Below are positions 1 to 64,000 of a stretch of DNA of 64,000 bases, piece by piece. Within the stretch, counting starts at the first letter, position 1; every line of letters starts with the position of its first letter. This stretch comes from Haloarcula salina (GTDB lineage Archaea; Halobacteriota; Halobacteria; Halobacteriales; Haloarculaceae). Both the position numbers and the translations under genes were made by a program. The notes under the pieces were generated by a model, which had not been told where the DNA came from, did not search any database, and saw only the letters and a program-made list of their open reading frames with translations. The stretch covers positions 310,001 to 374,000 of the forward strand of contig NZ_WRXL01000001.1 of NCBI RefSeq assembly GCF_010119195.1, in the 5' to 3' direction.

Positions 1-1
1 C

Positions 2-154
2 GACGCCGGCGAGGACCGCGAGACGGACGAGGTCCGGTCCGCGCTGCGGAGCCTCGCAGACAAGGGCATCGTCGAGACGATACAGAAGACCGTCCCGACG
101 TTCAGGCTGGCCGTCGCGCGCGACGAACTGGACATCGAACTGGCCGAAGAGTAA
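2..154 (+). CDS. C-terminal fragment of an unidentified protein (truncated by window start)
   Basis: An open frame runs in from the left edge and ends with TAA at 152-154. The visible ~50 residues are acidic and start DAGEDRETDEVRSALRSLAD. The pattern of an amphipathic helix, KGIVE, then a short strand (TFRLAVAR) resembles the end of a winged-helix or other small helix-strand domain. That resemblance is an impression, not an identification. The N-terminus lies outside the window, so no function is assigned. It is convergent with the next gene. Confidence 0.6.
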   Translation, partial: DAGEDRETDEVRSALRSLADKGIVETIQKTVPTFRLAVARDELDIELAEE

Positions 155-191
155 CGCCCTACGTCACGTTCGGCCGGTCGCGTCGGCCCCG

Positions 192-1247
192 CTATTCTGA
201 GAGCCCCGGTCGCTGCCGACGTCGACGCCGGTCGAGCAACCGTCGTATCGCCCCGCCAGGGCCGCCGTCGAGCGGCCAGCCCTTCGACCGCCAGATCGGT
301 GGCTCTGGTTCGTACGACGGGCACGCGCCGCGACACTCCGCGGCCGTCGGAACGCGCTCTTTCGCCGCGCAATAGGGATAGACGCCCGTCTCGTCCGCGC
401 GGAGTTGGAAGTGCCGACAGTCGGGCCGCATCGTGTCGGCGTAGGCGCGCCAGCCGCGCTCGTAGGCCCGCTCGGCGATGGCGAGGCGGCGCTCGCGCTT
501 CCAGTCCGGGTCGACGTACTCGAAGCGGGCCGCGCTGTGGTCGTCGTCTGGACGGTCGAGGATGCGAGTTCCAGGGTCGGCGACCGACAGCGACCGCGGC
601 TGCCAGACGTCCTCGGCCGTGCCGCGGTCGGCGTCGACGGTCAGGACGCCGGCCGCCGCGGGCATGTCGGTCAGCAGGACGGGCTCGACGCGCTCGCCGG
701 TCGCCGCCGTGGCGACCCACACCTCGTCGGCCAGCGACAGCGCGACGTCCCGCTCCAGTTGCGGCGCGAGGTCGCGGGCCGCGCTGGCCGTCAGGTCCGG
801 CTTGTTCTCGATTGCGACGATCCGGCGGAGCCAGTCCGGGTAGGGACGAACCCGCCGGATCTGGATGCGGTTTCCTCGCTTTCGCGTATCGAGCGCGTCG
901 CGGTCAGCGGCCTCGTGGATCGATTCGCGGACGTAGCGCCACGGATACCCGGGGTCGGGGAGCGCGTCGCGGTAGTACGTCCAGTCGGCCGGTGCGTTCC
1001 GAAGGACGTGCAGAAGGTCAGAGTCGAACGATTCCGCGCCGAGCTTCGCTCGCTCGCGGAGCCCGTCCGGGTCGCACTCGAGGACGACGGTGTCCCACCG
1101 GCGGTGTTTCGTTCCCAGTTGGCGGGCGACCAGCACCGCCGAATCGTCGGCCGGCACCCACGCCCGCTCGGCCCACTGGCAGACTTGCAGTTCGAACGCG
1201 AACTCAGAGGTGACCGACACGGGCAACGCTTCGGCCGTGGACAGCAA
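192..1247 (-). CDS. DUF5787-like haloarchaeal protein, PD-(D/E)xK-like with C-terminal Cys cluster
   Basis: A 351-residue protein. Around residues 145-175 it carries IVAIENKPDLTASAARDL followed by a helix and the strand EVWVAT. This is the E-x-K plus helix arrangement of PD-(D/E)xK nuclease-fold proteins. The C-terminal third has four cysteines (DCRHF, YPYCAAK, AECRGAC), a likely metal or Fe-S site, as in RecB/Cas4-type nucleases. I recall this family as DUF5787 in haloarchaea; nuclease activity is an inference from motif order only. The gene stands alone, convergent with the fragment before it and divergent from the RDD gene. Confidence 0.7.
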   Translation of the reverse strand: MLSTAEALPVSVTSEFAFELQVCQWAERAWVPADDSAVLVARQLGTKHRRWDTVVLECDPDGLRERAKLGAESFDSDLLHVLRNAPADWTYYRDALPDPGYPWRYVRESIHEAADRDALDTRKRGNRIQIRRVRPYPDWLRRIVAIENKPDLTASAARDLAPQLERDVALSLADEVWVATAATGERVEPVLLTDMPAAAGVLTVDADRGTAEDVWQPRSLSVADPGTRILDRPDDDHSAARFEYVDPDWKRERRLAIAERAYERGWRAYADTMRPDCRHFQLRADETGVYPYCAAKERVPTAAECRGACPSYEPEPPIWRSKGWPLDGGPGGAIRRLLDRRRRRQRPGLSE

Positions 1248-1305
1248 AACGTTTTATCGTGCGGCCGACGCCGTCGGTATCCTTCCAGTATTCCACAGAT
1301 ATGAC

Positions 1306-1358
1306 ACCACTCGACAGTGGTATTATTTTATTTATATATCGCTACGAAAGTTTTATTC
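1306..1358 (+). promoter_or_regulatory. Promoter region of the RDD gene, with a small inverted repeat
   Basis: The region is strongly AT-rich against a GC-rich background. TTTTATTC at 1351-1358 lies 26-33 bases before the ATG at 1384, which is the right place for a haloarchaeal TATA box driving a nearly leaderless transcript. Just upstream, ACCACT-CGAC-AGTGGT (1306-1321) can form a 6-bp hairpin followed by T-rich sequence. It could be a terminator-like or operator element. Confidence 0.45.
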
Positions 1359-1383
1359 TTGCAGACGGGATGCCCAGTAGTGT

Positions 1384-1857
1384 ATGGATAAACATCCACG
1401 AGCAAACCTCGAAAAGAAAGCTGGACTCGGCAAACGGTTCGCGGCGCGGTTCCTCGACGGGCTCCTTATCGGCGTCATCTTCGGAGCCATCTTCTTCGTC
1501 ATCGGCGGTGTCGGCGGTGCAGCCTCCGGCGAGAACAACGCCGTCGTAACAGGATTAGCAGGGGCCTACCTCTTCATGCTCATCGGATTCCCGTTCATTT
1601 ACTTCCTCTATCACACCATCATGGAAGCGATGTACGGGTACACGCTCGGGAAACACGCGCTCGGACTCGTCATCACCGACGAGAGCGGCAGCGACATCAC
1701 CTGGGTCGACTCGATCGTCAGGAACGTGTTCCGACTCGTCGGCTTCTTCTTCTCGCCGTTCTCGGCGCTGTTGGCTGTGATTCTCATCGCGGTGAATGAC
1801 GACGAACAGCGCCTCGGCGACATGGCCGGAAGCACCGTCGTCGTCGAACAGGCCTAA
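1384..1857 (+). CDS. RDD-family membrane protein
   Basis: A 157-residue protein. After a short cytoplasmic start (MDKHPRANLEKKAGLGKRFAARFLD) come membrane segments at about residues 25-43, 57-78 and 115-138. The motif GKRFAARFLDGLLIG near the N-terminus is the R..D signature that names the RDD family. A conserved YGYTLGKHALGLVI stretch follows the second segment, as usual for RDD proteins. RDD proteins are small integral membrane proteins of mostly unknown transport role. The length is typical. The ATG at 1384 sits about 27 bases after a TATA-like box. Confidence 0.85.
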   Translation: MDKHPRANLEKKAGLGKRFAARFLDGLLIGVIFGAIFFVIGGVGGAASGENNAVVTGLAGAYLFMLIGFPFIYFLYHTIMEAMYGYTLGKHALGLVITDESGSDITWVDSIVRNVFRLVGFFFSPFSALLAVILIAVNDDEQRLGDMAGSTVVVEQA

Positions 1858-1938
1858 GCGGACACCGACACCTGTTTCGAACAGCGTTCGAGAGAGCCAC
1901 CGCTGTCTCCGTCGGCGGATCGGCGACCGCGACGGTCC

Positions 1939-2370
1939 CTACTCCTCGTCTTCGTCGCGCTCGTCGAGGAACTCGTGTGCCTCTTCGAGTATCTCGCGGG
2001 GGCCGTCCTGCGTGACAGTGTTGATCGCCTGTTCGTAGTCGCGCCACTGCAGGTCGCGGTGTTCGGTGGACAGTTCGGCTGACGCTTCGAACGACTTCGC
2101 GACGAACAGGTGCACCGTCTTGTGGATGGTGTTCCCGTTCGCTTCGAACACGTAGTCGTAATCTTCGCGGAACCCGTCTAAGAGCCGGAAATCGCCGATT
2201 CCGGCCTCCTCTTTCACTTCGCGGATGGCGGTCTGCTGCAGTTCCTCTTCGCCCTCGACGCCGCCCTTGGGGAACTCCCAATCGCCGGGTCGGCTCTTGA
2301 GCAGGAGGTACTCCCGCCGGCCACGCGTATCGCGAAAGAGGATGGCTCCCGCGCTCGTGGCCTCTATCAT
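1939..2370 (-). CDS. Nudix hydrolase (Ap4A-hydrolase-like)
   Basis: A 143-residue single-domain Nudix protein. Residues 36-58 fit the Nudix box GX5EX7REUXEEXGU exactly, with all metal-binding glutamates present (REVKEEAGI). The start MIEATSAGAILF and the context WEFPKGG are typical of the bis(5'-nucleosyl)-tetraphosphatase-like subgroup, which cleaves dinucleoside polyphosphates to nucleotides. The true substrate cannot be read from sequence. The tail is very acidic (LDERDEDEE), as usual for haloarchaea. The gene is divergent from the uS10-like gene. Confidence 0.88.
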   Translation of the reverse strand: MIEATSAGAILFRDTRGRREYLLLKSRPGDWEFPKGGVEGEEELQQTAIREVKEEAGIGDFRLLDGFREDYDYVFEANGNTIHKTVHLFVAKSFEASAELSTEHRDLQWRDYEQAINTVTQDGPREILEEAHEFLDERDEDEE

Positions 2371-2464
2371 TATCCGAAATTACTACACCAGTACTTAAGA
2401 GAATATCGGAGACGCGACGCGAACAGGTGCCCTTTTACCGCTCGCCGAGGAGTACCTTCCACAG

Positions 2465-2797
2465 ATGCCGTTCGTCACGACACTCACGCTCACGAGCGGG
2501 GACAGACACCGACTCGACGACGTGGTCTCGGAGATCAAAACGATGGCCGAACAGAAGGGCGTCGAACTGAAGGGGCCCCATCCCAAGCAACCGCGGGAAC
2601 TGCGCGTGCCGCAGTCGAAGTCGCTGGGGCCGAGCGGCGGCCGATTCGAGTCCTGGAACTACTCGGTGTACACGCGTACGGTCGAGGTCGTCGGCTACGA
2701 GGACTTCGCCCGGACCGTCACCCAGCGGACGTACCCTGATTCGATCCACGTCGAGGCAGAGGTCGAGCAGCGGACGCAGGTCGGCAGCGGGTCCTGA
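2465..2797 (+). CDS. uS10-like ribosomal protein paralogue
   Basis: A 110-residue protein with the uS10 fold pattern: MPFVTTLTLTSGDRHRLDDV then KTMAEQKGVELKGPHPKQP, a loop, and YTRTVEVVGYEDFARTV. The P-x-P-K-Q-P type loop and the final strand resemble S10, but the sequence differs from the canonical archaeal S10 normally encoded beside EF-1alpha. I therefore read it as the uS10/mL48-type paralogue seen in haloarchaea. Its role (alternative ribosomal subunit or regulator) is unknown. It stands alone, with no translation-factor neighbours. Confidence 0.75.
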   Translation: MPFVTTLTLTSGDRHRLDDVVSEIKTMAEQKGVELKGPHPKQPRELRVPQSKSLGPSGGRFESWNYSVYTRTVEVVGYEDFARTVTQRTYPDSIHVEAEVEQRTQVGSGS

Positions 2798-2856
2798 CGC
2801 GACCCCGCCCGGCGTCCCCCGTTTTCCTATAAGTTACTGGCGTTCCTCTCCCCGGC

Positions 2857-4128
2857 ATGGACGAGGACAGACTGGCGCACCTCACGTCGCTTCGGCGGGA
2901 ACTACACCGCTATCCCGAACCCGCCTGGCGAGAGTTCTACACGACGAGCCGTATCGTCGACGAACTGGAACGGATCGGCGTCGACCAGTTGCACCTCGGC
3001 CGGGACGCGCTCGACGCAGACGCGCGCATGGCCGTCCCCGACGAGGACGAACTGACGCCGTGGCACGAGCGGGCCCGCGACGCCGGCGCTCGCGAGGACG
3101 TACTGGACGCCACGGAAGGCGGTTTCACGGGCGCGCTGGCGGCCCTCGAACGGGGCGAGGGCCCGACCGTCGCGCTCAGAGTCGACATCGACGCCCTGCC
3201 GATCACCGAGTCCGGATCGCCGGCGCACGTCCCGGCCGACGAGGGGTTCCGCTCGAACAACGAGGGGTTCATGCACGCCTGCGGGCACGACGCCCACGCG
3301 ACCATCGGCCTCGGGGTGCTCGAAGCCGTCGCCGAGAGCGAGTTCCGCGGGACGTTCAAGCTGGTGATCCAGCCGGCGGAAGAGGTCATCGGGGGCGGCA
3401 AGGCCATCGCCGAGAGCGGGCACCTCGACGACGTGGACCACCTGCTGGCGATCCACATCGGCCTCGACCACCCGACGGGCGAGGTCGTCGCCGGCGTCGG
3501 CGGCTTCCTCGCAGTCCGGCAGTTCGAGGCGACGTTCACCGGCGAGTCGGCCCACGCCGGCGGCCACCCAGCCCAGGGACGGGACGCGGTGCAGGCCCTC
3601 GCCACCGCGGTCCAGAACCTCCACGCGATCCGCCGACACGGCGACGGCGCCACGCGTGTCAACGCGGGCGTCGTCAGGGGCGGGACGGCGACGAACATCG
3701 TCCCGGAACGCGCGACGATGGAGGGCGAGGTCCGCGGTGAGACGACCGAACTGAAGGAGTACATGAGCGAGCGGGCGGACACCGTCGTCGAATCCGCGGC
3801 GGCCATGCACGACTGTGACGCGACCGTCGAGACGACCGCGGAAGCGCCGAGCGCCGAGAGCGACGCGTCGCTCGCCGATACCGTCTACGACGCGGCCGGA
3901 ACCGTCTCCGGCGTCACCAGTCGACTCCGATCCGCCGATCTGGGCGGGAGCGAAGACGCGACGTACCTGATGGACCGCGTCCAGAAGCACGGTGGCAGGG
4001 CGACGTTCGTCGGCATCGGCACGGACCACCCCGGCGGTCATCATACGCCGACCTTCGACGTGGACGAGCGGTCACTGGCCGTCGGCGTCGACGTCGTCAG
4101 CGAAGCGGTGAAACGGCTCGGCCGGTGA
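2857..4128 (+). CDS. M20-family amidohydrolase (metallopeptidase / aminoacylase type)
   Basis: A 423-residue zinc hydrolase. The N-terminus LRRELHRYPEPAWREF is the classic start of IAA-amino-acid-hydrolase/hippurate-hydrolase members. Metal ligands lie in MHACGHDAHATIGLGV (about residues 139-154), QPAEEVIGGG and DHPGGHHTPTFDV at the end. An insertion of about 45 residues (DALDADARMAVPDEDELTPWHERARDAG) separates the first helix from the catalytic core, longer than in most relatives. Expected chemistry is hydrolysis of N-acyl amino acids or short amides in the cytoplasm. The gene is convergent with the pilin gene, 6 bases away. Confidence 0.85.
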   Translation: MDEDRLAHLTSLRRELHRYPEPAWREFYTTSRIVDELERIGVDQLHLGRDALDADARMAVPDEDELTPWHERARDAGAREDVLDATEGGFTGALAALERGEGPTVALRVDIDALPITESGSPAHVPADEGFRSNNEGFMHACGHDAHATIGLGVLEAVAESEFRGTFKLVIQPAEEVIGGGKAIAESGHLDDVDHLLAIHIGLDHPTGEVVAGVGGFLAVRQFEATFTGESAHAGGHPAQGRDAVQALATAVQNLHAIRRHGDGATRVNAGVVRGGTATNIVPERATMEGEVRGETTELKEYMSERADTVVESAAAMHDCDATVETTAEAPSAESDASLADTVYDAAGTVSGVTSRLRSADLGGSEDATYLMDRVQKHGGRATFVGIGTDHPGGHHTPTFDVDERSLAVGVDVVSEAVKRLGR

Positions 4129-4134
4129 CGGCAG

Positions 4135-4593
4135 TTACGGCGCGTCCCAGGACGCGAGCTGGACCGAGCGATCGTTGTTGGGCGAGCGCCAGTTTACCGT
4201 CACCGTCGCGTCGGACAGGTCGAGCGAAGCGGTCGAGAACGTCGCGCGGGTCCCGGCCGCGACCTTCGACCCCGCGGCAGGTGTCCCACTGAGACTGGTG
4301 AACGCGTGCTGCCCGTTACCGGTCGAGGCCCCGCTGACGGTGACGTACAGCGACCCGGCACGGATCGAGTCGCCGCTTCGGTGTTCGATGATCAGGCTGT
4401 CGGTGCTCCCCGCCTCGTAGTCGAACGTGAACGCCGCCTGTGGTGCCTGTTCGCTCATGGCACCCGACGAGCCGAGGTCGAGGAAGAACGTCGCCGCCGT
4501 TGCTGCCAGTAGTACCGTGATGGCGACCATCAGGATGACCCCGACGACTGGTGAAACTGCGCTCTCGTCTGTTCGGAAGATGTGTGTACTCAT
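4135..4593 (-). CDS. Archaeal type IV pilin (PilA-like)
   Basis: A 152-residue secreted subunit. The N-terminus MSTHIFRTDESAVSPVVGVI has the haloarchaeal pilin pattern: a short basic/polar leader, the conserved AVSPVVGVILMVAITVLLAA helix that forms the pilus core, then a Thr/Ser/Ala-rich soluble domain. A PibD-type peptidase probably cleaves shortly before the hydrophobic helix. The single-domain length is typical of adhesion-pilus pilins. No pilus assembly ATPase is nearby. An AT-rich segment at 4676-4715 is the likely promoter. Confidence 0.82.
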   Translation of the reverse strand: MSTHIFRTDESAVSPVVGVILMVAITVLLAATAATFFLDLGSSGAMSEQAPQAAFTFDYEAGSTDSLIIEHRSGDSIRAGSLYVTVSGASTGNGQHAFTSLSGTPAAGSKVAAGTRATFSTASLDLSDATVTVNWRSPNNDRSVQLASWDAP

Positions 4594-4814
4594 GTTGTAA
4601 CCCCCACTCGGAAGACAGCCGTCCGGCCGTCTCGGTTGTCGGCGACCCCCCAGTCGACCGACCCGAGTGACTTCATTTGCTTATCATGTTTGTGCAAGAT
4701 AAATCTTTTTATCCATACACGTCTGTTCATTGGGTTCCGATACGTACCAGACTGGTGACCTGGGGCTACAGTCAGCGGCGACGGAAAATAGCCTGTTCGC
4801 GCCGAGAGCGGCGG

Positions 4815-6224
4815 TCAGTACTTCGGGTCCGCGCCGGTGAGTTCGTAGATGTCGTCCATGATGTCGTTGCGCTCGCGTCGCCAGGCTTCGAATCCGCTCG
4901 GGTCGTCCGGGTAGTCCTCGTAGTGTGCGAGCAGACGGTCGGCGAGGGACTTCGTCTGATAGAGATCGTAGATCGTTCCCCAGTGACCGAGGCTCTTGAT
5001 CGCGGTCTTGATCTTCAGGCCGAGGCCGACGCTGGTCGAACCGCCGTACAGCGCTTCGGCGAGTTTCTCCCCGGGAAGCGACGCCAGCAACGCCATCAGA
5101 TCGTCCACGTCGTAGGCGGTGGTGAAGATGTTGTACACGTCGAGGGCGGCGTAGCGCGCGCCGAAGTGGTCCATCACCCGCTCGTTGTACTCCCAGAGCG
5201 CCGCCTCGTCGTCCGTCCGACCGGACTCAATGGCTTCGATGGCTTGCTCGGCCGCGTACTTGCCGGCGTAGGCCGCGCCGGCGATGCCGCCGCCCGTGGT
5301 CGGATTGACGTGACCGGCCGCGTCGCCGACCGCCATGAATCCGGGCGCGACCGCGGAGTCGTAGGGGCGACGCGTCGGCAGCGCCGCGCCGAGCTTGTCT
5401 TTGACCGTCGCGCCCTCGAACTCGCGGCGACCCTCCAGATCGCGCTTGAGGTCGTCGACCAGTTCCATCGGTTCCTCGTTCATCTGGAAGCCCAGTCCGG
5501 CGTTGATCTCCGTGTCCGTGCGCGGGAAGTACCAGAGGTAGCCCGCGGACCGCTCGGTCGGCTTGAACACGAGCGCGTCGTCCCACTCGACAGGCTCGTC
5601 GACCTCGATGATCTCCCGGTACGCCGAGCAGAACTGCGAGTACTGGACGTTGGTGTCGAAGGTGGCGTCTTCCAGGTCGGTCTTGTCCTGGAGGATCGAC
5701 AGCGCGCCCGCGCCGTCGATGACGATGTCCGCCTCGTAGGTGACCGGGTCGCCCTTCCGCATCGCCTTCACGCCGGTGACGCGCCCGTCCTCTTCCTGCG
5801 TCACGTCCTGAACGACGGTGTCGTAGTGGAACGTCGCCCCGCTGTCGCCCGCGCCCTCGATGAGACGGCGACCGTACTCCCAGCGGTCGATGACGGCGAG
5901 TTCGCCCGGGACCGGGATTTCGAGAACGGTGTCCTCCTGTGGAATCTCGAAGCGTCCGTGGTCCACGCCGGTGTTGGTAAAGGCCGGTTCGAGCTGGGAC
6001 TTCGGGATCGCCTCGGGGAAGTCACTGGCCCCCTTCAGCGCGTCCCCGCAGGCGATGTGGCCGGCCTCCGTCTCGTCCTTGCGTTCGACGACGACGACGT
6101 CGTAGCCCGCCTCCGCGACCGTCGCGGCGGCGTAACAGCCGGACGTTCCGGCCCCGACGACGACGATGTCCGCGGCAACGGTCCGCGGGCCGCCGGTGGC
6201 GCTGTCGCCCGTGTTCGTGGTCAT
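4815..6224 (-). CDS. Geranylgeranyl reductase family flavoprotein
   Basis: A 469-residue FAD-dependent oxidoreductase. The dinucleotide-binding motif VVVGAGTSGCYAA lies near residues 22-34, followed by VVVERKDE. The signature YLWYFPRTDTEINAGLG matches the YxWxFPx(7-8)GxG motif that contacts the isoprenoid substrate. GDAAGHVNPTTGGGI is the second FAD motif. These enzymes saturate double bonds of archaeal membrane lipids or other isoprenoids. The start chosen (MTTNTGDSATGG, 6224) is the ATG just before the FAD motif; an upstream in-frame extension would run across the ferredoxin promoter. The ferredoxin gene is divergent, 102 bases away, and could be its electron donor. Confidence 0.85.
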   Translation of the reverse strand: MTTNTGDSATGGPRTVAADIVVVGAGTSGCYAAATVAEAGYDVVVVERKDETEAGHIACGDALKGASDFPEAIPKSQLEPAFTNTGVDHGRFEIPQEDTVLEIPVPGELAVIDRWEYGRRLIEGAGDSGATFHYDTVVQDVTQEEDGRVTGVKAMRKGDPVTYEADIVIDGAGALSILQDKTDLEDATFDTNVQYSQFCSAYREIIEVDEPVEWDDALVFKPTERSAGYLWYFPRTDTEINAGLGFQMNEEPMELVDDLKRDLEGRREFEGATVKDKLGAALPTRRPYDSAVAPGFMAVGDAAGHVNPTTGGGIAGAAYAGKYAAEQAIEAIESGRTDDEAALWEYNERVMDHFGARYAALDVYNIFTTAYDVDDLMALLASLPGEKLAEALYGGSTSVGLGLKIKTAIKSLGHWGTIYDLYQTKSLADRLLAHYEDYPDDPSGFEAWRRERNDIMDDIYELTGADPKY

Positions 6225-6326
6225 GCACTCTGGTCCATGCCGGAGAGAGAAAATTATTCCGACTGGCCGTCTGACCGCTGGACGGCGGTGGTAAGAGTTT
6301 TGCCGGGGGGTGTCAAACAGCGGGGC

Positions 6327-6659
6327 ATGACCGAGTACACGGTGACGTTCGTCGGGACCGGCGAGGAGATCACGGTCTCGGACAAGGAGACGATCCTCTC
6401 GCGCTGCATCGAGGAGGGCATCGCCCAGGAGTACTCCTGTCGCGTCGGGATGTGTCTCGCCTGCTCGGCGGAGATCGTCGACGGCACGGTCACGCAACCG
6501 GCCGCACGCGGACTCACCGACACCGAGCGAGAGAACTACGCGCTGACGTGCATGGCGCGTCCGCAGTCGGACCTGGAGCTCGATCGCGGGAAGTACCCCC
6601 CGAGCATCGAAAGCGAACTCGCGGTCGAGGACGGCGATCCGGCCGCCGCCGACGATTAA
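6327..6659 (+). CDS. Plant-type [2Fe-2S] ferredoxin
   Basis: A 110-residue electron carrier. Cluster ligands are visible as SCRVGMCLACSAEIVDG (C-x4-C-x2-C) and YALTCMARP further on, the chloroplast-type pattern. It lacks the long N-terminal insertion of the main haloarchaeal ferredoxin and so is probably a specialised paralogue. The ATG at 6327 follows a GC-rich leader after an AT-rich patch. Its divergent partner is a flavin-dependent geranylgeranyl reductase that needs low-potential electrons. A functional link is inferred from position only. Confidence 0.87.
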   Translation: MTEYTVTFVGTGEEITVSDKETILSRCIEEGIAQEYSCRVGMCLACSAEIVDGTVTQPAARGLTDTERENYALTCMARPQSDLELDRGKYPPSIESELAVEDGDPAAADD

Positions 6660-6777
6660 TCCGCTCCTACTTCGATCCTGTGACGGCGTATGAGGTGTTA
6701 GTGAGCGTGTAATCAGCCGATAATCGCCCGCAGAATCGCGCTCAAAGGGTCAGGTCGTTGTCGCGAGTGAAGGACAG

Positions 6778-6788
6778 ATCATATAAGC
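6778..6788 (+). promoter_or_regulatory. Probable TATA box upstream of 6863 gene
   Basis: TCATATAAGC-type sequence at 6778-6788 inside a 203-base gap stands out from the GC-rich surroundings. It lies about 75-85 bases before the ATG at 6863, so if used the transcript has an unusually long leader for a haloarchaeon. Confidence 0.35.
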
Positions 6789-6862
6789 AAGTGGCTCCTA
6801 TAGGGAAACGACTACAGCGTCAGCGGACGGCCTTCGACGACTGATACACGCTTCCCCCAACC

Positions 6863-7465
6863 ATGACCAGCCGCGTATACAGACTTCATTCGACACTCGA
6901 ACTGCCACTGGAAGACGCCTACGATTTCTTCGAAGATCCCGATCTACCACCCGAGATCGCTGACATCGACATCACGCGCCGAAACAACACGCTCATCGTC
7001 AGCGCCGTCGCGAAAGACGACTCGATGAGCAAGTACACGCCGACGGCGCAGTTGAAAGCCAGCGTCACGGAGAACCGGGTCTACGAGGAAGATCCGGACG
7101 AGATGGGGCCGCCGGGCGCGGCGAGTACCGGAAGTACCGGCGGTGGGCCGCAGTGGGGTGCGCTCGAAGAGGAAGAAGAGGAGATCGAGTCCGAACTCGT
7201 CGAGTACGCCTGTTTCAAGGGCGACCGCGAGACGGTCCTCCAGAACACCGCGCTCCAGTACGCGATGTTCGAGGTTCTCTGTGAGGTCGCCAAGGTGGCG
7301 GAGAAGGGCACACTGACGGCGATCGCCGCAGTCGACGAAGAGCTTGAGGCCGTCCGCATCGTCGACGGCGAAGAGCGGCCCGCCGCCATCAACGTCGCCG
7401 AGGAACCGCGCGAGAGCGAAGACGAAGAGGGCGTCAACTGGCGCGACAACGAGTTCATCTCGTAA
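6863..7465 (+). CDS. Conserved haloarchaeal protein of unknown function
   Basis: A 200-residue acidic soluble protein. The N-terminal part (MTSRVYRLHSTLELPLEDAYDFFED) reads as strand-helix and then DIDITRRNNTLIVSAVAKDD. A glycine/serine-rich linker (AASTGSTGGGPQWG, about residues 91-104) is followed by a run of glutamates and a helical second half (ETVLQNTALQYAMFEVLCEVAKVAEKG). No catalytic motif is recognised. It may be a DUF7110-type protein, but I am not certain. Monocistronic. Confidence 0.65.
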   Translation: MTSRVYRLHSTLELPLEDAYDFFEDPDLPPEIADIDITRRNNTLIVSAVAKDDSMSKYTPTAQLKASVTENRVYEEDPDEMGPPGAASTGSTGGGPQWGALEEEEEEIESELVEYACFKGDRETVLQNTALQYAMFEVLCEVAKVAEKGTLTAIAAVDEELEAVRIVDGEERPAAINVAEEPRESEDEEGVNWRDNEFIS

Positions 7466-7613
7466 CTCCGTCCGCGATCGGTTCTCCCTGCCGTCCGCAC
7501 ACTGTGAGCCGTGGCTGTGGTTCCCCCTTCGCTTATCAGGGCCCTAACTGGCGATTGCAGGCAGGTTACTAATACGTGTCACCGGTGAACGGACGGTCGC
7601 AGAACCTACTGCT

Positions 7614-8441
7614 ATGACTGGTGACGAGGGATCCACGGAGGCGACGGTACCAGCCGGCGAAGACAATCGGGTGTACGCTCACGTCCGCGAGACGATACTC
7701 ACCGGCGTCGCGATCACCGTGCCCGTCGTGGTCACGATCTACGTCCTCTCCGTGGTCCTGGATTTCGTGGTCGAGGCGCTGGTCCCGGTGATCCAGGTGT
7801 TGCGCTGGCTGGGCGTCATCGAGGCCGTCGAGAGCGTCTACCTGGTCGGACTGCTGATCGACCTCGGCGTGTACTCGCACATCGTCGATTTCCTCACCGA
7901 ACTCATCGCCGTCCTGGTGTTGCTGTCTGTCGTCCTGATCGTCGGGAGCGTCGGGAGCCACCGATACGGCGAGTTGCTCGTCGATCTCTTCGACTTCGTT
8001 ATCGCCCGAATCCCGGCCGTGGGGACGGTCTACCAGAGCTTCCGTCGGATGAGCGACGTGATGGTCGGCAACGGCGGTGACGAGAATTTCCAGGACGTGA
8101 AACTGGTCGAGTGTTTCGGCGACGACGTGTACGTCCTGGGCTTTCAGACCAACAGATCGCTTCAGACGGTCGAAGCGGGCGTCGATCACGACGACATGGT
8201 CGCCATGTTCCTCCCGCTCGCGCCGAACCCGGTCACCGGCGGCTTCCTCACCTACATCCCCGAATCGAACCTCCACGACGTCGACATGACCGTCGAGGAG
8301 GCCGTCCGAAGCATCCTGACCAGCGGCGTCGCCTCCGGAGACGGCATGAACGATCCCAATACCCTGTCGCTGACCGACATTCAGGGCGTGCCGAACGTCG
8401 GTCCGATGTCGTCCGCCGACGGGGACGGCACCAAGAACTGA
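7614..8441 (+). CDS. DUF502 family membrane protein
   Basis: A 275-residue protein. Two long hydrophobic segments lie near residues 33-65 (ILTGVAITVPVVVTIYVLSVVLDFVVEAL) and 80-115, followed by the conserved core GSHRYGELLVDLFDFVIARIPAVGTVYQSFRRM. MVAMFLPLAPNPVTGGFLTYIP and a helix with EEAVRSILTSG come later. This order is diagnostic for DUF502, a family of inner-membrane proteins of unknown function. The tail after residue 245 is poorly conserved and polar. It is convergent with the SpoIIM-like gene. Confidence 0.88.
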   Translation: MTGDEGSTEATVPAGEDNRVYAHVRETILTGVAITVPVVVTIYVLSVVLDFVVEALVPVIQVLRWLGVIEAVESVYLVGLLIDLGVYSHIVDFLTELIAVLVLLSVVLIVGSVGSHRYGELLVDLFDFVIARIPAVGTVYQSFRRMSDVMVGNGGDENFQDVKLVECFGDDVYVLGFQTNRSLQTVEAGVDHDDMVAMFLPLAPNPVTGGFLTYIPESNLHDVDMTVEEAVRSILTSGVASGDGMNDPNTLSLTDIQGVPNVGPMSSADGDGTKN

Positions 8442-8456
8442 TCGAGAGAGCGGTCG

Positions 8457-9104
8457 CTACGCGGGCGAGACGACCGCGCCGTTCGCGGCGATACCCGAGA
8501 GATCGGCGTCGGTGAACCGGTCGGCGATTTCGAGCGTCAGGTTCGCCTCAATGAACGCGGCGACGACGATGAGGGCCACTGCGAGCGTGAGGAGCCAACC
8601 GGCTTCGCGGAGGTCCCGGGTCGTGAGGAGGGCGTCCGTGCGCCCGCGGAGGTACTGGATCGACAGCCAGCCGAAACGGAGGCCGACGGCGGCGACGACG
8701 AGCAGCGCCGGAATCTCGACGAGGCCGTGAGGAACGATGAGCGCCGCGACGACGACCGGGGAGACCTGCTTGAGCGCGATGGCGACGATCGCGCCGATGA
8801 CGAAGCCGTTCAGGACCAGCGACAGCACGGTCGCGGCCCCGAGCGAGACGGCCCCGAGGAACATGACGAACAAGGCGCCGAGGTTGTGGACGGCGAGCGA
8901 GACGGTGGTGAGCTCGACCGGCGTGAACGGGCTCTGTCCGGCAGTTCCAGGGGCTTGCAACCACGACGACGGGACCTGGCTCCCGAGCGCGAAGCCGACC
9001 AGCCCGCTCGCGAGCAGGAGCAGCGCCGCGACGGGGACGTACCGAGCGATCCAGCGGCGGTAGAGGCGTGCCGCCGGGGGCGGGCGAGGGACCATGTACG
9101 CCAC
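8457..9104 (-). CDS. Stage II sporulation protein M (SpoIIM) family membrane protein
   Basis: A 215-residue integral membrane protein with about five hydrophobic helices. The central stretch VHNLGALFVMFLGAVSLGAA, then NGFVIGAIV and PHGLVEIPALL, is the family signature (HN.. and PHG..E). Archaea do not sporulate. The family is widespread and is often found beside RDD proteins or transport genes; its molecular role is unresolved. The start may be MAYMVPRP (9104) or the second Met three codons on. Confidence 0.85.
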   Translation of the reverse strand: MAYMVPRPPPAARLYRRWIARYVPVAALLLLASGLVGFALGSQVPSSWLQAPGTAGQSPFTPVELTTVSLAVHNLGALFVMFLGAVSLGAATVLSLVLNGFVIGAIVAIALKQVSPVVVAALIVPHGLVEIPALLVVAAVGLRFGWLSIQYLRGRTDALLTTRDLREAGWLLTLAVALIVVAAFIEANLTLEIADRFTDADLSGIAANGAVVSPA

Positions 9105-9236
9105 TTGGCGGGCGACGACAAAAAGCGTCGATGGCTCTGTAGACAGGGGTCCGCCGGTGAAAAGTGGTGGCGCTCACTCCCGGCGAGTGACGACAGTCAC
9201 CAGTAGCTAAATTTACGCCGCGCGTGTGCCGCCGGT

Positions 9237-9308
9237 ATGGGCGTCGATCGGTGGAGCTATCGACCGGCAGGAAGCGTCCGAATCCGGGAGAAATCGACGG
9301 ATGAGTAG
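9237..9308 (+). CDS. Possible 23-codon upstream ORF of the permease gene
   Basis: An ATG at 9237 lies about 25 bases after the AT-rich box CTAAATTTAC (9207-9216), where a leaderless transcript would be expected to begin. It encodes 23 residues beginning MGVDRWSYRPAG and ends with TAG at 9306-9308, overlapping the permease ATG (9301) by 8 bases. It could be a translated leader peptide coupling translation into the permease, or chance. There is no homology evidence. Confidence 0.25.
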   Translation: MGVDRWSYRPAGSVRIREKSTDE

Positions 9309-10755
9309 CCACGACGAGCGGTCGCCACAGGCCGAACTCGGTCTCCTCGACGCGACGATGATCGGGATGGGCGCGATGATCGGAGCCGGGATCTTCGTCC
9401 TGACGGGGCTGGCGGCGGAGATCGCCGGCCCCGCCGCGCTCCTCGTGTTCGTCCTCAACGGCGTCGTCACCGCCTTCACCGGCCTCTCGTACGCCGAACT
9501 GGCGAGCGCGATTCCCAAGAGCGGCGGCGGGTACGCGTTCGTCCGCGAGGTGTTCGACGACTTCCAGTCGTTCCTGATGGGCTGGATGCTCTGGTTCGCG
9601 TACATGATCGCCGGCGCGCTGTACGCGCTGGGGTTCGCGCCGAACTTCCTCGAGTTGCTCCACGTCTACGGGGTCGTCGCGCCGCCGGATCAGGTCGGCG
9701 CGCTCGCGCTCCCGGCCGTCGACGCCGCCGTCCCGGCGGGACTGGCGCTCGCGTTCGTCGCCGTCGCGCTGTTCGTCGCCGTCAACGCCGTCTCGACGGC
9801 CGCGAGCGGGAGCATCGAGACGATCTTCACGGCGACGAAGGTCACGATACTCCTGGTGTTCGTCGCCTTCGGCGCGGTGTCGCCGATGTTCTCCACCGCC
9901 GAGTTCCAGCCCCTGTTCCCCGAGGAATCGGGCGCGTTCGCGATACTGCCCGCGATGGGGCTGACGTTCATCGCCTTCGAGGGGTACGACCTCATCACGA
10001 CGGTCACGGAGGAGGTGAAGAACCCGCGCGAGAACATCCCGAAGGCCATCTTCGTCAGTCTCGGGGCGACCGTGCTCGTTTACGTGGCGGTCGTCACGGT
10101 CGCCATCGGCACCCTCGGGGCCCAGGGGTTGGCCGAGGCGGGCGAGGCCGGCATCGCACGCGCAGCCACAACGTTCATGCCGACGGGGCTGCCGGTCATC
10201 AAGAACGGCGGCGCGGTCATCGTCTTCGGGGCCGTGTTCTCGACCCTGACGGCGCTGAACGCCGTGGTCATCGCCTCCTCGCGCGTCGCGTTCTCGATGG
10301 GGCGCGAGGGACAGTTGCTCCCGTCGTTCGGCCAACTCCACCACCGCTTCGGGACGCCGTTCGCCGCCATCGTCGCGAGCGCCGTAGTGATGCTCGGGTC
10401 GGTGGTCCTGCCGACGAAGAGTGCCGGCAACATGTCGAGCCTGTTCTTCCTGCTCTCCTTCGTCGTCGTCAACGGGGCCGTGATCAAACTCCGTCGGGAG
10501 CGACCGGACATGAACCGACCCTACGAACTCCCGTACTACCCGATTCCGCCGCTGCTCGGGATCCTGCTGAATCTCGTCCTGACCGTCGTGCTGGTGGGCT
10601 ATCTGGTCCGAACCGATCCGGTCGCACTGGTGCTCAGCGGCGGCTGGATCGCCCTCGGCGTGATCGCGTACTACGGGCTGGCGGCCGTTCGATCGGAACC
10701 GGGTACCGAGAGGGAACCGAGCGACAGTGCGGAGCTGCTTACCGAGGACGACTGA
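9301..10755 (+). CDS. APC-superfamily amino acid permease
   Basis: A 484-residue transporter with about 12 membrane helices. The first helix contains the conserved MIGMGAMIGAGIFVLTG that binds the substrate backbone in APC transporters. FIAFEGYDLITTVTEEVKNP and ASSRVAFSMGREGQLLPSFGQLH are further family motifs. Cationic or neutral amino acids are the likely substrates. ATG 9301 was preferred over an upstream GTG at 9226 because it lies right before the family's usual N-terminus. Two bases separate it from a TrkA-like regulatory gene, so the pair is one operon. Confidence 0.87.
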   Translation: MSSHDERSPQAELGLLDATMIGMGAMIGAGIFVLTGLAAEIAGPAALLVFVLNGVVTAFTGLSYAELASAIPKSGGGYAFVREVFDDFQSFLMGWMLWFAYMIAGALYALGFAPNFLELLHVYGVVAPPDQVGALALPAVDAAVPAGLALAFVAVALFVAVNAVSTAASGSIETIFTATKVTILLVFVAFGAVSPMFSTAEFQPLFPEESGAFAILPAMGLTFIAFEGYDLITTVTEEVKNPRENIPKAIFVSLGATVLVYVAVVTVAIGTLGAQGLAEAGEAGIARAATTFMPTGLPVIKNGGAVIVFGAVFSTLTALNAVVIASSRVAFSMGREGQLLPSFGQLHHRFGTPFAAIVASAVVMLGSVVLPTKSAGNMSSLFFLLSFVVVNGAVIKLRRERPDMNRPYELPYYPIPPLLGILLNLVLTVVLVGYLVRTDPVALVLSGGWIALGVIAYYGLAAVRSEPGTEREPSDSAELLTEDD

Positions 10756-10757
10756 CA

Positions 10758-11411
10758 ATGACACAGAAACTCGACATAGTCATCGCGGGCGGCGGGCGCG
10801 TCGGCTCCCAGACGGCCGAACTGCTCGTCGACCGGGGCAACGACGTGACGATCATCGAACGGGACGAGGACGCGGTCGACGCCATCGCCGAGAAGTGGAT
10901 GGCGACGGTCATTACCGGCGACGCGACGGACCCGAACATCCTCGAACAGGCGAGCATCGAGAGCGCGGACGTGATCGCCGCGCTCACCGGTGATACAGGG
11001 CTGAATCTCGCCATTTGCATGGCCGCGAAGGAACTGGCACCGGGCATTCGGACGGTGGCCAGAATCGACAGGGCGTCGGCGGAGAGCTACGCGCGGTTCG
11101 TCGACGCCGTCCTCTACCCCGAACGGGCCGGCGCGCGGCAGGCGGCGAACGAGATCGTCGGCAGCGACGTGCAGACGCTCGCAGACGTGACCAGCACGCT
11201 CGACATCATGGACATCCTCGTCGAAGAGGGCGCGCCCGCCGCCGGCAAACAGCTCGCGGACGTGCGATTCCCCGCGGGCACGTTGGTCATCTCCGGCGAG
11301 GACGGCGACCGCATCGCGCGCCCGGAGACCACGCTAGAGGCCGGGAAACGCTACATCGTCGCCGTCGAGCCGGACGTGGTCGACGAGGTGCTGAACCTGT
11401 TGCGGGGCTGA
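10758..11411 (+). CDS. TrkA-type NAD-binding / RCK regulatory protein
   Basis: A 217-residue protein with two domains. Residues 1-130 form a Rossmann RCK_N fold (IVIAGGGRVGSQTAELLVDRG, then VTIIERDE and ITGDATDP). Residues 135-217 form an RCK_C domain (LDIMDILVEEGAPAAGKQLADVRFPAGTLV). Such proteins gate K+ channels or bind membrane transporters and respond to NAD(H) or nucleotides. Here it starts 2 bases after an APC permease and no Trk pore gene is near, so the permease is the likely partner. Confidence 0.88.
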   Translation: MTQKLDIVIAGGGRVGSQTAELLVDRGNDVTIIERDEDAVDAIAEKWMATVITGDATDPNILEQASIESADVIAALTGDTGLNLAICMAAKELAPGIRTVARIDRASAESYARFVDAVLYPERAGARQAANEIVGSDVQTLADVTSTLDIMDILVEEGAPAAGKQLADVRFPAGTLVISGEDGDRIARPETTLEAGKRYIVAVEPDVVDEVLNLLRG

Positions 11412-11470
11412 GCGGCGGCTCCCGTCAGCGCCGAGAATTTGACAGCCGCTCACACACCTGTCGAATATCC

Positions 11471-11498
11471 AAAAAATACTTAGTGGTCGTAATTATAT
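11471..11498 (+). promoter_or_regulatory. AT-rich promoter of the PAPS-reductase-family gene
   Basis: AAAAAATACTTAG at 11471-11483 is about 28-38 bases before the ATG at 11510, the expected TATA position for a nearly leaderless transcript. A second AT patch (AATTATAT, 11491-11498) is probably too close to the start to be the TATA box. Confidence 0.5.
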
Positions 11499-11509
11499 CT
11501 CATTACACT

Positions 11510-12487
11510 ATGTCCGAATCAGCCGAGTTCCCGGACTATCTGGACGTCGATTACACCGACGGCGAGGGCGAAGAGCCCGCCGAGTATCCCACGATCAACC
11601 ACAAGATCGAGAAGGCGATCGAGGTCACGAAGACCGGCCTCGAAGAGTACGAGAACCCCGTGGTCATGTGGACCGGCGGGAAAGACTCGACGCTGACGCT
11701 GTACTTCGTCAAGGAGGTCGCGGACCGCTTCGACCTCGAGGTCCCCCCGGTCGTCTTCATCGACCACTACCAGCACTTCGACGAGCTCATCGACTTCGTC
11801 GAGCACTGGGCCGACGAGTGGGACCTCGACGTGATCTGGGCGCGCAACGAGGACGTGGGCGAGTACGTCGACGAGAACGGCCTCGAGCCGGGCGACGACA
11901 TCCCCATCAGCGAACTCTCGGAACACAACCAGCACCACGTCCGCAACATCCTCGAGTACGAGGAGGACACGTTCCCGTTCCTGCTGGACACCTACGTCGG
12001 GAACCACCTGCTGAAGACGGTGGCGCTCAACGACGCCATCGAGGAGTACGACGTCGACGGGATCATCTCGGGTATCCGCTGGGACGAACAGGAGTCCCGC
12101 GCCGACGAGACGTTCTTCTCGCCGCGTCACGACCCCGACATCTACCCGCCCCACGACCGCGTCCAGACGATCCTCCAGTTCGCCGAGGCCGACGTGTGGG
12201 AGGCCTTCTGGAACTTCGTCGTCCCGGATACCGTCGAGGGCTATCCCGAAGAGGGCTACGTCCCGCAGGGCCAGGACGACCTCCCCGAGGGCATCGAGAA
12301 GGAGGACGTGCCGGTCTCGCCGAAGTACTTCGCCGGGTTCCGCTCGCTCGGCAGCGAGGTCAGCACCGACAAGTCCGCCGAGGAGCCCGCCTGGCTACAG
12401 GACATGGAGAACACGACCGAGCGCGCCGGCCGCGCCCAGGACAAAGAGGACCTGATGGAGCGCCTGCGCGACCTCGGCTACATGTAA
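11510..12487 (+). CDS. Phosphoadenosine phosphosulfate reductase (PAPS/PP-loop) family protein
   Basis: A 325-residue PP-loop protein. VVMWTGGKDSTLTLYFVKE (about residues 47-65) is the SGGKDS-type ATP-pyrophosphatase loop of the PAPS reductase/ATP sulfurylase group. GIRWDEQESRADE and SPKYFAGFRSLGSE are the motifs expected downstream. In haloarchaea the family is linked to sulfur assimilation, but other adenylyl-group chemistry is possible. The C-terminal KEDLMERLRDLGYM is helical. A palindrome plus T-run just downstream is a good terminator. Single gene with its own promoter. Confidence 0.85.
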   Translation: MSESAEFPDYLDVDYTDGEGEEPAEYPTINHKIEKAIEVTKTGLEEYENPVVMWTGGKDSTLTLYFVKEVADRFDLEVPPVVFIDHYQHFDELIDFVEHWADEWDLDVIWARNEDVGEYVDENGLEPGDDIPISELSEHNQHHVRNILEYEEDTFPFLLDTYVGNHLLKTVALNDAIEEYDVDGIISGIRWDEQESRADETFFSPRHDPDIYPPHDRVQTILQFAEADVWEAFWNFVVPDTVEGYPEEGYVPQGQDDLPEGIEKEDVPVSPKYFAGFRSLGSEVSTDKSAEEPAWLQDMENTTERAGRAQDKEDLMERLRDLGYM

Positions 12488-12499
12488 GCTCGGCCGACT

Positions 12500-12520
12500 G
12501 ACTGCAGTCCTTTTTTTTTT
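12500..12520 (+). terminator. Terminator after the PAPS-reductase-family gene
   Basis: The perfect palindrome GACTGCAGTC (12500-12509) is followed, one base later, by ten consecutive T (12511-12520), 13 bases after the stop codon. The T-run alone is a strong archaeal termination signal. Confidence 0.75.
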
Positions 12521-12931
12521 CGACGTGCCGGCCGAGAGGCCTCCCAGAGAACCGCTGACGAGAGCGGGCTCCGGTCGCAGTATTTGTAACATAAAATAAT
12601 GTATTATTAGTTCGACACGAGTCGATGGGGCGAATTCGGCGTTCGTTCAATTCCTTCGAGGGAGCCATCTTTTCGCGAGTCCGCCCGTCACTCTGTCTTT
12701 CCACCGAACACGTCCGAGATCACCGGTGTGACTCGGATGAGTGTGACACTCACGCTACCGGTCGAAGCCGACTGTCTCCCGCAAATTCGACTCGGTCTGG
12801 GTGGGGAGGCAGCGCCTTGATTTCATACTCTCATTCGCCGATATTGGACCTAAGAGCCCGCTACACCCCGAATATTCACACATAGACAATTGTCGTATAA
12901 ACATTTAGGTATTGTCGAATTGTACCGGCTG
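12521..12931. other. Intergenic region with promoter for the small zinc protein
   Basis: About 410 bases without a convincing gene. Short open frames here have no coding character. The right end is AT-rich and contains the palindrome GACAATTGTC (12885-12894) followed at once by GTATAAACATTTA (12896-12908), a plausible TATA box about 25-35 bases before the ATG at 12932. The palindrome overlapping the promoter edge could be an operator. Confidence 0.4.
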
Positions 12932-13048
12932 ATGATGAACGCGACCCAGTACAAGTGTCCGAAGTGCGGCGAAGAACTGAGCTACGTAACGACGAAGCAC
13001 AACGGCTGTTCGAACTGCGGCTTCGTCCCGCCCCACAGCGCCGAGTGA
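12932..13048 (+). CDS. 38-residue zinc-ribbon protein
   Basis: A very small ORF (ATG 12932, TGA 13046-13048) encoding a treble-clef-like protein. Its two CxxC knuckles are YKCPKCGEE and NGCSNCGFV, 17 residues apart. The spacing and the size are typical of haloarchaeal micro zinc-ribbon proteins, which are thought to bind nucleic acid or protein partners. It has its own TATA-like promoter. Either of two adjacent Met codons could start it. Function unknown. Confidence 0.75.
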   Translation: MMNATQYKCPKCGEELSYVTTKHNGCSNCGFVPPHSAE

Positions 13049-13280
13049 GCGCGCCGGCGTGAGCCGTAGGGTCGCTCTGTCCCGGCGACCCGTGGCGCTT
13101 GCCGTTCCGTCGCTCTGCCGCAGTGGCTCGGCGCCACCGCGGTGAACGCGCTCCGGCGACCACGTAGCCTGTCCCGAACCGCGATTCCGTGCACGCGGAC
13201 CCCCCGCAGCCGGCGAGCCGTTCCGCTCCCGTCCGTCCGGCTTCGCCACCTATTTTCTCCGTCTCGCCGTAGGGTCGCCC

Positions 13281-14471
13281 ATGTCGGACAGCCGAGACCG
13301 GGGGCTGCTCGCTGGCGTCGTCTTCGCCGTCCTGCTCGCGCAGGTCCTCCTCTACCCCGGCGTCGACCGCCTCGTGGGGGCGCTGGGGGCGTCGTCCGAC
13401 CTGAACGCGAGCATGTGGTTCCTCGCCACAGAGTTCGGGGCGTTCGTCGTCTTCGCCGGCGTCTGGGGCGCACTCAGCGACGTGAGCGGGCGGCGGACGC
13501 CGTTCATCGCCGGCGGCGCGGCCGCCGGTGCGGTTCTCTACGCAGTCCTCGGATGGTTTGCCGGGGATATCCAGACGCCGTTTCTCCTGGTGCTCTCCGT
13601 CCGAACGCTCCAGGGCGCGGCCACCATCGCGGCGTTCTCGCTCTCGATGACGATGCTGATGGACCTCGGCGGCGGCCACGGCAAGAACATGGGCGCGGCG
13701 GGCATCGCCATCGGCTCGGGGACGGCCCTGGGCGCGCCCCTCGGCGGGCAGTTGTACGAGGTCGCGACGCCACTACCGCTGTATGCGGCGAGCGCCCTCC
13801 TGCTCGCGGTGGCCGGCCTCGCCCTGGTCGTCGAGGACCGCGCCCCCGACGGCGACGGGCGGACGCTCGCGGCCGCGCTCACCGGCCTCAGACGGACGCC
13901 GACGCTGTCGATCCCCTACGCCTTCGGGTTCGTCGACCGGATGACCGCCGGCTTCTTCGCGCTCGTCGGAACGCTGTACTTCCGCGAGACGTTCGGTCTC
14001 GGACCGGGCGAGACGGGCGTCATGCTGTCGCTCTTCTTCGCGCCCTTCGCCCTCCTGCAGTACCCCTTCGGGACGCTCTCGGACCGAATCGGTCGGACGG
14101 TCCCCATCGTCGTCGGGTCGCTGCTGTACGGCCTCGTCGTCATCGCCGTCGGACTGGCCCCCACGGTGACCACGGCCGGCGCGGGCATGGTCGCGACCGG
14201 GGTCATCGGCGCGCTGATGGCCCCGGCGACGATGGCGCTCGTCTCCGACCTCGCGGCGTCGACCGAGCGCGGCACGGCGATGGCGGGATTCAACGTCTTC
14301 GGGAGCGTCGGCTTCCTCGCCGGCATCCTCGTCGGCGGCGGCGTCGCGGGCGCGTTCGGCTACCTCCCCGCGTTCCTCGTCGCCGGAGGGACCGAAGTGG
14401 CTATCGCCGTCCTCGCCCTCCCGCGCCTGCTCGGCCTCGACGCGCCGGCCGAGGAGCCAGTCGAGGGCTGA
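13281..14471 (+). CDS. MFS transporter
   Basis: A 396-residue protein with 12 predicted membrane helices. The loop between helices 2 and 3 reads GALSDVSGRRTPF, the major-facilitator motif (GxxxDxxGRR). The equivalent second-half loop is GTLSDRIGRTVP. Helix 5 has the GSGTALGAPLGGQLY antiporter-like glycine/proline motif, suggesting drug:H+ or metabolite antiport, but the substrate is unknown. The stop codon is followed at once by ACGGACTGCTGT, an element also found after the RiPP precursor. Confidence 0.87.
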   Translation: MSDSRDRGLLAGVVFAVLLAQVLLYPGVDRLVGALGASSDLNASMWFLATEFGAFVVFAGVWGALSDVSGRRTPFIAGGAAAGAVLYAVLGWFAGDIQTPFLLVLSVRTLQGAATIAAFSLSMTMLMDLGGGHGKNMGAAGIAIGSGTALGAPLGGQLYEVATPLPLYAASALLLAVAGLALVVEDRAPDGDGRTLAAALTGLRRTPTLSIPYAFGFVDRMTAGFFALVGTLYFRETFGLGPGETGVMLSLFFAPFALLQYPFGTLSDRIGRTVPIVVGSLLYGLVVIAVGLAPTVTTAGAGMVATGVIGALMAPATMALVSDLAASTERGTAMAGFNVFGSVGFLAGILVGGGVAGAFGYLPAFLVAGGTEVAIAVLALPRLLGLDAPAEEPVEG

Positions 14472-14604
14472 TACGGACTGCTGTCCGTCAGCATCGCACC
14501 AGCCGCCTGCAGTCGAGACGGTCGTCGAAATATCAATTGTCGCGAACGCCGGTTCGTTATTCTCTTGGGTGGCTGAAATAGCTGCTCGGTTCGTCTGCCA
14601 TTGT

Positions 14605-14991
14605 TCATTTGCGGAGGTTCGTGACCTCCATCACAGTCTGAAGAATCTCAGTCTCGAAGTCGCTATCTGCGACGACAAGTTCGTCTCCCGTTGAGCGGGC
14701 TGTGGCCGCAATAAGCATATCAGCAGTTGCCAGTCGCCCCCCATCGGTCATTATTTCGTCTTGGAGGCGTGCGGCCTCGACCGCAATGGGTTCGTTCAGA
14801 TCAAGTGTCTGCACATCCGAAAATTCTTGTCTGACGGCCAGCACGTCAGTTTCGCCGCTTCCAAGCCGCCCGTTGATATACTCGAAGGCGCAGATCGTGG
14901 ACGTGTACCACGGGCGGCCATCATCGATATACTCGACAGCGCGCTCATCTCCTTGTTGGTAGGCGATAATCGCGGAGGTGTCGAGAAACAT
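14605..14991 (-). CDS. vapC: VapC-type PIN-domain toxin
   Basis: A 128-residue PIN nuclease. Acidic active-site residues are visible in MFLDTSAIIAY (D4), CAFEYINGR (E37), LATADMLIAATA and VADSDFETE. These proteins cleave RNA and are neutralised by the partner antitoxin. The gene overlaps the upstream antitoxin gene by one base (14991), the usual vapBC arrangement. The locus is somewhat more AT-rich than its neighbours, in keeping with horizontal movement of toxin-antitoxin pairs. Confidence 0.88.
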   Translation of the reverse strand: MFLDTSAIIAYQQGDERAVEYIDDGRPWYTSTICAFEYINGRLGSGETDVLAVRQEFSDVQTLDLNEPIAVEAARLQDEIMTDGGRLATADMLIAATARSTGDELVVADSDFETEILQTVMEVTNLRK

Positions 14992-15185
14992 TACCGCTCG
15001 CGACCTTCTCGTACGATTTCCAGTGCTTCCTCAGCTTCTTCATCAGACAGTGTCCCTGGAGACATCCCGTCTCCGGTCGCTGCAACGATTCGGAGCAGAA
15101 ATTCATCCCACGTCTCGTCTTCTCGTTTCGCCTCGTCGAGTCTGTTTTTCGTGTCGGTGTCTATTGGAATGGACGTACGGCTCAT
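14991..15185 (-). CDS. vapB: VapB-type antitoxin
   Basis: A 64-residue protein. The N-terminus MSRTSIPIDTDTKNRLDEAKREDETWDEFL is a short strand followed by a helix with the ribbon-helix-helix character of haloarchaeal VapB proteins. The acidic C-terminal half (LSDEEAEEALEIVREGRER) probably binds the toxin. It is translated first and overlaps vapC by one base. RHH antitoxins normally repress their own promoter, which here would lie in the AT-rich stretch 15186-15230. Confidence 0.85.
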   Translation of the reverse strand: MSRTSIPIDTDTKNRLDEAKREDETWDEFLLRIVAATGDGMSPGTLSDEEAEEALEIVREGRER

Positions 15186-15267
15186 ATGAATTTCTAGTGA
15201 ATTTCTCGGTTATGAGTGTTTGCCCTGTACTGTCAAATAGCCGGTAGAGCTCCGTGAAGAGAAGCAT

Positions 15268-15285
15268 CGTATTCACAACGACTGA
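15268..15285 (+). repeat. 18-bp repeat CGTATTCACAACGACTGA, copy A
   Basis: Identical in reverse complement to 32956-32973, and closely related to 33294-33311. It lies between the vapBC promoter and the 3' end of the acyl-CoA ligase gene, 25 bases before that gene's stop. CTGTACTG occurs 36 bases upstream of GTATTCACAAC here, and 27 bases upstream at 33260, so the shared unit is larger than the 18 bp. It may be a mobile-element end. Confidence 0.55.
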
Positions 15286-15310
15286 GAGACGGCTACAGCA
15301 GGCCGTCAGA

Positions 15311-17332
15311 TTACCGGGCCTCGCGGACGGTCTCCAGGGCATCGGGGTTCTCGATGCTGGACATGTCGCCGAGGTCCTCGTCCCGGTAGACCGCCTCGAT
15401 GGCTCGGCGGATGATCTTCCCGGACTGGGTCTTGGGGAACTCGTCGACGAACAGCACCTCTCGGGGCCGGAACGGCTTGCCCAGTTCCTCGCCGACGGCC
15501 GCGCGGATGGACTCCCGGAGGTCGTCCGAAGGGTCGTAGTCGGGTTCGAGCACGACGTAGAGGACGACGGCGGTCCCGGTGGTGTCGTCCGGCGCGCCGA
15601 CGGCTGCGGCCTGATTGACTGCGGCGTGTTCCATCGCCGCTCCTTCGACTTCCGCGGGACCGACCTTCCGCCCGGCGACGTTGAGCACGTCGTCGGCCCG
15701 CCCGTGGAGGAACCACAGGCCGTCAGCGTCCTTCTGGGCCCAGTCGCCGTGGTCCCACACGTCGTCCCACGTCGACCAGTACTCCGCCAGATAGCGCTCG
15801 TCGCCGCTCCACAGCGACTTCGTCATCGACGGGCAGGAGTCCCGCGCGACGAGGTAGCCCCGCTCGCGGGCGTCGGCGACGGAGTTCCCCTCGGCGTCGA
15901 CGATGTCCACGGCCATCCCGAGGCCGGGCCCGCCGAGCGTGCAGGGCTTGAGCGACTGGATGGGCATCGGCATGAGAAAGCAACCCATGATCTCGGTCCC
16001 GCCGGAGATGTTGACGATCGGGCACTCGCCGCCCCCGACGTGCTCGTAGAACCACATCCAGCTCTCGGGATCCCAGGGCTCGCCGGTCGATCCGAGCAGG
16101 CGGAGACTGGAGAGGTCGTGGCCGTCGAGCCACTCGTCTCCCTTCTTGCGCAGCGCCCGAATCGCGGTCGGTGAGACGCCGAACGTCGTGATGTCGTGAC
16201 GGTCGATCATCGACCAGAAGCGGTCCGGGTCGGGGTGGTCCGGCGCGCCCTCGTACATGAACACCGTGCCGCCGAAGGCGTGGTTCCCGAGCAGGGTCCA
16301 CGGGCCCATCATCCAGCCGATGTCGCTCACCCAGAAGAAGCGGTCGCCGGGCTTGTGATCGAAGCCGAAGTGGATCTCCTTCGCCGCCTGCAGCAGCGAC
16401 CCGGCGTGCGTGTGGACGATGCCTTTCGGTTTCCCCGTCGTCCCCGACGAGTACAGCAGCATCGACTCCTGGTCGCTGGGGAGTTCCTTCGCGGCGTACT
16501 CGTCGTCGGCCTCGCCGACGGTCTCGTCCCACCAGTCGTCGCGGCGCGTCCAGCGGATGGACTCGTCGGGGTCGTCAGCCAGTCCGAGGCGGTCGTAGAC
16601 GACGGTGTGTTCGACCGGGACCTCGCCGAGTTCCTCGCCGGCCTGCTCGATGGCCTCGTCCGCGGTGCCTTTGAGGTGGACGCCGGACCCGCGCCGATAG
16701 AAGCCGTCGCCCGTGAACAGCACGGAGCACTCGGCGTCGGCGATGCGCGTCGCCGTCGCGTCCACGCCGAACCCGGAGAAGATGGGGACCGCGATCGCGC
16801 CGACCTTGAGACAGCCGTACAGTATCGACGCCACCTCGGGGACCATCGGCATGTAGAGGCCGACGGTGTCGCCGGTGTCGACGCCGACCGACTCCAGGTA
16901 GTTCGCCACCCGACTGGCCTGCCGGTCGAGGTCGTGATACGTGATCTGGCGCACGTCGCCGGGCTCGCCCTCCCAGATGAGCGCGACCGCGTTCCGGGTC
17001 CCGCTGTCGCGGCGCGCGTGGCGGTCGAGGACGTTGTGCGCGGCGTTGATCGTCCCGCCGGGGTACCAGTCGGTGAACTGCGGGCCCCGGCTGTCATCTC
17101 GAACGCGGTCGTACTCCTCGAAGAACTCGACGCCGAGGTACTCCGGCAGCAGGTCCCAGAACCACTCGACGCCGGAGGCCGGTTCGCCCGGCACGTCCGT
17201 CGTCGTCCGTTCGATCAGTTCCTCGTAGTCGTCGATGTCGTAGTCCTGCATGAACGCCCAGACGTTCGTGGACTCGACGAACTCCCGGGACGGTTCGTGG
17301 ACGACGGTGTCCGCGTACTCGTGGTCGCTCAT
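15311..17332 (-). CDS. AMP-forming acyl-CoA ligase (acetyl-/acetoacetyl-CoA synthetase-like)
   Basis: A 673-residue adenylate-forming enzyme. The N-terminal ACAS-type extension includes FEEYDRV and FTDWYPGGTINAAHN. The P-loop is LLYSSGTTGKPKGIVHTHAG. SGGTEIMGCF, YWSTWDDVWDHGDWAQKDADG and the C-terminal lysine motif PKTQSGKIIRRAI are all present. It activates a short carboxylic acid to its CoA thioester. Acetate, propionate or acetoacetate are candidates, and the neighbouring hydroxybutyrate-dehydrogenase-like SDR favours a ketone-body-type acid. The start MSDHEYAD (17332) was preferred over an upstream in-frame Met that adds 10 weak residues. A partner SDR gene lies 103 bases upstream on the same strand. 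Confidence 0.85.
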   Translation of the reverse strand: MSDHEYADTVVHEPSREFVESTNVWAFMQDYDIDDYEELIERTTTDVPGEPASGVEWFWDLLPEYLGVEFFEEYDRVRDDSRGPQFTDWYPGGTINAAHNVLDRHARRDSGTRNAVALIWEGEPGDVRQITYHDLDRQASRVANYLESVGVDTGDTVGLYMPMVPEVASILYGCLKVGAIAVPIFSGFGVDATATRIADAECSVLFTGDGFYRRGSGVHLKGTADEAIEQAGEELGEVPVEHTVVYDRLGLADDPDESIRWTRRDDWWDETVGEADDEYAAKELPSDQESMLLYSSGTTGKPKGIVHTHAGSLLQAAKEIHFGFDHKPGDRFFWVSDIGWMMGPWTLLGNHAFGGTVFMYEGAPDHPDPDRFWSMIDRHDITTFGVSPTAIRALRKKGDEWLDGHDLSSLRLLGSTGEPWDPESWMWFYEHVGGGECPIVNISGGTEIMGCFLMPMPIQSLKPCTLGGPGLGMAVDIVDAEGNSVADARERGYLVARDSCPSMTKSLWSGDERYLAEYWSTWDDVWDHGDWAQKDADGLWFLHGRADDVLNVAGRKVGPAEVEGAAMEHAAVNQAAAVGAPDDTTGTAVVLYVVLEPDYDPSDDLRESIRAAVGEELGKPFRPREVLFVDEFPKTQSGKIIRRAIEAVYRDEDLGDMSSIENPDALETVREAR

Positions 17333-17435
17333 GGCCGCCCCTCCGCGTGGATTCGTGGGCACCTATCGCCGCATCTCCGCAGAGCGGTCGCGACTGGCCG
17401 GCCGCGTCTGTCAGCGTTGTCCATGTGTGTTCTTC

Positions 17436-18305
17436 TCACGCGTAGGTCTTTGTCATTCCGCCGTCGAACAGGAGGTCGCCGCCGTTGAGGTGACGGGCGT
17501 GTCGGGAGAACCCGAGGACGAAGAGGTTCGCCACGTCGATCGGGTCCATCATCTCCTTGACGCGGGACTGGCCGAGCATCACGTCGTCGATGACCTCGTC
17601 GACGCTGATGCCGCGCTGGTCGGCGGTGTCCGGAATCTGGTCGACGACGAGTGGCGTCTTGACGTAGCCGGTGCTGATCGAGAACGACCGGAGGCCGTCC
17701 CCACCCTCGGCGGCGATGGACTGCGTCAGGCCGCGCAGGCCGAATTTCGAGACGTTATATGCGACCTTGTCGGAGGTGACGTAGTGGCCGTGGACCGACG
17801 CCATGTTGCCGATCGCGCCGACGCCGTCGTCCGTCCCGCGGATATGCGGGATGACCCGCTTCGAGAGGGCGAGCGGGGCGCGGAGCATCACGTCGTGCAT
17901 CTGGTCGTATTTCTCCATCGGGAAGTCCTCGATGGCGTCGATGTGCTGGAGACCGGCGACGTTCGCGAGATAGCGGACCGTGCCGTGGGAGGCGGCGACC
18001 TCGACGACGTCGTCGAGGTCCGCGTCGCTCGCGAGGTCGCCCGTCACCGTCTCGACCGCGCCGTCGAGACCGAGGTCGGCCGCGCGGTCCGCGACTTCGG
18101 CCAGTCCGTCTTCGTCGATGTCCGTCGCGACGGCCGTGGCCCCGTTTGCCGCCATCGCGAGCGCCGTCGCCCGACCGATGCCCGACGCGCCACCGGTCAC
18201 GAGGCAGACGGTCTCGGTCGCGTAGTGGTCGTCCTCGACGAACAGGATCGACTCCTCGTCGACGGGCGGCACTTCGAGCCGTTCGTGGGAGTTACTGGAT
18301 GCCAT
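17436..18305 (-). CDS. Short-chain dehydrogenase (3-hydroxybutyrate-dehydrogenase-like)
   Basis: A 289-residue SDR. The cofactor motif is VTGGASGIGRATAL, with TDID after the second strand. The catalytic Ser-Tyr-Lys triad appears as NMASVHGHYVTSDKVAYNVSKFGLRG. The middle and C-terminal regions resemble 3-hydroxybutyrate dehydrogenases, but an N-terminal 25-residue extension (MASSNSHERLEVPP...) is unusual. It probably interconverts a hydroxy acid and a keto acid that the downstream acyl-CoA ligase then activates. The gene is divergent from the ABC transporter operon. Confidence 0.82.
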   Translation of the reverse strand: MASSNSHERLEVPPVDEESILFVEDDHYATETVCLVTGGASGIGRATALAMAANGATAVATDIDEDGLAEVADRAADLGLDGAVETVTGDLASDADLDDVVEVAASHGTVRYLANVAGLQHIDAIEDFPMEKYDQMHDVMLRAPLALSKRVIPHIRGTDDGVGAIGNMASVHGHYVTSDKVAYNVSKFGLRGLTQSIAAEGGDGLRSFSISTGYVKTPLVVDQIPDTADQRGISVDEVIDDVMLGQSRVKEMMDPIDVANLFVLGFSRHARHLNGGDLLFDGGMTKTYA

Positions 18306-18425
18306 TCGGTACCACGTTGTGCGTACACACCCGAATAGCGTCGGGTTGACATGTATACCAAGCCCCCGCCTTGGCCGGCCTCCGTGCGCACCGCCCGGTC
18401 GAGTAGCAACGCCGGGTTCGCGACT

Positions 18426-18441
18426 GGTTTACGTGTAAACC
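18426..18441. promoter_or_regulatory. Candidate operator GGTTTAC-GT-GTAAACC
   Basis: A 7-bp perfect inverted repeat with a 2-base centre in the 235-bp gap between the SDR gene (minus) and the ABC operon (plus). Its position suits a dimeric regulator controlling one or both directions. No TATA box is obvious close to it on the plus side. Confidence 0.45.
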
Positions 18442-18540
18442 TCTCGTTATTCCCCGGGTTGGACGGTAGCTTCACTCATCCCTGTCAACGCGACGCACGC
18501 CGCGACGCGGAGCGTCCGAGCGACGGGAGCGGAGATACCT

Positions 18541-19899
18541 ATGAAACGAACGGAGCCAACGGAGCGCGACACTGGTGGAATCGGCAGACGGCGACTGCTC
18601 TCGGCGATCGGCGGCTCGGCCGTCGCCGCGGCCCTCGCGGGCTGTTCGACGCTGTTGAGCGACGGCGGCGGCCAGCAGTCCGGCGACGGCGGCGACTCCG
18701 GTGGTTCGATCCCCGAGGAGCCGATCCAGGCCGGGCTGTTGACCTTCACGAAAGGTGCCCCTGGGGTCCTCGGCATCCAGGCCCAGCGCGGGGCCGAACT
18801 GGCCGTCCAGCGGATCAACGAGGCCGGCGGGATCGGCGGGCAGCGCCGGATCGAACTCGACGTAGTCGACGAGGGATCGAACCCGCTCGACAGCTACAAC
18901 CAGTTCATCGAGGAGGGCAAGGAGGTCACCTTCGGTCCCATCTCCAGCGGCACGCACAGCCAGATCGCGCCGGAGGTCGAGAAGAACGAGGTCGTCAACG
19001 TCGGGACGGACGGGACGGTGACGACGCTGTACGAGGAGACGGTCCCCGACCCGACGTACTCGTTTCGCTTCCAGAACTACGACATCATGGAGGTGGTGAC
19101 GATGGCCCGGGAGGCCGTCGAGCGCATCGGCGCGGACGAGATCGAGACGGTGGCCGGCGTCAACCCCGGGTACTCCTTCGGCGAGGACGAGATGCGCGTG
19201 TTCAAGCAGGCGATCACCAAGCTGACCGGGGCGGAGGTCGTCTACGAGGGGTTCCCCGAACTCGGGGCCAGCGACATGTCGAACCACATCACGTCGATCA
19301 ACAGCGAGCAGCCGGACGTGACCTTCTCCAGTCTGTGGGGCGGCGACGTGACCACGTTCGTCCGCCAGGCCAGCGCAAACGACATGTTCGACAACACGAC
19401 CGTCTTCGGGACGACGCTGTACAGCGCCGCCGGCGACGTGCCCGCCGACGCGCTGGCCGGCACGGACATCTACTCCGGGTCGCGCAACTACTACTGGGGC
19501 CACCCCGCGCTGGGGAACTGGCAGCCCGGCCGCGAACTGTTCGACGCCGCGACCGCACAGGACGGCGTGACCGTCCCGACGGCCCACTACATGAGCGGCT
19601 ACGGGGCGGTGACGGCCTGGGCGACCGCCGTCGAGAAGGCCATCGACCTCCTCGGGACCTACCCCAGCCAGGGTCAGATCGCACAGATGCTGGAGGGTCA
19701 CGGCTTCTTCACGCCGGCCGGCTACCACAACATGGCCGAGGACCACCAGGGGTCGTCGAACTCCTTCGCCGGGGCGATGGTGTACGACGACGACCTCGGC
19801 GCGGCCAGGCTCGACGACGTGAACATCTATTCGGCGGCGGAGACCGCGCCCCCGCCCGGCGTCGCCGGCAGCGCGTGGTTAGACAGCTGGAGCAGCTGA
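18541..19899 (+). CDS. ABC transporter substrate-binding lipoprotein (branched-chain amino acid type)
   Basis: A 452-residue periplasmic-binding-like protein. The N-terminus GGIGRRRLLSAIGGSAVAAALAGCS carries a twin-arginine signal and a lipobox (LAGC), so it is exported folded and lipid-anchored. The mature part has the Leu/Ile/Val-binding fold: IQAGLLTFTKGAPGVLG, GAELAVQRINEAGGIGG and VVDEGSNP. It is the first of five transporter genes in tight order. The HAAT family handles branched-chain amino acids, urea, amides and aromatic or short organic acids. The linked acyl-CoA ligase suggests an organic acid. Confidence 0.88.
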   Translation: MKRTEPTERDTGGIGRRRLLSAIGGSAVAAALAGCSTLLSDGGGQQSGDGGDSGGSIPEEPIQAGLLTFTKGAPGVLGIQAQRGAELAVQRINEAGGIGGQRRIELDVVDEGSNPLDSYNQFIEEGKEVTFGPISSGTHSQIAPEVEKNEVVNVGTDGTVTTLYEETVPDPTYSFRFQNYDIMEVVTMAREAVERIGADEIETVAGVNPGYSFGEDEMRVFKQAITKLTGAEVVYEGFPELGASDMSNHITSINSEQPDVTFSSLWGGDVTTFVRQASANDMFDNTTVFGTTLYSAAGDVPADALAGTDIYSGSRNYYWGHPALGNWQPGRELFDAATAQDGVTVPTAHYMSGYGAVTAWATAVEKAIDLLGTYPSQGQIAQMLEGHGFFTPAGYHNMAEDHQGSSNSFAGAMVYDDDLGAARLDDVNIYSAAETAPPPGVAGSAWLDSWSS

Positions 19900-19908
19900 A
19901 ACCCACCA

Positions 19909-20850
19909 ATGGCAGGCACACTTGAAACCGCGCTGGTCCAGACGCTCAACGGCGTCCAGTTCGGGTTCATCCTGTTCATGATCGCCTCGGGGCTGACCGT
20001 CATCCTCGGCATCCTCGACGTGCTGAACCTGGCCCACGGGGAGCTGTTCTCCATCGGCGCGTACGCCGGCATCGGCGTGTTCGGCTTCGTCATCGGCGTC
20101 GTCGGCCCGCCCAGCGGCGTCCTCGGCGGGGTCGTGTTCGTCCTCGCGGTCCTCGTCTCGGTGCTGCTGACCGCGGCCCTCCTGTTGCCCGTCGGCACGG
20201 TGTTCGAGGCGCTGTTCCTCCGGGCGATCTACGACCGCGACCAGGTGTACCAACTGGTGTTGACCTTCGCGCTGCTGTTGATCCTGCTCGACGTGAAGAA
20301 GTTCGTCTGGGGGAACACCTCCCTGCGGACCGACGCCGTCTACAGCGCCATCAACAGCATCCCGACGAGCGAACTGGTCGGGCTGAACTACCCGACGTAC
20401 AACGTCTTCGTCATCCTCGTCGGCATCGCCGTCGTCGCCGGCCTGTTCTGGTTCTTCGACCGCACGAAGACCGGGCGCATCGTCCGGGCGACGGCCATCG
20501 ACCGCGAGATGGCGACGGCCATCGGCGTCAGCACCGACCGGGTGTTCACGCTCGTGTTCGCGCTCGGGGCCTTCCTCGCGGGCTTCGCCGGCGCGATGGC
20601 CGTCCCGCCGACGGCGGCCACGCTCGGCATGGGGACCAACCCGCTCGTCCTCTCGTTCGTCGTCATCGTCATCGGCGGCCTCGGCAGCCTCCGCGGGGCG
20701 TTCGTCGGCGCGCTGCTCGTCGGCGTCATCCGGTCGTGGATGATCACGCTGTACCCGCCCGGCGAGATCGCGGCCCCGTTCGCCATCATGGCGCTCATCC
20801 TGCTCGTCAAGCCCGAGGGCCTGTTCGGAACGTGGGGTGAGACGGCGTGA
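19909..20850 (+). CDS. Branched-chain-type ABC transporter permease (LivH-like)
   Basis: A 313-residue membrane protein with about eight helices. The N-terminal TLNGVQFGFILFMIASGLTVILGILDVLNLAHGELF is diagnostic of LivH permeases, including the NLAHG motif. IGVSTDRVFTLVFALGAFLAGFAGAMA is the coupling region and later GGLGSLRGAFVGALLVG is conserved. It lies 9 bases after the binding-protein gene, and its TGA overlaps the ATG of the next gene by one base, showing translational coupling. Confidence 0.9.
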   Translation: MAGTLETALVQTLNGVQFGFILFMIASGLTVILGILDVLNLAHGELFSIGAYAGIGVFGFVIGVVGPPSGVLGGVVFVLAVLVSVLLTAALLLPVGTVFEALFLRAIYDRDQVYQLVLTFALLLILLDVKKFVWGNTSLRTDAVYSAINSIPTSELVGLNYPTYNVFVILVGIAVVAGLFWFFDRTKTGRIVRATAIDREMATAIGVSTDRVFTLVFALGAFLAGFAGAMAVPPTAATLGMGTNPLVLSFVVIVIGGLGSLRGAFVGALLVGVIRSWMITLYPPGEIAAPFAIMALILLVKPEGLFGTWGETA

Positions 20851-21998
20851 TGCCCGAACGCGTCGAGACGGACGGGGAGACCCGCTACCGCTTCCTCGGC
20901 GTCGAAGCGACCCGCCGGGAGGCGGTCGCGCTGGCGCTCGGCGTCGTCGCGCTGTTCGCGATTCCGGACGTGACGAGGCTCTCCGACAGCCTCCAACTCA
21001 GCGTCATCCATCAGGGGCTGCTCTTCGGCTTCGCGGCGGTCGGGCTGAACCTGCTCCTCCGCCACACGAAGCTCACGTCGTTCGGGCACGCGGCGTTCTT
21101 CGGGACCGGGGCGTACGCGACGGCGGTGCTCGCGAAGTACGCAGGCCTCCAGAGCGTCGGCCTCCTGTTGCTCGGTGCCATCGCCGCGGCGACGGTGATG
21201 GCGGCGCTCGTCGGCGCGCTGTCGCTTCGCCACACCGGTCTGTACTTCGCCCTGCTGACGCTCGCGTTCGGCCAACTGCTGTACGCCATCGCGCTCGGGC
21301 AGAGCGCCCTCGGCGGTAGCGACGGGATGCCGATTCGGCCGGGTCCGGCGAACCAGCCGCTCCTGCTCGGCACGACCTTCGAGCCGGCGGTGTACCAGAT
21401 ACTGACGTACTACCTGACCGTCGTGGTCATCCTCGTCGGGCTGTTCGTGATGTACCGCATCACCCAGTCGCCGTTCCGGAACGCGCTCGACGCCATCGGG
21501 CAGGAGCGGACCCGAGCGCGGTTCATCGGCCTGCCGGTCCGCCGGTACGTCTGGGCGGCGTTCGTCATCTCCGGCGTCTACGGTGGCGTCGCGGGCGGCC
21601 TGTACGCCGTCGTCCGCCAGTACGTCCGCCCGGAGGGGACGCTGTTCTTCCTCCGATCCGGTGACATCCTGTTCATGGCGATCCTGGGCGGCTTCCGGAC
21701 GCTGGTCGGGCCGCTCATCGGCGGTGTCGTCCTGATCTTCCTGCAGGACGTGGGCCAGGACGTGACCCAGTACTACGAGTTCCTGACCGGCGTCGTCCTG
21801 CTGGTCCTCGTCTACGGGTTCCCGCGGGGCATCGTCGGCTCGCTCAGGTCGGGCGGCGTCGTCAGCACCCGGCTGAGACAGCTCCGTCGGGAGCCCTCGG
21901 CCGTCGCCGACTGGGCGCGGTCCGCGGGACGGACGGCGGAACGGAAGGCGGTCGAATCGCTGTCGAGTCTGCGAATCATCCTCTTCGGAGTGGACTGA
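20850..21998 (+). CDS. Branched-chain-type ABC transporter permease (LivM-like)
   Basis: A 382-residue membrane protein with nine or ten helices. LNLLLRHTKLTSFGHAAFFGTGAYATAVLAKY is the LivM equivalent of the NLAHG motif, and DAIGQERTRARFIGLPVRRYVWAAFVISGVYGGVAGGLYA is the coupling loop. It forms a heterodimer pore with the LivH-like subunit. A C-terminal tail of about 55 residues (LRQLRREPSAVADWARSAGR...) is longer than usual. Start ATG 20850 overlaps the previous stop; a GTG one codon earlier is also possible. Confidence 0.9.
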   Translation: MPERVETDGETRYRFLGVEATRREAVALALGVVALFAIPDVTRLSDSLQLSVIHQGLLFGFAAVGLNLLLRHTKLTSFGHAAFFGTGAYATAVLAKYAGLQSVGLLLLGAIAAATVMAALVGALSLRHTGLYFALLTLAFGQLLYAIALGQSALGGSDGMPIRPGPANQPLLLGTTFEPAVYQILTYYLTVVVILVGLFVMYRITQSPFRNALDAIGQERTRARFIGLPVRRYVWAAFVISGVYGGVAGGLYAVVRQYVRPEGTLFFLRSGDILFMAILGGFRTLVGPLIGGVVLIFLQDVGQDVTQYYEFLTGVVLLVLVYGFPRGIVGSLRSGGVVSTRLRQLRREPSAVADWARSAGRTAERKAVESLSSLRIILFGVD

Positions 21999-21999
21999 C

Positions 22000-22749
22000 A
22001 TGCTCGAAGCACGCAATTTGCACAAGTCGTTCGGCGAACTGGTCGCGACAGACGACGTGAGCCTGGAGTTCGGGCAGGAAGACGGCGAACTCGTCTTCAT
22101 CGTCGGTCCGAACGGGGCGGGCAAGACGACGTTCATCAATCTCCTGACCGGCTTCCTCTCGCCGGACGAGGGCTCCATCGTCCTCGACGGCGACGACATC
22201 ACGGCGATGTCGGCCGACGAACGGGTCGACGCCGGCATCGCCCGGAGCTTCCAGGTCGTCAAGGTGTTCGAGGAGATGACCGTCCGCGAGAACCTCCGGA
22301 CGGTGGTGCTCACCGAGCGGGGCAAGACGTGGAGCCTCTTCTCGATGGCCGACGGCCACGCCGACGTGGAGCGGACCGTCGACGACCTGCTGTCGAAGTT
22401 CCGCCTGGACGACGCCGCCAACACCGTCGCCGAGGAACTGCCCCACGGCGACCGGAAACTGCTCGACGTGGCGATGTCGTTCGGGCTCGACCCCGACTAC
22501 CTCCTGCTCGACGAGCCCACCTCGGGCGTCTCGACCCGCGAGAAGGAGTACGTCATCGAGACGGTCGTCGAGGTCGGACGGGAGGCGGGCGTCACGACGG
22601 TCACCATCGAGCACGACATGGACATCGTCACCGAGTACGCCGACCGCGTCGTCGCCCTCCATCAGGGGGCCGTCCACGGCGTCGGCCCGCCGACGATGCT
22701 CGAGACCGACGACGAACTCAGACGGCTCCTCCTCGGGGTGGGCGAATGA
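22000..22749 (+). CDS. ABC transporter ATP-binding protein (LivG-like)
   Basis: A 249-residue ATPase. Walker A is VGPNGAGKTTF near residues 36-46, Walker B is DYLLLDEPTSGVS, and a switch His sits in VTIEHDMDIV. The ABC signature region reads LPHGDRKLLDVAMSFG instead of a textbook LSGGQ, which is normal for LivG proteins. NLLTGFLSPDEGSI and GIARSFQVVKVFEEMTVREN are further LivG marks. It starts one base after the LivM stop and overlaps the LivF start by four bases. Confidence 0.9.
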   Translation: MLEARNLHKSFGELVATDDVSLEFGQEDGELVFIVGPNGAGKTTFINLLTGFLSPDEGSIVLDGDDITAMSADERVDAGIARSFQVVKVFEEMTVRENLRTVVLTERGKTWSLFSMADGHADVERTVDDLLSKFRLDDAANTVAEELPHGDRKLLDVAMSFGLDPDYLLLDEPTSGVSTREKEYVIETVVEVGREAGVTTVTIEHDMDIVTEYADRVVALHQGAVHGVGPPTMLETDDELRRLLLGVGE

Positions 22750-23483
22750 GCGCCGACACCCTGCTGTCGGTCCGCGGGCTGAACGCCGCCGTCGAGGGGT
22801 TCCGGGTGACCGAGGACGTCGACCTCGACGTGAACGCCGGCGAGGCGGTCGGCCTGGTCGGCCGCAACGGGGCCGGCAAGACGACCACCTTCCGGGGGAT
22901 CATGGGCCTGACGCCCGTCTGGAGCGGCTCGGTCCGCTTCCGCGGCGAGGAACTGACCGACATCCGCTCGGAGCTCGTCCCGAAGCGCGGCATCGGCTAC
23001 CAGCCCGAAGACCGGAAGCTCTTCACCGGCATGACCGTCGACGAGAACTTCCGGCTCCCAATCTGGACGAGCGGGTCCGCCCGCGGCATCGACGACGAGG
23101 ACGGCGTGATCGAACAGGTCTACGACGTGCTGACCGAACTCGACGACCGCCGCGACGCCAAGGTCCAGAACCTGAGCGGGGGGCAGGCGAAGATGGTCGC
23201 CATCGGTCGAGCGCTGGCGCTCCAGCCCGACCTGCTCATCCTCGACGAACCGCTGGAGGGGCTGGCTCCCGTCGTCGTCGAGAACCTCAAGCGACACATC
23301 GAGGCGATCAACGACCGCGGAATCGCGGTGCTGATCGCGGAGTCGAACGTCACGCACGTCCCCGACGTGGTCGACCGGCTCTACGTCATCGAGCGCGGCG
23401 ACGTGGTCGCGAGCGGCGACCCCGACGACCTGGCGTCGGACGAGGAGATACAGAAGCTGATGCAGGGGAGCGGGACGGAGTGA
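22746..23483 (+). CDS. ABC transporter ATP-binding protein (LivF-like)
   Basis: A 245-residue ATPase. Walker A VGRNGAGKTTTF, signature QNLSGGQAKMVAIGRALAL and Walker B LLILDEPLEGLAP are all intact. GIGYQPEDRKLFTGMTVDENF is typical of LivF. The ATG at 22746 overlaps the LivG stop (ATGA), so the pair is co-translated and should heterodimerise. It is the last gene of the operon; the Bat-type regulator lies convergently 70 bases downstream. Confidence 0.9.
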   Translation: MSADTLLSVRGLNAAVEGFRVTEDVDLDVNAGEAVGLVGRNGAGKTTTFRGIMGLTPVWSGSVRFRGEELTDIRSELVPKRGIGYQPEDRKLFTGMTVDENFRLPIWTSGSARGIDDEDGVIEQVYDVLTELDDRRDAKVQNLSGGQAKMVAIGRALALQPDLLILDEPLEGLAPVVVENLKRHIEAINDRGIAVLIAESNVTHVPDVVDRLYVIERGDVVASGDPDDLASDEEIQKLMQGSGTE

Positions 23484-23552
23484 CCGCGGCAGAGAAGTGC
23501 GGGAAGCCGGCAGCGAGAAGACAGTAGACGGCAGTGAGGAACCGACTGGCGC

Positions 23553-24257
23553 TCACTCGGTGACCTCGTTCATCGCCGTCGTGACGCGGTCGAGAATCTT
23601 CCGCTGCCCGCGCCGGAGATTCTTCGAGATGGCCATCTTCGAGACGTCGAACTCATCGGCCAGCGACGAGAGCGTGGCGTCCCGCGGCGTGTCGAAGTAG
23701 CCGCCCTCGACGGCGCGTTCCAGCGTCGCCCGTTCCACGTCCGAGAGCTCCCGACAGCCGTCGACCAGCCGCTTGGCCGAGTCGATGTTCTGCAGGAGGT
23801 CGTAGTAGTCCTCCAGGTCGACCGACTCGCGCGAGCGGACGGTGTAGTCGTTGTTGCGCTCCAGTTCCGAGAGCGTCCCCTCGGCGATCCGTTCTGTGTC
23901 GAACCCGACGTGCCATATCTCCGAGCCGTCGCGGATCCTGAACGGGCCGGTGATGTAGCCGCTGTTGTCGCGGATGACGTTCATCGCGTTCGTCTCCGCG
24001 ATGCGCGACCGTATCAGCGCCATGTCGCCCTTCCGGCGGAGAAGCCGGTAGGACGCCATGTTGTCGTGGGCCGACAGCGCCTCCAGGCCGCAGTCGAGGG
24101 CCTCGCGGTCCGCGCCGCTGACCATGATGCGCGTCTCCAACTCCCGCTCGTCGGGGTAGAAGTCCCACTGCTTGGCGAGGAACGACACCTCGTGGTCCCG
24201 CGTCGTGTCGATGTACGGGCAGTCGTACTGTACCATGTCCATCTCGACAGATAACAT
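23553..24257 (-). CDS. Bat-type (bacterio-opsin activator-like) HTH_10 transcription regulator
   Basis: A 234-residue regulator. Residues 1-160 form the sensor-like region of haloarchaeal Bat/HTH_10 proteins (FLAKQWDFYPDERELETRIMVSG, then AEGTLSELERNNDY). The C-terminal 55 residues are the HTH_10 domain: LSDVERATLERAVEGGYFDTPRDATLSSLADEFDVSKMAISKNLRRGQRKIL. The start is uncertain: ATG 24257 gives MLSVEMDM, while a GTG at 24296 would extend into an AT-rich stretch that looks like its promoter. Being convergent with the transporter operon, it may control the uptake/catabolic module. Confidence 0.83.
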   Translation of the reverse strand: MLSVEMDMVQYDCPYIDTTRDHEVSFLAKQWDFYPDERELETRIMVSGADREALDCGLEALSAHDNMASYRLLRRKGDMALIRSRIAETNAMNVIRDNSGYITGPFRIRDGSEIWHVGFDTERIAEGTLSELERNNDYTVRSRESVDLEDYYDLLQNIDSAKRLVDGCRELSDVERATLERAVEGGYFDTPRDATLSSLADEFDVSKMAISKNLRRGQRKILDRVTTAMNEVTE

Positions 24258-24367
24258 GGCAAAACGTTCATGATGAATTGTAATAGCTATTTTCACTACG
24301 ATGACTGATAGGTCCCCGCTGGGGCGACCAGCAAACCCTTTTGACCGGGGCCGGCCAACTTCAGGCC

Positions 24368-24955
24368 ATGTACGTCCGGGATGCGAAAAACCGCGAGGAG
24401 GTCTGGCTGCTTGACCGCATCGAGGAGATGGGGCTCGACGAGACGGCCTTCAGGTCCCGGGACTACGTCGTCGCCATCGACGAGGAGAGCCACGAGAAGG
24501 CCGGATTCGGCCGCATCCGGATTCACAAGGGTGAGGACGAGACGGTCTGTGAGCTGACGAGCATCGGCGTTCTGCCCGAGTGGCGCGGCCAGGGCGTCGG
24601 CGCGCACGTCATCGAGCGACTGGTCGAGTACGCGGGCGACGAGGGGTTCGACGTCGTCTACTCGCTGACCAACGCCGCCGACTACCTCTCGCAGTTCGGC
24701 TTCGAGCGCATCGAGCCGGCACAGCTCCCCGAGGCGCTCCGGGACCGACTCGCGACCAAACAGGAGAACATCCAGCCGGACGCGGTCCCGCTCCGGGTGG
24801 CGGTCGACCGCTTCCGGGTGCCGACGCGGCACCGGAGGCGGTTCAAACGGGCCGCCGCCGAGGACGAGGAGGGCGAGCCCGAACCCGAGGAAGGCCCCGA
24901 GGACTTCGGTATCGACCCCGACGAGGCCACCTACAAGTACGACACCGGCGGCTGA
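24368..24955 (+). CDS. GNAT-family N-acetyltransferase
   Basis: A 195-residue protein. Residues 1-135 form the GNAT fold. The acetyl-CoA loop is LTSIGVLPEWRGQGVGAHVIERLVEYA (the V-x-x-x-x-R-G-x-G motif), and the end of the fold has NAADYLSQFGFERI. The C-terminal 60 residues are an acidic haloarchaeal extension (EDEEGEPEPEEGPED). The substrate is unknown. ATG 24368 was chosen because the N-terminus MYVRDAKNREEVWLL begins the first strand. Convergent with the FKBP gene. Confidence 0.85.
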   Translation: MYVRDAKNREEVWLLDRIEEMGLDETAFRSRDYVVAIDEESHEKAGFGRIRIHKGEDETVCELTSIGVLPEWRGQGVGAHVIERLVEYAGDEGFDVVYSLTNAADYLSQFGFERIEPAQLPEALRDRLATKQENIQPDAVPLRVAVDRFRVPTRHRRRFKRAAAEDEEGEPEPEEGPEDFGIDPDEATYKYDTGG

Positions 24956-24974
24956 GCGGCGGCGGGCAGTCCGG

Positions 24975-25448
24975 TCACCGGGCGTCGACGATCTCGACCT
25001 CGAACACCAGCGTCTTGCCGGACAGTTCGTGGTTGAAGTCCACCTCGACGGCGTCGTCGCTGACGGCGGTCACGTCGCCGTGGAGGCCGTTTTGCGCCTC
25101 GACGTGGAGGCCGACCTCGGGCGGCTTCCCCACCATTCCCTCGAACGTCTCCGGGTCGTACTCGCGGACGCGCTCGGGTTCGACCGCGCCGTAGGCCTTC
25201 TCTGGCGGGACCGTCACGGTGGCCTCCTCGCCGGCGTCCATGCCGACGACGGCCTCGTCGAGGCCCTCGATTATCTCGCCCGCTCCGACGGTGAACGACA
25301 GCGGCGCGTAGTCGGCCGCCTCGACGCCCTGTGCCTCCATCAGCCCGTGCTCTCGGGCCACCTCGGGCCGAGAAGTATCGAAGACGGACCCGTCCTCGAA
25401 GCGCCCGACGTACTCGATGGTGACGTCGTCGCCCGGTTCGATCGGCAT
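24975..25448 (-). CDS. FKBP-type peptidyl-prolyl isomerase (SlyD-like)
   Basis: A 157-residue folding catalyst. The start VTIEYVGRFEDGSVFDTS and the strand LSFTVGAGEIIEGLDEAVVGMDAGEEATVTVPPEKAYG are the FKBP core. The region after it (residues 85-140) is the insert-in-flap domain of SlyD-type archaeal FKBPs, with chaperone activity. DFNHELSGKTLVFEVEIVDAR closes the barrel. Cytoplasmic. Its promoter lies in the AT-rich divergent region with the dehydrogenase gene. Confidence 0.9.
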   Translation of the reverse strand: MPIEPGDDVTIEYVGRFEDGSVFDTSRPEVAREHGLMEAQGVEAADYAPLSFTVGAGEIIEGLDEAVVGMDAGEEATVTVPPEKAYGAVEPERVREYDPETFEGMVGKPPEVGLHVEAQNGLHGDVTAVSDDAVEVDFNHELSGKTLVFEVEIVDAR

Positions 25449-25551
25449 ACCCGAGTGTTCGCAGCCTGCCGTATAAACCCCGGTATCCGCGCGGAACGAT
25501 CGCGACTGCGCGCGGCAGTGACGGGCCCTGCCGTCGATCCGCCCCGTCGTT

Positions 25552-25616
25552 CATTATAAATATCCAACAATTATAAGTGGCGACGGTCCGAGAGTGATTA
25601 CGGAGTTGTCAATTAT
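25552..25616. promoter_or_regulatory. AT-rich divergent promoter region of the dehydrogenase gene
   Basis: CATTATAAATATCCAACAAT (25552-25571) followed by TATAAG (25573-25578) gives TATA-like boxes 40-60 bases before the ATG at 25617. The stretch is clearly richer in A/T than either flank. Confidence 0.5.
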
Positions 25617-26780
25617 ATGTCCATGGACGCTGTCGTGTACAAGGGACCGCACGAAGTGGCCGTCGAGGAAGTCGACGAACCGGAGATAGAGCATCCGAAC
25701 GACGTGATAATCGACATCACGACGTCGTGCATCTGCGGCTCCGACCTCCACATGTACGAGGGACGGACGGCCGCCGAGCCGGGGATCGTATTCGGACACG
25801 AAAATATGGGGATCGTTACCGAGGTCGGCGATGCGGTCAGTGACCTCGAAGAGGGAGACCGCGTCGTCGCGCCGTTCAACGTGGCCTGTGGGTTCTGCGA
25901 GAACTGCGAGGACGGATACACAGGATTCTGTACGAACGTCAACCCGGGGTTCGCCGGCGGCGCGTACGGCTACGTCGCGATGGGACCGTACACCGGCGGG
26001 CAGGCGGAGCAGCTCCGCATCCCGTACGCGGACTTCAACGCGCTCAAACTTCCCGAGGGCGACGAGCACGAGGACGCTTTCGCCCTGCTCGCGGACATCT
26101 TCCCGACGGGGTGGCACGGCACGGAACTCGCGAACCTCGAAGCCGGTGACTCGGTCGCTATCTACGGGGCCGGTCCGGTCGGGCTGATGGCCGCCTACAG
26201 CGCGAAGATCAAGGGCGCGGCCGAGATCTACTCCATCGACCGGGTGCCGAGTCGACTGGACTTGGCCGAACAGCACTGCGACGCGACGCCGATCAACTTC
26301 GAGGAGGCTGATCCGGTCGAGCAGATCAAAGACGAGCACGGCGGCGGCGTCGACAAGGGCGTCGACGCGGTGGGCTACCAGGCCATCGACCCGGAGAAGG
26401 AGGCCGACGAGGCCTACGACCCGGCCCGCGAGAACCCCGCCGTGGTCCTCAACAACCTCATTCGGACGGTCAAGCCGACCGGGGAACTCGGGATTCCGGG
26501 GCTGTACGTCCCCGAAGACCCCGGCGCGCCAGACGAGATAGCGGCACAGGGACGGCTGGGTATCGACTTCGGACTCCTCTTCGAGAAGGGCCAGAAGCTC
26601 GGTACCGGCCAGTGTAACGTCAAGTCCTACAACCGCGAGCTCCGCGACCTCATCATCGAGGGACGGGCCGACCCGAGCTGGGTCGTCTCGCACCGCGTCT
26701 CACTGGAGGAGGCCCCGGAGATGTATCAGAAGTTCGACAACCGCGAGGAGGGCGTGACGAAGGTGCTCTTAGAGCCCTGA
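25617..26780 (+). CDS. Zinc alcohol dehydrogenase, glutathione-independent formaldehyde dehydrogenase-like
   Basis: A 387-residue medium-chain dehydrogenase. The catalytic zinc site is in SCICGSDLHMYEGR and GHENMGIVTEVG. The structural zinc loop has its cysteines in CGFCENCEDGYTGFC. The NAD-binding motif is VAIYGAGPVGLMAAYSAK. The insertion around AGGAYGYVAMGPYTGGQAEQLRIPYADFN is characteristic of Pseudomonas-type formaldehyde dismutase/dehydrogenase (FdhA). It probably oxidises formaldehyde or another small aldehyde/alcohol with NAD. Single gene. Confidence 0.86.
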   Translation: MSMDAVVYKGPHEVAVEEVDEPEIEHPNDVIIDITTSCICGSDLHMYEGRTAAEPGIVFGHENMGIVTEVGDAVSDLEEGDRVVAPFNVACGFCENCEDGYTGFCTNVNPGFAGGAYGYVAMGPYTGGQAEQLRIPYADFNALKLPEGDEHEDAFALLADIFPTGWHGTELANLEAGDSVAIYGAGPVGLMAAYSAKIKGAAEIYSIDRVPSRLDLAEQHCDATPINFEEADPVEQIKDEHGGGVDKGVDAVGYQAIDPEKEADEAYDPARENPAVVLNNLIRTVKPTGELGIPGLYVPEDPGAPDEIAAQGRLGIDFGLLFEKGQKLGTGQCNVKSYNRELRDLIIEGRADPSWVVSHRVSLEEAPEMYQKFDNREEGVTKVLLEP

Positions 26781-26840
26781 CCGCGTCCCGCAAATTTTTT
26801 CGGCGGTAGCTATACCACCGCACCCGTCGTATCCCCGGGC

Positions 26841-27002
26841 ATGTGCCAGTACTGTAGCTACCGGTTCCACGACGGGTGGGCGCAACTGCTGGAGTACGAC
26901 GAGGTGTACCAGTCGACGACGGTGGGGGAGTCGGCGTCGACCTACGGCTTTCACGAGGACTGGGACGACCTGCGCGACGAGGTCGGCTACGGCGCGGACT
27001 GA
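26841..27002 (+). CDS. 53-residue haloarchaeal protein with N-terminal CxxC
   Basis: A small ORF (ATG 26841, TGA 27000-27002) coding for an acidic, aromatic-rich protein starting MCQYCSYRFHDGWAQLLEYD. The single CxxC at residues 2-5 might bind a metal as a dimer. Codon use and the GC-rich third position look real. It is convergent with, and abuts, the COG0523 gene. No function recognised. Confidence 0.55.
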   Translation: MCQYCSYRFHDGWAQLLEYDEVYQSTTVGESASTYGFHEDWDDLRDEVGYGAD

Positions 27003-28112
27003 TCAGGCCTCACGGGGGAAGGGGTCCTCTTTGGCCGGGGGGTGCTCGTCGCCGTCGGTCGCCAGACAGTCGTCGAGTTCGGCGACGATTGCCTCGCGGT
27101 CCATCGACCGTCCGATGAAGACGAGGCGGGTCGAGGGCTCGTCTGAACCCCACTCGCCGATTGGACCGGCCTGGACGGCCGGGCCCGCCTGACTCACCCC
27201 GAGGACCTGGTCGGGGCGACTCGTCACCCACGCGAACCCCTTCGCTCGGACGACCGAGCCGCGCCAGTCGTCGAGCCAGGCGTCGAACCGGCCGGGATCG
27301 AAGGGGGCGTCGCGGCGGTAGACGAACGACTCGACGCCGTGTGCGGCCGCCGCACCCTGTTCGTGATCGTCGTGCTCGTGGTCGCCGTCAGCGGATCCCG
27401 CCAGCGTTCGCTTCCATCCTTGCTGTCGTTTCGCCGTCTCGAAGTCGAACAGCCCGGTTCCGAGGACCTCGTCGGGGTCGACCTCACTGTAGGTGGTCCG
27501 GTGGATTCGCGCCCGCGGCTGGAGTTCCCGAATCGCGGCCTCGACCGCACTCAGCGCCTCGTCGGGGACCATGTCGCACTTGTTCAACAGGAGCACGTCG
27601 CAGAACTCGATCTGGTCCACCAGCACCGACGTGAGCGGCCGCTCGGGGTCCGGTGCGGCATCGGGCAGCGACGTCTCGGGGTCGAAGGCCTTCCAGAAGC
27701 CGTAGGCGTCGACCACGGACACCGTCGTATCCAGCCTGAAGCGGTCGGGGAGGGTCCCGGCGTCCGTCCCCTCCGTGAGCGTGCGGGCGATGGGGATCGG
27801 TTCGCTGATCCCCGACGCCTCGACGACGAGGTAGTCGAACGACCGCTCCGCGGCGAGGCGTGTCAGTTCCGTGACGAGGTCGTCCTGGAGCCGACAGCAG
27901 ATGCACCCGTTCGAGAGGTCCACGACGCCCTCCTCGCTCTCTTCCGCGAGCAGTTCCGCGTCGACGTTGATCTCCCCCATATCGTTGACGACGACGGCGA
28001 TTCGCCTGTCGCCGGGGTCCTCGAGGAGTCGGTTGACGAGCGTGGTCTTGCCTGCGCCGAGGGGCCCGCTGACGACGGTTATCGGAACGTCGGTCCGTGA
28101 CTCAGCTGACAT
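27003..28112 (-). CDS. COG0523 / CobW-family GTPase (metal chaperone)
   Basis: A 369-residue G3E P-loop GTPase. Walker A is VVSGPLGAGKTTLVN (residues 14-28). The metal-binding CxCC motif is SNGCICCRLQDD (C70, C72, C73). EASGISEPIPIA follows, and NKCD is the guanine-specificity motif. A histidine-rich loop, GDHEHDDHEQGAAAAHG, precedes the CobW C-terminal domain (ESFVYRRDAPFDPGRFDAWL). Relatives insert zinc, cobalt or nickel into enzymes. It is divergent from the B12-dependent methylmalonyl-CoA mutase gene, so a role in cobalamin or mutase metalation is possible but unproven. Confidence 0.85.
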   Translation of the reverse strand: MSAESRTDVPITVVSGPLGAGKTTLVNRLLEDPGDRRIAVVVNDMGEINVDAELLAEESEEGVVDLSNGCICCRLQDDLVTELTRLAAERSFDYLVVEASGISEPIPIARTLTEGTDAGTLPDRFRLDTTVSVVDAYGFWKAFDPETSLPDAAPDPERPLTSVLVDQIEFCDVLLLNKCDMVPDEALSAVEAAIRELQPRARIHRTTYSEVDPDEVLGTGLFDFETAKRQQGWKRTLAGSADGDHEHDDHEQGAAAAHGVESFVYRRDAPFDPGRFDAWLDDWRGSVVRAKGFAWVTSRPDQVLGVSQAGPAVQAGPIGEWGSDEPSTRLVFIGRSMDREAIVAELDDCLATDGDEHPPAKEDPFPREA

Positions 28113-28271
28113 TTGTATGCTACCACGGCACACGACACCATCAAACTACGTGGAGATCGGCGCCCACACGTCGCGACGACACGGTCCTCTGAACGCCGCC
28201 CTACCGCGCCGTGATTAACAACCGTGAAGGATTTGCGAACGCTTAAGCCACCGCCCTCCGACGGTTCCCCC

Positions 28272-29954
28272 ATGTTCGACCCCGACGAGCTGGACCAAAT
28301 TCGCGAGGGGAAGGCTCAGTGGGAGGAAGAGGACGTCCAGCCGACCGTCGACCGCTTCGGCGAGCGCAAGGAAACGTTCACGACGGATACGGAAGGCCAC
28401 GAGGTAGACCGCCTGTACACGCCCGCCGACGTGTCGGACCTCGATTACGAGGAGGATCTTGGGTTCCCCGGCCAGGAGCCCTACACCCGCGGCGTGTATC
28501 CGACGGGCTACCGCGGCCGCCTCTGGACGATGCGCCAGTACGCCGGGATGGGGACCGCCGAGGAGACCAACGAGCGGTTCAATTACCTGCTCGACCAGGG
28601 TCAGACCGGGCTCTCGATGGCGTTCGACCTCCCGACGCAGATGGGCTACGACTCCGACCACGCGATGGCCGCCGGCGAGGTCGGCAAGACCGGCGTCGCC
28701 ATCGACTCGCTGGACGACATGGAGACGGTCTTCGACGGCATCCCGCTGGACGAAGTCTCGACGAGCATGACCATCAACGCGCCCGCCTCCGTCCTGCTCG
28801 CGATGTACATCGCCGTCGGCGACCGGCAGGGCGTCGACCGCGAGGAACTGCGCGGGACCATCCAGAACGACGTGCTCAAGGAGTACATCGCACGCAACAC
28901 GTTCATCTACCCGCCGGAGCCGTCGATGCGACTCATCACCGACATCTTCGAGTTCTGCGCCGCCGAGACGCCGAAGTTCAACACCATCTCCATCTCGGGC
29001 TATCACATCCGCGAGGCCGGGTCGACCGCCGCCCAGGAGATCGCGTTCACGCTCGGCGACGGTATCGAGTACGTCCAGGCGGCCATCGAGGCGGGGCTGG
29101 ACGTGGACGAGTTCGCGCCGCAGCTCTCCTTCTTCTTCGCCTCCTACAACAACATCCTCGAAGAGGTGGCGAAGTTCCGGGCGGCGCGCCGCCTCTGGGC
29201 GAAGATCATGGAGGAGCGCTTCGACGCCGAGAACCCCAAGTCCAAGCAACTGAAGTTCCACACCCAGACCGCCGGGTCGACGCTGACCGCCCAGCAGATC
29301 GAGAACAACGTCGTCCGCGTCGCCTATCAGGCGCTCGCGGCCGTCCTCGGGGGAACCCAGAGCCTCCACACCAACGGGAAAGACGAGGCCATCGGCCTGC
29401 CGACCGAGGAGTCCGTGCGGACGGCCCTGCGGACCCAGCAGATCCTCGCCCACGAGTCCGGCGCGGCGGACACGATCGATCCGCTGGCCGGGAGCTACTA
29501 CGTCGAGTCGCTGACCGACGAACTCGAAGCCGAGGCCCGCTCGCTCATCGAGGAGGTCGACGAGCGCGGCGGAATGCGCCGGTCGATCGAGGAACAGTGG
29601 GTCCAGCGTCAGATCCAGGACGTTGCCTTCGAGCGCCAGCGCGAGCAGGAGGCGGGCGAGCGCGTCATCGTCGGCGTCAACGAGTACCAGGTCGAAGAGG
29701 AGGGCGAACAGGACATCGAGGAGGTCGACGAGGCCGTCGAGCAGGCCCAGCAGGAGAACGTCGCGGCCGTCCGCGAGGACCGCGACGACGAGGAAGTCGA
29801 GGCGAAACTCGACGCGCTCCGCCGCGCCGCCGAGCGCGACGAGAACGTCATGCCCTACATCATCGACGCCGTCAAGGTCTACGCGACCACCGGTGAGGTC
29901 TGTGACGTCTTCCGGGACGTGTTCGGCGAGTACCAGCCCGGCTCGTCGCTGTGA
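28272..29954 (+). CDS. Methylmalonyl-CoA mutase, large (catalytic) subunit
   Basis: A 560-residue TIM-barrel subunit. The substrate-contact region [21 protein letters not shown] near residues 75-95 and [40 protein letters not shown] are diagnostic. The chain ends at EYQPGSSL without the B12-binding domain, so as in other archaea the small cobalamin subunit must be a separate gene outside this window. It interconverts methylmalonyl-CoA and succinyl-CoA (propionate and odd-chain/branched amino acid catabolism). ATG 28272 lies about 30 bases after CGCTTAAGC. The epimerase gene follows after one intervening gene. Confidence 0.93.
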
Positions 29955-30015
29955 GGCCGCTTTCGAATCCGAAGTGAGACGCCGTTCTGGCCTTCGTTTC
30001 CCAGTGACAATCGGC

Positions 30016-30078
30016 ATGAACGATGGACGAGTAGTTTCGAGTATGGTTCGCTACCGTGACCGGGAGGGGTCGTCGTGA
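30016..30078 (+). CDS. Possible 20-codon ORF overlapping the SHOCT gene start
   Basis: ATG 30016 opens a 20-residue frame (MNDGRVVSSMVRYRDREGSS) whose TGA overlaps the GTG start of the next gene in a GTGA configuration. Such overlap usually indicates translational coupling, but the short length gives no other support. Confidence 0.25.
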   Translation: MNDGRVVSSMVRYRDREGSS

Positions 30079-30467
30079 GCGCACAGTCGTCCGACCGCCG
30101 GCTCGTCGTGGTCCTGCTCGCACTCCTCGGCGCGCTCGTCGTGCTGCCGCTCCTCGCGATGGGACTCGGCATGCTGGGCGGTGGGATGTACGGCGGGGGC
30201 ATGTGGGGCGGCGGCCACATGTGGGACGGCCAGATGGGGCCCGGCGGCGGGACCGCTTCGGGCTGGATGTTCCTGGTCGGCGTCCTGATGCAGGTGCTGT
30301 TCCTCGCCGTCCTCGTCGGCGTGGGATACCTCCTCTACAGAGGCGTGACCGGGGCCGCGAACGGCGGCCGCGACGACGCGATCGCGGAATTGCGTCGGGC
30401 CTACGCGAGAGGGGAACTAGACGACGAGGAGTTCGAGCGGCGGCGCGAGCGACTGGAGCGAGAGTAG
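30075..30467 (+). CDS. SHOCT-domain membrane protein
   Basis: A 130-residue protein. An N-terminal hydrophobic helix (LVVVLLALLGALVVLPLLAMG) is followed by a Gly/Met/Trp-rich stretch (GGGMYGGGMWGGGHMW) and a second helix (WMFLVGVLMQVLFLAVLVGVGYLLY). The C-terminal 30 residues, DDAIAELRRAYARGELDDEEFERRRERL, are the SHOCT motif, a helical oligomerisation tag common in haloarchaea. The GTG at 30075 is used because no in-frame ATG exists upstream. It sits between the mutase and the epimerase genes, perhaps by chance. Confidence 0.85.
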   Translation: MSAQSSDRRLVVVLLALLGALVVLPLLAMGLGMLGGGMYGGGMWGGGHMWDGQMGPGGGTASGWMFLVGVLMQVLFLAVLVGVGYLLYRGVTGAANGGRDDAIAELRRAYARGELDDEEFERRRERLERE

Positions 30468-30491
30468 GGACCACCACCGACGCTGTCACAG

Positions 30492-30499
30492 AGTTATAT
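30492..30499 (+). promoter_or_regulatory. TATA box of the epimerase gene
   Basis: GAGTTATATACC puts TTATATA at about 30493-30499, 25-31 bases before the ATG at 30524, consistent with a leaderless transcript. Confidence 0.55.
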
Positions 30500-30523
30500 A
30501 CCGCACGGTCGAAGCCTCCCGAT

Positions 30524-30913
30524 ATGCGCTTCGACCACGCCGGCATCGCCACCGACGACGCCGATCCGCTCGCGGAACTGTTCGCCGAAGCCTTCGGGAC
30601 CCCGGTCGCCCACGAGGAGACCTTCGACGGCCTCCGGGTGACGTTTCTGGACATGGGGAACGGCTACTTCGAACTGCTGGAGCCCGTGCCAGATGCGGAG
30701 GGAGCCATCCCCCGCTACCTCGATTCGAACGGCCCCGGCATCCACCACGTCGCACTAGAGACCGACGACATCGAACGGGCGCTAGAGACCGTCAGGGACT
30801 GTGGCATCGATCTGATCGACGAGGAACCGCGCCCCGGCGCGTGGGGCCACGACGTGGCGTTCCTCCATCCGAAGTCGACCGGCGGCGTGCTCGTCGAACT
30901 GGTCGAGCACTGA
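30524..30913 (+). CDS. mce: Methylmalonyl-CoA epimerase (VOC superfamily)
   Basis: A 129-residue vicinal-oxygen-chelate protein. MRFDHAGIATDDADPLAELF starts the first beta-alpha-beta unit. The metal ligands lie in FDHAGIA, YFELLEPV, GIHHVALET and GVLVELVEH. The length and these motifs match methylmalonyl-CoA epimerase, which converts the S to the R isomer before the mutase step. Proximity to the mutase gene supports the assignment. It has its own TATA box. Confidence 0.87.
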   Translation: MRFDHAGIATDDADPLAELFAEAFGTPVAHEETFDGLRVTFLDMGNGYFELLEPVPDAEGAIPRYLDSNGPGIHHVALETDDIERALETVRDCGIDLIDEEPRPGAWGHDVAFLHPKSTGGVLVELVEH

Positions 30914-30939
30914 CGGAGGAGTCGGACACTCGCGCCCGC

Positions 30940-31602
30940 TCAGTCGTCTGAAGACTCGTCCAGGAACGCCTCGAACACCTTCTCCGCGCCCTCGGTGAGC
31001 CGCTCGGGCGGCTCGGCGAACCACGCCGCGCCGGTGAGTTCCGACTCGTCGATGTCGATGGAGCCCTTCGCGTACTCCCCGCGGAAGTACACGTCGAGCG
31101 TGTGGACCGAGCCCTCGGCGTCGGTGTCGGGGTAGTACTTGCTGTGGACGACCTCGGCGACGCCGCTGATCGTGCTACGGACCCCCGTCTGTTCGTTGAG
31201 GCGTCGGAGCGCCGTCCCCTGCATGGACTCGAACTCGACCCCCTGCCCGCCGCCGGGCAGCGCCCAGAGGTCGGCCCCGCGGCCGAGCACCAGCAGCGCT
31301 CGGTCCCGGGCGTCGGCCGCCGCCTGCTCGGGCAGGTTCTCGCTGATCTCGGGAAACTCGTCGGCAGACCTGACGGGGAAGACGACGCTGTTCTCGGCGA
31401 AGCCGGTCCCCTGCGTGGCCGCGAACACGTCGGTGTACTCCTCCGCCGAGAGGTGGAACGTCCGCTCCGTGACCGGGACCTCGTCGAAGGCGGCTTCGAG
31501 GTCGGCGATCCGCCGTTCGACGGAGGTCTGGTTGACCATCTCGATGTAGTTCTCCGCCGGCACGGTCGACTCGTCGCTCTCCGGTGCGTCCTCCTCAGTC
31601 AT
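30940..31602 (-). CDS. Nudix-fold protein with degenerate Nudix box
   Basis: A 220-residue protein. The C-terminal half has the Nudix fold: RALLVLGRGADLWALPGGG, then the box at residues 119-141, then VDEVVHSKYYPD-like strands. The box reads E-x7-RRLNEQTGV where the consensus is REUXEEXGU, so two of the metal-binding glutamates are replaced (by R and Q). It may have lost hydrolase activity or be a sensor. The N-terminal 90 residues (VERRIADLEAAFDEVPVTERTFHLS) are an additional domain common in haloarchaeal homologues. Confidence 0.78.
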   Translation of the reverse strand: MTEEDAPESDESTVPAENYIEMVNQTSVERRIADLEAAFDEVPVTERTFHLSAEEYTDVFAATQGTGFAENSVVFPVRSADEFPEISENLPEQAAADARDRALLVLGRGADLWALPGGGQGVEFESMQGTALRRLNEQTGVRSTISGVAEVVHSKYYPDTDAEGSVHTLDVYFRGEYAKGSIDIDESELTGAAWFAEPPERLTEGAEKVFEAFLDESSDD

Positions 31603-31688
31603 ACAGGAACGTTCACGGGGGAACCGATAAATGGCGCGATGGCGAGGGCATGAAAAAGAACTTGTATTCCGCTTGTCTCTAATCGAAC

Positions 31689-32657
31689 ATGAAAGCGATC
31701 GTTCTCGCGGGAGGGTACGCGACGCGGCTCTGGCCCGTCACCAAGCACCGACCGAAGATGCTGCTTCCGGTGGGCGACACGACGGTCATCGACCGCGTCC
31801 TCGGCGAACTGGAGGCCGACGACCGGATCTCGGACGTGTTCGTCAGCACGAACCAGCGCTTCGCCGACGACTTCCGCGAGCACATCGCTGCCAGCAGCTT
31901 CGAGAAACCGATCCTCACCGTCGAGGAGACCGCCGAGGAGGACGAGAAGTTCGGCGTCGTCGGCGCGCTGGCCCAGCTCGTCGACCGCGAGGACCTCGGC
32001 GACGAGGACCTGCTCGTCGTCGCCGGCGACAACCTCATCAGTTTCGACATCGCCGAGTTCATCGACTACTTCGAGCAGTACGACGACCCGACGCTCGCCG
32101 CCTACGACGTGGGCTCTCGCGAGAAGGCGAAGTCCTACGGCCTCATCGAACTGGACGGCGACGAGGTCGTCGACTTCCAGGAGAAGCCCGAGGACCCCAA
32201 CAGCACGCTCGTCTCCATCGCCTGCTACGCCTTCCCGGCCGATTCGATCCGCTTCGACGAGTACCTCGAGGCCGGGAACAACCCCGACGAGCCCGGCTGG
32301 TTCATCCAGTGGCTCGTCGACGACGGTCCCGTCCGCGCCTTTACCTTCGACGACGCGTGGTACGACATCGGCACGCCCGAGAGCTACCTCGAAGCCGTCG
32401 CCTGGGAACTCGACGGCGACAACGTCGTCGCCGAGGACGCAACCATCGAGAACACCACCCTCGGCGAGAACGTCCACGTCCTCCCGGGGAGCGAGATCGT
32501 CAACTCAAGCCTCGACCGGACCATCGTCTTCCCGGACACGACCATCGTCGACTCGGACATCCGTCAGTCGATCATCGACCGCGACACGCAGGTCGAGAGC
32601 CTCGACCTGGCCGGCGCGCTCATCGGCGCGCACACGCAACTGACCAACGGGAACTGA
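31689..32657 (+). CDS. Sugar-phosphate nucleotidyltransferase
   Basis: A 322-residue enzyme. The nucleotide-binding motif is MKAIVLAGGYATRLWPVTKHRPKMLLPVG (G-G-x-x-T-R-L-x-P-x-T-x-x-x-P-K). LLVVAGDNLIS holds the catalytic Asp, and FQEKPEDP binds the sugar. The C-terminal 80 residues (DATIENTTLGENVHVLPGSEIVNSSLD) are a left-handed beta-helix. It makes an NDP-sugar, probably from glucose-1-phosphate, for glycan or N-glycosylation pathways (AglF-like). No glycosyltransferase is adjacent. Confidence 0.87.
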   Translation: MKAIVLAGGYATRLWPVTKHRPKMLLPVGDTTVIDRVLGELEADDRISDVFVSTNQRFADDFREHIAASSFEKPILTVEETAEEDEKFGVVGALAQLVDREDLGDEDLLVVAGDNLISFDIAEFIDYFEQYDDPTLAAYDVGSREKAKSYGLIELDGDEVVDFQEKPEDPNSTLVSIACYAFPADSIRFDEYLEAGNNPDEPGWFIQWLVDDGPVRAFTFDDAWYDIGTPESYLEAVAWELDGDNVVAEDATIENTTLGENVHVLPGSEIVNSSLDRTIVFPDTTIVDSDIRQSIIDRDTQVESLDLAGALIGAHTQLTNGN

Positions 32658-32696
32658 CGGCAGACCGCGTCTTCGGAATCCGTTTTGTTCTCTGTC

Positions 32697-32823
32697 TCAG
32701 GCCAGCCAGGCGTCCTCGACGCGGATCGTGCCCCGAGTCCCGTCCCACTCCGTCTCGTACGCCAGTTCGATCCGGCGGTCCATGTGCGGCCCGTCGGTCA
32801 CCAGCGTCTCGAATTCCCCGCCG
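32697..32823 (-). pseudogene. Displaced copy of the 3' end of the diphthine-ammonia ligase gene
   Basis: Read on the minus strand this encodes the last ~42 residues of the ligase found at 33311-34030, ending RVEDAWLA-stop where the intact gene ends RVTDAWLA. A block of 105 bases (32718-32822) is identical to 33332-33436; identity stops abruptly at 32823. It has no start codon or 5' part. It is a duplicated gene tail left by insertion or recombination at the gene's 3' end. Confidence 0.85.
32718..32822 (+). repeat. 105-bp direct repeat, copy 1 (left)
   Basis: Perfectly identical to 33332-33436, 614 bases away. The copies bracket the AT-rich insert with inverted ends at 32956 and 33311. Confidence 0.9.
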
Positions 32824-32955
32824 TACCTTTTTCATCGTCGGGTTTCCTCGCGCCGTTGGCGCTGCGGGAATCACTCGATGTAAAATCTACGCTAAAAAGC
32901 CCGCCCTCACTTCGTTCGGCCGGGTGAATCGGCTCGCCGCGCTCGCCGAATGCGA

Positions 32956-32973
32956 TCAGTCGTTGTGAATACG
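32956..32973 (-). repeat. Inverted copy of the 18-bp CGTATTCACAACGACTGA repeat (copy C)
   Basis: Reverse complement of 15268-15285 over all 18 bases. Together with the imperfect copy at 33294-33311 it forms inverted ends of a 356-bp AT-rich segment. Confidence 0.6.
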
Positions 32974-33053
32974 GTTTTTATTCATCAGAGGAGTGAAATG
33001 ACTGCTCGGTAAGTGTGCTTATTTACTGAATCAGAAGTTTATAATGGAATGAA

Positions 33054-33254
33054 ATGATCATATTGTGTATGGATAGAACCGATTGGTTCCTCGCATTCAT
33101 CACTTTTTTATTGGCTGTAATCACTCTTGAAACCGTCTCAAATGCTACGAACGAACTCTTTCGAGAGATTGGAGGTGGTGCCTCAATAGTGGTAATCTAC
33201 TTCTTGCCACTCTATCTTCTTGGCCACGCTGTGATGAACCGAAGTGATGATTGA
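33054..33254 (+). CDS. 66-residue putative membrane protein within AT-rich insert
   Basis: A short ORF with clearly different base composition from the rest of the window. It starts MIILCMDRTDW and carries two hydrophobic helices (FLAFITFLLAVITLETV and ASIVVIYFLPLYLLGHAV) separated by a polar loop. Codon use is A/T-rich at third positions, consistent with foreign origin. A shorter start is the second Met (33069). No family recognised. Confidence 0.5.
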   Translation: MIILCMDRTDWFLAFITFLLAVITLETVSNATNELFREIGGGASIVVIYFLPLYLLGHAVMNRSDD

Positions 33255-33293
33255 ATCTCCTGTACTGACCACTACGATCGTGTATAGATTCGC

Positions 33294-33311
33294 TGTATTC
33301 ACAACAACTGC
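33294..33311 (+). repeat. Imperfect copy B of the 18-bp repeat
   Basis: TGTATTCACAACAACTGC differs from the 18-bp repeat at three positions. It forms the right inverted end of the AT-rich insert. CTGTACTG lies 27 bases upstream (33260-33267), as also seen near 15225. Confidence 0.5.
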
Positions 33312-34030
33312 TATGCCAGCCACGCGTCGGTGACGCGGATCGTGCCCCGAGTCCCGTCCCACTCCGTCTCGTACGCCAGTTCGATCCGGCGGTCCATGTG
33401 CGGCCCGTCGGTCACCAGCGTCTCGAATTCCCCGCCTTCGCCGAGGATGTGAACCCCGTACTCATCGTGGAGGGCTTCGAGTTCGTCGAGGGCGTCGGCG
33501 TCCAGCGTCCGGCCGAGCCAGGACTCGTCGAGGCCGTAGGCGGCGACGCGGACGATGCGGATCTCGAACCCGGCGTCGAGCATCGCGTCGGCGAGGTCGC
33601 GGGGGTTCTCCTGCCAGAGCGGGGCGAAGACGTTCGCTTCGAGGCGCTCGGCCATCGCCTCGATGCGGGTCGTCTGGTACTCGCTCTCGACCGCGCCGGC
33701 GGTGACGCCGCCGATGCCGCCGTCCAGTTCCGCATCGAGGTCCCGCAGCGCGGCCTCCAGCGGTTCGAGTTCGGCGTCGCCCTGCGCACCCGAATCGGGC
33801 ACGTCGTCGGCGTCGAAGTCGTCGGGTTCGACCTCGACGAGCGGGACGCCGACGCTCTCGGCGGCGAGCGAGGCCAGCCGCGTCGCCGGGACGTGGTACA
33901 TGTAGGAGTCGCCGTCGGGGTGGACCGTCACCAGCCGCTCGACCGGATAGCCGCGTTCGAGGGCCCGGTACAGCGCCCACGAGGAGTCTTTCCCCCCGGA
34001 GAACAGCGAGACCCACGCGCCGTCTGTCAT
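33311..34030 (-). CDS. Diphthine--ammonia ligase (Dph6-type ATP pyrophosphatase)
   Basis: A 239-residue PP-loop amidase. The ATP motif is VSLFSGGKDSSWALYRALE near the N-terminus. HPDGDSYMYHVPATRLASLAAESVGVPL and FGLHI-type GVHILGEGGEFETLVTDGP are diagnostic of the Dph6/MJ0570 family, which performs the last step of diphthamide synthesis on elongation factor 2. It is the last gene of a minus-strand set with DUF373, SppA and the proteasome chaperone. Its final codons differ from a displaced copy of its own tail at 32697-32823. Confidence 0.88.
   Translation of the reverse strand: MTDGAWVSLFSGGKDSSWALYRALERGYPVERLVTVHPDGDSYMYHVPATRLASLAAESVGVPLVEVEPDDFDADDVPDSGAQGDAELEPLEAALRDLDAELDGGIGGVTAGAVESEYQTTRIEAMAERLEANVFAPLWQENPRDLADAMLDAGFEIRIVRVAAYGLDESWLGRTLDADALDELEALHDEYGVHILGEGGEFETLVTDGPHMDRRIELAYETEWDGTRGTIRVTDAWLA
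33332..33436 (+). repeat. 105-bp direct repeat, copy 2 (within the intact ligase gene)
   Basis: Identical to 32718-32822. This copy is the true 3' coding end of the diphthine-ammonia ligase gene. Confidence 0.9.
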
Positions 34031-34065
34031 GCGCGCCGGTAGCCGCCGGCCGCCTAAATCGCTGT

Positions 34066-35187
34066 CTATTCCACCAGTTCTTCCTCGATGTCGGTGTGGC
34101 TGACGTACGTCGCGACGCGGACGCCGACGAGGCTGATGAGGATGCCGGCGAGGATGAACAGCGCGAGACGCGTCCCGGGATCGAGGGAGAACCCCTGAAT
34201 CTGAACGACACCGAGGTCCGTCGGGGTGACGCGAAACGGGGCGAAGACGCCGCCGCGTTCGAGGAAGTACGCCGAGAAGCCGCGGACGACGAGGCCGACG
34301 GCGACCGCACCGAAAGGGAGGTTCACGTACGCGCTCCGAACGCCCTCCCGCTTGAGGAGTTCGTCGAGGAGGCGGCCGAGCGAGGCGACGAGCGCCGCCC
34401 CGGTCAGCCACGGGACCGAGCCGAAGGCGAATCGGTTCGCCAGCAGGAACGGGCTGATGTCGCCCGTCGCCGAGACGCCGAGGACGCCGGCGAAGATTCC
34501 CACCAGCGAGAGGCCGGCCGCGACGACGTAGGTCACGAGCGACACCTGCCCGGAGTACAGCGCCTCGCGGATCTGTCCGGGGAGCCGGGAGAGGTACGTG
34601 TCGATCCCGAGGCCCTTGTAGATGAGGAACACGCCGATGGCGGCCGCGATCGCGCCGACGGCCAGCGTCAGGCTGGTGACGACGAGGAGGATCGGGAACG
34701 CGAGCATGACGATTCCGACGGGGACCAGCACGGTCTTTCGGAGTTCCTCGTCGGCGAGGAACTGCTTCAGCAGGTAGTACGTGGACTCGATGTCGCGGGC
34801 CTGGCGCACGACGACGCGGTCGACGGCGTCAACGTCGACGCGGCTCTCGACGATGGGGACGAGCCGCTCGTCTTCGGCGCTGTCGACGACGACGACGGCC
34901 GAGTCGGGATCGTACTCCGCCACGAGCGCGTCGATCTGGGCCGCGATCTCCCGGTCAGAGCCGACGCTGTCGCTGCCGCCGCCGACGACAGCGACGACCG
35001 GTTCGGACCCGTCGTCGTCGAGTTCCGCGGCGACGCTGAGCCCCTCGAGGAGGCAGTTGACCCGGCTGTCTTCCGGGTCGACGACGCCGGTCCGGGTGAT
35101 GAGCGACTCGACGTCGCTGCGGCCGACGACCGGGTACCCGGAGGTATCCGGCCCGTCCCTGTCGATACACACCACCAGCGTGGACAC
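34066..35187 (-). CDS. DUF373 family membrane protein
   Basis: A 373-residue protein. The cytoplasmic N-terminal domain starts STLVVCIDRDGPDTSGYPVVGR with D-rich motifs (SRVNCLLEGLSVA, VVAVVGGGSDSVGSDREIA). The C-terminal half has six or seven membrane helices. The order is diagnostic of DUF373, a conserved archaeal family of unknown function. The start was set at GTG 35187 because the family begins at this residue and an AT-rich promoter-like TTTTTTATTC (35210-35219) lies just upstream; a GTG at 35235 would extend through that promoter. Confidence 0.85.
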   Translation of the reverse strand: MSTLVVCIDRDGPDTSGYPVVGRSDVESLITRTGVVDPEDSRVNCLLEGLSVAAELDDDGSEPVVAVVGGGSDSVGSDREIAAQIDALVAEYDPDSAVVVVDSAEDERLVPIVESRVDVDAVDRVVVRQARDIESTYYLLKQFLADEELRKTVLVPVGIVMLAFPILLVVTSLTLAVGAIAAAIGVFLIYKGLGIDTYLSRLPGQIREALYSGQVSLVTYVVAAGLSLVGIFAGVLGVSATGDISPFLLANRFAFGSVPWLTGAALVASLGRLLDELLKREGVRSAYVNLPFGAVAVGLVVRGFSAYFLERGGVFAPFRVTPTDLGVVQIQGFSLDPGTRLALFILAGILISLVGVRVATYVSHTDIEEELVE

Positions 35188-35231
35188 ACGTTCGGGAAGG
35201 CGGTCCCCGAATAAAAAACCTCCCGAGGCGG

Positions 35232-36227
35232 TCACCGACGGAAGGAGAGGCCGTCGATGTCGCCGTCGAAGGCACTGGCGACCCCCGCGCCGAACGCGAA
35301 GGCGACGCGCTGTGCGCTGCCACGGAGCTTGCCCGCGAGGCCGCGACTCGCCTCGTACTCCTGGATTCTGACCGGCTCACCGAGGCGCTGTTCCAGGCTC
35401 GTCTCCAGGTCCTCGCGCGTCCCGAGTTCGTCGACGAGTCCCTTCTCGGCGGCCGTCTCGCCCAGGTAGATCCGTGCCTCGGTCTCGCGGAGCGCCTCGG
35501 CGTCCATCTCGCGGCCCTCGGCGACCGTCTCGACGAACTGGTCGTAGTACTCGTCGACGATGCCCTGGAGGTACTCGCGCTCGTCCTCGCGCATCTCCTT
35601 CAACGGCACGCCGGCGTCCTTGTACTCACCGGCGGTGAACTGCTCGTAGGAGAGCCCCAGCCGGTCGGCGAGCTCCTCGGCGTTGACGCGCGAGCCGATG
35701 ACGCCGATGGAGCCGACGATGGACCCCTCGCGGGCCCACAGTTCGTCACAGCCCGCGGCGATGTCGTAGCCGCCGCTCGCGCACACGTCCGTGGCGTAGG
35801 CGATCGTCGGGCCGTCGAAGCGCTCGGCGGCCAGCCGGATGTCTTCGCTGGGGACGATCTCGCCGCCGGGCGTGTTCAGTTTCAGCAGGAGCGCCCGGGA
35901 GCCGCGGTCCTCGTCGGCGCGCTCGATCTGCTCGACGATGTCGTCGGCCTGCGCGCCGACCGGCGGACTCGTCAGGCCCCCGCCGCCGTCCCGCGTGATC
36001 GGTCCCTCGACGGCGACCTCCGCGACGTTGTGCGCGGGGAACAGCGAGCCGGCGACTCGCCCGCCGACCCGCACCGCACCGACAACGACGGCGAGCACCA
36101 GCAGGACGCCGAGCAGTCCGGCGAGGTCAGTCGGGACGCGAACGAACAGGATCCAGCCGACGACTGCGGCCACGAGCGCGATCCCCACCACCAGGAGACC
36201 GCGAACGACGTCGTCTGCGTCGACCAT
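35232..36227 (-). CDS. S49-family signal peptide peptidase (SppA-like)
   Basis: A 331-residue membrane protease. Two hydrophobic helices occupy residues 8-30 and 38-65. The catalytic Ser is in DVCASGGYDIAAGCDELWA and the general-base Lys in FTAGEYKDAGVPLKEM. KLNTPGGEIVPSEDI forms the oxyanion region. It degrades cleaved signal peptides and membrane fragments. Its ATG overlaps the stop of the upstream proteasome-chaperone gene by one base (TAATG), so the two are translated together. Confidence 0.9.
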   Translation of the reverse strand: MVDADDVVRGLLVVGIALVAAVVGWILFVRVPTDLAGLLGVLLVLAVVVGAVRVGGRVAGSLFPAHNVAEVAVEGPITRDGGGGLTSPPVGAQADDIVEQIERADEDRGSRALLLKLNTPGGEIVPSEDIRLAAERFDGPTIAYATDVCASGGYDIAAGCDELWAREGSIVGSIGVIGSRVNAEELADRLGLSYEQFTAGEYKDAGVPLKEMREDEREYLQGIVDEYYDQFVETVAEGREMDAEALRETEARIYLGETAAEKGLVDELGTREDLETSLEQRLGEPVRIQEYEASRGLAGKLRGSAQRVAFAFGAGVASAFDGDIDGLSFRR

Positions 36228-36964
36228 TATTGGTACATGCCGAGCGGCCGGGCGCTCGTGCTGTCGTCCTGGTCTTCCTGCAACTGCTGGGCGAGGCGCT
36301 CTTTGGCCTTGCCGATCTCCTCGGCCTGTTCGACCAGCGCCTCGGTGTCGACCTCGAAGTCGGCCAGCGGGCCGATCGCCGTCTGTAAGAGCGCCCGCGC
36401 CGCCTCCGGGTCGGGGAACTGCCGGTCGGCCTCGACGACGAGGCCGACGCCGGTCAGTCCGACGCGCTGTGACTCGTGGATGAGCGCCCCCGTGGGACCG
36501 GTGATCGCCCCCATCTCCGACGGCGGGTCGATGTCGGCCTCCTCGAGCATCGAGGCCCCGTCGCCGGTCGAGACGCCGTAGACCGCCGGGACGCCCTCCT
36601 TCTCCGCCGGCCGCCCGCTGAGGAAGACCGGCGTCACGTCGTGGTCACGGAACCAGCCGACCATACACCCGGCGAACTCCTTGGCGGCCGAAGGCGACAC
36701 CGGTGCGTCGCTCTGCAGGACGAGCAGGTCCCGCTCCGCGTCCGCGTAGAACCGCACCGGCGGCCGGACCTCCGGGTCGTCGGCCCCGTAGACCGCGATC
36801 TCCGGCAGTCCCTCGCAGTGTGCGGACGCGTAGTACTCCATGTCGTACGCGTCGATGAGGTGATCCGCGGCGATCTTCCCGACGAGGCCGACGCCGGGGA
36901 GTCCCTCGACCAGTGTGGGCGACTCGAGCGAGATGTCGTCGCGATGGATCTGTACGTGTGCCAT
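36227..36964 (-). CDS. Proteasome assembly chaperone family (PAC2) protein
   Basis: A 245-residue soluble protein. The start is VQIHRDDISLESPTLVEGLPGVGLVGKIAADHLID, followed by LPEIAVYGADDPEVRPPVRFYADAERDLLVLQSDAPV and PTGALIHESQRVGLTGVGLVVE, the PAC2/COG2047 pattern. Archaeal members are linked to 20S proteasome assembly. The C-terminal helix (VEQAEEIGKAKERLAQQLQED) is typical. It is the first gene of the operon with SppA, giving a protein-quality-control theme. Divergent from the methyltransferase gene. Confidence 0.87.
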   Translation of the reverse strand: MAHVQIHRDDISLESPTLVEGLPGVGLVGKIAADHLIDAYDMEYYASAHCEGLPEIAVYGADDPEVRPPVRFYADAERDLLVLQSDAPVSPSAAKEFAGCMVGWFRDHDVTPVFLSGRPAEKEGVPAVYGVSTGDGASMLEEADIDPPSEMGAITGPTGALIHESQRVGLTGVGLVVEADRQFPDPEAARALLQTAIGPLADFEVDTEALVEQAEEIGKAKERLAQQLQEDQDDSTSARPLGMYQ

Positions 36965-37050
36965 GTCCGTATTTCGCTCGCGAGTGGCTTGAAGGTCGGG
37001 GGACGCCGGCGTTCGAAACGCACAAGCGCGCCGCCGGCCAACGCCGGACA

Positions 37051-37962
37051 ATGGAACCACTCGAGCGCTATCGGCCCATCGTCGACGACTTCGAGGCGTT
37101 CCGGGCGGCGTGCGAGCGCCCGCTGCCGTCGGCCGTCCGGGTCAACACGATCAAGGCCACCGCCGAGCGCGTTCGCCGAGCCCTCGACGAGGCGGACATC
37201 GCGTACGACCCCGTCGACTGGCACGACGGCCTGTTCGTCCTGCCCGAGGACTCGCCCGGCGCGAACTGGCCGTACTTCCACGGCTGGATCCACGGCCAGG
37301 AGGAGGTCTCTGCCGTTCCGGCAACCGTCCTCGACCCCCAACCCGGCGAGCGCGTCTGGGACGCCTGCGCCGCGCCGGGCAGCAAGACGACCCAACTGGC
37401 CGCGCTGATGGACGACGACGGCGAGATCGTAGCGACCGACAACAACCTCGGGCGCATCTCCGCGCTGCGGACCAACACGGAGCGGCTGGGCGCGACGAGC
37501 ATCGCCGTCACCCACGAAGACGCCCGCAACCACTCGCTCAAGCCCTTCGGTGGCGAGAGTTACGACCGCGCGCTCGTGGACGTACCCTGCTCCTGTGAGG
37601 GGACGATCCGGAAGAATCCCGACACCTTCGAGGATTGGACGCTCTCGCACGTCGAGGGCATCGCCGGCGTCCAGAAGGGAGTTCTCAAGCGCGCCGTCGA
37701 GGCCACGGCCCCCGGCGGGACCGTCGTCTACTCGACCTGCACCTTCGCCCCCGAGGAGAACGAGGCCGTGCTTGACTTCGCCCTCGACGAAGCGGCCTGT
37801 GAACTGGTCGAGTACGACCTCCCGCTCGCCCACCGGCCGGGCGTCACCGAGTGGCAGGACGAGACGTTCGACCCGAGCGTCCGGACGGCAAAGCGAATCT
37901 ACCCGCACCACAACGACACGGGCGGGTTCTTCTGTGCGAAACTGGAGGTGACCGGCGAATGA
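37051..37962 (+). CDS. RsmB/NOP2/Sun-family RNA (cytosine-5) methyltransferase
   Basis: A 303-residue SAM-dependent enzyme. The SAM motif is VWDACAAPGSKTTQLAALM. DVPCSCEGTIRKNP holds the first active-site cysteine region, and STCTFAPEENEAVL holds the second (TC). The N-terminal 100 residues are the RNA-binding ferredoxin-like region (LPSAVRVNTIKATAERV). It methylates C5 of cytosine in rRNA or tRNA. The ATG at 37051 follows the divergent promoter; the stop overlaps the next gene by four bases. Confidence 0.9.
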   Translation: MEPLERYRPIVDDFEAFRAACERPLPSAVRVNTIKATAERVRRALDEADIAYDPVDWHDGLFVLPEDSPGANWPYFHGWIHGQEEVSAVPATVLDPQPGERVWDACAAPGSKTTQLAALMDDDGEIVATDNNLGRISALRTNTERLGATSIAVTHEDARNHSLKPFGGESYDRALVDVPCSCEGTIRKNPDTFEDWTLSHVEGIAGVQKGVLKRAVEATAPGGTVVYSTCTFAPEENEAVLDFALDEAACELVEYDLPLAHRPGVTEWQDETFDPSVRTAKRIYPHHNDTGGFFCAKLEVTGE

Positions 37963-38459
37963 CCGACGAGAGCACGACGTTCACCCGACTGCCCGCGACA
38001 GCCGACGAGCGCGAGGACCCCGAGCGGGCGACCCGCGCCGAGGTGCTCGATTTCTGGGACGAGCGCTTCGGCGTCGCCCCCGAGACGTTCGCTGACTACA
38101 CGTTCTGGGAGCGCGGCGCGGGCAAACTGTGGCTCTACCGCGGCGACCCGCCCTCGCCCGTGGACGTCGAGGGGCTGGGGATGACGTTCCTCCGCACGCG
38201 CCAGGAACACTGGAAGCCGACGCTGGAGGCCGCCCAGCGCTTCGGAGCGCACGCCACGGAGAACGTGATCCACCTCGACGACGAGGCGGCGCGCGCGTTC
38301 GTCGCCGGCGAGGACCGGGAGCGCGACTGGGACGGCGACTGGGGCTACTTGATCGTCACCCACGACATCGCCGGCGCGGTCGAACCGGTCGGCGTCGGGC
38401 TGTACGTCTACGGCGAACTCCGCTCACAGGTCCCGAAAGGGCGTCGCCGCGAGGTCTGA
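37959..38459 (+). CDS. PUA-like partner protein of the RNA methyltransferase
   Basis: A 166-residue soluble protein translated from an ATGA overlap with the methyltransferase gene. It has a helical start (RAEVLDFWDERFGVAPETFADYTFWERGAGKLWLYRGD) and then a barrel-like second half (GLGMTFLRTRQEHWKPTLEAAQRFGAHATENVIHLDDEAARAFVAGE...GYLIVTHDIAGAVEPVGVGLYVYGEL). This resembles the pre-PUA/PUA tail fused to many bacterial RsmF-type enzymes. I infer that it helps the methyltransferase bind RNA. It may be DUF7122. Confidence 0.7.
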   Translation: MTDESTTFTRLPATADEREDPERATRAEVLDFWDERFGVAPETFADYTFWERGAGKLWLYRGDPPSPVDVEGLGMTFLRTRQEHWKPTLEAAQRFGAHATENVIHLDDEAARAFVAGEDRERDWDGDWGYLIVTHDIAGAVEPVGVGLYVYGELRSQVPKGRRREV

Positions 38460-38515
38460 AGCCGACACCTCGCCTCGGACGAGTGTTTATTTTACAAACA
38501 GAATCACTACAGAAT

Positions 38516-38524
38516 AGTTATAAT
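38516..38524 (+). promoter_or_regulatory. TATA-like box before the 38558 gene
   Basis: AGTTATAATC at about 38515-38524 is 33-42 bases before the ATG, within an AT-rich stretch 38480-38535 following the PUA-like gene. Confidence 0.45.
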
Positions 38525-38557
38525 CAAGCTAAGTAGTGCGATTACGGTTCGTGAAGT

Positions 38558-39229
38558 ATGCAAGGAGGCGTCTGTGGGATCGTCGACGGGACGTTCGACG
38601 TTGTGGGGCCCTACACCGAGACGGAAACGGAGCGGGAACACGAGCTTTCGCGATCGGTCCAGGTCGACCGCGTTTTCTCGCTCCCCTCGGGGAAACCCGG
38701 CTTCGAGGGCCACGCGGCCGCCGAACGGCTCGTGACCAGGAGCGACACCGAGATACGGGACGGCGAGATCCGGGTCACCGAGTCGACGGTCAAGGAGACG
38801 GTCCGGACGGCGTTTGCCGGCGTGCCCGGTGAGGTCGTCGTCGCCGAGAGCGGCGGCGGGGAGTTCGCGTTCGACCTGATCGGTGCCGAAACCGACACGG
38901 CGATAGAGCGGGGAGCGTTCGACCTCAGCGGGTTCCTCGACGCGCACCGGAGCGGATCACCGTGGAAAGCCGGGTTCTACGACGCGGACGGACACGCACA
39001 GAAGGGGACGGTCTACGGTGACGACCTCCTGCGAGACGACGCGTTCGAGCCGGTGTTAGATACCGCGTCGCTCAATCAGCTGGGAATCGATTACGAGTAC
39101 CGAGGTCGGACGGTGAAGGTGGACCTCACCGAGTCGGGGTTCGTCACGGTCCACCGGCCGAGCGGGATGGACACCGCGGCCTTTCTCGAATTTCTGATTG
39201 CGGACGTGCTTCCCCACAGTACCGGCTGA
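38558..39229 (+). CDS. Unknown protein at the left edge of the RiPP cluster
   Basis: A 223-residue acidic protein of no recognised family. It starts MQGGVCGIVDGTFDVVGPYT, which superficially recalls the Cys-terminal start of glutamine amidotransferases, but no Ntn-hydrolase or synthetase motifs follow. The rest reads as alternating strands and helices (VFSLPSGKPGFEGHAAAERLV, FAGVPGEVVVAESGGGEFAFDLIGAETDT). It has its own AT-rich promoter. It may belong to the RiPP cluster as an unknown tailoring or immunity protein, or be an unrelated neighbour. Confidence 0.55.
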   Translation: MQGGVCGIVDGTFDVVGPYTETETEREHELSRSVQVDRVFSLPSGKPGFEGHAAAERLVTRSDTEIRDGEIRVTESTVKETVRTAFAGVPGEVVVAESGGGEFAFDLIGAETDTAIERGAFDLSGFLDAHRSGSPWKAGFYDADGHAQKGTVYGDDLLRDDAFEPVLDTASLNQLGIDYEYRGRTVKVDLTESGFVTVHRPSGMDTAAFLEFLIADVLPHSTG

Positions 39230-39282
39230 GGCGAGACGGCACCCGATCGCGCTCCGAACCCGACCAGCCGTACGGGGACAGT

Positions 39283-41085
39283 TCAGGACTCGACCCGTTC
39301 CGAGCGTTGCATCGCGTATAGCTCCGCGTAGGTCCCGTCCCGAGCCGTCAGCGACGAGTGCGTCCCGGTCTCCGAGACCCGTCCGTCCTCGACCGTGTAT
39401 ATCCGGTCGGCGTTCGCCACCGTCGAGAGGCGGTGAGCGATTGCGACCACGGTCCGGTCGCCGTCGAGCGTCTCGACCGCCCGGTGGACCCGCCGTTCGA
39501 GCGCCGTATCGAGGTCGCTCGTGGCCTCGTCGAGGACGAGCACCGGGGCGTCCGTCAGCAACGCCCTGGCGAGGGCGACGCGCTGGCGCTGCCCGCCCGA
39601 GAGCTTCACGCCGTCGTCCCCGAGCACGGTGTCGAATCCCCGCGGTAGGTCGTCGAGGAACTCCGTGACGAGGGCGGTCTCGGCGGCGTCGCGGAGGTCG
39701 CGCTCCGAGACCGACCGCCCCGCGGTGAGGTTGTACCGGAGCGTGTCGTCGAAGATGTGCGGGTCCTGCCGCACCATCGCGACCGTCTCGCGCCACGCCC
39801 GCAGGTCGTACGTCTGTATCGACTCGCCGTTCGCCAGGATCGCGCCGTCGTCCGGCCCGTAGAGGCGGGCCAGCAGCGAGACGACCGTCGACTTCCCCCC
39901 GCCGGAGGGGCCCACGACGCCGACGAACTCGCCGCCCTCGATCTCCATCGAGAGATCGTCGAGGACCCGCTCGTCGTCGTAGGCGAACGAGACGTTCTCG
40001 AACCGAATCTCGTCGATCCGCTCGGGCACCGCAGCGCCCGCAGTCTCCTCCTGGCGGTCGGCCAGTTGGTCGATGAACCGATGGGTCCGAACGAGGTGGG
40101 GAAGCTCCCCCTCGATGGCGTAGACGGTGGCGTTGAGCGAACTGAGCCGCGGCGCGAGCCGGAACATGGCGAACAGGAAGACCCCCAGCGCGGACACGGA
40201 GAGCGCCCGATAGCGGATCGCGACGTAGACGAGCCCGAACAGCGCCAGCGAGACGGCGAGCTGGTAGAAGCTCTGGATCGCGACCTCGTTGCGACGGACC
40301 GCGACGCTGGTCGTCGCGTAGCGGTCGAGCGTGGCGCGGAACTCCGACAACAGGTCCGAGCGCATCCCGAACAGCTTCACGTCGCGGACCCCTTGCGTTC
40401 CGGCCTGTGCGGTCTCCTGGAGTTGCTCGTTCGCGGTGGCGACGCGGTCCCCCACGGCGTAGCCGGGCTCGATACCGTATCTGAACAGGACGGTGAGCCC
40501 GCCCAGGGCCACGGCGGCCGCCATCGTCAGCAGGGGCGCGATGGCCAGCGCGATCGCGGCGTAGGCGACACAGAGGAGTCCCTGCTGGAAGAACTGGACG
40601 ATTCGGCCGATGACGCGGCCGGCGTACCGGGTCTGCGTGAGGACGGCGTTGAGTACGTCGTCGGAGCCCTCCTCGTCGTAGTACGCGACCGACGCGCCGA
40701 GCGCCAGTTCGTAGGCCCGGTCTTTGAGGGCCCGTTCGTAGCCCTTCGTGAGCTTCGCCGCGAGCCACTTGACCGCGAACGCGGACGCGTACCGACAGGT
40801 CATCACGCACCCGAGGCCGAGGAGCAGGAATTCGAGCGTGAGTGGCAGCCCGACGGCGGCGTAGACCGACAGGAGCCGCCCGGCGATCCCGCCCTCGGCG
40901 GTCGAGAGCGCGCCGCCGGTCTGTGCGGCCTCGATGACCGGAAACAGGAACGAGAGGCCGATGCCCTCGAGCGCCATCGCGACGAGGCTCGTGGCGACGA
41001 TGCCACTGGTCAGGAGGGGGCGATGCAGCGCCACCCGGCGGAGCGATCGGTACCGCTCGCCGCGGGGGAGTTCCAACTCGGCCAT
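39283..41085 (-). CDS. ABC exporter, fused membrane and ATPase domains (RiPP cluster)
   Basis: A 600-residue half-transporter. About six membrane helices lie in residues 20-310. The ATPase domain follows: Walker A VVGPSGGGKSTVVSLL, Q-loop MVRQDPHIF, signature VKLSGGQRQRVALARALL, Walker B VLVLDEATSDLD and switch AIAHRLS. This is the type of exporter (lasso 'D' protein) that carries modified peptides out and gives immunity. It starts 116 bases from the divergent B1 gene. ATG 41085 is preferred to an upstream TTG. Confidence 0.88.
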   Translation of the reverse strand: MAELELPRGERYRSLRRVALHRPLLTSGIVATSLVAMALEGIGLSFLFPVIEAAQTGGALSTAEGGIAGRLLSVYAAVGLPLTLEFLLLGLGCVMTCRYASAFAVKWLAAKLTKGYERALKDRAYELALGASVAYYDEEGSDDVLNAVLTQTRYAGRVIGRIVQFFQQGLLCVAYAAIALAIAPLLTMAAAVALGGLTVLFRYGIEPGYAVGDRVATANEQLQETAQAGTQGVRDVKLFGMRSDLLSEFRATLDRYATTSVAVRRNEVAIQSFYQLAVSLALFGLVYVAIRYRALSVSALGVFLFAMFRLAPRLSSLNATVYAIEGELPHLVRTHRFIDQLADRQEETAGAAVPERIDEIRFENVSFAYDDERVLDDLSMEIEGGEFVGVVGPSGGGKSTVVSLLARLYGPDDGAILANGESIQTYDLRAWRETVAMVRQDPHIFDDTLRYNLTAGRSVSERDLRDAAETALVTEFLDDLPRGFDTVLGDDGVKLSGGQRQRVALARALLTDAPVLVLDEATSDLDTALERRVHRAVETLDGDRTVVAIAHRLSTVANADRIYTVEDGRVSETGTHSSLTARDGTYAELYAMQRSERVES

Positions 41086-41163
41086 CGTGTTGATCACGGC
41101 CCCTTCGAGCAATAGTTACCGCCTCACTACGGTCCCCTGTACCCGGTTCCACGGCGGAATACG

Positions 41164-41173
41164 GGGCATAACA
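41164..41173 (+). promoter_or_regulatory. Probable TATA box of the B1-B2 genes
   Basis: GGCATAACAAT at 41166-41175 is about 28-36 bases before the ATG at 41202, in the divergent gap between the exporter and the B1 gene. Confidence 0.45.
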
Positions 41174-41201
41174 ATGCTGACCCACCGCCGTTCCCACGGG
41201 T

Positions 41202-41498
41202 ATGGTAACGATAGAGACAGGCACGACTGTCGTCGCGACGGACGACTGCGTCGCCACGGCGGTCGACGACGAAGTGATCGTTCTCAACAGCGAGACGGGT
41301 ATGTATCAGGGCCTCACCGGCGTCGGACCGGACATCTGGCGACTGGTGCAGGAACCGACCGAGTTCGACGAGATCGTCTCGGCGCTGGTCGCGGAGTACG
41401 ACGTGGACAGAGCACGCTGTGCGAGCGACGTGTCCGACTTCCTCGAGACGCTCGCGACCTCGCGACTCGTCGAGACCGATGCGAACGCTGCTCGGTGA
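41202..41498 (+). CDS. PqqD/RRE peptide-recognition protein (lasso B1-like)
   Basis: A 98-residue protein of the PqqD superfamily. The core is VVATDDCVATAVDDEVIVLNSETGMYQGLTGVGPDIWRLVQEP, a three-strand RRE sheet with the conserved G-x-Y-x-L-x-x-x-G-x-x-I-W pattern, followed by helices (FDEIVSALVAEYDVDRARCASDVSDFLETLATSRLV). In lasso peptide systems this B1 protein holds the precursor's leader and presents it to the B2 peptidase. It overlaps the B2 gene by 20 bases, which supports a physical complex. The precursor at 42003 has a leader matching the known B1 recognition motif. Confidence 0.9.
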   Translation: MVTIETGTTVVATDDCVATAVDDEVIVLNSETGMYQGLTGVGPDIWRLVQEPTEFDEIVSALVAEYDVDRARCASDVSDFLETLATSRLVETDANAAR

Positions 41499-41919
41499 GG
41501 TCCTGTCGCAGTCCAGTTCGCGCCGGCGGCTGCTCTGTGGAACCGCGATGCTCATCGTATCGAGCAAGGTGCTGCTGGCCCTCGTCGGTCTCGACCGTTC
41601 GGTCCGCTGGGTCGGGTATCTCGGGCGCGTGTCCCCGCCGTACCGCCCGGTCGAGTCGGTGGAACAGATCCCGTGGTCGATCGACACCGTCGCCGCGCGC
41701 CTCCCGGGCGAGTTCGACTGCCTCGACCGGGCGGTGGCCGGGAACGCACTCCTCGCGGCCAGTGGCTACCGGGGTCGAATTCGTCTCGGCGTCGACAAGC
41801 GAGACGACGCGTTCGAGGCCCACGCCTGGATCGAGTGGAACGACGAGGTGTTGATCGGGGACCTCGACGACCTCGATCGGTTCCGAACGCTCCCGGAGTC
41901 GGAAGTAGCCCCGTTTTAA
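41479..41919 (+). CDS. Lasso-type B2 leader peptidase (transglutaminase-like)
   Basis: A 146-residue B2 protein. The catalytic Cys is in LPGEFDCLDRAVAGNALLAASG (C81) and the His in AFEAHAWIEWNDEVL (H115), with Asp residues shortly after. The N-terminal 50 residues are a hydrophobic/basic helix region typical of B2 proteins. It should cut the leader from the precursor after B1 recognition. Start ATG 41479 overlaps the B1 gene. The precursor gene begins 83 bases downstream with its own AT-rich promoter-like region, so A may be made in excess. Confidence 0.9.
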   Translation: MRTLLGEVLSQSSSRRRLLCGTAMLIVSSKVLLALVGLDRSVRWVGYLGRVSPPYRPVESVEQIPWSIDTVAARLPGEFDCLDRAVAGNALLAASGYRGRIRLGVDKRDDAFEAHAWIEWNDEVLIGDLDDLDRFRTLPESEVAPF

Positions 41920-41947
41920 CGCCGCATCCCGCTAAGCTTTCGCCAGT

Positions 41948-41968
41948 AATTGTCGTTATAACAAATAC
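41948..41968 (+). promoter_or_regulatory. Promoter-like AT-rich box before the RiPP precursor
   Basis: AATTGTCGTTATAACAAATAC (positions 41948-41968) holds a GTTATAAC palindrome and a TATA-like core about 40-50 bases before the precursor ATG. The leader ends in GGGTACAAACCC just before the ATG, a possible 4-bp stem that could hold the start codon region. Confidence 0.45.
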
Positions 41969-42002
41969 AGGTACGATTGGATACTGGGGTGGGTACAAAC
42001 CC

Positions 42003-42095
42003 ATGAACTACGAAGAACCCTCCGTGGAGACGTACGGAACCGTTGAAGAGAAGACGAACTGGTGGCACGACGACGGCTACGGTAAGTGGGACTGA
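42003..42095 (+). CDS. RiPP precursor peptide, lasso-type leader with Trp-rich core
   Basis: A 30-residue peptide. Residues 1-19, MNYEEPSVETYGTVEEKTN, form a leader. Y3-x2-P6-x-V8-x3-G12 matches the lasso RRE motif YxxPxLxxxG, and T18 falls at the exact register of the conserved penultimate leader Thr. Cleavage after N19 leaves the 11-residue core WWHDDGYGKWD, with three Trp and acidic residues at 4, 5 and 11. A lasso ring needs Asp/Glu at 7, 8 or 9, and none is there. A less likely cut after V14 would give E1 with an Asp at position 9. It follows the B1 and B2 genes and is followed by a kinase and a nucleotidyltransferase. The identification rests on context plus motif and not on homology. 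Confidence 0.8.
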   Translation: MNYEEPSVETYGTVEEKTNWWHDDGYGKWD

Positions 42096-42453
42096 GACGG
42101 ACTGCTGTACCTGTGTACTGCGACGACCGCGTGACTGGGTGGGGTTGAGACGGAATCGAGGTACGGCAGTTCGGACGTGACGGGACACCTCCCGTTCCGG
42201 TATTTTTCACACGAGATGTCTCCGTGAGACGGCTCTGGTCGTTCGCGGCGTGACACGACGCGACTTCGAGATGGACTGTGCCACGCAGTGCCCGGCTCGG
42301 ATGCGTTCGACCGCCGGTATAGAGCCCATTCTTAATCGCCCCATGACCGAATCGGGTTCGTATGCACCAGGGGCGTAGCAGCCGATTCCGACATCGAGAG
42401 ACGGCGAGGACCGGGTGCGAGCCGACGCTCGCACGCGGGGGGCGGTGAGGACC
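42096..42453. other. Gap between precursor and kinase genes
   Basis: About 360 bases. It begins with ACGGACTGCTGT (42097-42108), shared with the sequence after the MFS gene stop at 14473. An AT-rich patch (GGTATTTTTCACAC, about 42200-42213) could be a promoter. An in-frame stretch from ATG 42271 to TAG 42376-42378 could encode 35 residues with two Cys, but it lacks the leader motif. CATTCTTAATC (42328-42338) is another TATA-like site before a possible kinase transcript. Confidence 0.4.
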
Positions 42454-43368
42454 GTGGCCGTCGCGACGACCGAGACGTACGAGGCGTTCGGCCTGACCGT
42501 CCGGTCGGAGATCGACCTCCCCGAGCTGTCGACCGCCGACCCGGGCGGTCCCACGGACCCCGACGTCACCGTCACCGTGCGCACGCTGACGCGACCACCT
42601 GCTCTCACGTCCGAGACGAGCTTCCACGCGGCGGGTCAGCGCGACTACTACCTCCAGTACGACGCGGCGACCGTCCGCGTTCGGGACGGGACCCGTATCG
42701 CCGTCGATCCGGCCCGTGGAGTCCCACACGAGGTCCTCCGACACGTGATCGTCGGTCCGGCGCTCAACCACCTGCTTCACCAGCGCGGCTACTTCGTCCT
42801 CCACGCCAGCACCGTCTCGATCGACGGAGCCGCGGTGGCGTTCGTCGGCGAGTCGGGCCAGGGCAAGACGACGACCGCGATGGCCTGTCTGACCGAGGGA
42901 CACCACGTGCTGAGCGACGACGTGGCCGCGATCACGCTCGACGGCGGCACCCCCGTGGTCAGGAGCGGCTATCCCGCGGTGAAGCTCTCTACCGAGGCCG
43001 TCGAGACGTTCGATCCGCCGGTCGAACCCCCGGTACGGACCTGCGACGGGCGGCCGCGACACTTCCACCGTCTCAGACACGACCAGCCGGCCAGTCCAGT
43101 CCCGTTAGCCGGCGTCTACCTGCTGGAAGACGGTCCGGAGATCGAAGTCGAGTCGCTCTCTGGCGGCGAACGGATCATGTCGCTGGTGGACAACACGTAC
43201 GCGATCGGGACGCTCGGGTCCGACGGACAGGCCGCCACCAACGTCGGCGTCTGCGGTGAAATCGCCGGTGCGACGTCGGTCAAGCGCCTGCGGCGACCCC
43301 GAGACCTCGACCGCCTCCCGGAGGTGATCGACCGCGTGCGGGCCGATATCGCGGGCGAGCGATGCTGA
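42454..43368 (+). CDS. HPr-kinase-like protein kinase of the RiPP cluster
   Basis: A 304-residue protein related to the C-terminal half of HPr kinase/phosphorylase and to lasso-cluster kinases (PadeK/ThcoK type). FVLHASTVSIDGAAVAFVGESGQGKTTTAM contains the P-loop (G132-T139). HHVLSDDVAAITLDG carries the Asp pair. YPAVKLSTEAVE is conserved downstream. In paeninodin-type systems the kinase phosphorylates the C-terminal Ser of the precursor; here the predicted core has no Ser, so the target may be Tyr26, a leader Thr or another group. The start is uncertain: GTG 42454 follows GGTGAGG, and a GTG at 42415 is also in frame. It overlaps the next gene by 7 bases. Confidence 0.85.
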   Translation: MAVATTETYEAFGLTVRSEIDLPELSTADPGGPTDPDVTVTVRTLTRPPALTSETSFHAAGQRDYYLQYDAATVRVRDGTRIAVDPARGVPHEVLRHVIVGPALNHLLHQRGYFVLHASTVSIDGAAVAFVGESGQGKTTTAMACLTEGHHVLSDDVAAITLDGGTPVVRSGYPAVKLSTEAVETFDPPVEPPVRTCDGRPRHFHRLRHDQPASPVPLAGVYLLEDGPEIEVESLSGGERIMSLVDNTYAIGTLGSDGQAATNVGVCGEIAGATSVKRLRRPRDLDRLPEVIDRVRADIAGERC

Positions 43369-44585
43369 GCGACGCCGAGCCGGAACTGCGGCTCGTCATC
43401 GAATGCGTGCGCGCGGCCGTCGACCCCGGTGCAGATCCCGACATCGAACCGCTCGTGTCGTCCGACCTCGACTGGGACCGCGTCCTCGATCTGGCCCGGT
43501 ACCACGGCGTCCTCCAGTTGCTCCAGCAGGGGCTGGCGTCGACGTACCGAGAGGTCAAACAGGAGCGCGGCGTGCCCCCGTCGGTCAGTTCGCGCCTCGA
43601 CGGGACGGTCCAGCGGCGGACGATGCGGAACCTCGCGGCCACGGACGAACTTCGCGGCATCCTCGACGACTTCGACGACGCCAACGTGCGCGCCCTTCCG
43701 TTCAAGGGACCGGTGTTGTCCGCGTTCGCCTACGACAGCGTGACCGTCCGCGAGTACAACGACCTCGACTTCCTCGTCCACCCCGAAGACGTGTCGACCG
43801 CCGCCGACGTCCTCGAAGAACGGGGCTACGAGTGGCGCGACGGCGCGCCGCGCCTCGACGACGCGGCGCTGCTCGGCGGATCCGCGACGAAGGCGATCGT
43901 CCACGAGTACGCGATGACTGGCTCGGACATCGACGTGGAACTTCGCTGGCGCGTCGGCGACGCGGAGCGCCCGTTCTCGCCGGACGTAACGGCGCTGTGG
44001 GACCACCGCGAGCAGGTCGACGTGGGCGGGGCCTCGGTGCCAGCACTCGCCCCGGAGGACCGCCTCCTCGTACTCGCGTTCCACGGGACGAAACACCGCT
44101 GGTACCTCCTGAAGTGGCTCTGTGACTTCGTTGCTGCGATGGACGCGACGACGGCCGACTGGGACCGGGTGCTCGCCCGTGCACGCGACCACGGCGTCGA
44201 GCGTCCGTTCCTGGTCGGTGCGGCGCTCGCCGGGTCCGTCTTCGAGTACGGGCTTCCCGAACCCGTCGCCACGCGAGTGAGCGAGGCGAGCGGCGTCACT
44301 GGCCTGGCCGATCGAGTGAGACGGTCGCTGGCGTCCGGTTCGATGTCCGCGCCGGGCCGCATCGAGTCCGCCCGGTTCTTCGCGGCCGCGAGCGAATCGC
44401 CGACGGCGCTACTCCGACTCGTCGCCCTGCACTCGGCGCTTCACCCGACCTACGCGGACTACCGGTTTCACCCTCTTCCAGGCCACCTGCATCCGCTCTA
44501 CTACGTCGTCTGGCCGCTCAGGCTACTGGCCGGGTTACTGCCGGACCGAACGGAGACCGACCCTCCGACCGAGGAACCGACCTGA
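43362..44585 (+). CDS. Nucleotidyltransferase (NTP_transf_5 type) of the RiPP cluster
   Basis: A 407-residue protein. RALPFKGPVLSAFAYDSVTVREYNDLDFLVH (residues 110-140) is the signature of the uncharacterised nucleotidyltransferase family that recurs in lasso peptide clusters: a KG motif followed by D-x-D (D134, D136). LAPEDRLLVLAFHGTKHRWYLLKWLCDF is a second conserved block. The C-terminus is hydrophobic (PLYYVVWPLRLLAGLLPDR), perhaps membrane-associated. It might transfer a nucleotide onto the phosphorylated peptide. It is translationally coupled to the kinase by a 7-base overlap. Confidence 0.85.
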   Translation: MLSDAEPELRLVIECVRAAVDPGADPDIEPLVSSDLDWDRVLDLARYHGVLQLLQQGLASTYREVKQERGVPPSVSSRLDGTVQRRTMRNLAATDELRGILDDFDDANVRALPFKGPVLSAFAYDSVTVREYNDLDFLVHPEDVSTAADVLEERGYEWRDGAPRLDDAALLGGSATKAIVHEYAMTGSDIDVELRWRVGDAERPFSPDVTALWDHREQVDVGGASVPALAPEDRLLVLAFHGTKHRWYLLKWLCDFVAAMDATTADWDRVLARARDHGVERPFLVGAALAGSVFEYGLPEPVATRVSEASGVTGLADRVRRSLASGSMSAPGRIESARFFAAASESPTALLRLVALHSALHPTYADYRFHPLPGHLHPLYYVVWPLRLLAGLLPDRTETDPPTEEPT

Positions 44586-44595
44586 CGGCCGGCGC

Positions 44596-46170
44596 TCAGT
44601 CCCGCGGCTGGATCGTTCCACCGCCCAGTCCCTCCCAGGCGACTCGGTATCCGAGGCGCGAGAGGGCGGCGCTGTCGTCGGCGATGCCGTAATCGGCCAG
44701 TCGGTCGGCGGCCGTTTCGTAGGCCATCCCCGCTTCGATGTCATCGGCCAGTTCGTCCAGAACGCTCGGGCGAACCAGCGTGCGCCCGACGCGCTCGTGG
44801 TCGGGGAACGCAGCGTCGGCGAGCGCGTCCTCGCTGACGCCGTAGTCCGCGGCGAGGTCGGCGAGCGAGACGACGGCCGCGTCGGGCCGCACCTCGTCGG
44901 GGATGGCGGCGGCGCTCTCGCTGACGAGTCGGTCCTCGTAGGGGCGCAGGGCGTCGCGCACGTCCTTCACGCGGACCGTCCCTGAGTACGGGATGGCCCG
45001 ATTGTCGGTCGCCTCGACTGCGTCGCCCACGCCGAGGGACTCGTCGACGGCGACGAGCATCGCCACGTCCTCAAGGTCCCCGAGGCGGTCGAGTTTCTTC
45101 GCGACGTACTCCGGCGTCCAGAACCCCATGATCTCGAAGAAGACGCGAAAGGGCGGGTCGTCGGGGCCGTCGCCGGCCGCTCGCTCGCCGGCGTCCCTGA
45201 ACGTCTCCCGAACGCCCCCGTCTGTTCCGGGCCGCCACTCGAAGGCGAAGTCGGGGATGACGACGTGTTCGCCGGCGGCCAGCGGCTCGGGTTCGCGGAT
45301 CAGGTCCCAGTCCAGGTCGAGCGCGGCGAACCGCGCGGCGAAGTCCGCCTCGACGCCGCTGTCGTAACTGACCTCGGTGACGGGGTCGACGCCGGGTACG
45401 GACACGTCGGCGTCGGAAAGCGTGAGTTCCCGCTCCGTCCCCCGGTCGTCGATCGTCGCCACCAGGTCCCACTCGTCGGCGGCCGCGACGGTCCGCAGGA
45501 GGCGAGCGAAGCGCGTCCCGTACCGGCGCGTGTTCGAAAACAGCGCGTCGGGGCCGGTGACGACGACCTCGCGACCGCGATCGGTCCGTCGGATCTCGTA
45601 CATGAGCCGGAGGCGCTTGACCGCCGAGACGAGCGCCTTCGGGTCGGAAGAGCGGACCCGGACCTCCGTCGCGTCGAACAGCGCCGTCTGGGCCAGCGAG
45701 AGGTCGTACTGGGTCCGAAGTTCGGCGGGTCCCCACCGCGAGTCGACGGCGGTGAGGACCTGCTTGGACTCCCGGTCGGCGTACAGCGCGTCGGCGAGCG
45801 TCGACGCGTCCGTTCCGAAGTGGTCCGCGGCGTCGGCGACCGCCCGGTCGCGCTCGGCCTCGCTGACGACGCCGACGCGCTCCGCGGCCTCGAACACGCG
45901 GCGGCGCGCCCGCTCGGGGTCGACCGGGGCTCGCGTCTCGAAGGTGGCCTCCCGCTCGACGAGCTTGGCGAAGCCGCGGACCAGCTTGAAGTCGTCGGCC
46001 TCGCGTTCCAGGTCCGCGAGCGCGGCCTGGAGGTCCGCGCGCGACTCGCCCACGTGGCCCTGATACACGCCGAGGACGCGGGCTGCGAGTCGCTCCGCGT
46101 CGTCGTCGGCAAACCGGAGGTGGTAGCCGCCGCCCGCCCGCGAGACGCGCAGGAGGTCCTTCGTGAGCAC
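44596..46170 (-). CDS. DUF790 / Bax1 nuclease
   Basis: A 524-residue protein. The start MLTKDLLRVSRAGGGYHLRF (read from GTG 46170) and the region VVIPDFAFEWRPG...VFFEIMGFWTPEYVAKKLDRLG match the Bax1 family, whose C-terminal domain is a PD-(D/E)xK-like DNA nuclease. Bax1 binds the XPB helicase and incises DNA next to bubbles in archaeal nucleotide-excision repair. The XPB homologue is encoded about 1.5 kb upstream on the same strand, with a DUF389 gene in between. An in-frame TTG at 46197 would add nine residues. Confidence 0.87.
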   Translation of the reverse strand: MLTKDLLRVSRAGGGYHLRFADDDAERLAARVLGVYQGHVGESRADLQAALADLEREADDFKLVRGFAKLVEREATFETRAPVDPERARRRVFEAAERVGVVSEAERDRAVADAADHFGTDASTLADALYADRESKQVLTAVDSRWGPAELRTQYDLSLAQTALFDATEVRVRSSDPKALVSAVKRLRLMYEIRRTDRGREVVVTGPDALFSNTRRYGTRFARLLRTVAAADEWDLVATIDDRGTERELTLSDADVSVPGVDPVTEVSYDSGVEADFAARFAALDLDWDLIREPEPLAAGEHVVIPDFAFEWRPGTDGGVRETFRDAGERAAGDGPDDPPFRVFFEIMGFWTPEYVAKKLDRLGDLEDVAMLVAVDESLGVGDAVEATDNRAIPYSGTVRVKDVRDALRPYEDRLVSESAAAIPDEVRPDAAVVSLADLAADYGVSEDALADAAFPDHERVGRTLVRPSVLDELADDIEAGMAYETAADRLADYGIADDSAALSRLGYRVAWEGLGGGTIQPRD

Positions 46171-46245
46171 GTTCGAGCGTGCGACGCGCAGCGACAAAAA
46201 CGCAGGGAGTCGGCGTGACGGTGGCGAGAGCGCCGGCGGGTCAGA

Positions 46246-47520
46246 TCACCGCGGTGTCGACGCCCGGTCCTCGAACGTGACAGTCACGGCGACCTCGTCC
46301 TCGATCGACCGACCGATGGCTCGCTCGAGGTCGCCGACGAGTCCCGGATATCCGCGTTCGGCCGGCCGACTGACCGCGACTGACACCTCCCGATCCAGTC
46401 GGTAGACCGTGACGCCGCCGAAGCGGGTCTGCACCGAGAGCAGTCGGAGTTCCGCATAGGCGTCGTCCGACAGCGTCTCGGTGACGGCGGCGTTGACGGC
46501 GGTCTCGACCTGCATCTGCTGGGCGGTGACCGTCCCCGCGCCGGCGAACGCGACCAGGAGCAATAGCACGGCGATGGCCGTCGGCGCGTGGGCGCGAACG
46601 GCCTCGGCCGGAGACGCGTCTGCCTCCCAGTCGAGCGGGCGGAACCCCAGCCACCAGAGCACCAGGAACCCGGTGAGATTGATCGACGTGACGTTGACGA
46701 CCAGCAGGATACCCGCACCGAGCGCGACGGCGGGCAGGCCCCAGGCGATGCCGACGCCGACCGCGGCGGCGGCGGGGATCAGCGCGGCGGCGATCATCAC
46801 GCCGACCAGCGAGACGGGGAGCGCCGTCGCCAGGCCGAAGGCACCGGCGGCACCGGCACAGAGACCGACGGCCATCGAGAGAAAGCCCGGGGAGATTCGC
46901 TGGGCGATCTGCTGGACCGTCGTGACCCGGAGGCGCGCGGGGACGAACCCGCTGTATCGGATGAACAGGCCGAACACCGCCGCGCTCGCGACCGCGACGA
47001 CGAGGCCGAGCAACTGGTCGCGAACCCCCTCGACGATGAGCTCGCGGTCGCTGAGCGCCGTCCCGACGCTGGCGATGAGCGCCGACCCCACCTGTGGGGC
47101 GATGACCATCGACCCGACGACGACGGCCGGCGAGTCGAGCAACAGCCCCGCCGTGGCGACGATGGCGCTCAGGATCGTCATGCCGTAGTAGGTCGCCTTC
47201 CCGGGATTCATTCCCCGAGCCCGACCGCGGAGTTCGTCGTGCGAGATGCGGTCGTCGTAGTTCCGAGCGGAGTTCGACTGGTCCGGTCTGGCGGTCTCGG
47301 CCGTGCCGACGACCGCGTACCGATCGGTGTCGAGACCCGCCGCCTCCATCTCTGCGAGCACCTCGTCGATCGCCTCCGGCGGGAGCGGAAACTGGAGCAG
47401 GAACGCAGTCTCGTCGGCGCTCTCCTCGACCGTCCGAACGAAGCTGATGTCGCGGTCGTCGAGGACGGCCCGGACGTCGTCCAGTTCGTCCTCGGTGACT
47501 CGAATGTGTATCAGCCGCAC
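46246..47520 (-). CDS. TIGR00341 / DUF389 family membrane protein
   Basis: A 424-residue protein. The N-terminal 75 residues are a small alpha-beta domain (RLIHIRVTEDELDDVRAVLDDRDISFVRT). It is followed by about six membrane helices with the conserved YYGMTILSAIVATAGLLLDSPAVVVGSMVIAPQVGSALIASVGTALSD and the PVSLVGVMIAAALIPAAAAVGVG block. The C-terminal soluble domain has repeated strands. The function is unknown; transport is presumed. The GTG at 47520 (VRLIHIRV) is preferred; an ATG at 47538 adds six residues. It lies between the Bax1 and XPB genes. Confidence 0.82.
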   Translation of the reverse strand: MRLIHIRVTEDELDDVRAVLDDRDISFVRTVEESADETAFLLQFPLPPEAIDEVLAEMEAAGLDTDRYAVVGTAETARPDQSNSARNYDDRISHDELRGRARGMNPGKATYYGMTILSAIVATAGLLLDSPAVVVGSMVIAPQVGSALIASVGTALSDRELIVEGVRDQLLGLVVAVASAAVFGLFIRYSGFVPARLRVTTVQQIAQRISPGFLSMAVGLCAGAAGAFGLATALPVSLVGVMIAAALIPAAAAVGVGIAWGLPAVALGAGILLVVNVTSINLTGFLVLWWLGFRPLDWEADASPAEAVRAHAPTAIAVLLLLVAFAGAGTVTAQQMQVETAVNAAVTETLSDDAYAELRLLSVQTRFGGVTVYRLDREVSVAVSRPAERGYPGLVGDLERAIGRSIEDEVAVTVTFEDRASTPR

Positions 47521-47649
47521 TACTCGCTCCTCCCCCACCGCCGCTCGCGAAGTCGTGCGCCGAGCATCTACCCGGCCATCATGGGTTTCACGCTTACTTA
47601 TACAGGTAGTAACCCAGGCGACCGCACAAGGCGACGGTCCGGCGGCGCG

Positions 47650-48984
47650 CTATCGCCGCCGCCTGGCGACCCGTTCCTCGGCCGTCTCCTCGGTGACGAG
47701 TTCGTACAGCAGGGCCCGCGAGCCGTCGTCTTTCGGACGCAGGATGCGACCGAGCCGCTGCGTGAACTCGCGCTCGGAGCCGCTGCCCGAGAGGACGACG
47801 GCCACGTTCGCGTCGGGCACGTCGACCCCCTCGTCGAGGACGTTCGCCGTCACGACCCGCGAGTAGGACCCGTCGCGGAACCGCTCCAGTATCTCGCGGC
47901 GCTCGCTCGCGCCGGTCTCGTGGGTGATCGCCGGGACCAGGAATCGCTCAGAGAGCCGGTAGACGAGGTCCGTGAAGGCGGTGAATACGATGACTCGGTC
48001 CCCGCGGTGGCGGTCCAGGATCTCCGCCAGTCGGTCGACCTTCCGCTCGGCGTTCATCATCACCTCGCGGGCGCGCTGTTTCGCCAGCAGGGCCTCGCGC
48101 GCCGCCGGATCCGTCCCCGAGCGCTTGACCAGTTCCTGGTAGTCGCTCCCAGAGCGGAGCTGGATGTTCGAGCGCTGCAGGTAGTCCGTGAACGTTCCCT
48201 GTTCGTCCTCGTATCGCTCGCGCTCTTCGGGGGTGAGCGATACCTCGATGCGCTTGATGTCGTAGTCCGCGAGGTGCTCGCCCGCGAGATCGTCGACCCC
48301 GACCCGCTGGACGAGCGGCCCGACGAGGCCCTCGATGACGTCGTGCGCGCCGTCCGGCCGCTCGAACGTCGCCGTGAGCCCCAGTCGGGCCGGAGCCGCG
48401 AGCAGGCGGGCGATGTCGCGGTACCCCTCGCCGCCGAGGTGGTGGACCTCGTCGAAGACGACGAGCCCGAAACGGTCGCCGAGCTCGTCGGCGCGGAGGT
48501 ACGCCGAGTCGTAGGTGGAGACGGTCACGTCCTCGACGCGCTGCTCGCCCCCGCCCATGCGACCGACGGGCCGGTCGAACTCCCGTTCGAGTTCCCGCTG
48601 CCACTGTTCCAGCAGGTCGATCGTCGGGACGACCACCAAGGTGGGCGTCCCGAGCGCGACCATCGCGGCGATGCCGATGACGGTCTTCCCGCTCCCCGTC
48701 GGCAGTTCCAGACAGCCCCGGTCGCCGGCGGCGCGCCACGCGTCCAGCGCCGATTGCTGATACTCCCGGAGGTCGTACGTCGTCGAAAGCGATACCGGAG
48801 GCAGCGGGCCGACGCGGTCCGCGTACGCGACGCCGCGCTCGTCGAGCGCGGTCACCAGGTCGGCGTACCGGTACGCCGGCGCTCTGGCGGATTGGCTCCG
48901 CTCGTCGCGCTCGACCCCGGGCAGGTCGGTCGGCGGCGACCCGCTCACGCGAATCGTCCCCGACTCGAACGTCAGTTCCAGCAC
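47650..48984 (-). CDS. XPB-like DNA helicase
   Basis: A 444-residue superfamily 2 helicase. After a short damage-recognition-like N-terminus (LELTFESGTIRVSG; STTYDLREYQQSALDAW) come Walker A CLELPTGSGKT, the DEVHH box in LVVFDEVHHLGGEGY, the SAT equivalent LTATFERPDG and the final QRLGRILRPK motif. The RED-like and thumb regions lie between. It opens DNA for repair with Bax1 and may act at promoters. GTG 48984 was chosen as start; upstream in-frame sequence overlaps a different gene's promoter and looks non-coding. Confidence 0.87.
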   Translation of the reverse strand: MLELTFESGTIRVSGSPPTDLPGVERDERSQSARAPAYRYADLVTALDERGVAYADRVGPLPPVSLSTTYDLREYQQSALDAWRAAGDRGCLELPTGSGKTVIGIAAMVALGTPTLVVVPTIDLLEQWQRELEREFDRPVGRMGGGEQRVEDVTVSTYDSAYLRADELGDRFGLVVFDEVHHLGGEGYRDIARLLAAPARLGLTATFERPDGAHDVIEGLVGPLVQRVGVDDLAGEHLADYDIKRIEVSLTPEERERYEDEQGTFTDYLQRSNIQLRSGSDYQELVKRSGTDPAAREALLAKQRAREVMMNAERKVDRLAEILDRHRGDRVIVFTAFTDLVYRLSERFLVPAITHETGASERREILERFRDGSYSRVVTANVLDEGVDVPDANVAVVLSGSGSEREFTQRLGRILRPKDDGSRALLYELVTEETAEERVARRRR

Positions 48985-49129
48985 GGCCGACGGTTCGCCG
49001 CTCCCGCCGATAACGCTTTCGCGGCGGCTGCCGACCGGGCACGCGTCCGCCGCGGAGCCCTCCGGGCACCGTCGTTTCGCACTGACTCCGGGAGCACAGT
49101 TTACGTCCGTCCAGACCGAACAGTCCCCC

Positions 49130-50230
49130 ATGACACCGACTCGCTCGACGCTGCTCGCCCTCCTGGTGTCGCTGTCGCTCGTGCTTGCGACCGTGCCGGC
49201 CGGTGTGACGGCGATACAGATGACCGACACACAGACGGCCACGGACACGCTGACCGTCGATCGCGACGGCTCCGCCGACTACCGGTCGATCCAGGCTGCC
49301 GTCGACGCCGCCGACAGCGGCGACACCGTCGCAGTCCGACCCGGCGTGTACTACGAACAGATCACCGTGGCCGAGAACGTCACGCTGGTCGCACCCGACC
49401 GGGCGATACTCGACGGCTCGCGGTTCGTCAACGGCACCGCGCTGCGCGTGACCGGCGCGGCCGCCCCGAACGTCACCGGCTTTACGATGCGTAACTACCG
49501 CCTCGGCGTCGTCGCGAACGACACCACCGGCGACTGGACGCTTCGTGACTCGACCGTCATCCGCGCCAGCGTCGGCGTCTACGCGCCCAACGCCAGCGGG
49601 AACTGGACGATCGCGGACTCGGCCGTCTCCAGCACGACCTACAGCGGCGTCTTCGCCCGCGCGACGACCGGCGAGTGGACGATCCGCGACACCCGCTTCG
49701 TCGAAGTCGGCGGCGACGGCGTCGACGTCCGCCGCTCGACGGGCGACTGGACGGTATCGGACATCGTCGTCGACCGCTCCGGCGCGGACGGCGTCGACGC
49801 GTCCGGGACCACCGGCGACTGGACCGTACGGAACACGACGGTCCGCCGCAGCGACACCGGCGTCAAAGCCATCGCCAGCCGCGGCGATTGGACCGTGACC
49901 GACCTGACCGTCCAGCGCAGCGACACCGGCCTCGTCACGGCGTCGACGAGCGGCGATTGGACGGTTTCTGATGCCACTGTTACCACTCGCGAGATCGGCG
50001 TCTTCACCGCCCGAACCACCGGCGCGTGGACGATTCGGAACAGCACCATCGATAGTCGGTTCCAAGGGATTCACGCCGCCGGGACGAACGGGTCCTGGAC
50101 CGTCAGCGACTCGTCGATCACCGTCTCCGGGAATGCGGACGCGATCGGCGTCGACGCCCGCGACGCCGCCGAGGGCTGGTCGCTCGATTCTGTCGACATT
50201 CAGAGCACCGGCGTCGACGTTGCCGAGTGA
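49130..50230 (+). CDS. Secreted beta-helix repeat protein
   Basis: A 366-residue protein. A Sec signal peptide (STLLALLVSLSLVLATVPAGVTA) is followed by a pectate-lyase/NosD-like region, DYRSIQAAVDAADSGDTVAVRPGVYYEQITV. From residue ~133 on there are about ten tandem copies of a 23-27-residue unit with the consensus GDWTVRDxTVxRSxxGVxAxxTT. Each unit would be one turn of a parallel beta-helix with a stacked Trp column. There is no membrane anchor. It may be a cell-surface or carbohydrate-binding protein. Confidence 0.8.
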   Translation: MTPTRSTLLALLVSLSLVLATVPAGVTAIQMTDTQTATDTLTVDRDGSADYRSIQAAVDAADSGDTVAVRPGVYYEQITVAENVTLVAPDRAILDGSRFVNGTALRVTGAAAPNVTGFTMRNYRLGVVANDTTGDWTLRDSTVIRASVGVYAPNASGNWTIADSAVSSTTYSGVFARATTGEWTIRDTRFVEVGGDGVDVRRSTGDWTVSDIVVDRSGADGVDASGTTGDWTVRNTTVRRSDTGVKAIASRGDWTVTDLTVQRSDTGLVTASTSGDWTVSDATVTTREIGVFTARTTGAWTIRNSTIDSRFQGIHAAGTNGSWTVSDSSITVSGNADAIGVDARDAAEGWSLDSVDIQSTGVDVAE

Positions 50231-50283
50231 CCGCAGGACGCGACTCCAAACGGTCCGGCGCCGTCGTCCGGAAAACGAAGCCC

Positions 50284-50291
50284 TTAATTAA
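50284..50291 (+). promoter_or_regulatory. TATA box of the tRNA gene
   Basis: TTAATTAA lies 24-31 bases before the first base of tRNA-Pro, within otherwise GC-rich sequence. Confidence 0.65.
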
Positions 50292-50314
50292 AGCACCCCC
50301 CTCTCCCCGAGTGC

Positions 50315-50385
50315 GGGACCGTGGGGTAGCGGTATCCTCGGCGCATGGGGTGCGTCGGACCTGAGTTCGAATCTCGGCGGTCCCA
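50315..50385 (+). tRNA. tRNA-Pro(GGG)
   Basis: A 71-base cloverleaf. The acceptor GGGACCG (50315-50321) pairs with CGGTCCC (50378-50384), with A as discriminator. The D loop is GGGTAGCGGTATC. The anticodon stem GGCGC/GCGTC closes the loop ATGGGGT, giving anticodon GGG. The T arm is CTGAG-TTCGAAT-CTCGG. CCA is not encoded and no intron is present. No duplicated tRNA 3' end is visible nearby, so there is no sign of an integrated element. Confidence 0.95.
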
Positions 50386-50642
50386 CTTCAACTTCTACCA
50401 GATGCCGACACCTGTACGCTTAGGTAACCGAGGGTCCAAATTCCTTCGTCTATCCCCTAGAATTTAGTCGCTCTTTAAATACCTCTGAGAGACGACCGGT
50501 CACCCACCGACGCGCTGTCCGAGACTACTTTCACTTTCACTCCGGACATGGCTGATGTCCTTTATCCTGCAAACAGGAACGGCTCACATGAACAGCACCG
50601 GCGATGCCGATCGGGTCGGACAGAGATGCCTGGGGGACGGGC

Positions 50643-50828
50643 ATGAGTAGATCCGTCAGCGAGAAACTCGGCGAAGGGTGGCGGATGATGTGCCCTGAGA
50701 ACCATCACACATTGGAGGATCAGGTCGGACCGACGGTCTACTGTGAACAGTGTAACTGCGCCTATCGGTACGACGACCTCATCGACAAGGCGGAACTGGG
50801 CAGTGGAAAGCGGGGCTATCGACACTAG
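50643..50828 (+). CDS. 61-residue zinc-ribbon-like protein
   Basis: A small acidic-basic protein. Cysteines occur in RMMCPENHHTL and VYCEQCNCAYRYDDL, giving a C-x(n)-CxxC-x-C set that could bind one zinc with help from the two His. The preferred start is MSRSVSEKLGEGW (ATG 50643); an upstream Met at 50604 adds 13 residues without Cys. Homologous-looking micro-proteins are widespread in haloarchaea. No function assigned. Confidence 0.65.
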   Translation: MSRSVSEKLGEGWRMMCPENHHTLEDQVGPTVYCEQCNCAYRYDDLIDKAELGSGKRGYRH

Positions 50829-50982
50829 TGTCCAGCTCACAGACCTCGCAAAAGAGATGGTAGCGATTCAGGCACCGCATTCGTCTTCGAGTCCCACCCT
50901 GTGCCTGATGTGGACGCAAACGGTCGGCCGGGGACACCGAGAACCACCGGTCGGGACCAGCGCCGTCGCGCCGGCGACGCAG

Positions 50983-51372
50983 TTACCGTCCGTTCGGGAA
51001 CAGTCTAGACAGGAGTCCGCCGCGTGACGAGGGATCGAAGTGGCAGTAGGCGAGGAGGAGCACCGCGCGGTCCGTGAGCGCGACGCGTTTGGTCTGTTCG
51101 TCGTATTCGACGACGCCGGCGTCGGCCAGTTTCGGGAGGTGCGTCTGGTGTAAGGAGACGTAGACGTTCTTGCGCTGGCTCGCGGAGACGTCGGCGCCGC
51201 CGTACTCGGACTGGGCGAGGTGGTCGGTGATCGCTGGGACGGCCGATTCACCGCCGACGGACTCGACGAACCGGAGGAGATCGCGCCGGCGGCGGTTGGA
51301 GAGGAGCGAAAAGATCTGGTCCTCGGTGAGTCGGTTCGTCTCGCTCGCCTCTGCTCGTCGATTACTGGCCAT
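50983..51372 (-). CDS. Winged-helix DNA-binding protein (DUF7344-like)
   Basis: A 129-residue protein. LTEDQIFSLLSNRRRRDLLRFVESVGG is the start common to haloarchaeal wHTH proteins, with SNRRRR leading the first helix. It is followed by ITDHLAQ...SQRKNVYVSLHQTHLPKLADAGVVEYDEQTKRVALTDRAVLLL, the recognition helix and wing. It probably regulates nearby or distant genes as a dimer. The ATG at 51372 is preferred to a GTG three codons upstream. Confidence 0.78.
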   Translation of the reverse strand: MASNRRAEASETNRLTEDQIFSLLSNRRRRDLLRFVESVGGESAVPAITDHLAQSEYGGADVSASQRKNVYVSLHQTHLPKLADAGVVEYDEQTKRVALTDRAVLLLAYCHFDPSSRGGLLSRLFPNGR

Positions 51373-51542
51373 TCGGGACACCGGATACGATGGGTAAGGT
51401 CTCTGTCGGATATATCCGTTCGTACCACATTGCCGTGGGTACGAGCGAGTTACACCATCGGAGTGAGAGCCGTCGGTGCGGCTACGGATGACGAATCGGC
51501 GTCGGCATTCGGTCGCAATCGAAAGTGGGACGACGGGCTACC

Positions 51543-52019
51543 TCAGTCTGCGACCGACGTGACGGTCGGGTCGGCGACGTCGACCAGCCGGCCCGGTGCG
51601 ATGGGGAAGACCGCCTCCGGCGTCCCCGCGGCCGCCCAGACCGTCTCGAAGGTTGTCAGATCGGCATCGAGATACGTGGGGACGGAGCGCTCGTGACAGA
51701 GCGGCGGGACGCCGCCGATCGACCAGCCGAGCGTGGCCTTGATCTCGTCGGCGTCGGCCATCTCGACGGCGTCCGCGTCAGCGCCCTCCAAGTCAGCGAT
51801 GCGGGACTCGCTGACGCGGTTCGCACCGCTGGTCACGACGACCACGAGGTCGTCACCGGCCCGGAGGGCGATCGAACTGGCGATCTGGGCCACGTCGCAG
51901 CCGACGGCGGCCGCCGCGTCCGCGGCCGTCTTCGTCCCCGCGGCGAACTCGTGGATTTCGATTTCGAGGCCGTGGGCGTCCCGAACCCGCTGTTGGAAGC
52001 GCTCTGCGCTGGGATGCAT
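51543..52019 (-). CDS. YbaK/EbsC-family aminoacyl-tRNA deacylase
   Basis: A 158-residue protein of the trans-editing family that removes the wrong amino acid from tRNA (Ala/Cys-tRNA-Pro in ProX/YbaK). TKTAADAAAAVGCDVAQIASSIALR and GWSIGGVPPLCHERSVPTYLDADLTTFETVWAAAGTPEAVFPIAPGRLV carry the family's conserved lysine/glycine residues. The start MHPSAERFQQRV lies before the first helix. The tRNA-Pro gene about 1.2 kb away is an interesting but probably chance coincidence. Confidence 0.85.
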   Translation of the reverse strand: MHPSAERFQQRVRDAHGLEIEIHEFAAGTKTAADAAAAVGCDVAQIASSIALRAGDDLVVVVTSGANRVSESRIADLEGADADAVEMADADEIKATLGWSIGGVPPLCHERSVPTYLDADLTTFETVWAAAGTPEAVFPIAPGRLVDVADPTVTSVAD

Positions 52020-52103
52020 AGTCGGTCGGTCGAGTGGACCACACCTATCGGTTTCGACGCGTCGAGCGCAACTTCCGAGTAGACGGACCACGTACGGAGG
52101 CGT

Positions 52104-52346
52104 GTGTCCGAAACGTACGTGTGCGCCCAGTGCCAGGCGACCGTCGACCGGAGTTTCGAAGTGAAGTCGATCATCCGCACCTGCGCCGAGTGCGGGACGA
52201 ACGGTCGGTTCCTGCATCGCTCGTTCGTGGACTCGCTGTCGGAGATCGCGGTGGGGAACCGCCCGGACGGGTGGGAGGAGATGGCACTGGACGAGCGGTT
52301 CGAAGCGGCCCTTCGGCAGGGTCTCATCACGTTTCGGAGAGAGTGA
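52104..52346 (+). CDS. 80-residue zinc-ribbon protein
   Basis: A small protein whose first 35 residues have two CxxC knuckles (YVCAQCQATV and IRTCAECGTNGRF). The helical tail includes WEEMALDERFEAALRQGLI. GTG 52104 is the only reasonable start. It looks like a haloarchaeal transcription- or RNA-associated micro-protein. A duplicated segment from the ilvD 3' region begins 8 bases after its stop. Confidence 0.7.
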   Translation: MSETYVCAQCQATVDRSFEVKSIIRTCAECGTNGRFLHRSFVDSLSEIAVGNRPDGWEEMALDERFEAALRQGLITFRRE

Positions 52347-52353
52347 ACCGGAC

Positions 52354-52406
52354 ACGCTCGCTCGGCTCGCGTCCCGGGAAACCGCACCTCGTGTCACTCG
52401 GCGCGG
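52354..52406 (+). repeat. Repeat R1, copy 1 (53 bp)
   Basis: Identical to 52570-52622. It contains CGCTCGCTCGGCTCGCG, part of a hairpin-forming sequence. It is the downstream part of a duplicated ilvD 3' region. Confidence 0.85.
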
Positions 52407-52426
52407 GACGCGCTCAGTAGCGTCGA

Positions 52427-52492
52427 CTCAGTCCCACTTCGCCCCGGGGTTCGTCACCGCGCCGTTGGCCGCCGACCCGAACGCCTGCTCGT
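52427..52492 (-). pseudogene. Displaced copy of the ilvD 3' end
   Basis: 66 bases identical to 52640-52705, encoding on the minus strand the last ~20 IlvD residues ([20 protein letters not shown] and stop). The rest of ilvD is absent. It arises with repeat R1 as a partial duplication of the gene tail plus downstream DNA, with the short middle segments (20 and 17 bases) diverged. Confidence 0.85.
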
Positions 52493-52569
52493 CCACCTTT
52501 TTCTCGTCGCCTCCTCCGTTCGCGTCGCTCACTCGGGAGACTCCTCGAAAAACCTGGGCCAAAAACGGG

Positions 52570-52622
52570 ACGCTCGCTCGGCTCGCGTCCCGGGAAACCG
52601 CACCTCGTGTCACTCGGCGCGG
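52570..52622 (+). repeat. Repeat R1, copy 2 (53 bp)
   Basis: Identical to 52354-52406. GGGACGC...GCGTCCC (52567-52591) forms a stem-loop here, possibly the ilvD terminator. Confidence 0.85.
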
Positions 52623-52640
52623 TATCTTGTCGGCGCGGGC

Positions 52641-54383
52641 TCAGTCCCACTTCGCCCCGGGGTTCGTCACCGCGCCGTTGGCCGCCGACCCGAACGCCTG
52701 CTCGTACTTCGCCAGCACACCGTTCGTGTACGGCGGTTCGGGCTCGTCGCGGGCGTCGAGGCGCTCCTCGATCTCCTCGTCGGAGAGGTCGACTTCGAGC
52801 GTCCGCTCGGGGATGTCGACGCGGATGTGGTCGCCGTCTTCGAGCGCGCCGATGGGGCCGCCGACGTAGGCCTCGGGCGCGACGTGCCCGATCATCGGGC
52901 CGCGCGTGCCGCCGGAGAAGCGGCCGTCGGTCAGGAGCGCCACGTCGTCCTCGTGGCCGGCCCCGACGACGGCGGCGGTGACGCCGAGCATCTCGCGCAT
53001 CCCGGGGCCGCCGCGCGGTCCCTCGTTGCGGATGACGATGGCGTCGCCCGAGGAGATCTGTCCGGTCTGGACGTACTCCATGGCGTCCTCCTCGTTCTCG
53101 AAGACGCGTGCGGGACCCTCGTGGTGGAATTCGTCGTCGCCGGTGACCTTCAGGACCGCGCCGTCGGGCGCGAGGTTCCCCGTGAGAACCCGGATGGCTC
53201 CCTCCTCCTGGTACGGGTCGTCGACCGGGTAGAAGAACTCCGCGTCGATCTCGTCGTCGTCCGGAATCGCGCCCTGCTCTTCGAGGTGAGCGAGTTCCTC
53301 GGCGATGGTTCGGCCGGTCATCGTCATCGCGTCCCCGTGGATCAGGCCCGCGTCGAGCAGGCGGCGGATGACGACGGGGACGCCGCCGATCTCGAAGAGG
53401 TCGTTCATGACGCGCTGGCCGCCGGGCTGGAGGTTCGCGATCTTGGGCGTCCGCCGAGAGATCTCGTCGAACTCGTCGATGGTGAGGTCGATGTCGGCCT
53501 CGGCCGCGAGCGCGAGCAGGTGGAGGACGGCGTTCGTCGACCCGCCGGTCGCCACCTGGAGCGTGATGGCGTTCTCGAACGACTCCTTCGTCAGGATGTC
53601 GGACGGCCGGCGGTCGTTCTCGACGGCATCGAGGACGAGCTCGCCGGCGTCCTCGGCGATGTCGTAGCGGTCCTCGTGTTCGGCCGGGGCGGCGGCCGAC
53701 CCGAGCGGGGCGAGACCGAGCGCCTCGGAGATGGAGGCCATCGTGTTCGCGGTGAACATCCCGCCACAGGAGCCGGCCCCGGGGCAGGCGTGGCGCTCCA
53801 TCTCGTCGAGTTCGTCCTCGGTCATGTCGCCCTCGGCGACCGCGCCGACGCCCTCGAAGACGTTCTGGATGGTGACCTCGCGGCCGTCGTGCTCACCGGG
53901 CATGATGGAGCCGCCGTAGAGGAAGACGCTCGGCAGGTCCGTCCGGATGGCCGCCATCATCATGCCGGGCATGTTCTTGTCGCAGCCGCCGATGGTGACG
54001 ATGCCGTCCATGCGCTCGCCGAAGGTGACCAGTTCCACGGAGTCGGCGATCATCTCGCGGGAGATGAGCGACGCCTTCATCCCCTCGGTCCCCATCGAGA
54101 TGGCGTCCGAGATGGTGATGGTCCCGAACTCGATTGGCATCCCGCCGGAGTCGTCGATGCCGTCGTAGGCGGCATCGGCCACGTCGTCTAAGTGAACGTT
54201 ACACGGCGTGATGTCGGCGGCGGGGTTCGCGATGCCGACCATCGGCGAGGCGAGGTCCTCGTCGTCGTAGCCCATCGCACGGAACATCGCGCGGTGGGGT
54301 GCCTTCTCGACGCCCTCCGTGACTTCGTTGCTGCGCAGGTCCGGGTCCTTTTCCGGACGCTCACGGCGTTCCTGCTTGCTCAT
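52641..54383 (-). CDS. ilvD: Dihydroxy-acid dehydratase
   Basis: A 580-residue iron-sulfur enzyme of branched-chain amino acid synthesis; it dehydrates 2,3-dihydroxy acids to 2-keto acids. Cluster ligands are in [20 protein letters not shown] and [20 protein letters not shown]. Substrate motifs [20 protein letters not shown] and [21 protein letters not shown] are intact. Length and start ([21 protein letters not shown]) match haloarchaeal relatives. The gene's 3' end is repeated downstream at 52427-52492. Transcribed alone, divergent from the GHMP gene. Confidence 0.95.
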
Positions 54384-54502
54384 AATTCACCGTCGCCGCG
54401 GGCGACCTTAAATAACTTGTAGTCGCGATACCGTCCCGCATGGACGGCCGGGGAATCTCCGGTGACAGTAGCTTCTTTCCGGGGCGGTGTCAACCCCCGC
54501 CC

Positions 54503-55468
54503 ATGCCGACGGTCACGACCGCCGCGCGACTCCACTTCGGCTTTCAGAACCTCTCGCTGGCCCACGAACGCCTCTACGGGGGCGTCGGCCTCGCGCTCGA
54601 CGAGCCGCGGCTCGCGGTCCACGCCGAGCGCGCGGACGAGCTCCGCTGTGACGACGGGGCCGCCGAGCCGTACGTCCGACGCGTGGTCGACGCGCTCGAC
54701 GTGCCCGGTGCGGCGGTCACAATCGAGGAGCGGTTCCCGCGCCACGTCGGCCTCGGGAGCGGCACCCAGCTCGCGCTCGCGACGCTCGTGGCCGTCGTCC
54801 GCGCCTACGACCGGACCGCGGACGCGCGGACGTACGCCCCGCGACTGGGGCGGGGCGGCCGCAGCGGCGTCGGCGTCGCTACCTTCGAGGACGGCGGCTT
54901 CGTCGTCGACGGCGGCCACCCGACCGAGCGCTTCACCGCGGAGCCGCCCGCCGAGGGCGACTGGGACGTGCCGCCGGTGCTCGCCCGCCACGACGTGCCG
55001 GCCCACTGGCGCTTCGTCGTCGTCGTGCCGGACTCCGATCCCGGACAGAGCGGGTCGGAGGAGGACCGGAGCATGCGACAGGCCGTCGAGCGGGCCGACC
55101 CCGGCATCGCCGACGAGATATCGACGCTGCTGACCCGGCGACTGCTCCCGGCGATCGCCACCAGAGACCGCCGCGACTTCGGGCAGGCCGCGGCTCGGCT
55201 GGGCCGGCTGAACGGCGCGTGGTACGCAGACGAGCAGGGCGGCGTCTACCGGCCGCCGGCGGGGTCGATCGTCGATGCACTGTCGCGCGCGCCGTCGGTG
55301 TCCGGGGCCGGCCAGAGCTCGTGGGGCCCGACCGTCTGGGGGCTGACGACCGAGGAGTACGCGTCGGAAGCCAGCGAAGCCGGCGCGCTGGCGCTCGACG
55401 AGGCCGGCGTCGAGGGGAGCGTCCGCGTCGTCGCTCCGCGCAACGTCGGGGCCTCGTTATCAGAATGA
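54503..55468 (+). CDS. Beta-ribofuranosylaminobenzene 5'-phosphate synthase-like protein
   Basis: A 321-residue GHMP-superfamily protein. TTAARLHFGFQNLSLAHERLYGGVGLALDEP opens the domain; FPRHVGLGSGTQLALATLVAVVRAYDR is the GHMP phosphate loop (GLGSGTQLA); and LGRGGRSGVGVATFEDGGFVVDGG follows. The pattern matches beta-RFAP synthases (MptG), which condense 4-hydroxybenzoate or pABA with PRPP in methanopterin-type cofactor synthesis. Haloarchaea use modified folates, so its product here is uncertain. The start MPTVTTAARLHF was chosen over a Met 21 codons upstream. Confidence 0.82.
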   Translation: MPTVTTAARLHFGFQNLSLAHERLYGGVGLALDEPRLAVHAERADELRCDDGAAEPYVRRVVDALDVPGAAVTIEERFPRHVGLGSGTQLALATLVAVVRAYDRTADARTYAPRLGRGGRSGVGVATFEDGGFVVDGGHPTERFTAEPPAEGDWDVPPVLARHDVPAHWRFVVVVPDSDPGQSGSEEDRSMRQAVERADPGIADEISTLLTRRLLPAIATRDRRDFGQAAARLGRLNGAWYADEQGGVYRPPAGSIVDALSRAPSVSGAGQSSWGPTVWGLTTEEYASEASEAGALALDEAGVEGSVRVVAPRNVGASLSE

Positions 55469-55514
55469 CGAACCCCGGCCAAGCGTTTAAGCGACCCCGT
55501 GGGTGAGAGGAGGT

Positions 55515-56351
55515 ATGGAGCGCATTCCGTTCGGAATCCGGCAGCTGGACTCCATCATCAACGGCGGCGCGCCGGTCGGGAGCGTCGTCCTGCTCTCGGG
55601 GGAGGCCGGGGCCGGCTCCCGGGAGTTCATGCACACGAGCGCGCTCGTCAACGGCCTCCAGCAGGTCGACGCGGAGAGCCACGACCTCTACTACGGCGAC
55701 CTCTCCGCCGACGCCGTCGCCCCTGAGGAGGTCCACTACATCTCCTTTACCGCGAGCGAGTCACAGCTCGTCTCGGAGATGCGGCTGGCGATGGCCGACG
55801 AGGTGGTCGAGAAGGGCAGCGAGGCCGTGCAGTTCCACGACCTCTCTGAGCGGTACTTCCACATCAGCCCGGTCCCGCGGAGCTGGTACGCGAGCGAATC
55901 AGCGTCGATCACCGACCTCCGGGCCCGCCACGAGCGGGAGGAGCTGCTCGGAACGCTCGGGATGACGCTCAACGAGGTCGCCCCCGGGAACCTCGTCGTG
56001 ATCGACTCGCTGTCGGACCTCGTCAGTTCGATCGGCGACGAGATCAGCTGGTCCGACATCAGTTCGCTGGTCGCCGGCATCCAGAAAGCCGCCCACGAGT
56101 GGGGCGGACTCATCCTGTTGCACATCAACCACGAGACGCTCTCGGACGTCCGTCACGGGCAGCTCGTCGACTCCTCGCACGGGACGATGGAGTTCGCCTG
56201 GGAGACCGGCGGCTCGTCGCGGGCGCGGACGCTCGTCGTCCGGCAGTTCCGCGGCGTCCTCTCGCAGATCGAGGCGGAGGACATCGTCCAGTTCGAGACG
56301 GAACTCGGCGACGCCGGCTTCGACATCAGCGACGTGCGGAAAATCCGATAA
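55515..56351 (+). CDS. RAD55/KaiC-like protein with degenerate P-loop
   Basis: A 278-residue RecA-fold protein. The Walker A position reads VVLLSGEAGAGSREFMH (residues 24-40). Canonical GxxGxGK(T/S) has its Lys replaced by Ser and the next residue by Arg, so ATP binding is probably altered or lost. Walker B (NLVVIDSLSDLVSS) is kept. A clear Shine-Dalgarno (GAGGAGG) precedes ATG 55515. It heads a run of plus-strand genes ending with TFS. RAD55-like proteins of this type may act in signalling or as scaffolds. Confidence 0.8.
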   Translation: MERIPFGIRQLDSIINGGAPVGSVVLLSGEAGAGSREFMHTSALVNGLQQVDAESHDLYYGDLSADAVAPEEVHYISFTASESQLVSEMRLAMADEVVEKGSEAVQFHDLSERYFHISPVPRSWYASESASITDLRARHEREELLGTLGMTLNEVAPGNLVVIDSLSDLVSSIGDEISWSDISSLVAGIQKAAHEWGGLILLHINHETLSDVRHGQLVDSSHGTMEFAWETGGSSRARTLVVRQFRGVLSQIEAEDIVQFETELGDAGFDISDVRKIR

Positions 56352-56482
56352 TCGCACGACGCCACTCACGGTATGGGCCACCTACACCGTCGCTGGCAGT
56401 GATTCGACCAGTACGGCCGCCTCTCTCGATTTCTGAAATGGGCGGTAAACCCTTATCAGTGTCGTTCATTAAGGGTAGCGTA

Positions 56483-57352
56483 ATGTCCTCCGAGTCGACG
56501 GATGACGGAGGCGTGCGCGTCGAGCTAGCCGCGGATATGGACGAGTGGCTGACCGAGCGAGCGGAGGCACTCGGCGTCCCCCGCGAGGCCGTCGTCGAAC
56601 AGCTACTGGCCTCGTACAAGGCGACGGCGGACTTCGACGACGAGACGGCGGCGGTCGGCGTCTCTCGCGACGAGCTCGACGCGGTCGTCGCCGCGACCGT
56701 CGACGAGAAGCTGAACGGCGAACTCGACTCGGCGGCCGACGACGCCTTGCAATCTCGGCTCCCCGACATCGTCGACGGCGTCGAGGAACGCCTCGACGAC
56801 CGGATCGACGACCTCCAGGCCGACTTCCAGGGGAAGATCGAGGACGTCCGCGAGCGGGTCGTCCAGGTGAAACGCGAGACGGACGGGAAAGCGCCGGCCG
56901 ACCACAACCACGAGGAATTTGACCGGCTCGACGCGCTCGGGCAGGAGGTCGACGGGCTCGACCGAGAACTGGCCGAGCTGCGGTCCGACCTCACCGTCGG
57001 TCTCGAAACGCAGGAGGCCGCGGTCGAGGACGTCGACGAGCGGCTGAGCGACCTCCAGGACAAGCTCACCCGGGTCGCGTGGGTCGTCAGCGACCTCCGG
57101 GAAGACCAGGGCGGCCGCGACGCGGCTCAGCGGGCGGTCGACCGCCTGAAGCGGGCGGCGGCACAGGAAGGGATCTCTGCGGCCCGCTGTGAGGGTTGCG
57201 ACGAACAGGTCCAGATCGGCTTGTTGACCGAACCGAACTGTCCGCACTGCAACGCGACCGTCTCGGACGTGCGCCCGGAGGGCGGCATCTTCCGGACGAA
57301 AGCGCGGCTGGTGACCGCCGCGCAACTCGAATCGGGGGCGACCGATGACTGA
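56483..57352 (+). CDS. Coiled-coil protein with N-terminal helix domain and C-terminal zinc ribbon
   Basis: A 289-residue protein. Residues 10-48 (VRVELAADMDEWLTERAEALGVPREAVVEQLLASY) resemble a ribbon-helix-helix unit. Residues 80-220 form a long coiled coil (LQADFQGKIEDVRERVVQVKRE, LRSDLTVGLETQEAAVEDVDERLSDLQDKL). The C-terminus has two zinc knuckles (ARCEGCDEQ and PNCPHCNATV). It overlaps the following gene by 8 bases and follows the RAD55-like gene after 131 bases. Its function is unknown; a dimeric DNA- or protein-binding adaptor is plausible. Confidence 0.72.
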   Translation: MSSESTDDGGVRVELAADMDEWLTERAEALGVPREAVVEQLLASYKATADFDDETAAVGVSRDELDAVVAATVDEKLNGELDSAADDALQSRLPDIVDGVEERLDDRIDDLQADFQGKIEDVRERVVQVKRETDGKAPADHNHEEFDRLDALGQEVDGLDRELAELRSDLTVGLETQEAAVEDVDERLSDLQDKLTRVAWVVSDLREDQGGRDAAQRAVDRLKRAAAQEGISAARCEGCDEQVQIGLLTEPNCPHCNATVSDVRPEGGIFRTKARLVTAAQLESGATDD

Positions 57353-57956
57353 CGACGAGGACCCCTTCGAGCGACTCGACCCGGTCGACGACCGCGATGG
57401 GGACCCCTTCGAACAGCTCGACCCGGCAGACGACGGCGAGGAGACGACCGGCGACGACGGAGGGTCCAACGGGGACGGTACAAACGACACGTCCCCCGCC
57501 GGAACCGAATCGACGACTGGTTCGGGCGGGCACGGCCAGTCGGCGGACGACCCGGATCCGACGATAGACGACGACCTCCTGTCGGCGGTCGACGTCGAGG
57601 AGTTTCGCACCGAGACGGACGCCGACGACCCGTTCGCGGACTTCGAAGACGCCCGCGACGATCCGTTCGGGGACACCGAGGGCGCGTTCGAGCGCGTCGA
57701 CGTCGACCACCTCGACGCCGACAAGGTGTGGGCCGAGATCACCGGCGACGGCGAGGACGCCGACGCCTCCGAGGACCGCTACGCCGAGGTGTCGAAACAC
57801 CGCTACTGCGAGCAGTGCGAGCACTTTTCGGAACCGCCGAACGCCCGCTGTACGAACGAGGGAACGGAACTCGTCGAGTTCCTCGACATGGAGACGGTCC
57901 GCCTCCGGGACTGTCCGGTCGTCGCCGAGCAACACGACCTCGAGAGCGAGCAGTAA
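57345..57956 (+). CDS. Acidic protein with C-terminal Cys4 domain
   Basis: A 203-residue protein. The first 130 residues are very acidic, low-complexity and contain repeats of DPFExLDP/DPFADFED-type blocks, probably disordered. The conserved part is the last 60 residues: YAEVSKHRYCEQCEHFSEPPNARCTNEGTELVEFLDMETVRLRDCPVV, with four Cys for a metal site. It starts inside the end of the previous gene (8-base overlap), indicating a coupled pair. Function unknown. Confidence 0.68.
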   Translation: MTDDEDPFERLDPVDDRDGDPFEQLDPADDGEETTGDDGGSNGDGTNDTSPAGTESTTGSGGHGQSADDPDPTIDDDLLSAVDVEEFRTETDADDPFADFEDARDDPFGDTEGAFERVDVDHLDADKVWAEITGDGEDADASEDRYAEVSKHRYCEQCEHFSEPPNARCTNEGTELVEFLDMETVRLRDCPVVAEQHDLESEQ

Positions 57957-57988
57957 CGGCTTTCCGACTCGGTGTCCGAACGGTCGGT

Positions 57989-58312
57989 ATGCAGTTCTGC
58001 GACGACTGCGGCTCGATGATGCACGCCGACGGTGACGAGATGGTCTGTCAGTCCTGCGGGGCCCGCGTCGCCAAGGACGAGGAGCGCGCGGCCGAGTTCG
58101 TCACCACGGACGAACAGAGCGGCGACGAACTGATCGAGACCGAGGAGGGAGCGAACTTCGAGGGCAAGCCGACCGCCGACGACGTGACCTGCGACGAGTG
58201 CGGCCACGGCAAGGCCTGGTACACGATCAAACAGACCGGTTCGGCCGACGAGCCGCCGACGCGCTTCTTTAAGTGCCAGGAGTGTGGCCACCGCTGGCGC
58301 GAGTACAACTAG
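57989..58312 (+). CDS. Transcription elongation factor TFS
   Basis: A 107-residue protein. The N-terminal zinc ribbon is MQFCDDCGSMMHADGDEMVCQSCGARV and the C-terminal TFIIS ribbon is VTCDECGHGKAWYTIKQTGSADEPPTRFFKCQECGHRWREYN. The usual acidic hairpin of TFS (conserved D-E pair) appears here as SADEPPTR. TFS stimulates RNA cleavage by stalled RNA polymerase. It closes the plus-strand set and its 3' end overlaps the next, opposite-strand gene by four bases. Confidence 0.92.
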   Translation: MQFCDDCGSMMHADGDEMVCQSCGARVAKDEERAAEFVTTDEQSGDELIETEEGANFEGKPTADDVTCDECGHGKAWYTIKQTGSADEPPTRFFKCQECGHRWREYN

Positions 58313-59157
58313 AGCAGCGACTTCAGGATCCGCAGTTCCTCGTCTTCGCTGATGTTCTCGGAGTCCATGCAGGCGTGGACCACTTTGTGAACGAGCTCGG
58401 GGTCGTCGAACACGCGCGCCTGGGCCTGTGTCGCGCCGCTGCCGTCCGTGACGGTCTCCATCCGGCCTTCGAGGTCTTCGATCTGCGTCGAGAGCTGGTC
58501 GACGGTCGACTGGACGGTCTCGACCGTGTCGACCACCTCGGGCGACGACTGTCGCGAATCGGTCGTCGACGGGCCGGCCGCCGTCGGTTCCTCGCCGTCG
58601 AGGACGGCGTGAGCGAACGATTCGCGCTCCGACCAGTCGAAGCCGTCGATACTGTTGACGCGGTTGCTGATCGTCGAAGCGGTCACGTCGAGCACTTCGG
58701 CGAGGTCGCGCTGGGACGCCGTCGGGTGCTCGGTGATCGCCCGGAGCGTCTCGCGTTGCGTCGGTGAGAGGTCTGCCGGGGCCGGATACGACGGCGAGTC
58801 TGTCTGATTCGTGACGGGCGCTGTGGCGCCGTCTTCCGTCGTGGGCGCTGAGGTATCGGTATCCATTGTCGCGGTGGGGTCGTCGTCCGCAGACGGTGTC
58901 CGGTCGGCGGCATCAGTGTCAACGATGTCGTCGTCCGCAGACGGCACGTGGTTGGCGGCATCGGTATCCACGACGTCGTCTTCGCTCGCCGGGTCGCCGT
59001 GCTTTTCGAGCACCCGCTCGACGAGGTCCGGCGTCGCGCTCGGAACCTCGGCGGCGAGGTCTTCGATCGACGCTTCGGGGTTGTCTGCCGCTACGTCCAG
59101 GATTTGCTTGTGACGCATCGATTTCGGGGCCGTTCGGCCCTCACTTGATTTGCTCAT
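58309..59157 (-). CDS. HTH (winged-helix) protein with acidic repeat linker
   Basis: A 282-residue protein. An N-terminal HTH-like domain (SMRHKQILDVAADNPEASIEDLAAEVPSATPDLVERVLEKHG) is followed by a linker with an internal tandem repeat (VDTDAANHVPSADDDI / VDTDAADRTPSADDD, about residues 67-97). A second winged helix is LSPTQRETLRAITEHPTASQRDLAEVLDVTASTISNRVNSI, and a C-terminal coiled coil is VQSTVDQLSTQIEDLEGRMETV. It is a likely transcription regulator. Start MSKSSEGRTAPK (59157). Convergent with TFS with a 4-base overlap. Confidence 0.75.
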   Translation of the reverse strand: MSKSSEGRTAPKSMRHKQILDVAADNPEASIEDLAAEVPSATPDLVERVLEKHGDPASEDDVVDTDAANHVPSADDDIVDTDAADRTPSADDDPTATMDTDTSAPTTEDGATAPVTNQTDSPSYPAPADLSPTQRETLRAITEHPTASQRDLAEVLDVTASTISNRVNSIDGFDWSERESFAHAVLDGEEPTAAGPSTTDSRQSSPEVVDTVETVQSTVDQLSTQIEDLEGRMETVTDGSGATQAQARVFDDPELVHKVVHACMDSENISEDEELRILKSLL

Positions 59158-59595
59158 TCCTAACACCACAGGGGAGAGGGGCGGCGACCGCTGTGCCCCT
59201 ACAGGTTATCTAATTGAACAGTTTCAGTGGTATTATCAAAAAGTTTTGGTTTGCATCAAGTATCGGATGTTTCCCTCGATTCGGAAGTAAAGATGCCGTT
59301 AAACGAAGCGGCTTCCGTCTCTTGATTCCGTGCGCTATACTTGCGGTTGCAAGCCGGCATCTGACTGTGATTCGGATCGACATCAATAGTAATAATTTTT
59401 ATAAATATATGTCTGACGGGACGTAGATAACCCGGTATATTCATGGACTGATGGTTCTGCCGGACCGAGAATCCCGCTCGCAACGTCGTTCGTCGCGGGC
59501 CGTCGGGAGCGCTTCGGCGTAGAGTCCGATAGGACGGTCAAAGCCGAATCGAAGCCACCTGAAGGCACTTATTCGGACCGACGGAAGCCACGGCC
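59158..59595. other. AT-rich intergenic region
   Basis: About 440 bases. Base composition falls sharply (for example ATAGTAATAATTTTTATAAA at 59385-59404), but no convincing gene is seen; short open frames lack start context and homology-like features. It may be a divergent promoter region or an eroded insertion. Candidate TATA boxes for the lipoprotein gene are weak near 59570. Confidence 0.35.
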
Positions 59596-60504
59596 ATGCG
59601 ACGACGACGCCTGTTGACACTCTTCGGGACCCTCTTGGCCGGATCCGGCTGCCAACGTCTGGGCGAGGACACCCAGACGGTGACGCCGGTCCCTTCGCCG
59701 GGGGAGCGCCGAACCGCCACCGACACCGATGTGTCGGCCGGCCTCGACGTCAGGAACCCGACCGTCCAGCCCGGTTACGTGGCGAGGAATTTCCCGGATT
59801 CAATCGCTGTGTACGACGATGCCGACCAGTACCTCACCGTCGAAGTCCGGACCGTCGACGGGACACCGCCTGACCGGTCGGCGTTCCGCCTCGGTTTCGA
59901 CGGGACAGACTACCAGCCCGTGGAGCGACGGACGAGCGAGGCAATGTTTCGGGACGGCGAGTCGGGTGCCGGATACGCCGACGGCGGCGGCGTCTTGGTG
60001 TTCGGACTGCCGGAAGCCGGCGACGCGAGCGGCACGAAACTTACGTGGCCGGGCGGGGAGCGCCGATTCACCAAGGAGGTGGAACAGCGACTGGCTGCAC
60101 CGTTGCCCTCGTTCGACGTGACGCTCTCGGGCCCCGACGTCGCCACCGACGGCGATCCGACCATCGAATTCGCAGTGACGAACACAGGGGACGTGGCCGG
60201 CCGATACCTGCTCGCGCTCAACCGGGCCGGACCGCGTGTCGCTTCCGTACCCGTGCGGCGCATCAGCGGCGTCCTCGATGCCGGCAAATCTCGCACTGTC
60301 GTCCACGACGCCAGAAGCCCAGTTCCCAGAACGGGTGACCCGAACGACGTGACGTACATCCTCGACGCGCCGGGCGAGCGAAACGACGCGACTCACCAGA
60401 TCGCACCCGCCGCAGTGAAATCGGAGACGACGACCGAATCCGAGGCGAACCGCTCCGTCACGACCGACGTGAACACGCCTCGGGCAACCGAGACGCGGTC
60501 GTAG
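59596..60504 (+). CDS. Secreted Tat-type lipoprotein, unknown function
   Basis: A 302-residue protein. The N-terminus MRRRRLLTLFGTLLAGSGCQ is a twin-arginine signal with a lipobox (AGSGC). The mature protein has a Thr/Pro-rich linker (DTQTVTPVPSPGERRTATDT), then beta-sandwich-like sequence including FDVTLSGPDVATDGDPTIEFAVTNTGDVAGRYLLALNR, which resembles a CARDB/Ig-like adhesion fold. It is probably a cell-surface protein anchored to lipid. It stands alone. Confidence 0.72.
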   Translation: MRRRRLLTLFGTLLAGSGCQRLGEDTQTVTPVPSPGERRTATDTDVSAGLDVRNPTVQPGYVARNFPDSIAVYDDADQYLTVEVRTVDGTPPDRSAFRLGFDGTDYQPVERRTSEAMFRDGESGAGYADGGGVLVFGLPEAGDASGTKLTWPGGERRFTKEVEQRLAAPLPSFDVTLSGPDVATDGDPTIEFAVTNTGDVAGRYLLALNRAGPRVASVPVRRISGVLDAGKSRTVVHDARSPVPRTGDPNDVTYILDAPGERNDATHQIAPAAVKSETTTESEANRSVTTDVNTPRATETRS

Positions 60505-60540
60505 CGCCGTCCTTTTGCCCGCCGGAACCCAAGCGGGGGT

Positions 60541-61053
60541 GTGACGACCGACCCCGCCCGACGCGTCGAGGTCTACCCCGGTAAGGAGGCCGTGGTCGAC
60601 TTCGACCCGGCGCTCACCTTCGAGTGCGTCGAGGAGTGCACGTGGTGCTGTCAGCACGGCGTCCTCCTCTACGAGAAGGACCTGCTGGAACTGGCCAGTC
60701 GGGCGAGTCTGAGCGAGGCGACGACGCAGTTCCGCGGGCAGGACTTCGTCCGGCAGGAGGAGAAAACCCGGGACGACCACGTCGACGAGGACGGACAGGC
60801 CTGTTACTTCCTGCGTGACGACGGTCTCTGCGCGTTGCACGCCGAACACGACTGGAAGCCGACGCGCTGTTCGGTGTTCCCGCTCCAGGTCACCGTCGAA
60901 GACGGCGAGATCCACGCCGGCATCCGCGACGAGGCCCACGAGCACTGCGAGGGACTGGACGTGTCCGAGCGGCGCGTCGTCGATCACCTCGACGCCTTCC
61001 TGCCGGAACTGCTCTGGGACTTAGACGACCCGGAGACCAAGCGCGCGCTGTGA
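60541..61053 (+). CDS. YkgJ-family cysteine cluster protein
   Basis: A 170-residue protein. The Cys cluster starts with FECVEECTWCCQHGVLLYEKDLLELA and continues with ACYFLRDDGLCALHAEHDWKPTRCSVFPLQV and AHEHCEGL. This order is the YkgJ/UPF0153 zinc- or iron-cluster domain (CxxxCxxCC...C...C...C). The role is unknown; metal binding is likely. The GTG start at 60541 is the first possible one after the lipoprotein gene. Confidence 0.83.
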   Translation: MTTDPARRVEVYPGKEAVVDFDPALTFECVEECTWCCQHGVLLYEKDLLELASRASLSEATTQFRGQDFVRQEEKTRDDHVDEDGQACYFLRDDGLCALHAEHDWKPTRCSVFPLQVTVEDGEIHAGIRDEAHEHCEGLDVSERRVVDHLDAFLPELLWDLDDPETKRAL

Positions 61054-61136
61054 CGGCGGGTGAGACGACGCGGCCGCTCGGTGTGGCGAGACGGCGCGGC
61101 CGCTCAGTGGAGAGAGAGATCGGGTGAGAAGCGCCT

Positions 61137-61409
61137 TCAGACCCCTTCGAGGTCGGAGCGGTACTCGTTGATGTGGTCGTCGGCCTCGTCGATGGCGGCC
61201 TCCACGTCGCTTCCGTCGCCGCTCGCGAGGTCGTTGAGCGCGGACTGAATGCGGGCGAGGCGACCGTGGTCGGGCCCCGTCTCGGCGGTCGCGAGCGTGT
61301 CGAGCTGCCCGGCGAGGTCCGCGAGGCGCTCGCTCGCGTCGTCGCTTGCGGTGTCTTCGGCGGCCGATTCGAGCCGGTCACTCGCCGCTGCGAGTTCGTC
61401 GCGTGTCAT
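61137..61409 (-). CDS. Small helical haloarchaeal protein (possibly DUF7553)
   Basis: A 90-residue very acidic, all-helical protein: TRDELAAASDRLESAAEDTASDDASERLADLAGQLDTLATAETGPDHGRLARIQSALNDLASG, ending EADDHINEYRSDLEGV. It has heptad-like spacing and no Cys or motif. Conserved relatives appear in haloarchaea, but the DUF number is from memory. Start ATG 61409. Convergent with the YkgJ-type gene and divergent from the ATP-grasp gene. Confidence 0.65.
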   Translation of the reverse strand: MTRDELAAASDRLESAAEDTASDDASERLADLAGQLDTLATAETGPDHGRLARIQSALNDLASGDGSDVEAAIDEADDHINEYRSDLEGV

Positions 61410-61513
61410 GGCTGGCGCTTCTCGGATGAGGGATAAAACGGTTCGCCTGGTGGGGAATCCTGCAGGTGTCGCGGACGGCCAACGGTTATCCCGCTCCCGC
61501 GCCCAGCAGCCCC

Positions 61514-62821
61514 ATGGCAACGTTCCTGTTCGTCTCCGCCGACGCCGCGCTGATCACCGACCTCGCGTGGCAAGTCCATCGAGAAGGCCACGACGTGAAG
61601 TACTACATCGAGGCCGAATCGGACAGAGAGATCGGCGACGGCTTCGTCCCCAAGACCGACGACTGGGGGGCCGAGGTCGACTGGGCTGACGTGATCGTCT
61701 TCGACGACATCTGGGTCGGCTCTGACGTCGGGACCGGTGCACTGGCTCAGGACCTCCGCGAGCGGGGGAAGGCCGTCGTCGGCGGTACGCCGAACACCGA
61801 CCGGCTGGAGGAAGACCGCGGCTACGCGATGGACGTGCTCGAAGCGAACGGGGTCAACACGGTCGAACACCACGTCTTTCGCGACTTCGACGCGGGGATC
61901 ACACACGTCCAGGAGAACCCGGCACCGTACGTCATCAAGCCGCTCGGCGAGGTCCAGAACGTCAAGCGACTGCTGTACGTCGGCAACGAGGACGACGGCA
62001 GCGACGTGGCGGAGGTCTTGCGGGCGTACGAGAAGGCGTGGGGCCACCGCATGAAGGGGTTCCAGCTCCAGCGGAAGGTCGAGGGAGTCGAGATCGCGAT
62101 CTGCGGGTTCTTCGACGGCGAGCGGTTCATCGACCGGGTCAATTTCAACTTCGAGCACAAGAAGCTGTTCCCGGGGAACATCGGCCCCTCGACCGGCGAG
62201 ATGGGGACCTCGATGTTCTGGGGCGGGCACAATCGGCTGTTCGAGGAGACGCTCGGACGGCTGGAAGGGTGGCTCGCCGAGGAGGGCTACGTCGGGAGCA
62301 TCGACCTGAACTGCATCGTCAACGACAGCGGCATATATCCCCTCGAATTCACGCCGCGCTTCGGCTATCCGACCATCGCGCTCCAGGAGGAGTCCTTCGA
62401 GTCCGAGACCGGGCAGTTCTTCTTCGACCTCGCCCGCGGGAACGACCCCGACCTCGACGTGCACGGCGGCTACCAGATCGGCGTCCGCGTCGTCCTGCCG
62501 CCGTTCCCCTTCGACGACGAGAAAACCTACGACGAGAGTTCGCGCAACGCGGCGGTCGTCTTCGAGACCGAGAGCCGGGCCGGGATCCACCTCGAAGACG
62601 CGAAGCACGTCGACGGCCAGTGGCGCGTCGCGGGCGACAACGGGATGCCCCTCGTCGTCACCGGGACCGGCGAGACGATGCAGGCCGCCCGCGAGCAGGC
62701 CTACGACCGCATCGACGACATCGTGATTCCGAACATGTACTACCGGGACGACATCGGGGAGCGCTGGATCGACGGCGACGGGGACCGCCTGCAAGCGTGG
62801 GGCTATCTCGGCCCGGCCTGA
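61514..62821 (+). CDS. PurD-like ATP-grasp protein (phosphoribosylamine-glycine ligase family)
   Basis: A 435-residue ATP-grasp enzyme. The start FLFVSADAALITDLAWQVHREGHDVKYYIE is a Rossmann-like preATP-grasp domain; APYVIKPLG and GFQLQRKVEGVEIAICGFFDGERF carry ATP contacts; PLEFTPRFGYPTIALQEE contains the metal/phosphate residues. It is a paralogue of PurD, shorter in the middle and less conserved, so another amine-carboxylate ligation is possible. The start MATFLFVS is clear. Two palindromic boxes lie just downstream. Confidence 0.8.
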   Translation: MATFLFVSADAALITDLAWQVHREGHDVKYYIEAESDREIGDGFVPKTDDWGAEVDWADVIVFDDIWVGSDVGTGALAQDLRERGKAVVGGTPNTDRLEEDRGYAMDVLEANGVNTVEHHVFRDFDAGITHVQENPAPYVIKPLGEVQNVKRLLYVGNEDDGSDVAEVLRAYEKAWGHRMKGFQLQRKVEGVEIAICGFFDGERFIDRVNFNFEHKKLFPGNIGPSTGEMGTSMFWGGHNRLFEETLGRLEGWLAEEGYVGSIDLNCIVNDSGIYPLEFTPRFGYPTIALQEESFESETGQFFFDLARGNDPDLDVHGGYQIGVRVVLPPFPFDDEKTYDESSRNAAVVFETESRAGIHLEDAKHVDGQWRVAGDNGMPLVVTGTGETMQAAREQAYDRIDDIVIPNMYYRDDIGERWIDGDGDRLQAWGYLGPA

Positions 62822-62828
62822 CAGGGCA

Positions 62829-62839
62829 TGGCACATGCC
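62829..62839. promoter_or_regulatory. Palindromic box TGGCACATGCC (distal)
   Basis: It lies 8 bases after the PurD-like stop. It matches the box at 62858-62868 (TGGCACGTGCC) at 10 of 11 positions, with centres 29 bases apart, i.e. close to three helical turns. Candidate operator for the small heat-shock-like gene. Confidence 0.5.
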
Positions 62840-62856
62840 TGTTTCGGTTCCGGCGA

Positions 62857-62870
62857 TTGGCACGTGCCAA
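62857..62870. promoter_or_regulatory. Palindrome TTGGCACGTGCCAA (proximal) and TATA box
   Basis: A perfect 14-bp palindrome that ends 9 bases before CTATATG (62879-62885), the likely TATA box located about 28-34 bases before the ATG at 62913. The palindrome therefore lies in or next to the BRE, a suitable place for a repressor or activator. Confidence 0.6.
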
Positions 62871-62912
62871 ACCCCCACCTATATGTGTGCGAGTCGTACC
62901 CACAGCCGTCGA

Positions 62913-63164
62913 ATGGACGCACTAACCGAACGGTCACCGCTTCACGTCTCACGTACTGAACAGGACGACGACTGGACGGTCGTCGTCGACTTCAGCTCGC
63001 TGCCGGCCACAGCCGACCACGTGACAGTCGAACTCGTCGGGTCGGAGGCCGTCGTCGCCGTCGACGCCCCCGGCCGGCAGACGGAGTTCGACGTCGACCT
63101 CCCGAGTCCCGGCGCGGTCGAGACGCGTCGGAACGGTGTCGTCACGATCACGGGCGGGAACTGA
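62913..63164 (+). CDS. Small Hsp20-like (DUF7127-like) protein
   Basis: An 83-residue protein. After a short lead-in (MDALTERSPLHVSRTEQDD) comes an all-beta domain: DWTVVVDFSSLPATADHVTVELVGSEAVVAVDAPGRQTEFDVDLPSPGAVETRRNGVVTITGG. It resembles an alpha-crystallin/CS domain with the N-terminal and C-terminal arms lost. A chaperone-like role is inferred from the fold only. Two operator-like boxes and a TATA box upstream suggest tight regulation. Confidence 0.65.
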   Translation: MDALTERSPLHVSRTEQDDDWTVVVDFSSLPATADHVTVELVGSEAVVAVDAPGRQTEFDVDLPSPGAVETRRNGVVTITGGN

Positions 63165-63273
63165 GCGAGCGGTCGCCTTCCGGGTCGGACCGCGCTCGCC
63201 GTCGGACATATCAAGCGTCCGAGGCGACGCCACTCCACAAGGGATTTCAGCGTGATACTGGAATCGTCCAGTG

Positions 63274-64000
63274 ATGACCACCCTTTCCGACCGGGACCAG
63301 CGCGACCTGCCGACGCTCCGCGGTTCGATACCGCCGCTGCGCGCGTGGCTCAAGACCTTTCTCATCGGCCTCTGCATGGGGAGCGCGGACGGCGTCCCCG
63401 GCGTCTCCGGCGGTACCATCGCCCTCATCGCCGGCGTCTACGAGCGCCTCATCGCCGCCATCACGGCGGTCACGCCAGCCCGAATCGTCCGGCTCCTCCG
63501 GGCGCTGACGCCCCTCGACGGCGGGTTCGCGCCGCGGCGCGCGCTCGCCGAACTGCTCGAAATCGACGTGTGGTTCCTGCTCTCGTTGGTCGCCGGCGTG
63601 GGCGTGGCGGTCGTCGTCGTGACGCGCATCGTCCACGTCGCCAGCCAGGAGACCCCCGCGCTGCTCTTTGGCTTCTTCTTCGGTCTCATCGCCGCCTCCG
63701 CGCTCGTCCTGCTACGCGGCCTCTCGGTCGAGACGCCGTTTCAGGCCGCGGCCGGCGTCGTCGGCTTCCTCGTCGCCTTCCTGGTGTCGGGCGTCTCGAC
63801 GGGCGGGGACGGCACCGGCGGGAGCCTGCTCGTCGTCTTCGTCGCCGGGATGATCGGCGTCAGCGCGATGATCCTCCCCGGCATCTCCGGGTCGCTGCTG
63901 CTCATCATCCTCGGCCAGTACACCCGGATGTCGACGGCCCTGAGCGAGTTCGTCGACGCGCTCATCGCGCTCGCGACCGGCGGGTCGGTCGACGACGTGA
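63274..64000 (+). CDS. DUF368 membrane transporter (PopT-like), truncated by window end
   Basis: The first 242 residues are visible. LIGLCMGSADGVPGVSGGTIALIAGVYERLIAAI near residue 31 and MIGVSAMILPGISGSLLLIILGQYTRM near residue 195 are the duplicated GxPGxSGG/PGxSGS signatures of DUF368. Related proteins have been described as polyprenyl-phosphate carriers that return lipid carriers across the membrane. Four or five helices are visible before the edge. ATG 63274 (GTGATG) is the likely start. Confidence 0.87.
   Translation, partial: MTTLSDRDQRDLPTLRGSIPPLRAWLKTFLIGLCMGSADGVPGVSGGTIALIAGVYERLIAAITAVTPARIVRLLRALTPLDGGFAPRRALAELLEIDVWFLLSLVAGVGVAVVVVTRIVHVASQETPALLFGFFFGLIAASALVLLRGLSVETPFQAAAGVVGFLVAFLVSGVSTGGDGTGGSLLVVFVAGMIGVSAMILPGISGSLLLIILGQYTRMSTALSEFVDALIALATGGSVDDV

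Follow-up and report, generated by a model that had tools for sequence, protein, structure and literature searches.

What can a set of lasso-peptide genes produce when the gene for the ring-closing enzyme is missing? This question is raised by a locus in the 64,000-nucleotide stretch of Haloarcula salina DNA analyzed here (the window), in which genes for leader binding, leader cleavage, peptide modification and export lie together with a small precursor gene, and in which no asparagine-synthetase-like gene was found in the neighborhood of the cluster. Judged from the sequence comparisons presented below, the product is likely to be a linear, leader-cleaved, kinase-modified and exported RiPP without a lasso knot.

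The cluster comprises six genes. The MsbA-type fused ABC exporter (39283-41112, minus strand, first ATG at 41085) was recognized by Pfam ABC_tran (108 bits) and by its Walker A, LSGGQ and Walker B motifs, and it is likely to export the peptide. In the window and in 10 of 10 same-genus clusters it is divergent from, and adjoins, the gene for B1, with an identity of 72-74%. B1 (41202-41498, plus strand) is a PqqD-fold leader-binding protein (RRE) that matched Pfam PqqD with 66 bits (cut-off 23.4) and the solved TbiB1 (5v1u) with an E value of 4e-17. B2 (41479-41919, plus strand), a transglutaminase-like leader peptidase of which this genome has one copy, matched NCBIfam lasso_biosyn_B2 with 81.7 bits (cut-off 33), and its catalytic Cys and His are invariant across all compared loci. 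Further along the same strand lie the 30-residue precursor (42003-42095; MNYEEPSVETYGTVEEKTNWWHDDGYGKWD), an HprK-like peptide kinase running from a GTG at 42445 or 42454 to 43368, and an NTP_transf_5 nucleotidyltransferase-like tailoring enzyme (43362-44585; Pfam PF14907, 199 bits). As a single sequence the kinase falls under the Pfam and NCBIfam cut-offs; a 27-sequence profile matched solved HprK with an E value of 2e-7, and all four residues of the catalytic His-Lys-Asp-Asp set are invariant. Profile matches and sequence features thus confirm every gene named in the initial annotation, and its proposal that B1 and B2, like the kinase and NTP_transf_5, are translationally coupled agrees with overlaps of 20 and 7 nt, respectively.

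The same set occupies the same chromosomal slot in 10 other species of the genus, so that the gene order extends to relatives beyond chance, although its presence is patchy (11 of 32 genus genomes). Wherever this was checked, in the window and in same-genus clusters, a DUF790 gene borders the set on one side and a DUF7122/RsmF pair on the other. These flanks are near neighbors in most of the 10 cluster-free same-genus genomes examined, and in one they are 33 bp apart. One genome (G010:C4; loci L116 and L160) carries a deletion scar, in which NTP_transf_5 residues 72-389 stand beside exporter residues 556-609 within the usual flanks. Because the flanks close up in most of these cluster-free genomes and the scar joins the two ends of the set, the six genes form a self-contained unit. 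The gene at 38558-39229, initially listed with the cluster, does not belong to it: in the window alone does it lie between the exporter and the flank. It encodes 223 residues of unknown family with the N-terminus MQGGVCGIVDG, and 24 of the 146 family genomes carry it, unlinked to the cluster. We considered it as a split glutaminase or cyclase half and rejected it as such, since it has no Pfam or NCBIfam match and its homologues lie away from B1 and B2.

The genome and its relatives were searched with a lasso-cyclase profile built from 22 archaeal lasso cyclases. Where a lasso cluster is present, as in G028 from the same genus, the matches reached 550-985 bits and covered nearly the full length of the profile. 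The best match in the genome of the window was a partial one of 47 bits to a generic AsnB; partial generic matches of about 190-207 bits were obtained in the ten same-genus relatives, except G020 and G036, and matches of 69-78 bits in G465 and G466. Three genomes that are 99% complete and keep the cluster (G020 and G036, from the same genus, and G123) had no match at 1e-10. There was no match in G129 and G173 either, where absence carries less weight at 87% and 78% completeness. No AsnB-like gene lies within 17 kb of the cluster in 11 same-genus cases. The PF00733 matches on contigs 7 and 8 were set aside, as they were read from their sequences as a 390-residue protein without a glutaminase domain and a LarE-like ATPase. 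The cyclase was thus tested for and is absent, and the window cluster is not a lasso cluster. The initial annotation had claimed that no macrocyclase is present, and this holds for the cluster surroundings and, on the profile search, for the genome. It had also named a conserved AsnB-like neighbor of homologous clusters as a sign to the contrary; such a gene does stand beside the sister haloarchaeal lasso clusters, but not beside those of the monophyletic clade to which the window belongs. Of the two products it had envisaged, a possibly linear peptide, cleaved from its leader and modified by the kinase, is supported, whereas one closed by a cyclase encoded elsewhere is disfavored by the profile search.

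Near-invariance across the genus (mean dN 0.005 and dS 0.14 over ten relatives) indicates that the precursor is a real gene, strongly constrained, and more so than its enzymes (dN/dS 0.10-0.20). The equivalent position in ten further species of this genus codes for MKEYETPSVETYGTVEEKTNWWDHDDGYGKW[S/D], with the core WWDHDDGYGKW[S/D] where the window has WWHDDGYGKWD; among these ten there are 7 synonymous codon differences, and the sole residue change is the last. The initial annotation had held that its reading would fall if B1 and B2 were never accompanied by this small ORF in relatives; the ORF accompanies them in 11 of 11 same-genus clusters. Upstream of it, a TATA-like element (TATAACAAATAC, 41957-41968, plus strand) is near-invariant in 11 of 11 same-genus loci amid variable intergenic DNA, and it is a putative promoter. 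The gap between precursor and kinase holds a conserved non-coding stretch (42310-42370), found in the same place in ten relatives (CATTCTTATCCACCACAGCAGTCAAGCG there), which is perhaps the promoter for the kinase and NTP_transf_5.

The precursor leader (42003-42059, plus strand; MNYEEPSVETYGTVEEKTN) carries a YxxP motif, with Y(-17) and P(-14), and a Thr(-2), a spacing that agrees with the one reported for lasso leaders (PMC10368454). By analogy, cleavage would fall before W1 and release the predicted core WWHDDGYGKWD (42060-42092; stop at 42093-42095). Counted from the leader Thr, which is replaced by Ser in one case, 9-18 residues follow in the cyclase-less clade versus 23-33 in 25 lasso-type precursors, with no overlap. 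Acidic residues occur in the window core at positions 4, 5 and 11 only, with none at ring position 7-9. We dropped the acidic residue at 7-9 as proof of a non-lasso product: the test is weak, as by the same numbering it is likewise lacking in 14 of the 25 archaeal precursors from cyclase-bearing loci. At another cyclase-less cluster (L157, 12726-14829, minus strand), five paralogous precursors with short cores were seen, for example QLEKYSEPL and QGEYYGSEPTY.

In a tree of B1, B2, kinase and NTP_transf_5, with sampling from one order, 16 cyclase-less loci group together in a single clade (100 bootstrap, 98 SH-aLRT) that covers at least three families and includes G119, G123, G173, G465 and G466. 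The clade is also marked by its sequences: B1 reads YQGLxGVGPxxW versus YYGFNEVG in cyclase-bearing loci, the D-x-D carboxylates and third acidic residue of NTP_transf_5 are invariant within it, and many kinase positions are fixed differently from the lasso clade, among them the residue before the catalytic Asp pair (S versus E). A B2 search of the contig collection returned one bacterial locus only. With a bacterial lasso locus as outgroup, on a long branch, the root falls among the cyclase-bearing loci, so that a lost cyclase is a more parsimonious explanation than a gained one, and presumably the right one. A further cyclase-less locus (L158, in G492) lies outside the main clade and may represent a second loss; its precursor (10035-10178, plus strand) has a core consisting of a run of about 20 glycines (KRGGG...GPIGYGQ), in a cluster without lasso cyclase. 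In G119 (L044, 9418-11401, minus strand), an AsnB-type gene that starts MCGIAG, with the catalytic Cys kept, stands in a broken frame beside three precursor copies; owing to its low lasso-C profile score and the broken frame it was not accepted as a cyclase.

The course that we propose for the archaeal pathway follows from analogy with the paeninodin/pseudomycoidin, Bsf and LPP systems. After binding the YxxP leader, B1 would present the 30-residue precursor to the other enzymes. The short acidic aromatic core would be modified by the HprK-like kinase and next, probably, by NTP_transf_5; B2 would remove the leader by a cut behind Thr(-2)-Asn(-1), and the product would leave the cell through the ABC exporter. 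The ancestor of the archaeal clade would have lost the cyclase gene once, the core would have shortened, and the remainder would have been kept under purifying selection. Linearity is deduced from the absent enzyme, and cyclization by another route is possible.

The residue that accepts the phosphate deserves separate consideration. In paeninodin and pseudomycoidin it is the C-terminal Ser that the kinase phosphorylates, and the phosphate is then extended with a hexose by PsmN (PMC9266682), while in the Bsf and LPP systems Ser3 is modified (PMC10368454, PMC13381572). The window core contains neither Ser nor Thr, as is the case for 7 of 14 cores of the clade, and Tyr is present in all 14; Tyr is for this reason our best single guess from the sequences. 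Nevertheless, the core ends in Ser in 9 of 10 same-genus relatives and in Asp in the window and L049, and since Ser is the classical paeninodin acceptor, it may be the real one here, with the terminal Asp of the window as an exception.

Three known systems invite comparison. The cluster shares with paeninodin/pseudomycoidin-type clusters B1, B2, a His-Lys-Asp-Asp HprK-like kinase, an NTP_transf_5-type enzyme, an exporter and the leader with YxxP and Thr(-2), but it lacks the AsnB-like C protein, its core is much shorter, and in the window, as in several relatives, there is no C-terminal Ser to serve as acceptor. Genome surveys have documented lasso clusters in archaea (PMC12144867). Predicted haloarchaeal ones, such as those on the Halopiger xanaduensis SH-6 plasmid (NC_015658) and in G028, have homologous B1, B2, kinase, NTP_transf_5 and exporter, and differ by their AsnB-like cyclase and by their precursors, which are 45-54 residues long and share a conserved K-x-G, most of them having a GS[I/V] motif as well. 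The closest known kind, the Linear Polyphosphorylated Peptides (LPPs) of Bacillota (Nat Commun 2026, PMC13381572), are cyclase-free and phosphorylated, with a product inferred to be linear; their leader is cut by a SipW-like peptidase, and their precursors have 35-200 residues. Likeness to them extends to the RRE, the HprK-like kinase, the NTP transferase, the MsbA-like exporter, the YxxP leader, one to several precursor genes and the lack of a macrocyclase. In contrast, the archaeal set retains the lasso B2 and has precursors of 27-37 residues, and the window leader YEEPSVETYGTVEEKT departs from the LPP consensus YxxPxVLxHQxIxFETxxS. Judged by match scores, its B1 is nearer to lasso B1s: TbiB1 gave 65.6 bits and 9x90 gave 41, compared with 18 for PDB 9x8z, which we take to be the LPP RRE (LppB). 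We read the archaeal set as a counterpart of the bacterial LPPs, with an origin that is probably separate. Our literature search, with subscription papers mostly outside its reach, found no report of the archaeal cyclase-less clade.

Other explanations of the locus have to be weighed against a linear product. It could encode a normal phosphorylated lasso peptide closed by a trans-acting cyclase, for which the genome offers one full-length AsnB-like gene off-cluster, of 598 residues on contig 10; in several other cyclase-less genomes, too, there are generic AsnB-like genes for which a role in trans is conceivable. We rejected the contig-10 gene, which lies among glycosyltransferase and flippase genes and has the weak, partial profile match described above. 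Moreover, the three 99% complete genomes retain the cluster with no match at 1e-10, and for a lasso the core tails, at 9-18 residues, are short. The absence of a trans cyclase appears strongly supported in complete genomes and less so in G129 and G173, making this explanation improbable. Still less credit can be given to a decaying lasso cluster that has dropped its cyclase and is on its way out, despite the patchy presence, the deletion scar in one genome and the broken AsnB-type gene in one related cluster: purifying selection acts on all the enzymes, whose active sites are intact, the precursor hardly varies, and a deep clade with paralogous precursors has the cyclase-less state in common.

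An equally slight chance attaches to a true LPP family member that moved into archaea. The functional set is the same as that described for LPPs (PMC13381572), but the LPP leader motif is missing, no SipW-like signal peptidase was found inside the bounded cluster, where B2 sits instead, B1 scores far better against TbiB1 than against 9x8z, and all the enzymes are closest to those of haloarchaeal lasso clusters. A different idea is that the kinase and NTP_transf_5 replace the cyclase, activating an Asp side-chain carboxylate or Tyr and thereby making a ring or a conjugate in a novel way. The half of the cores that have no Ser or Thr, with the kinase nevertheless intact, would fit, as would the kinase positions fixed differently between clades, including the one before the catalytic Asp pair; lineage-specific substitutions, though, arise by shared ancestry too, and we know of no precedent for HprK-like enzymes forming rings. 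We regard such a replacement as improbable too. A broader proposal is somewhat less remote and still unlikely: a separate archaeal RiPP class, in which kinase and nucleotidyltransferase, no longer bound to the lasso fold, act on Tyr or Asp of a near-invariant acidic-aromatic peptide of 11-12 residues. The result would be a phosphate-linked conjugate or a new type of ring, whose physiological role would be conserved (e.g., as a signal or metal ligand) and not that of an antibiotic.

Should the linear, kinase-modified peptide prove correct, a second domain of life would show that a lasso pathway can lose its ring enzyme and remain evolutionarily stable, and phosphorylation with nucleotidyl or glycosyl transfer, not the knot, could be the conserved part of such pathways. 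The probable product, a tiny unknotted phosphate-modified peptide, is of a kind so far known only from one bacterial group. Its near-invariance across ten species argues for a conserved role and not for an arms race. The six-gene haloarchaeal system is small and well bounded, and it lends itself to testing how HprK-like kinases and NTP_transf_5 enzymes act on peptides, a question that concerns bacterial LPPs as well.

Two further observations were made during the survey. On a short contig (L045, 2794-3484, minus strand), a B1-B2 pair of the cyclase-less type stands beside glycosyltransferase genes, and no precursor or kinase was found there. Other precursors lie beside lasso-type genes in L051 (6865-7020), L070 (13192-13338) and L074 (4912-5046), with Gly/Arg-rich sequences (KGRGRGRGRG) and HFSxVDGNSGTTGNRG.
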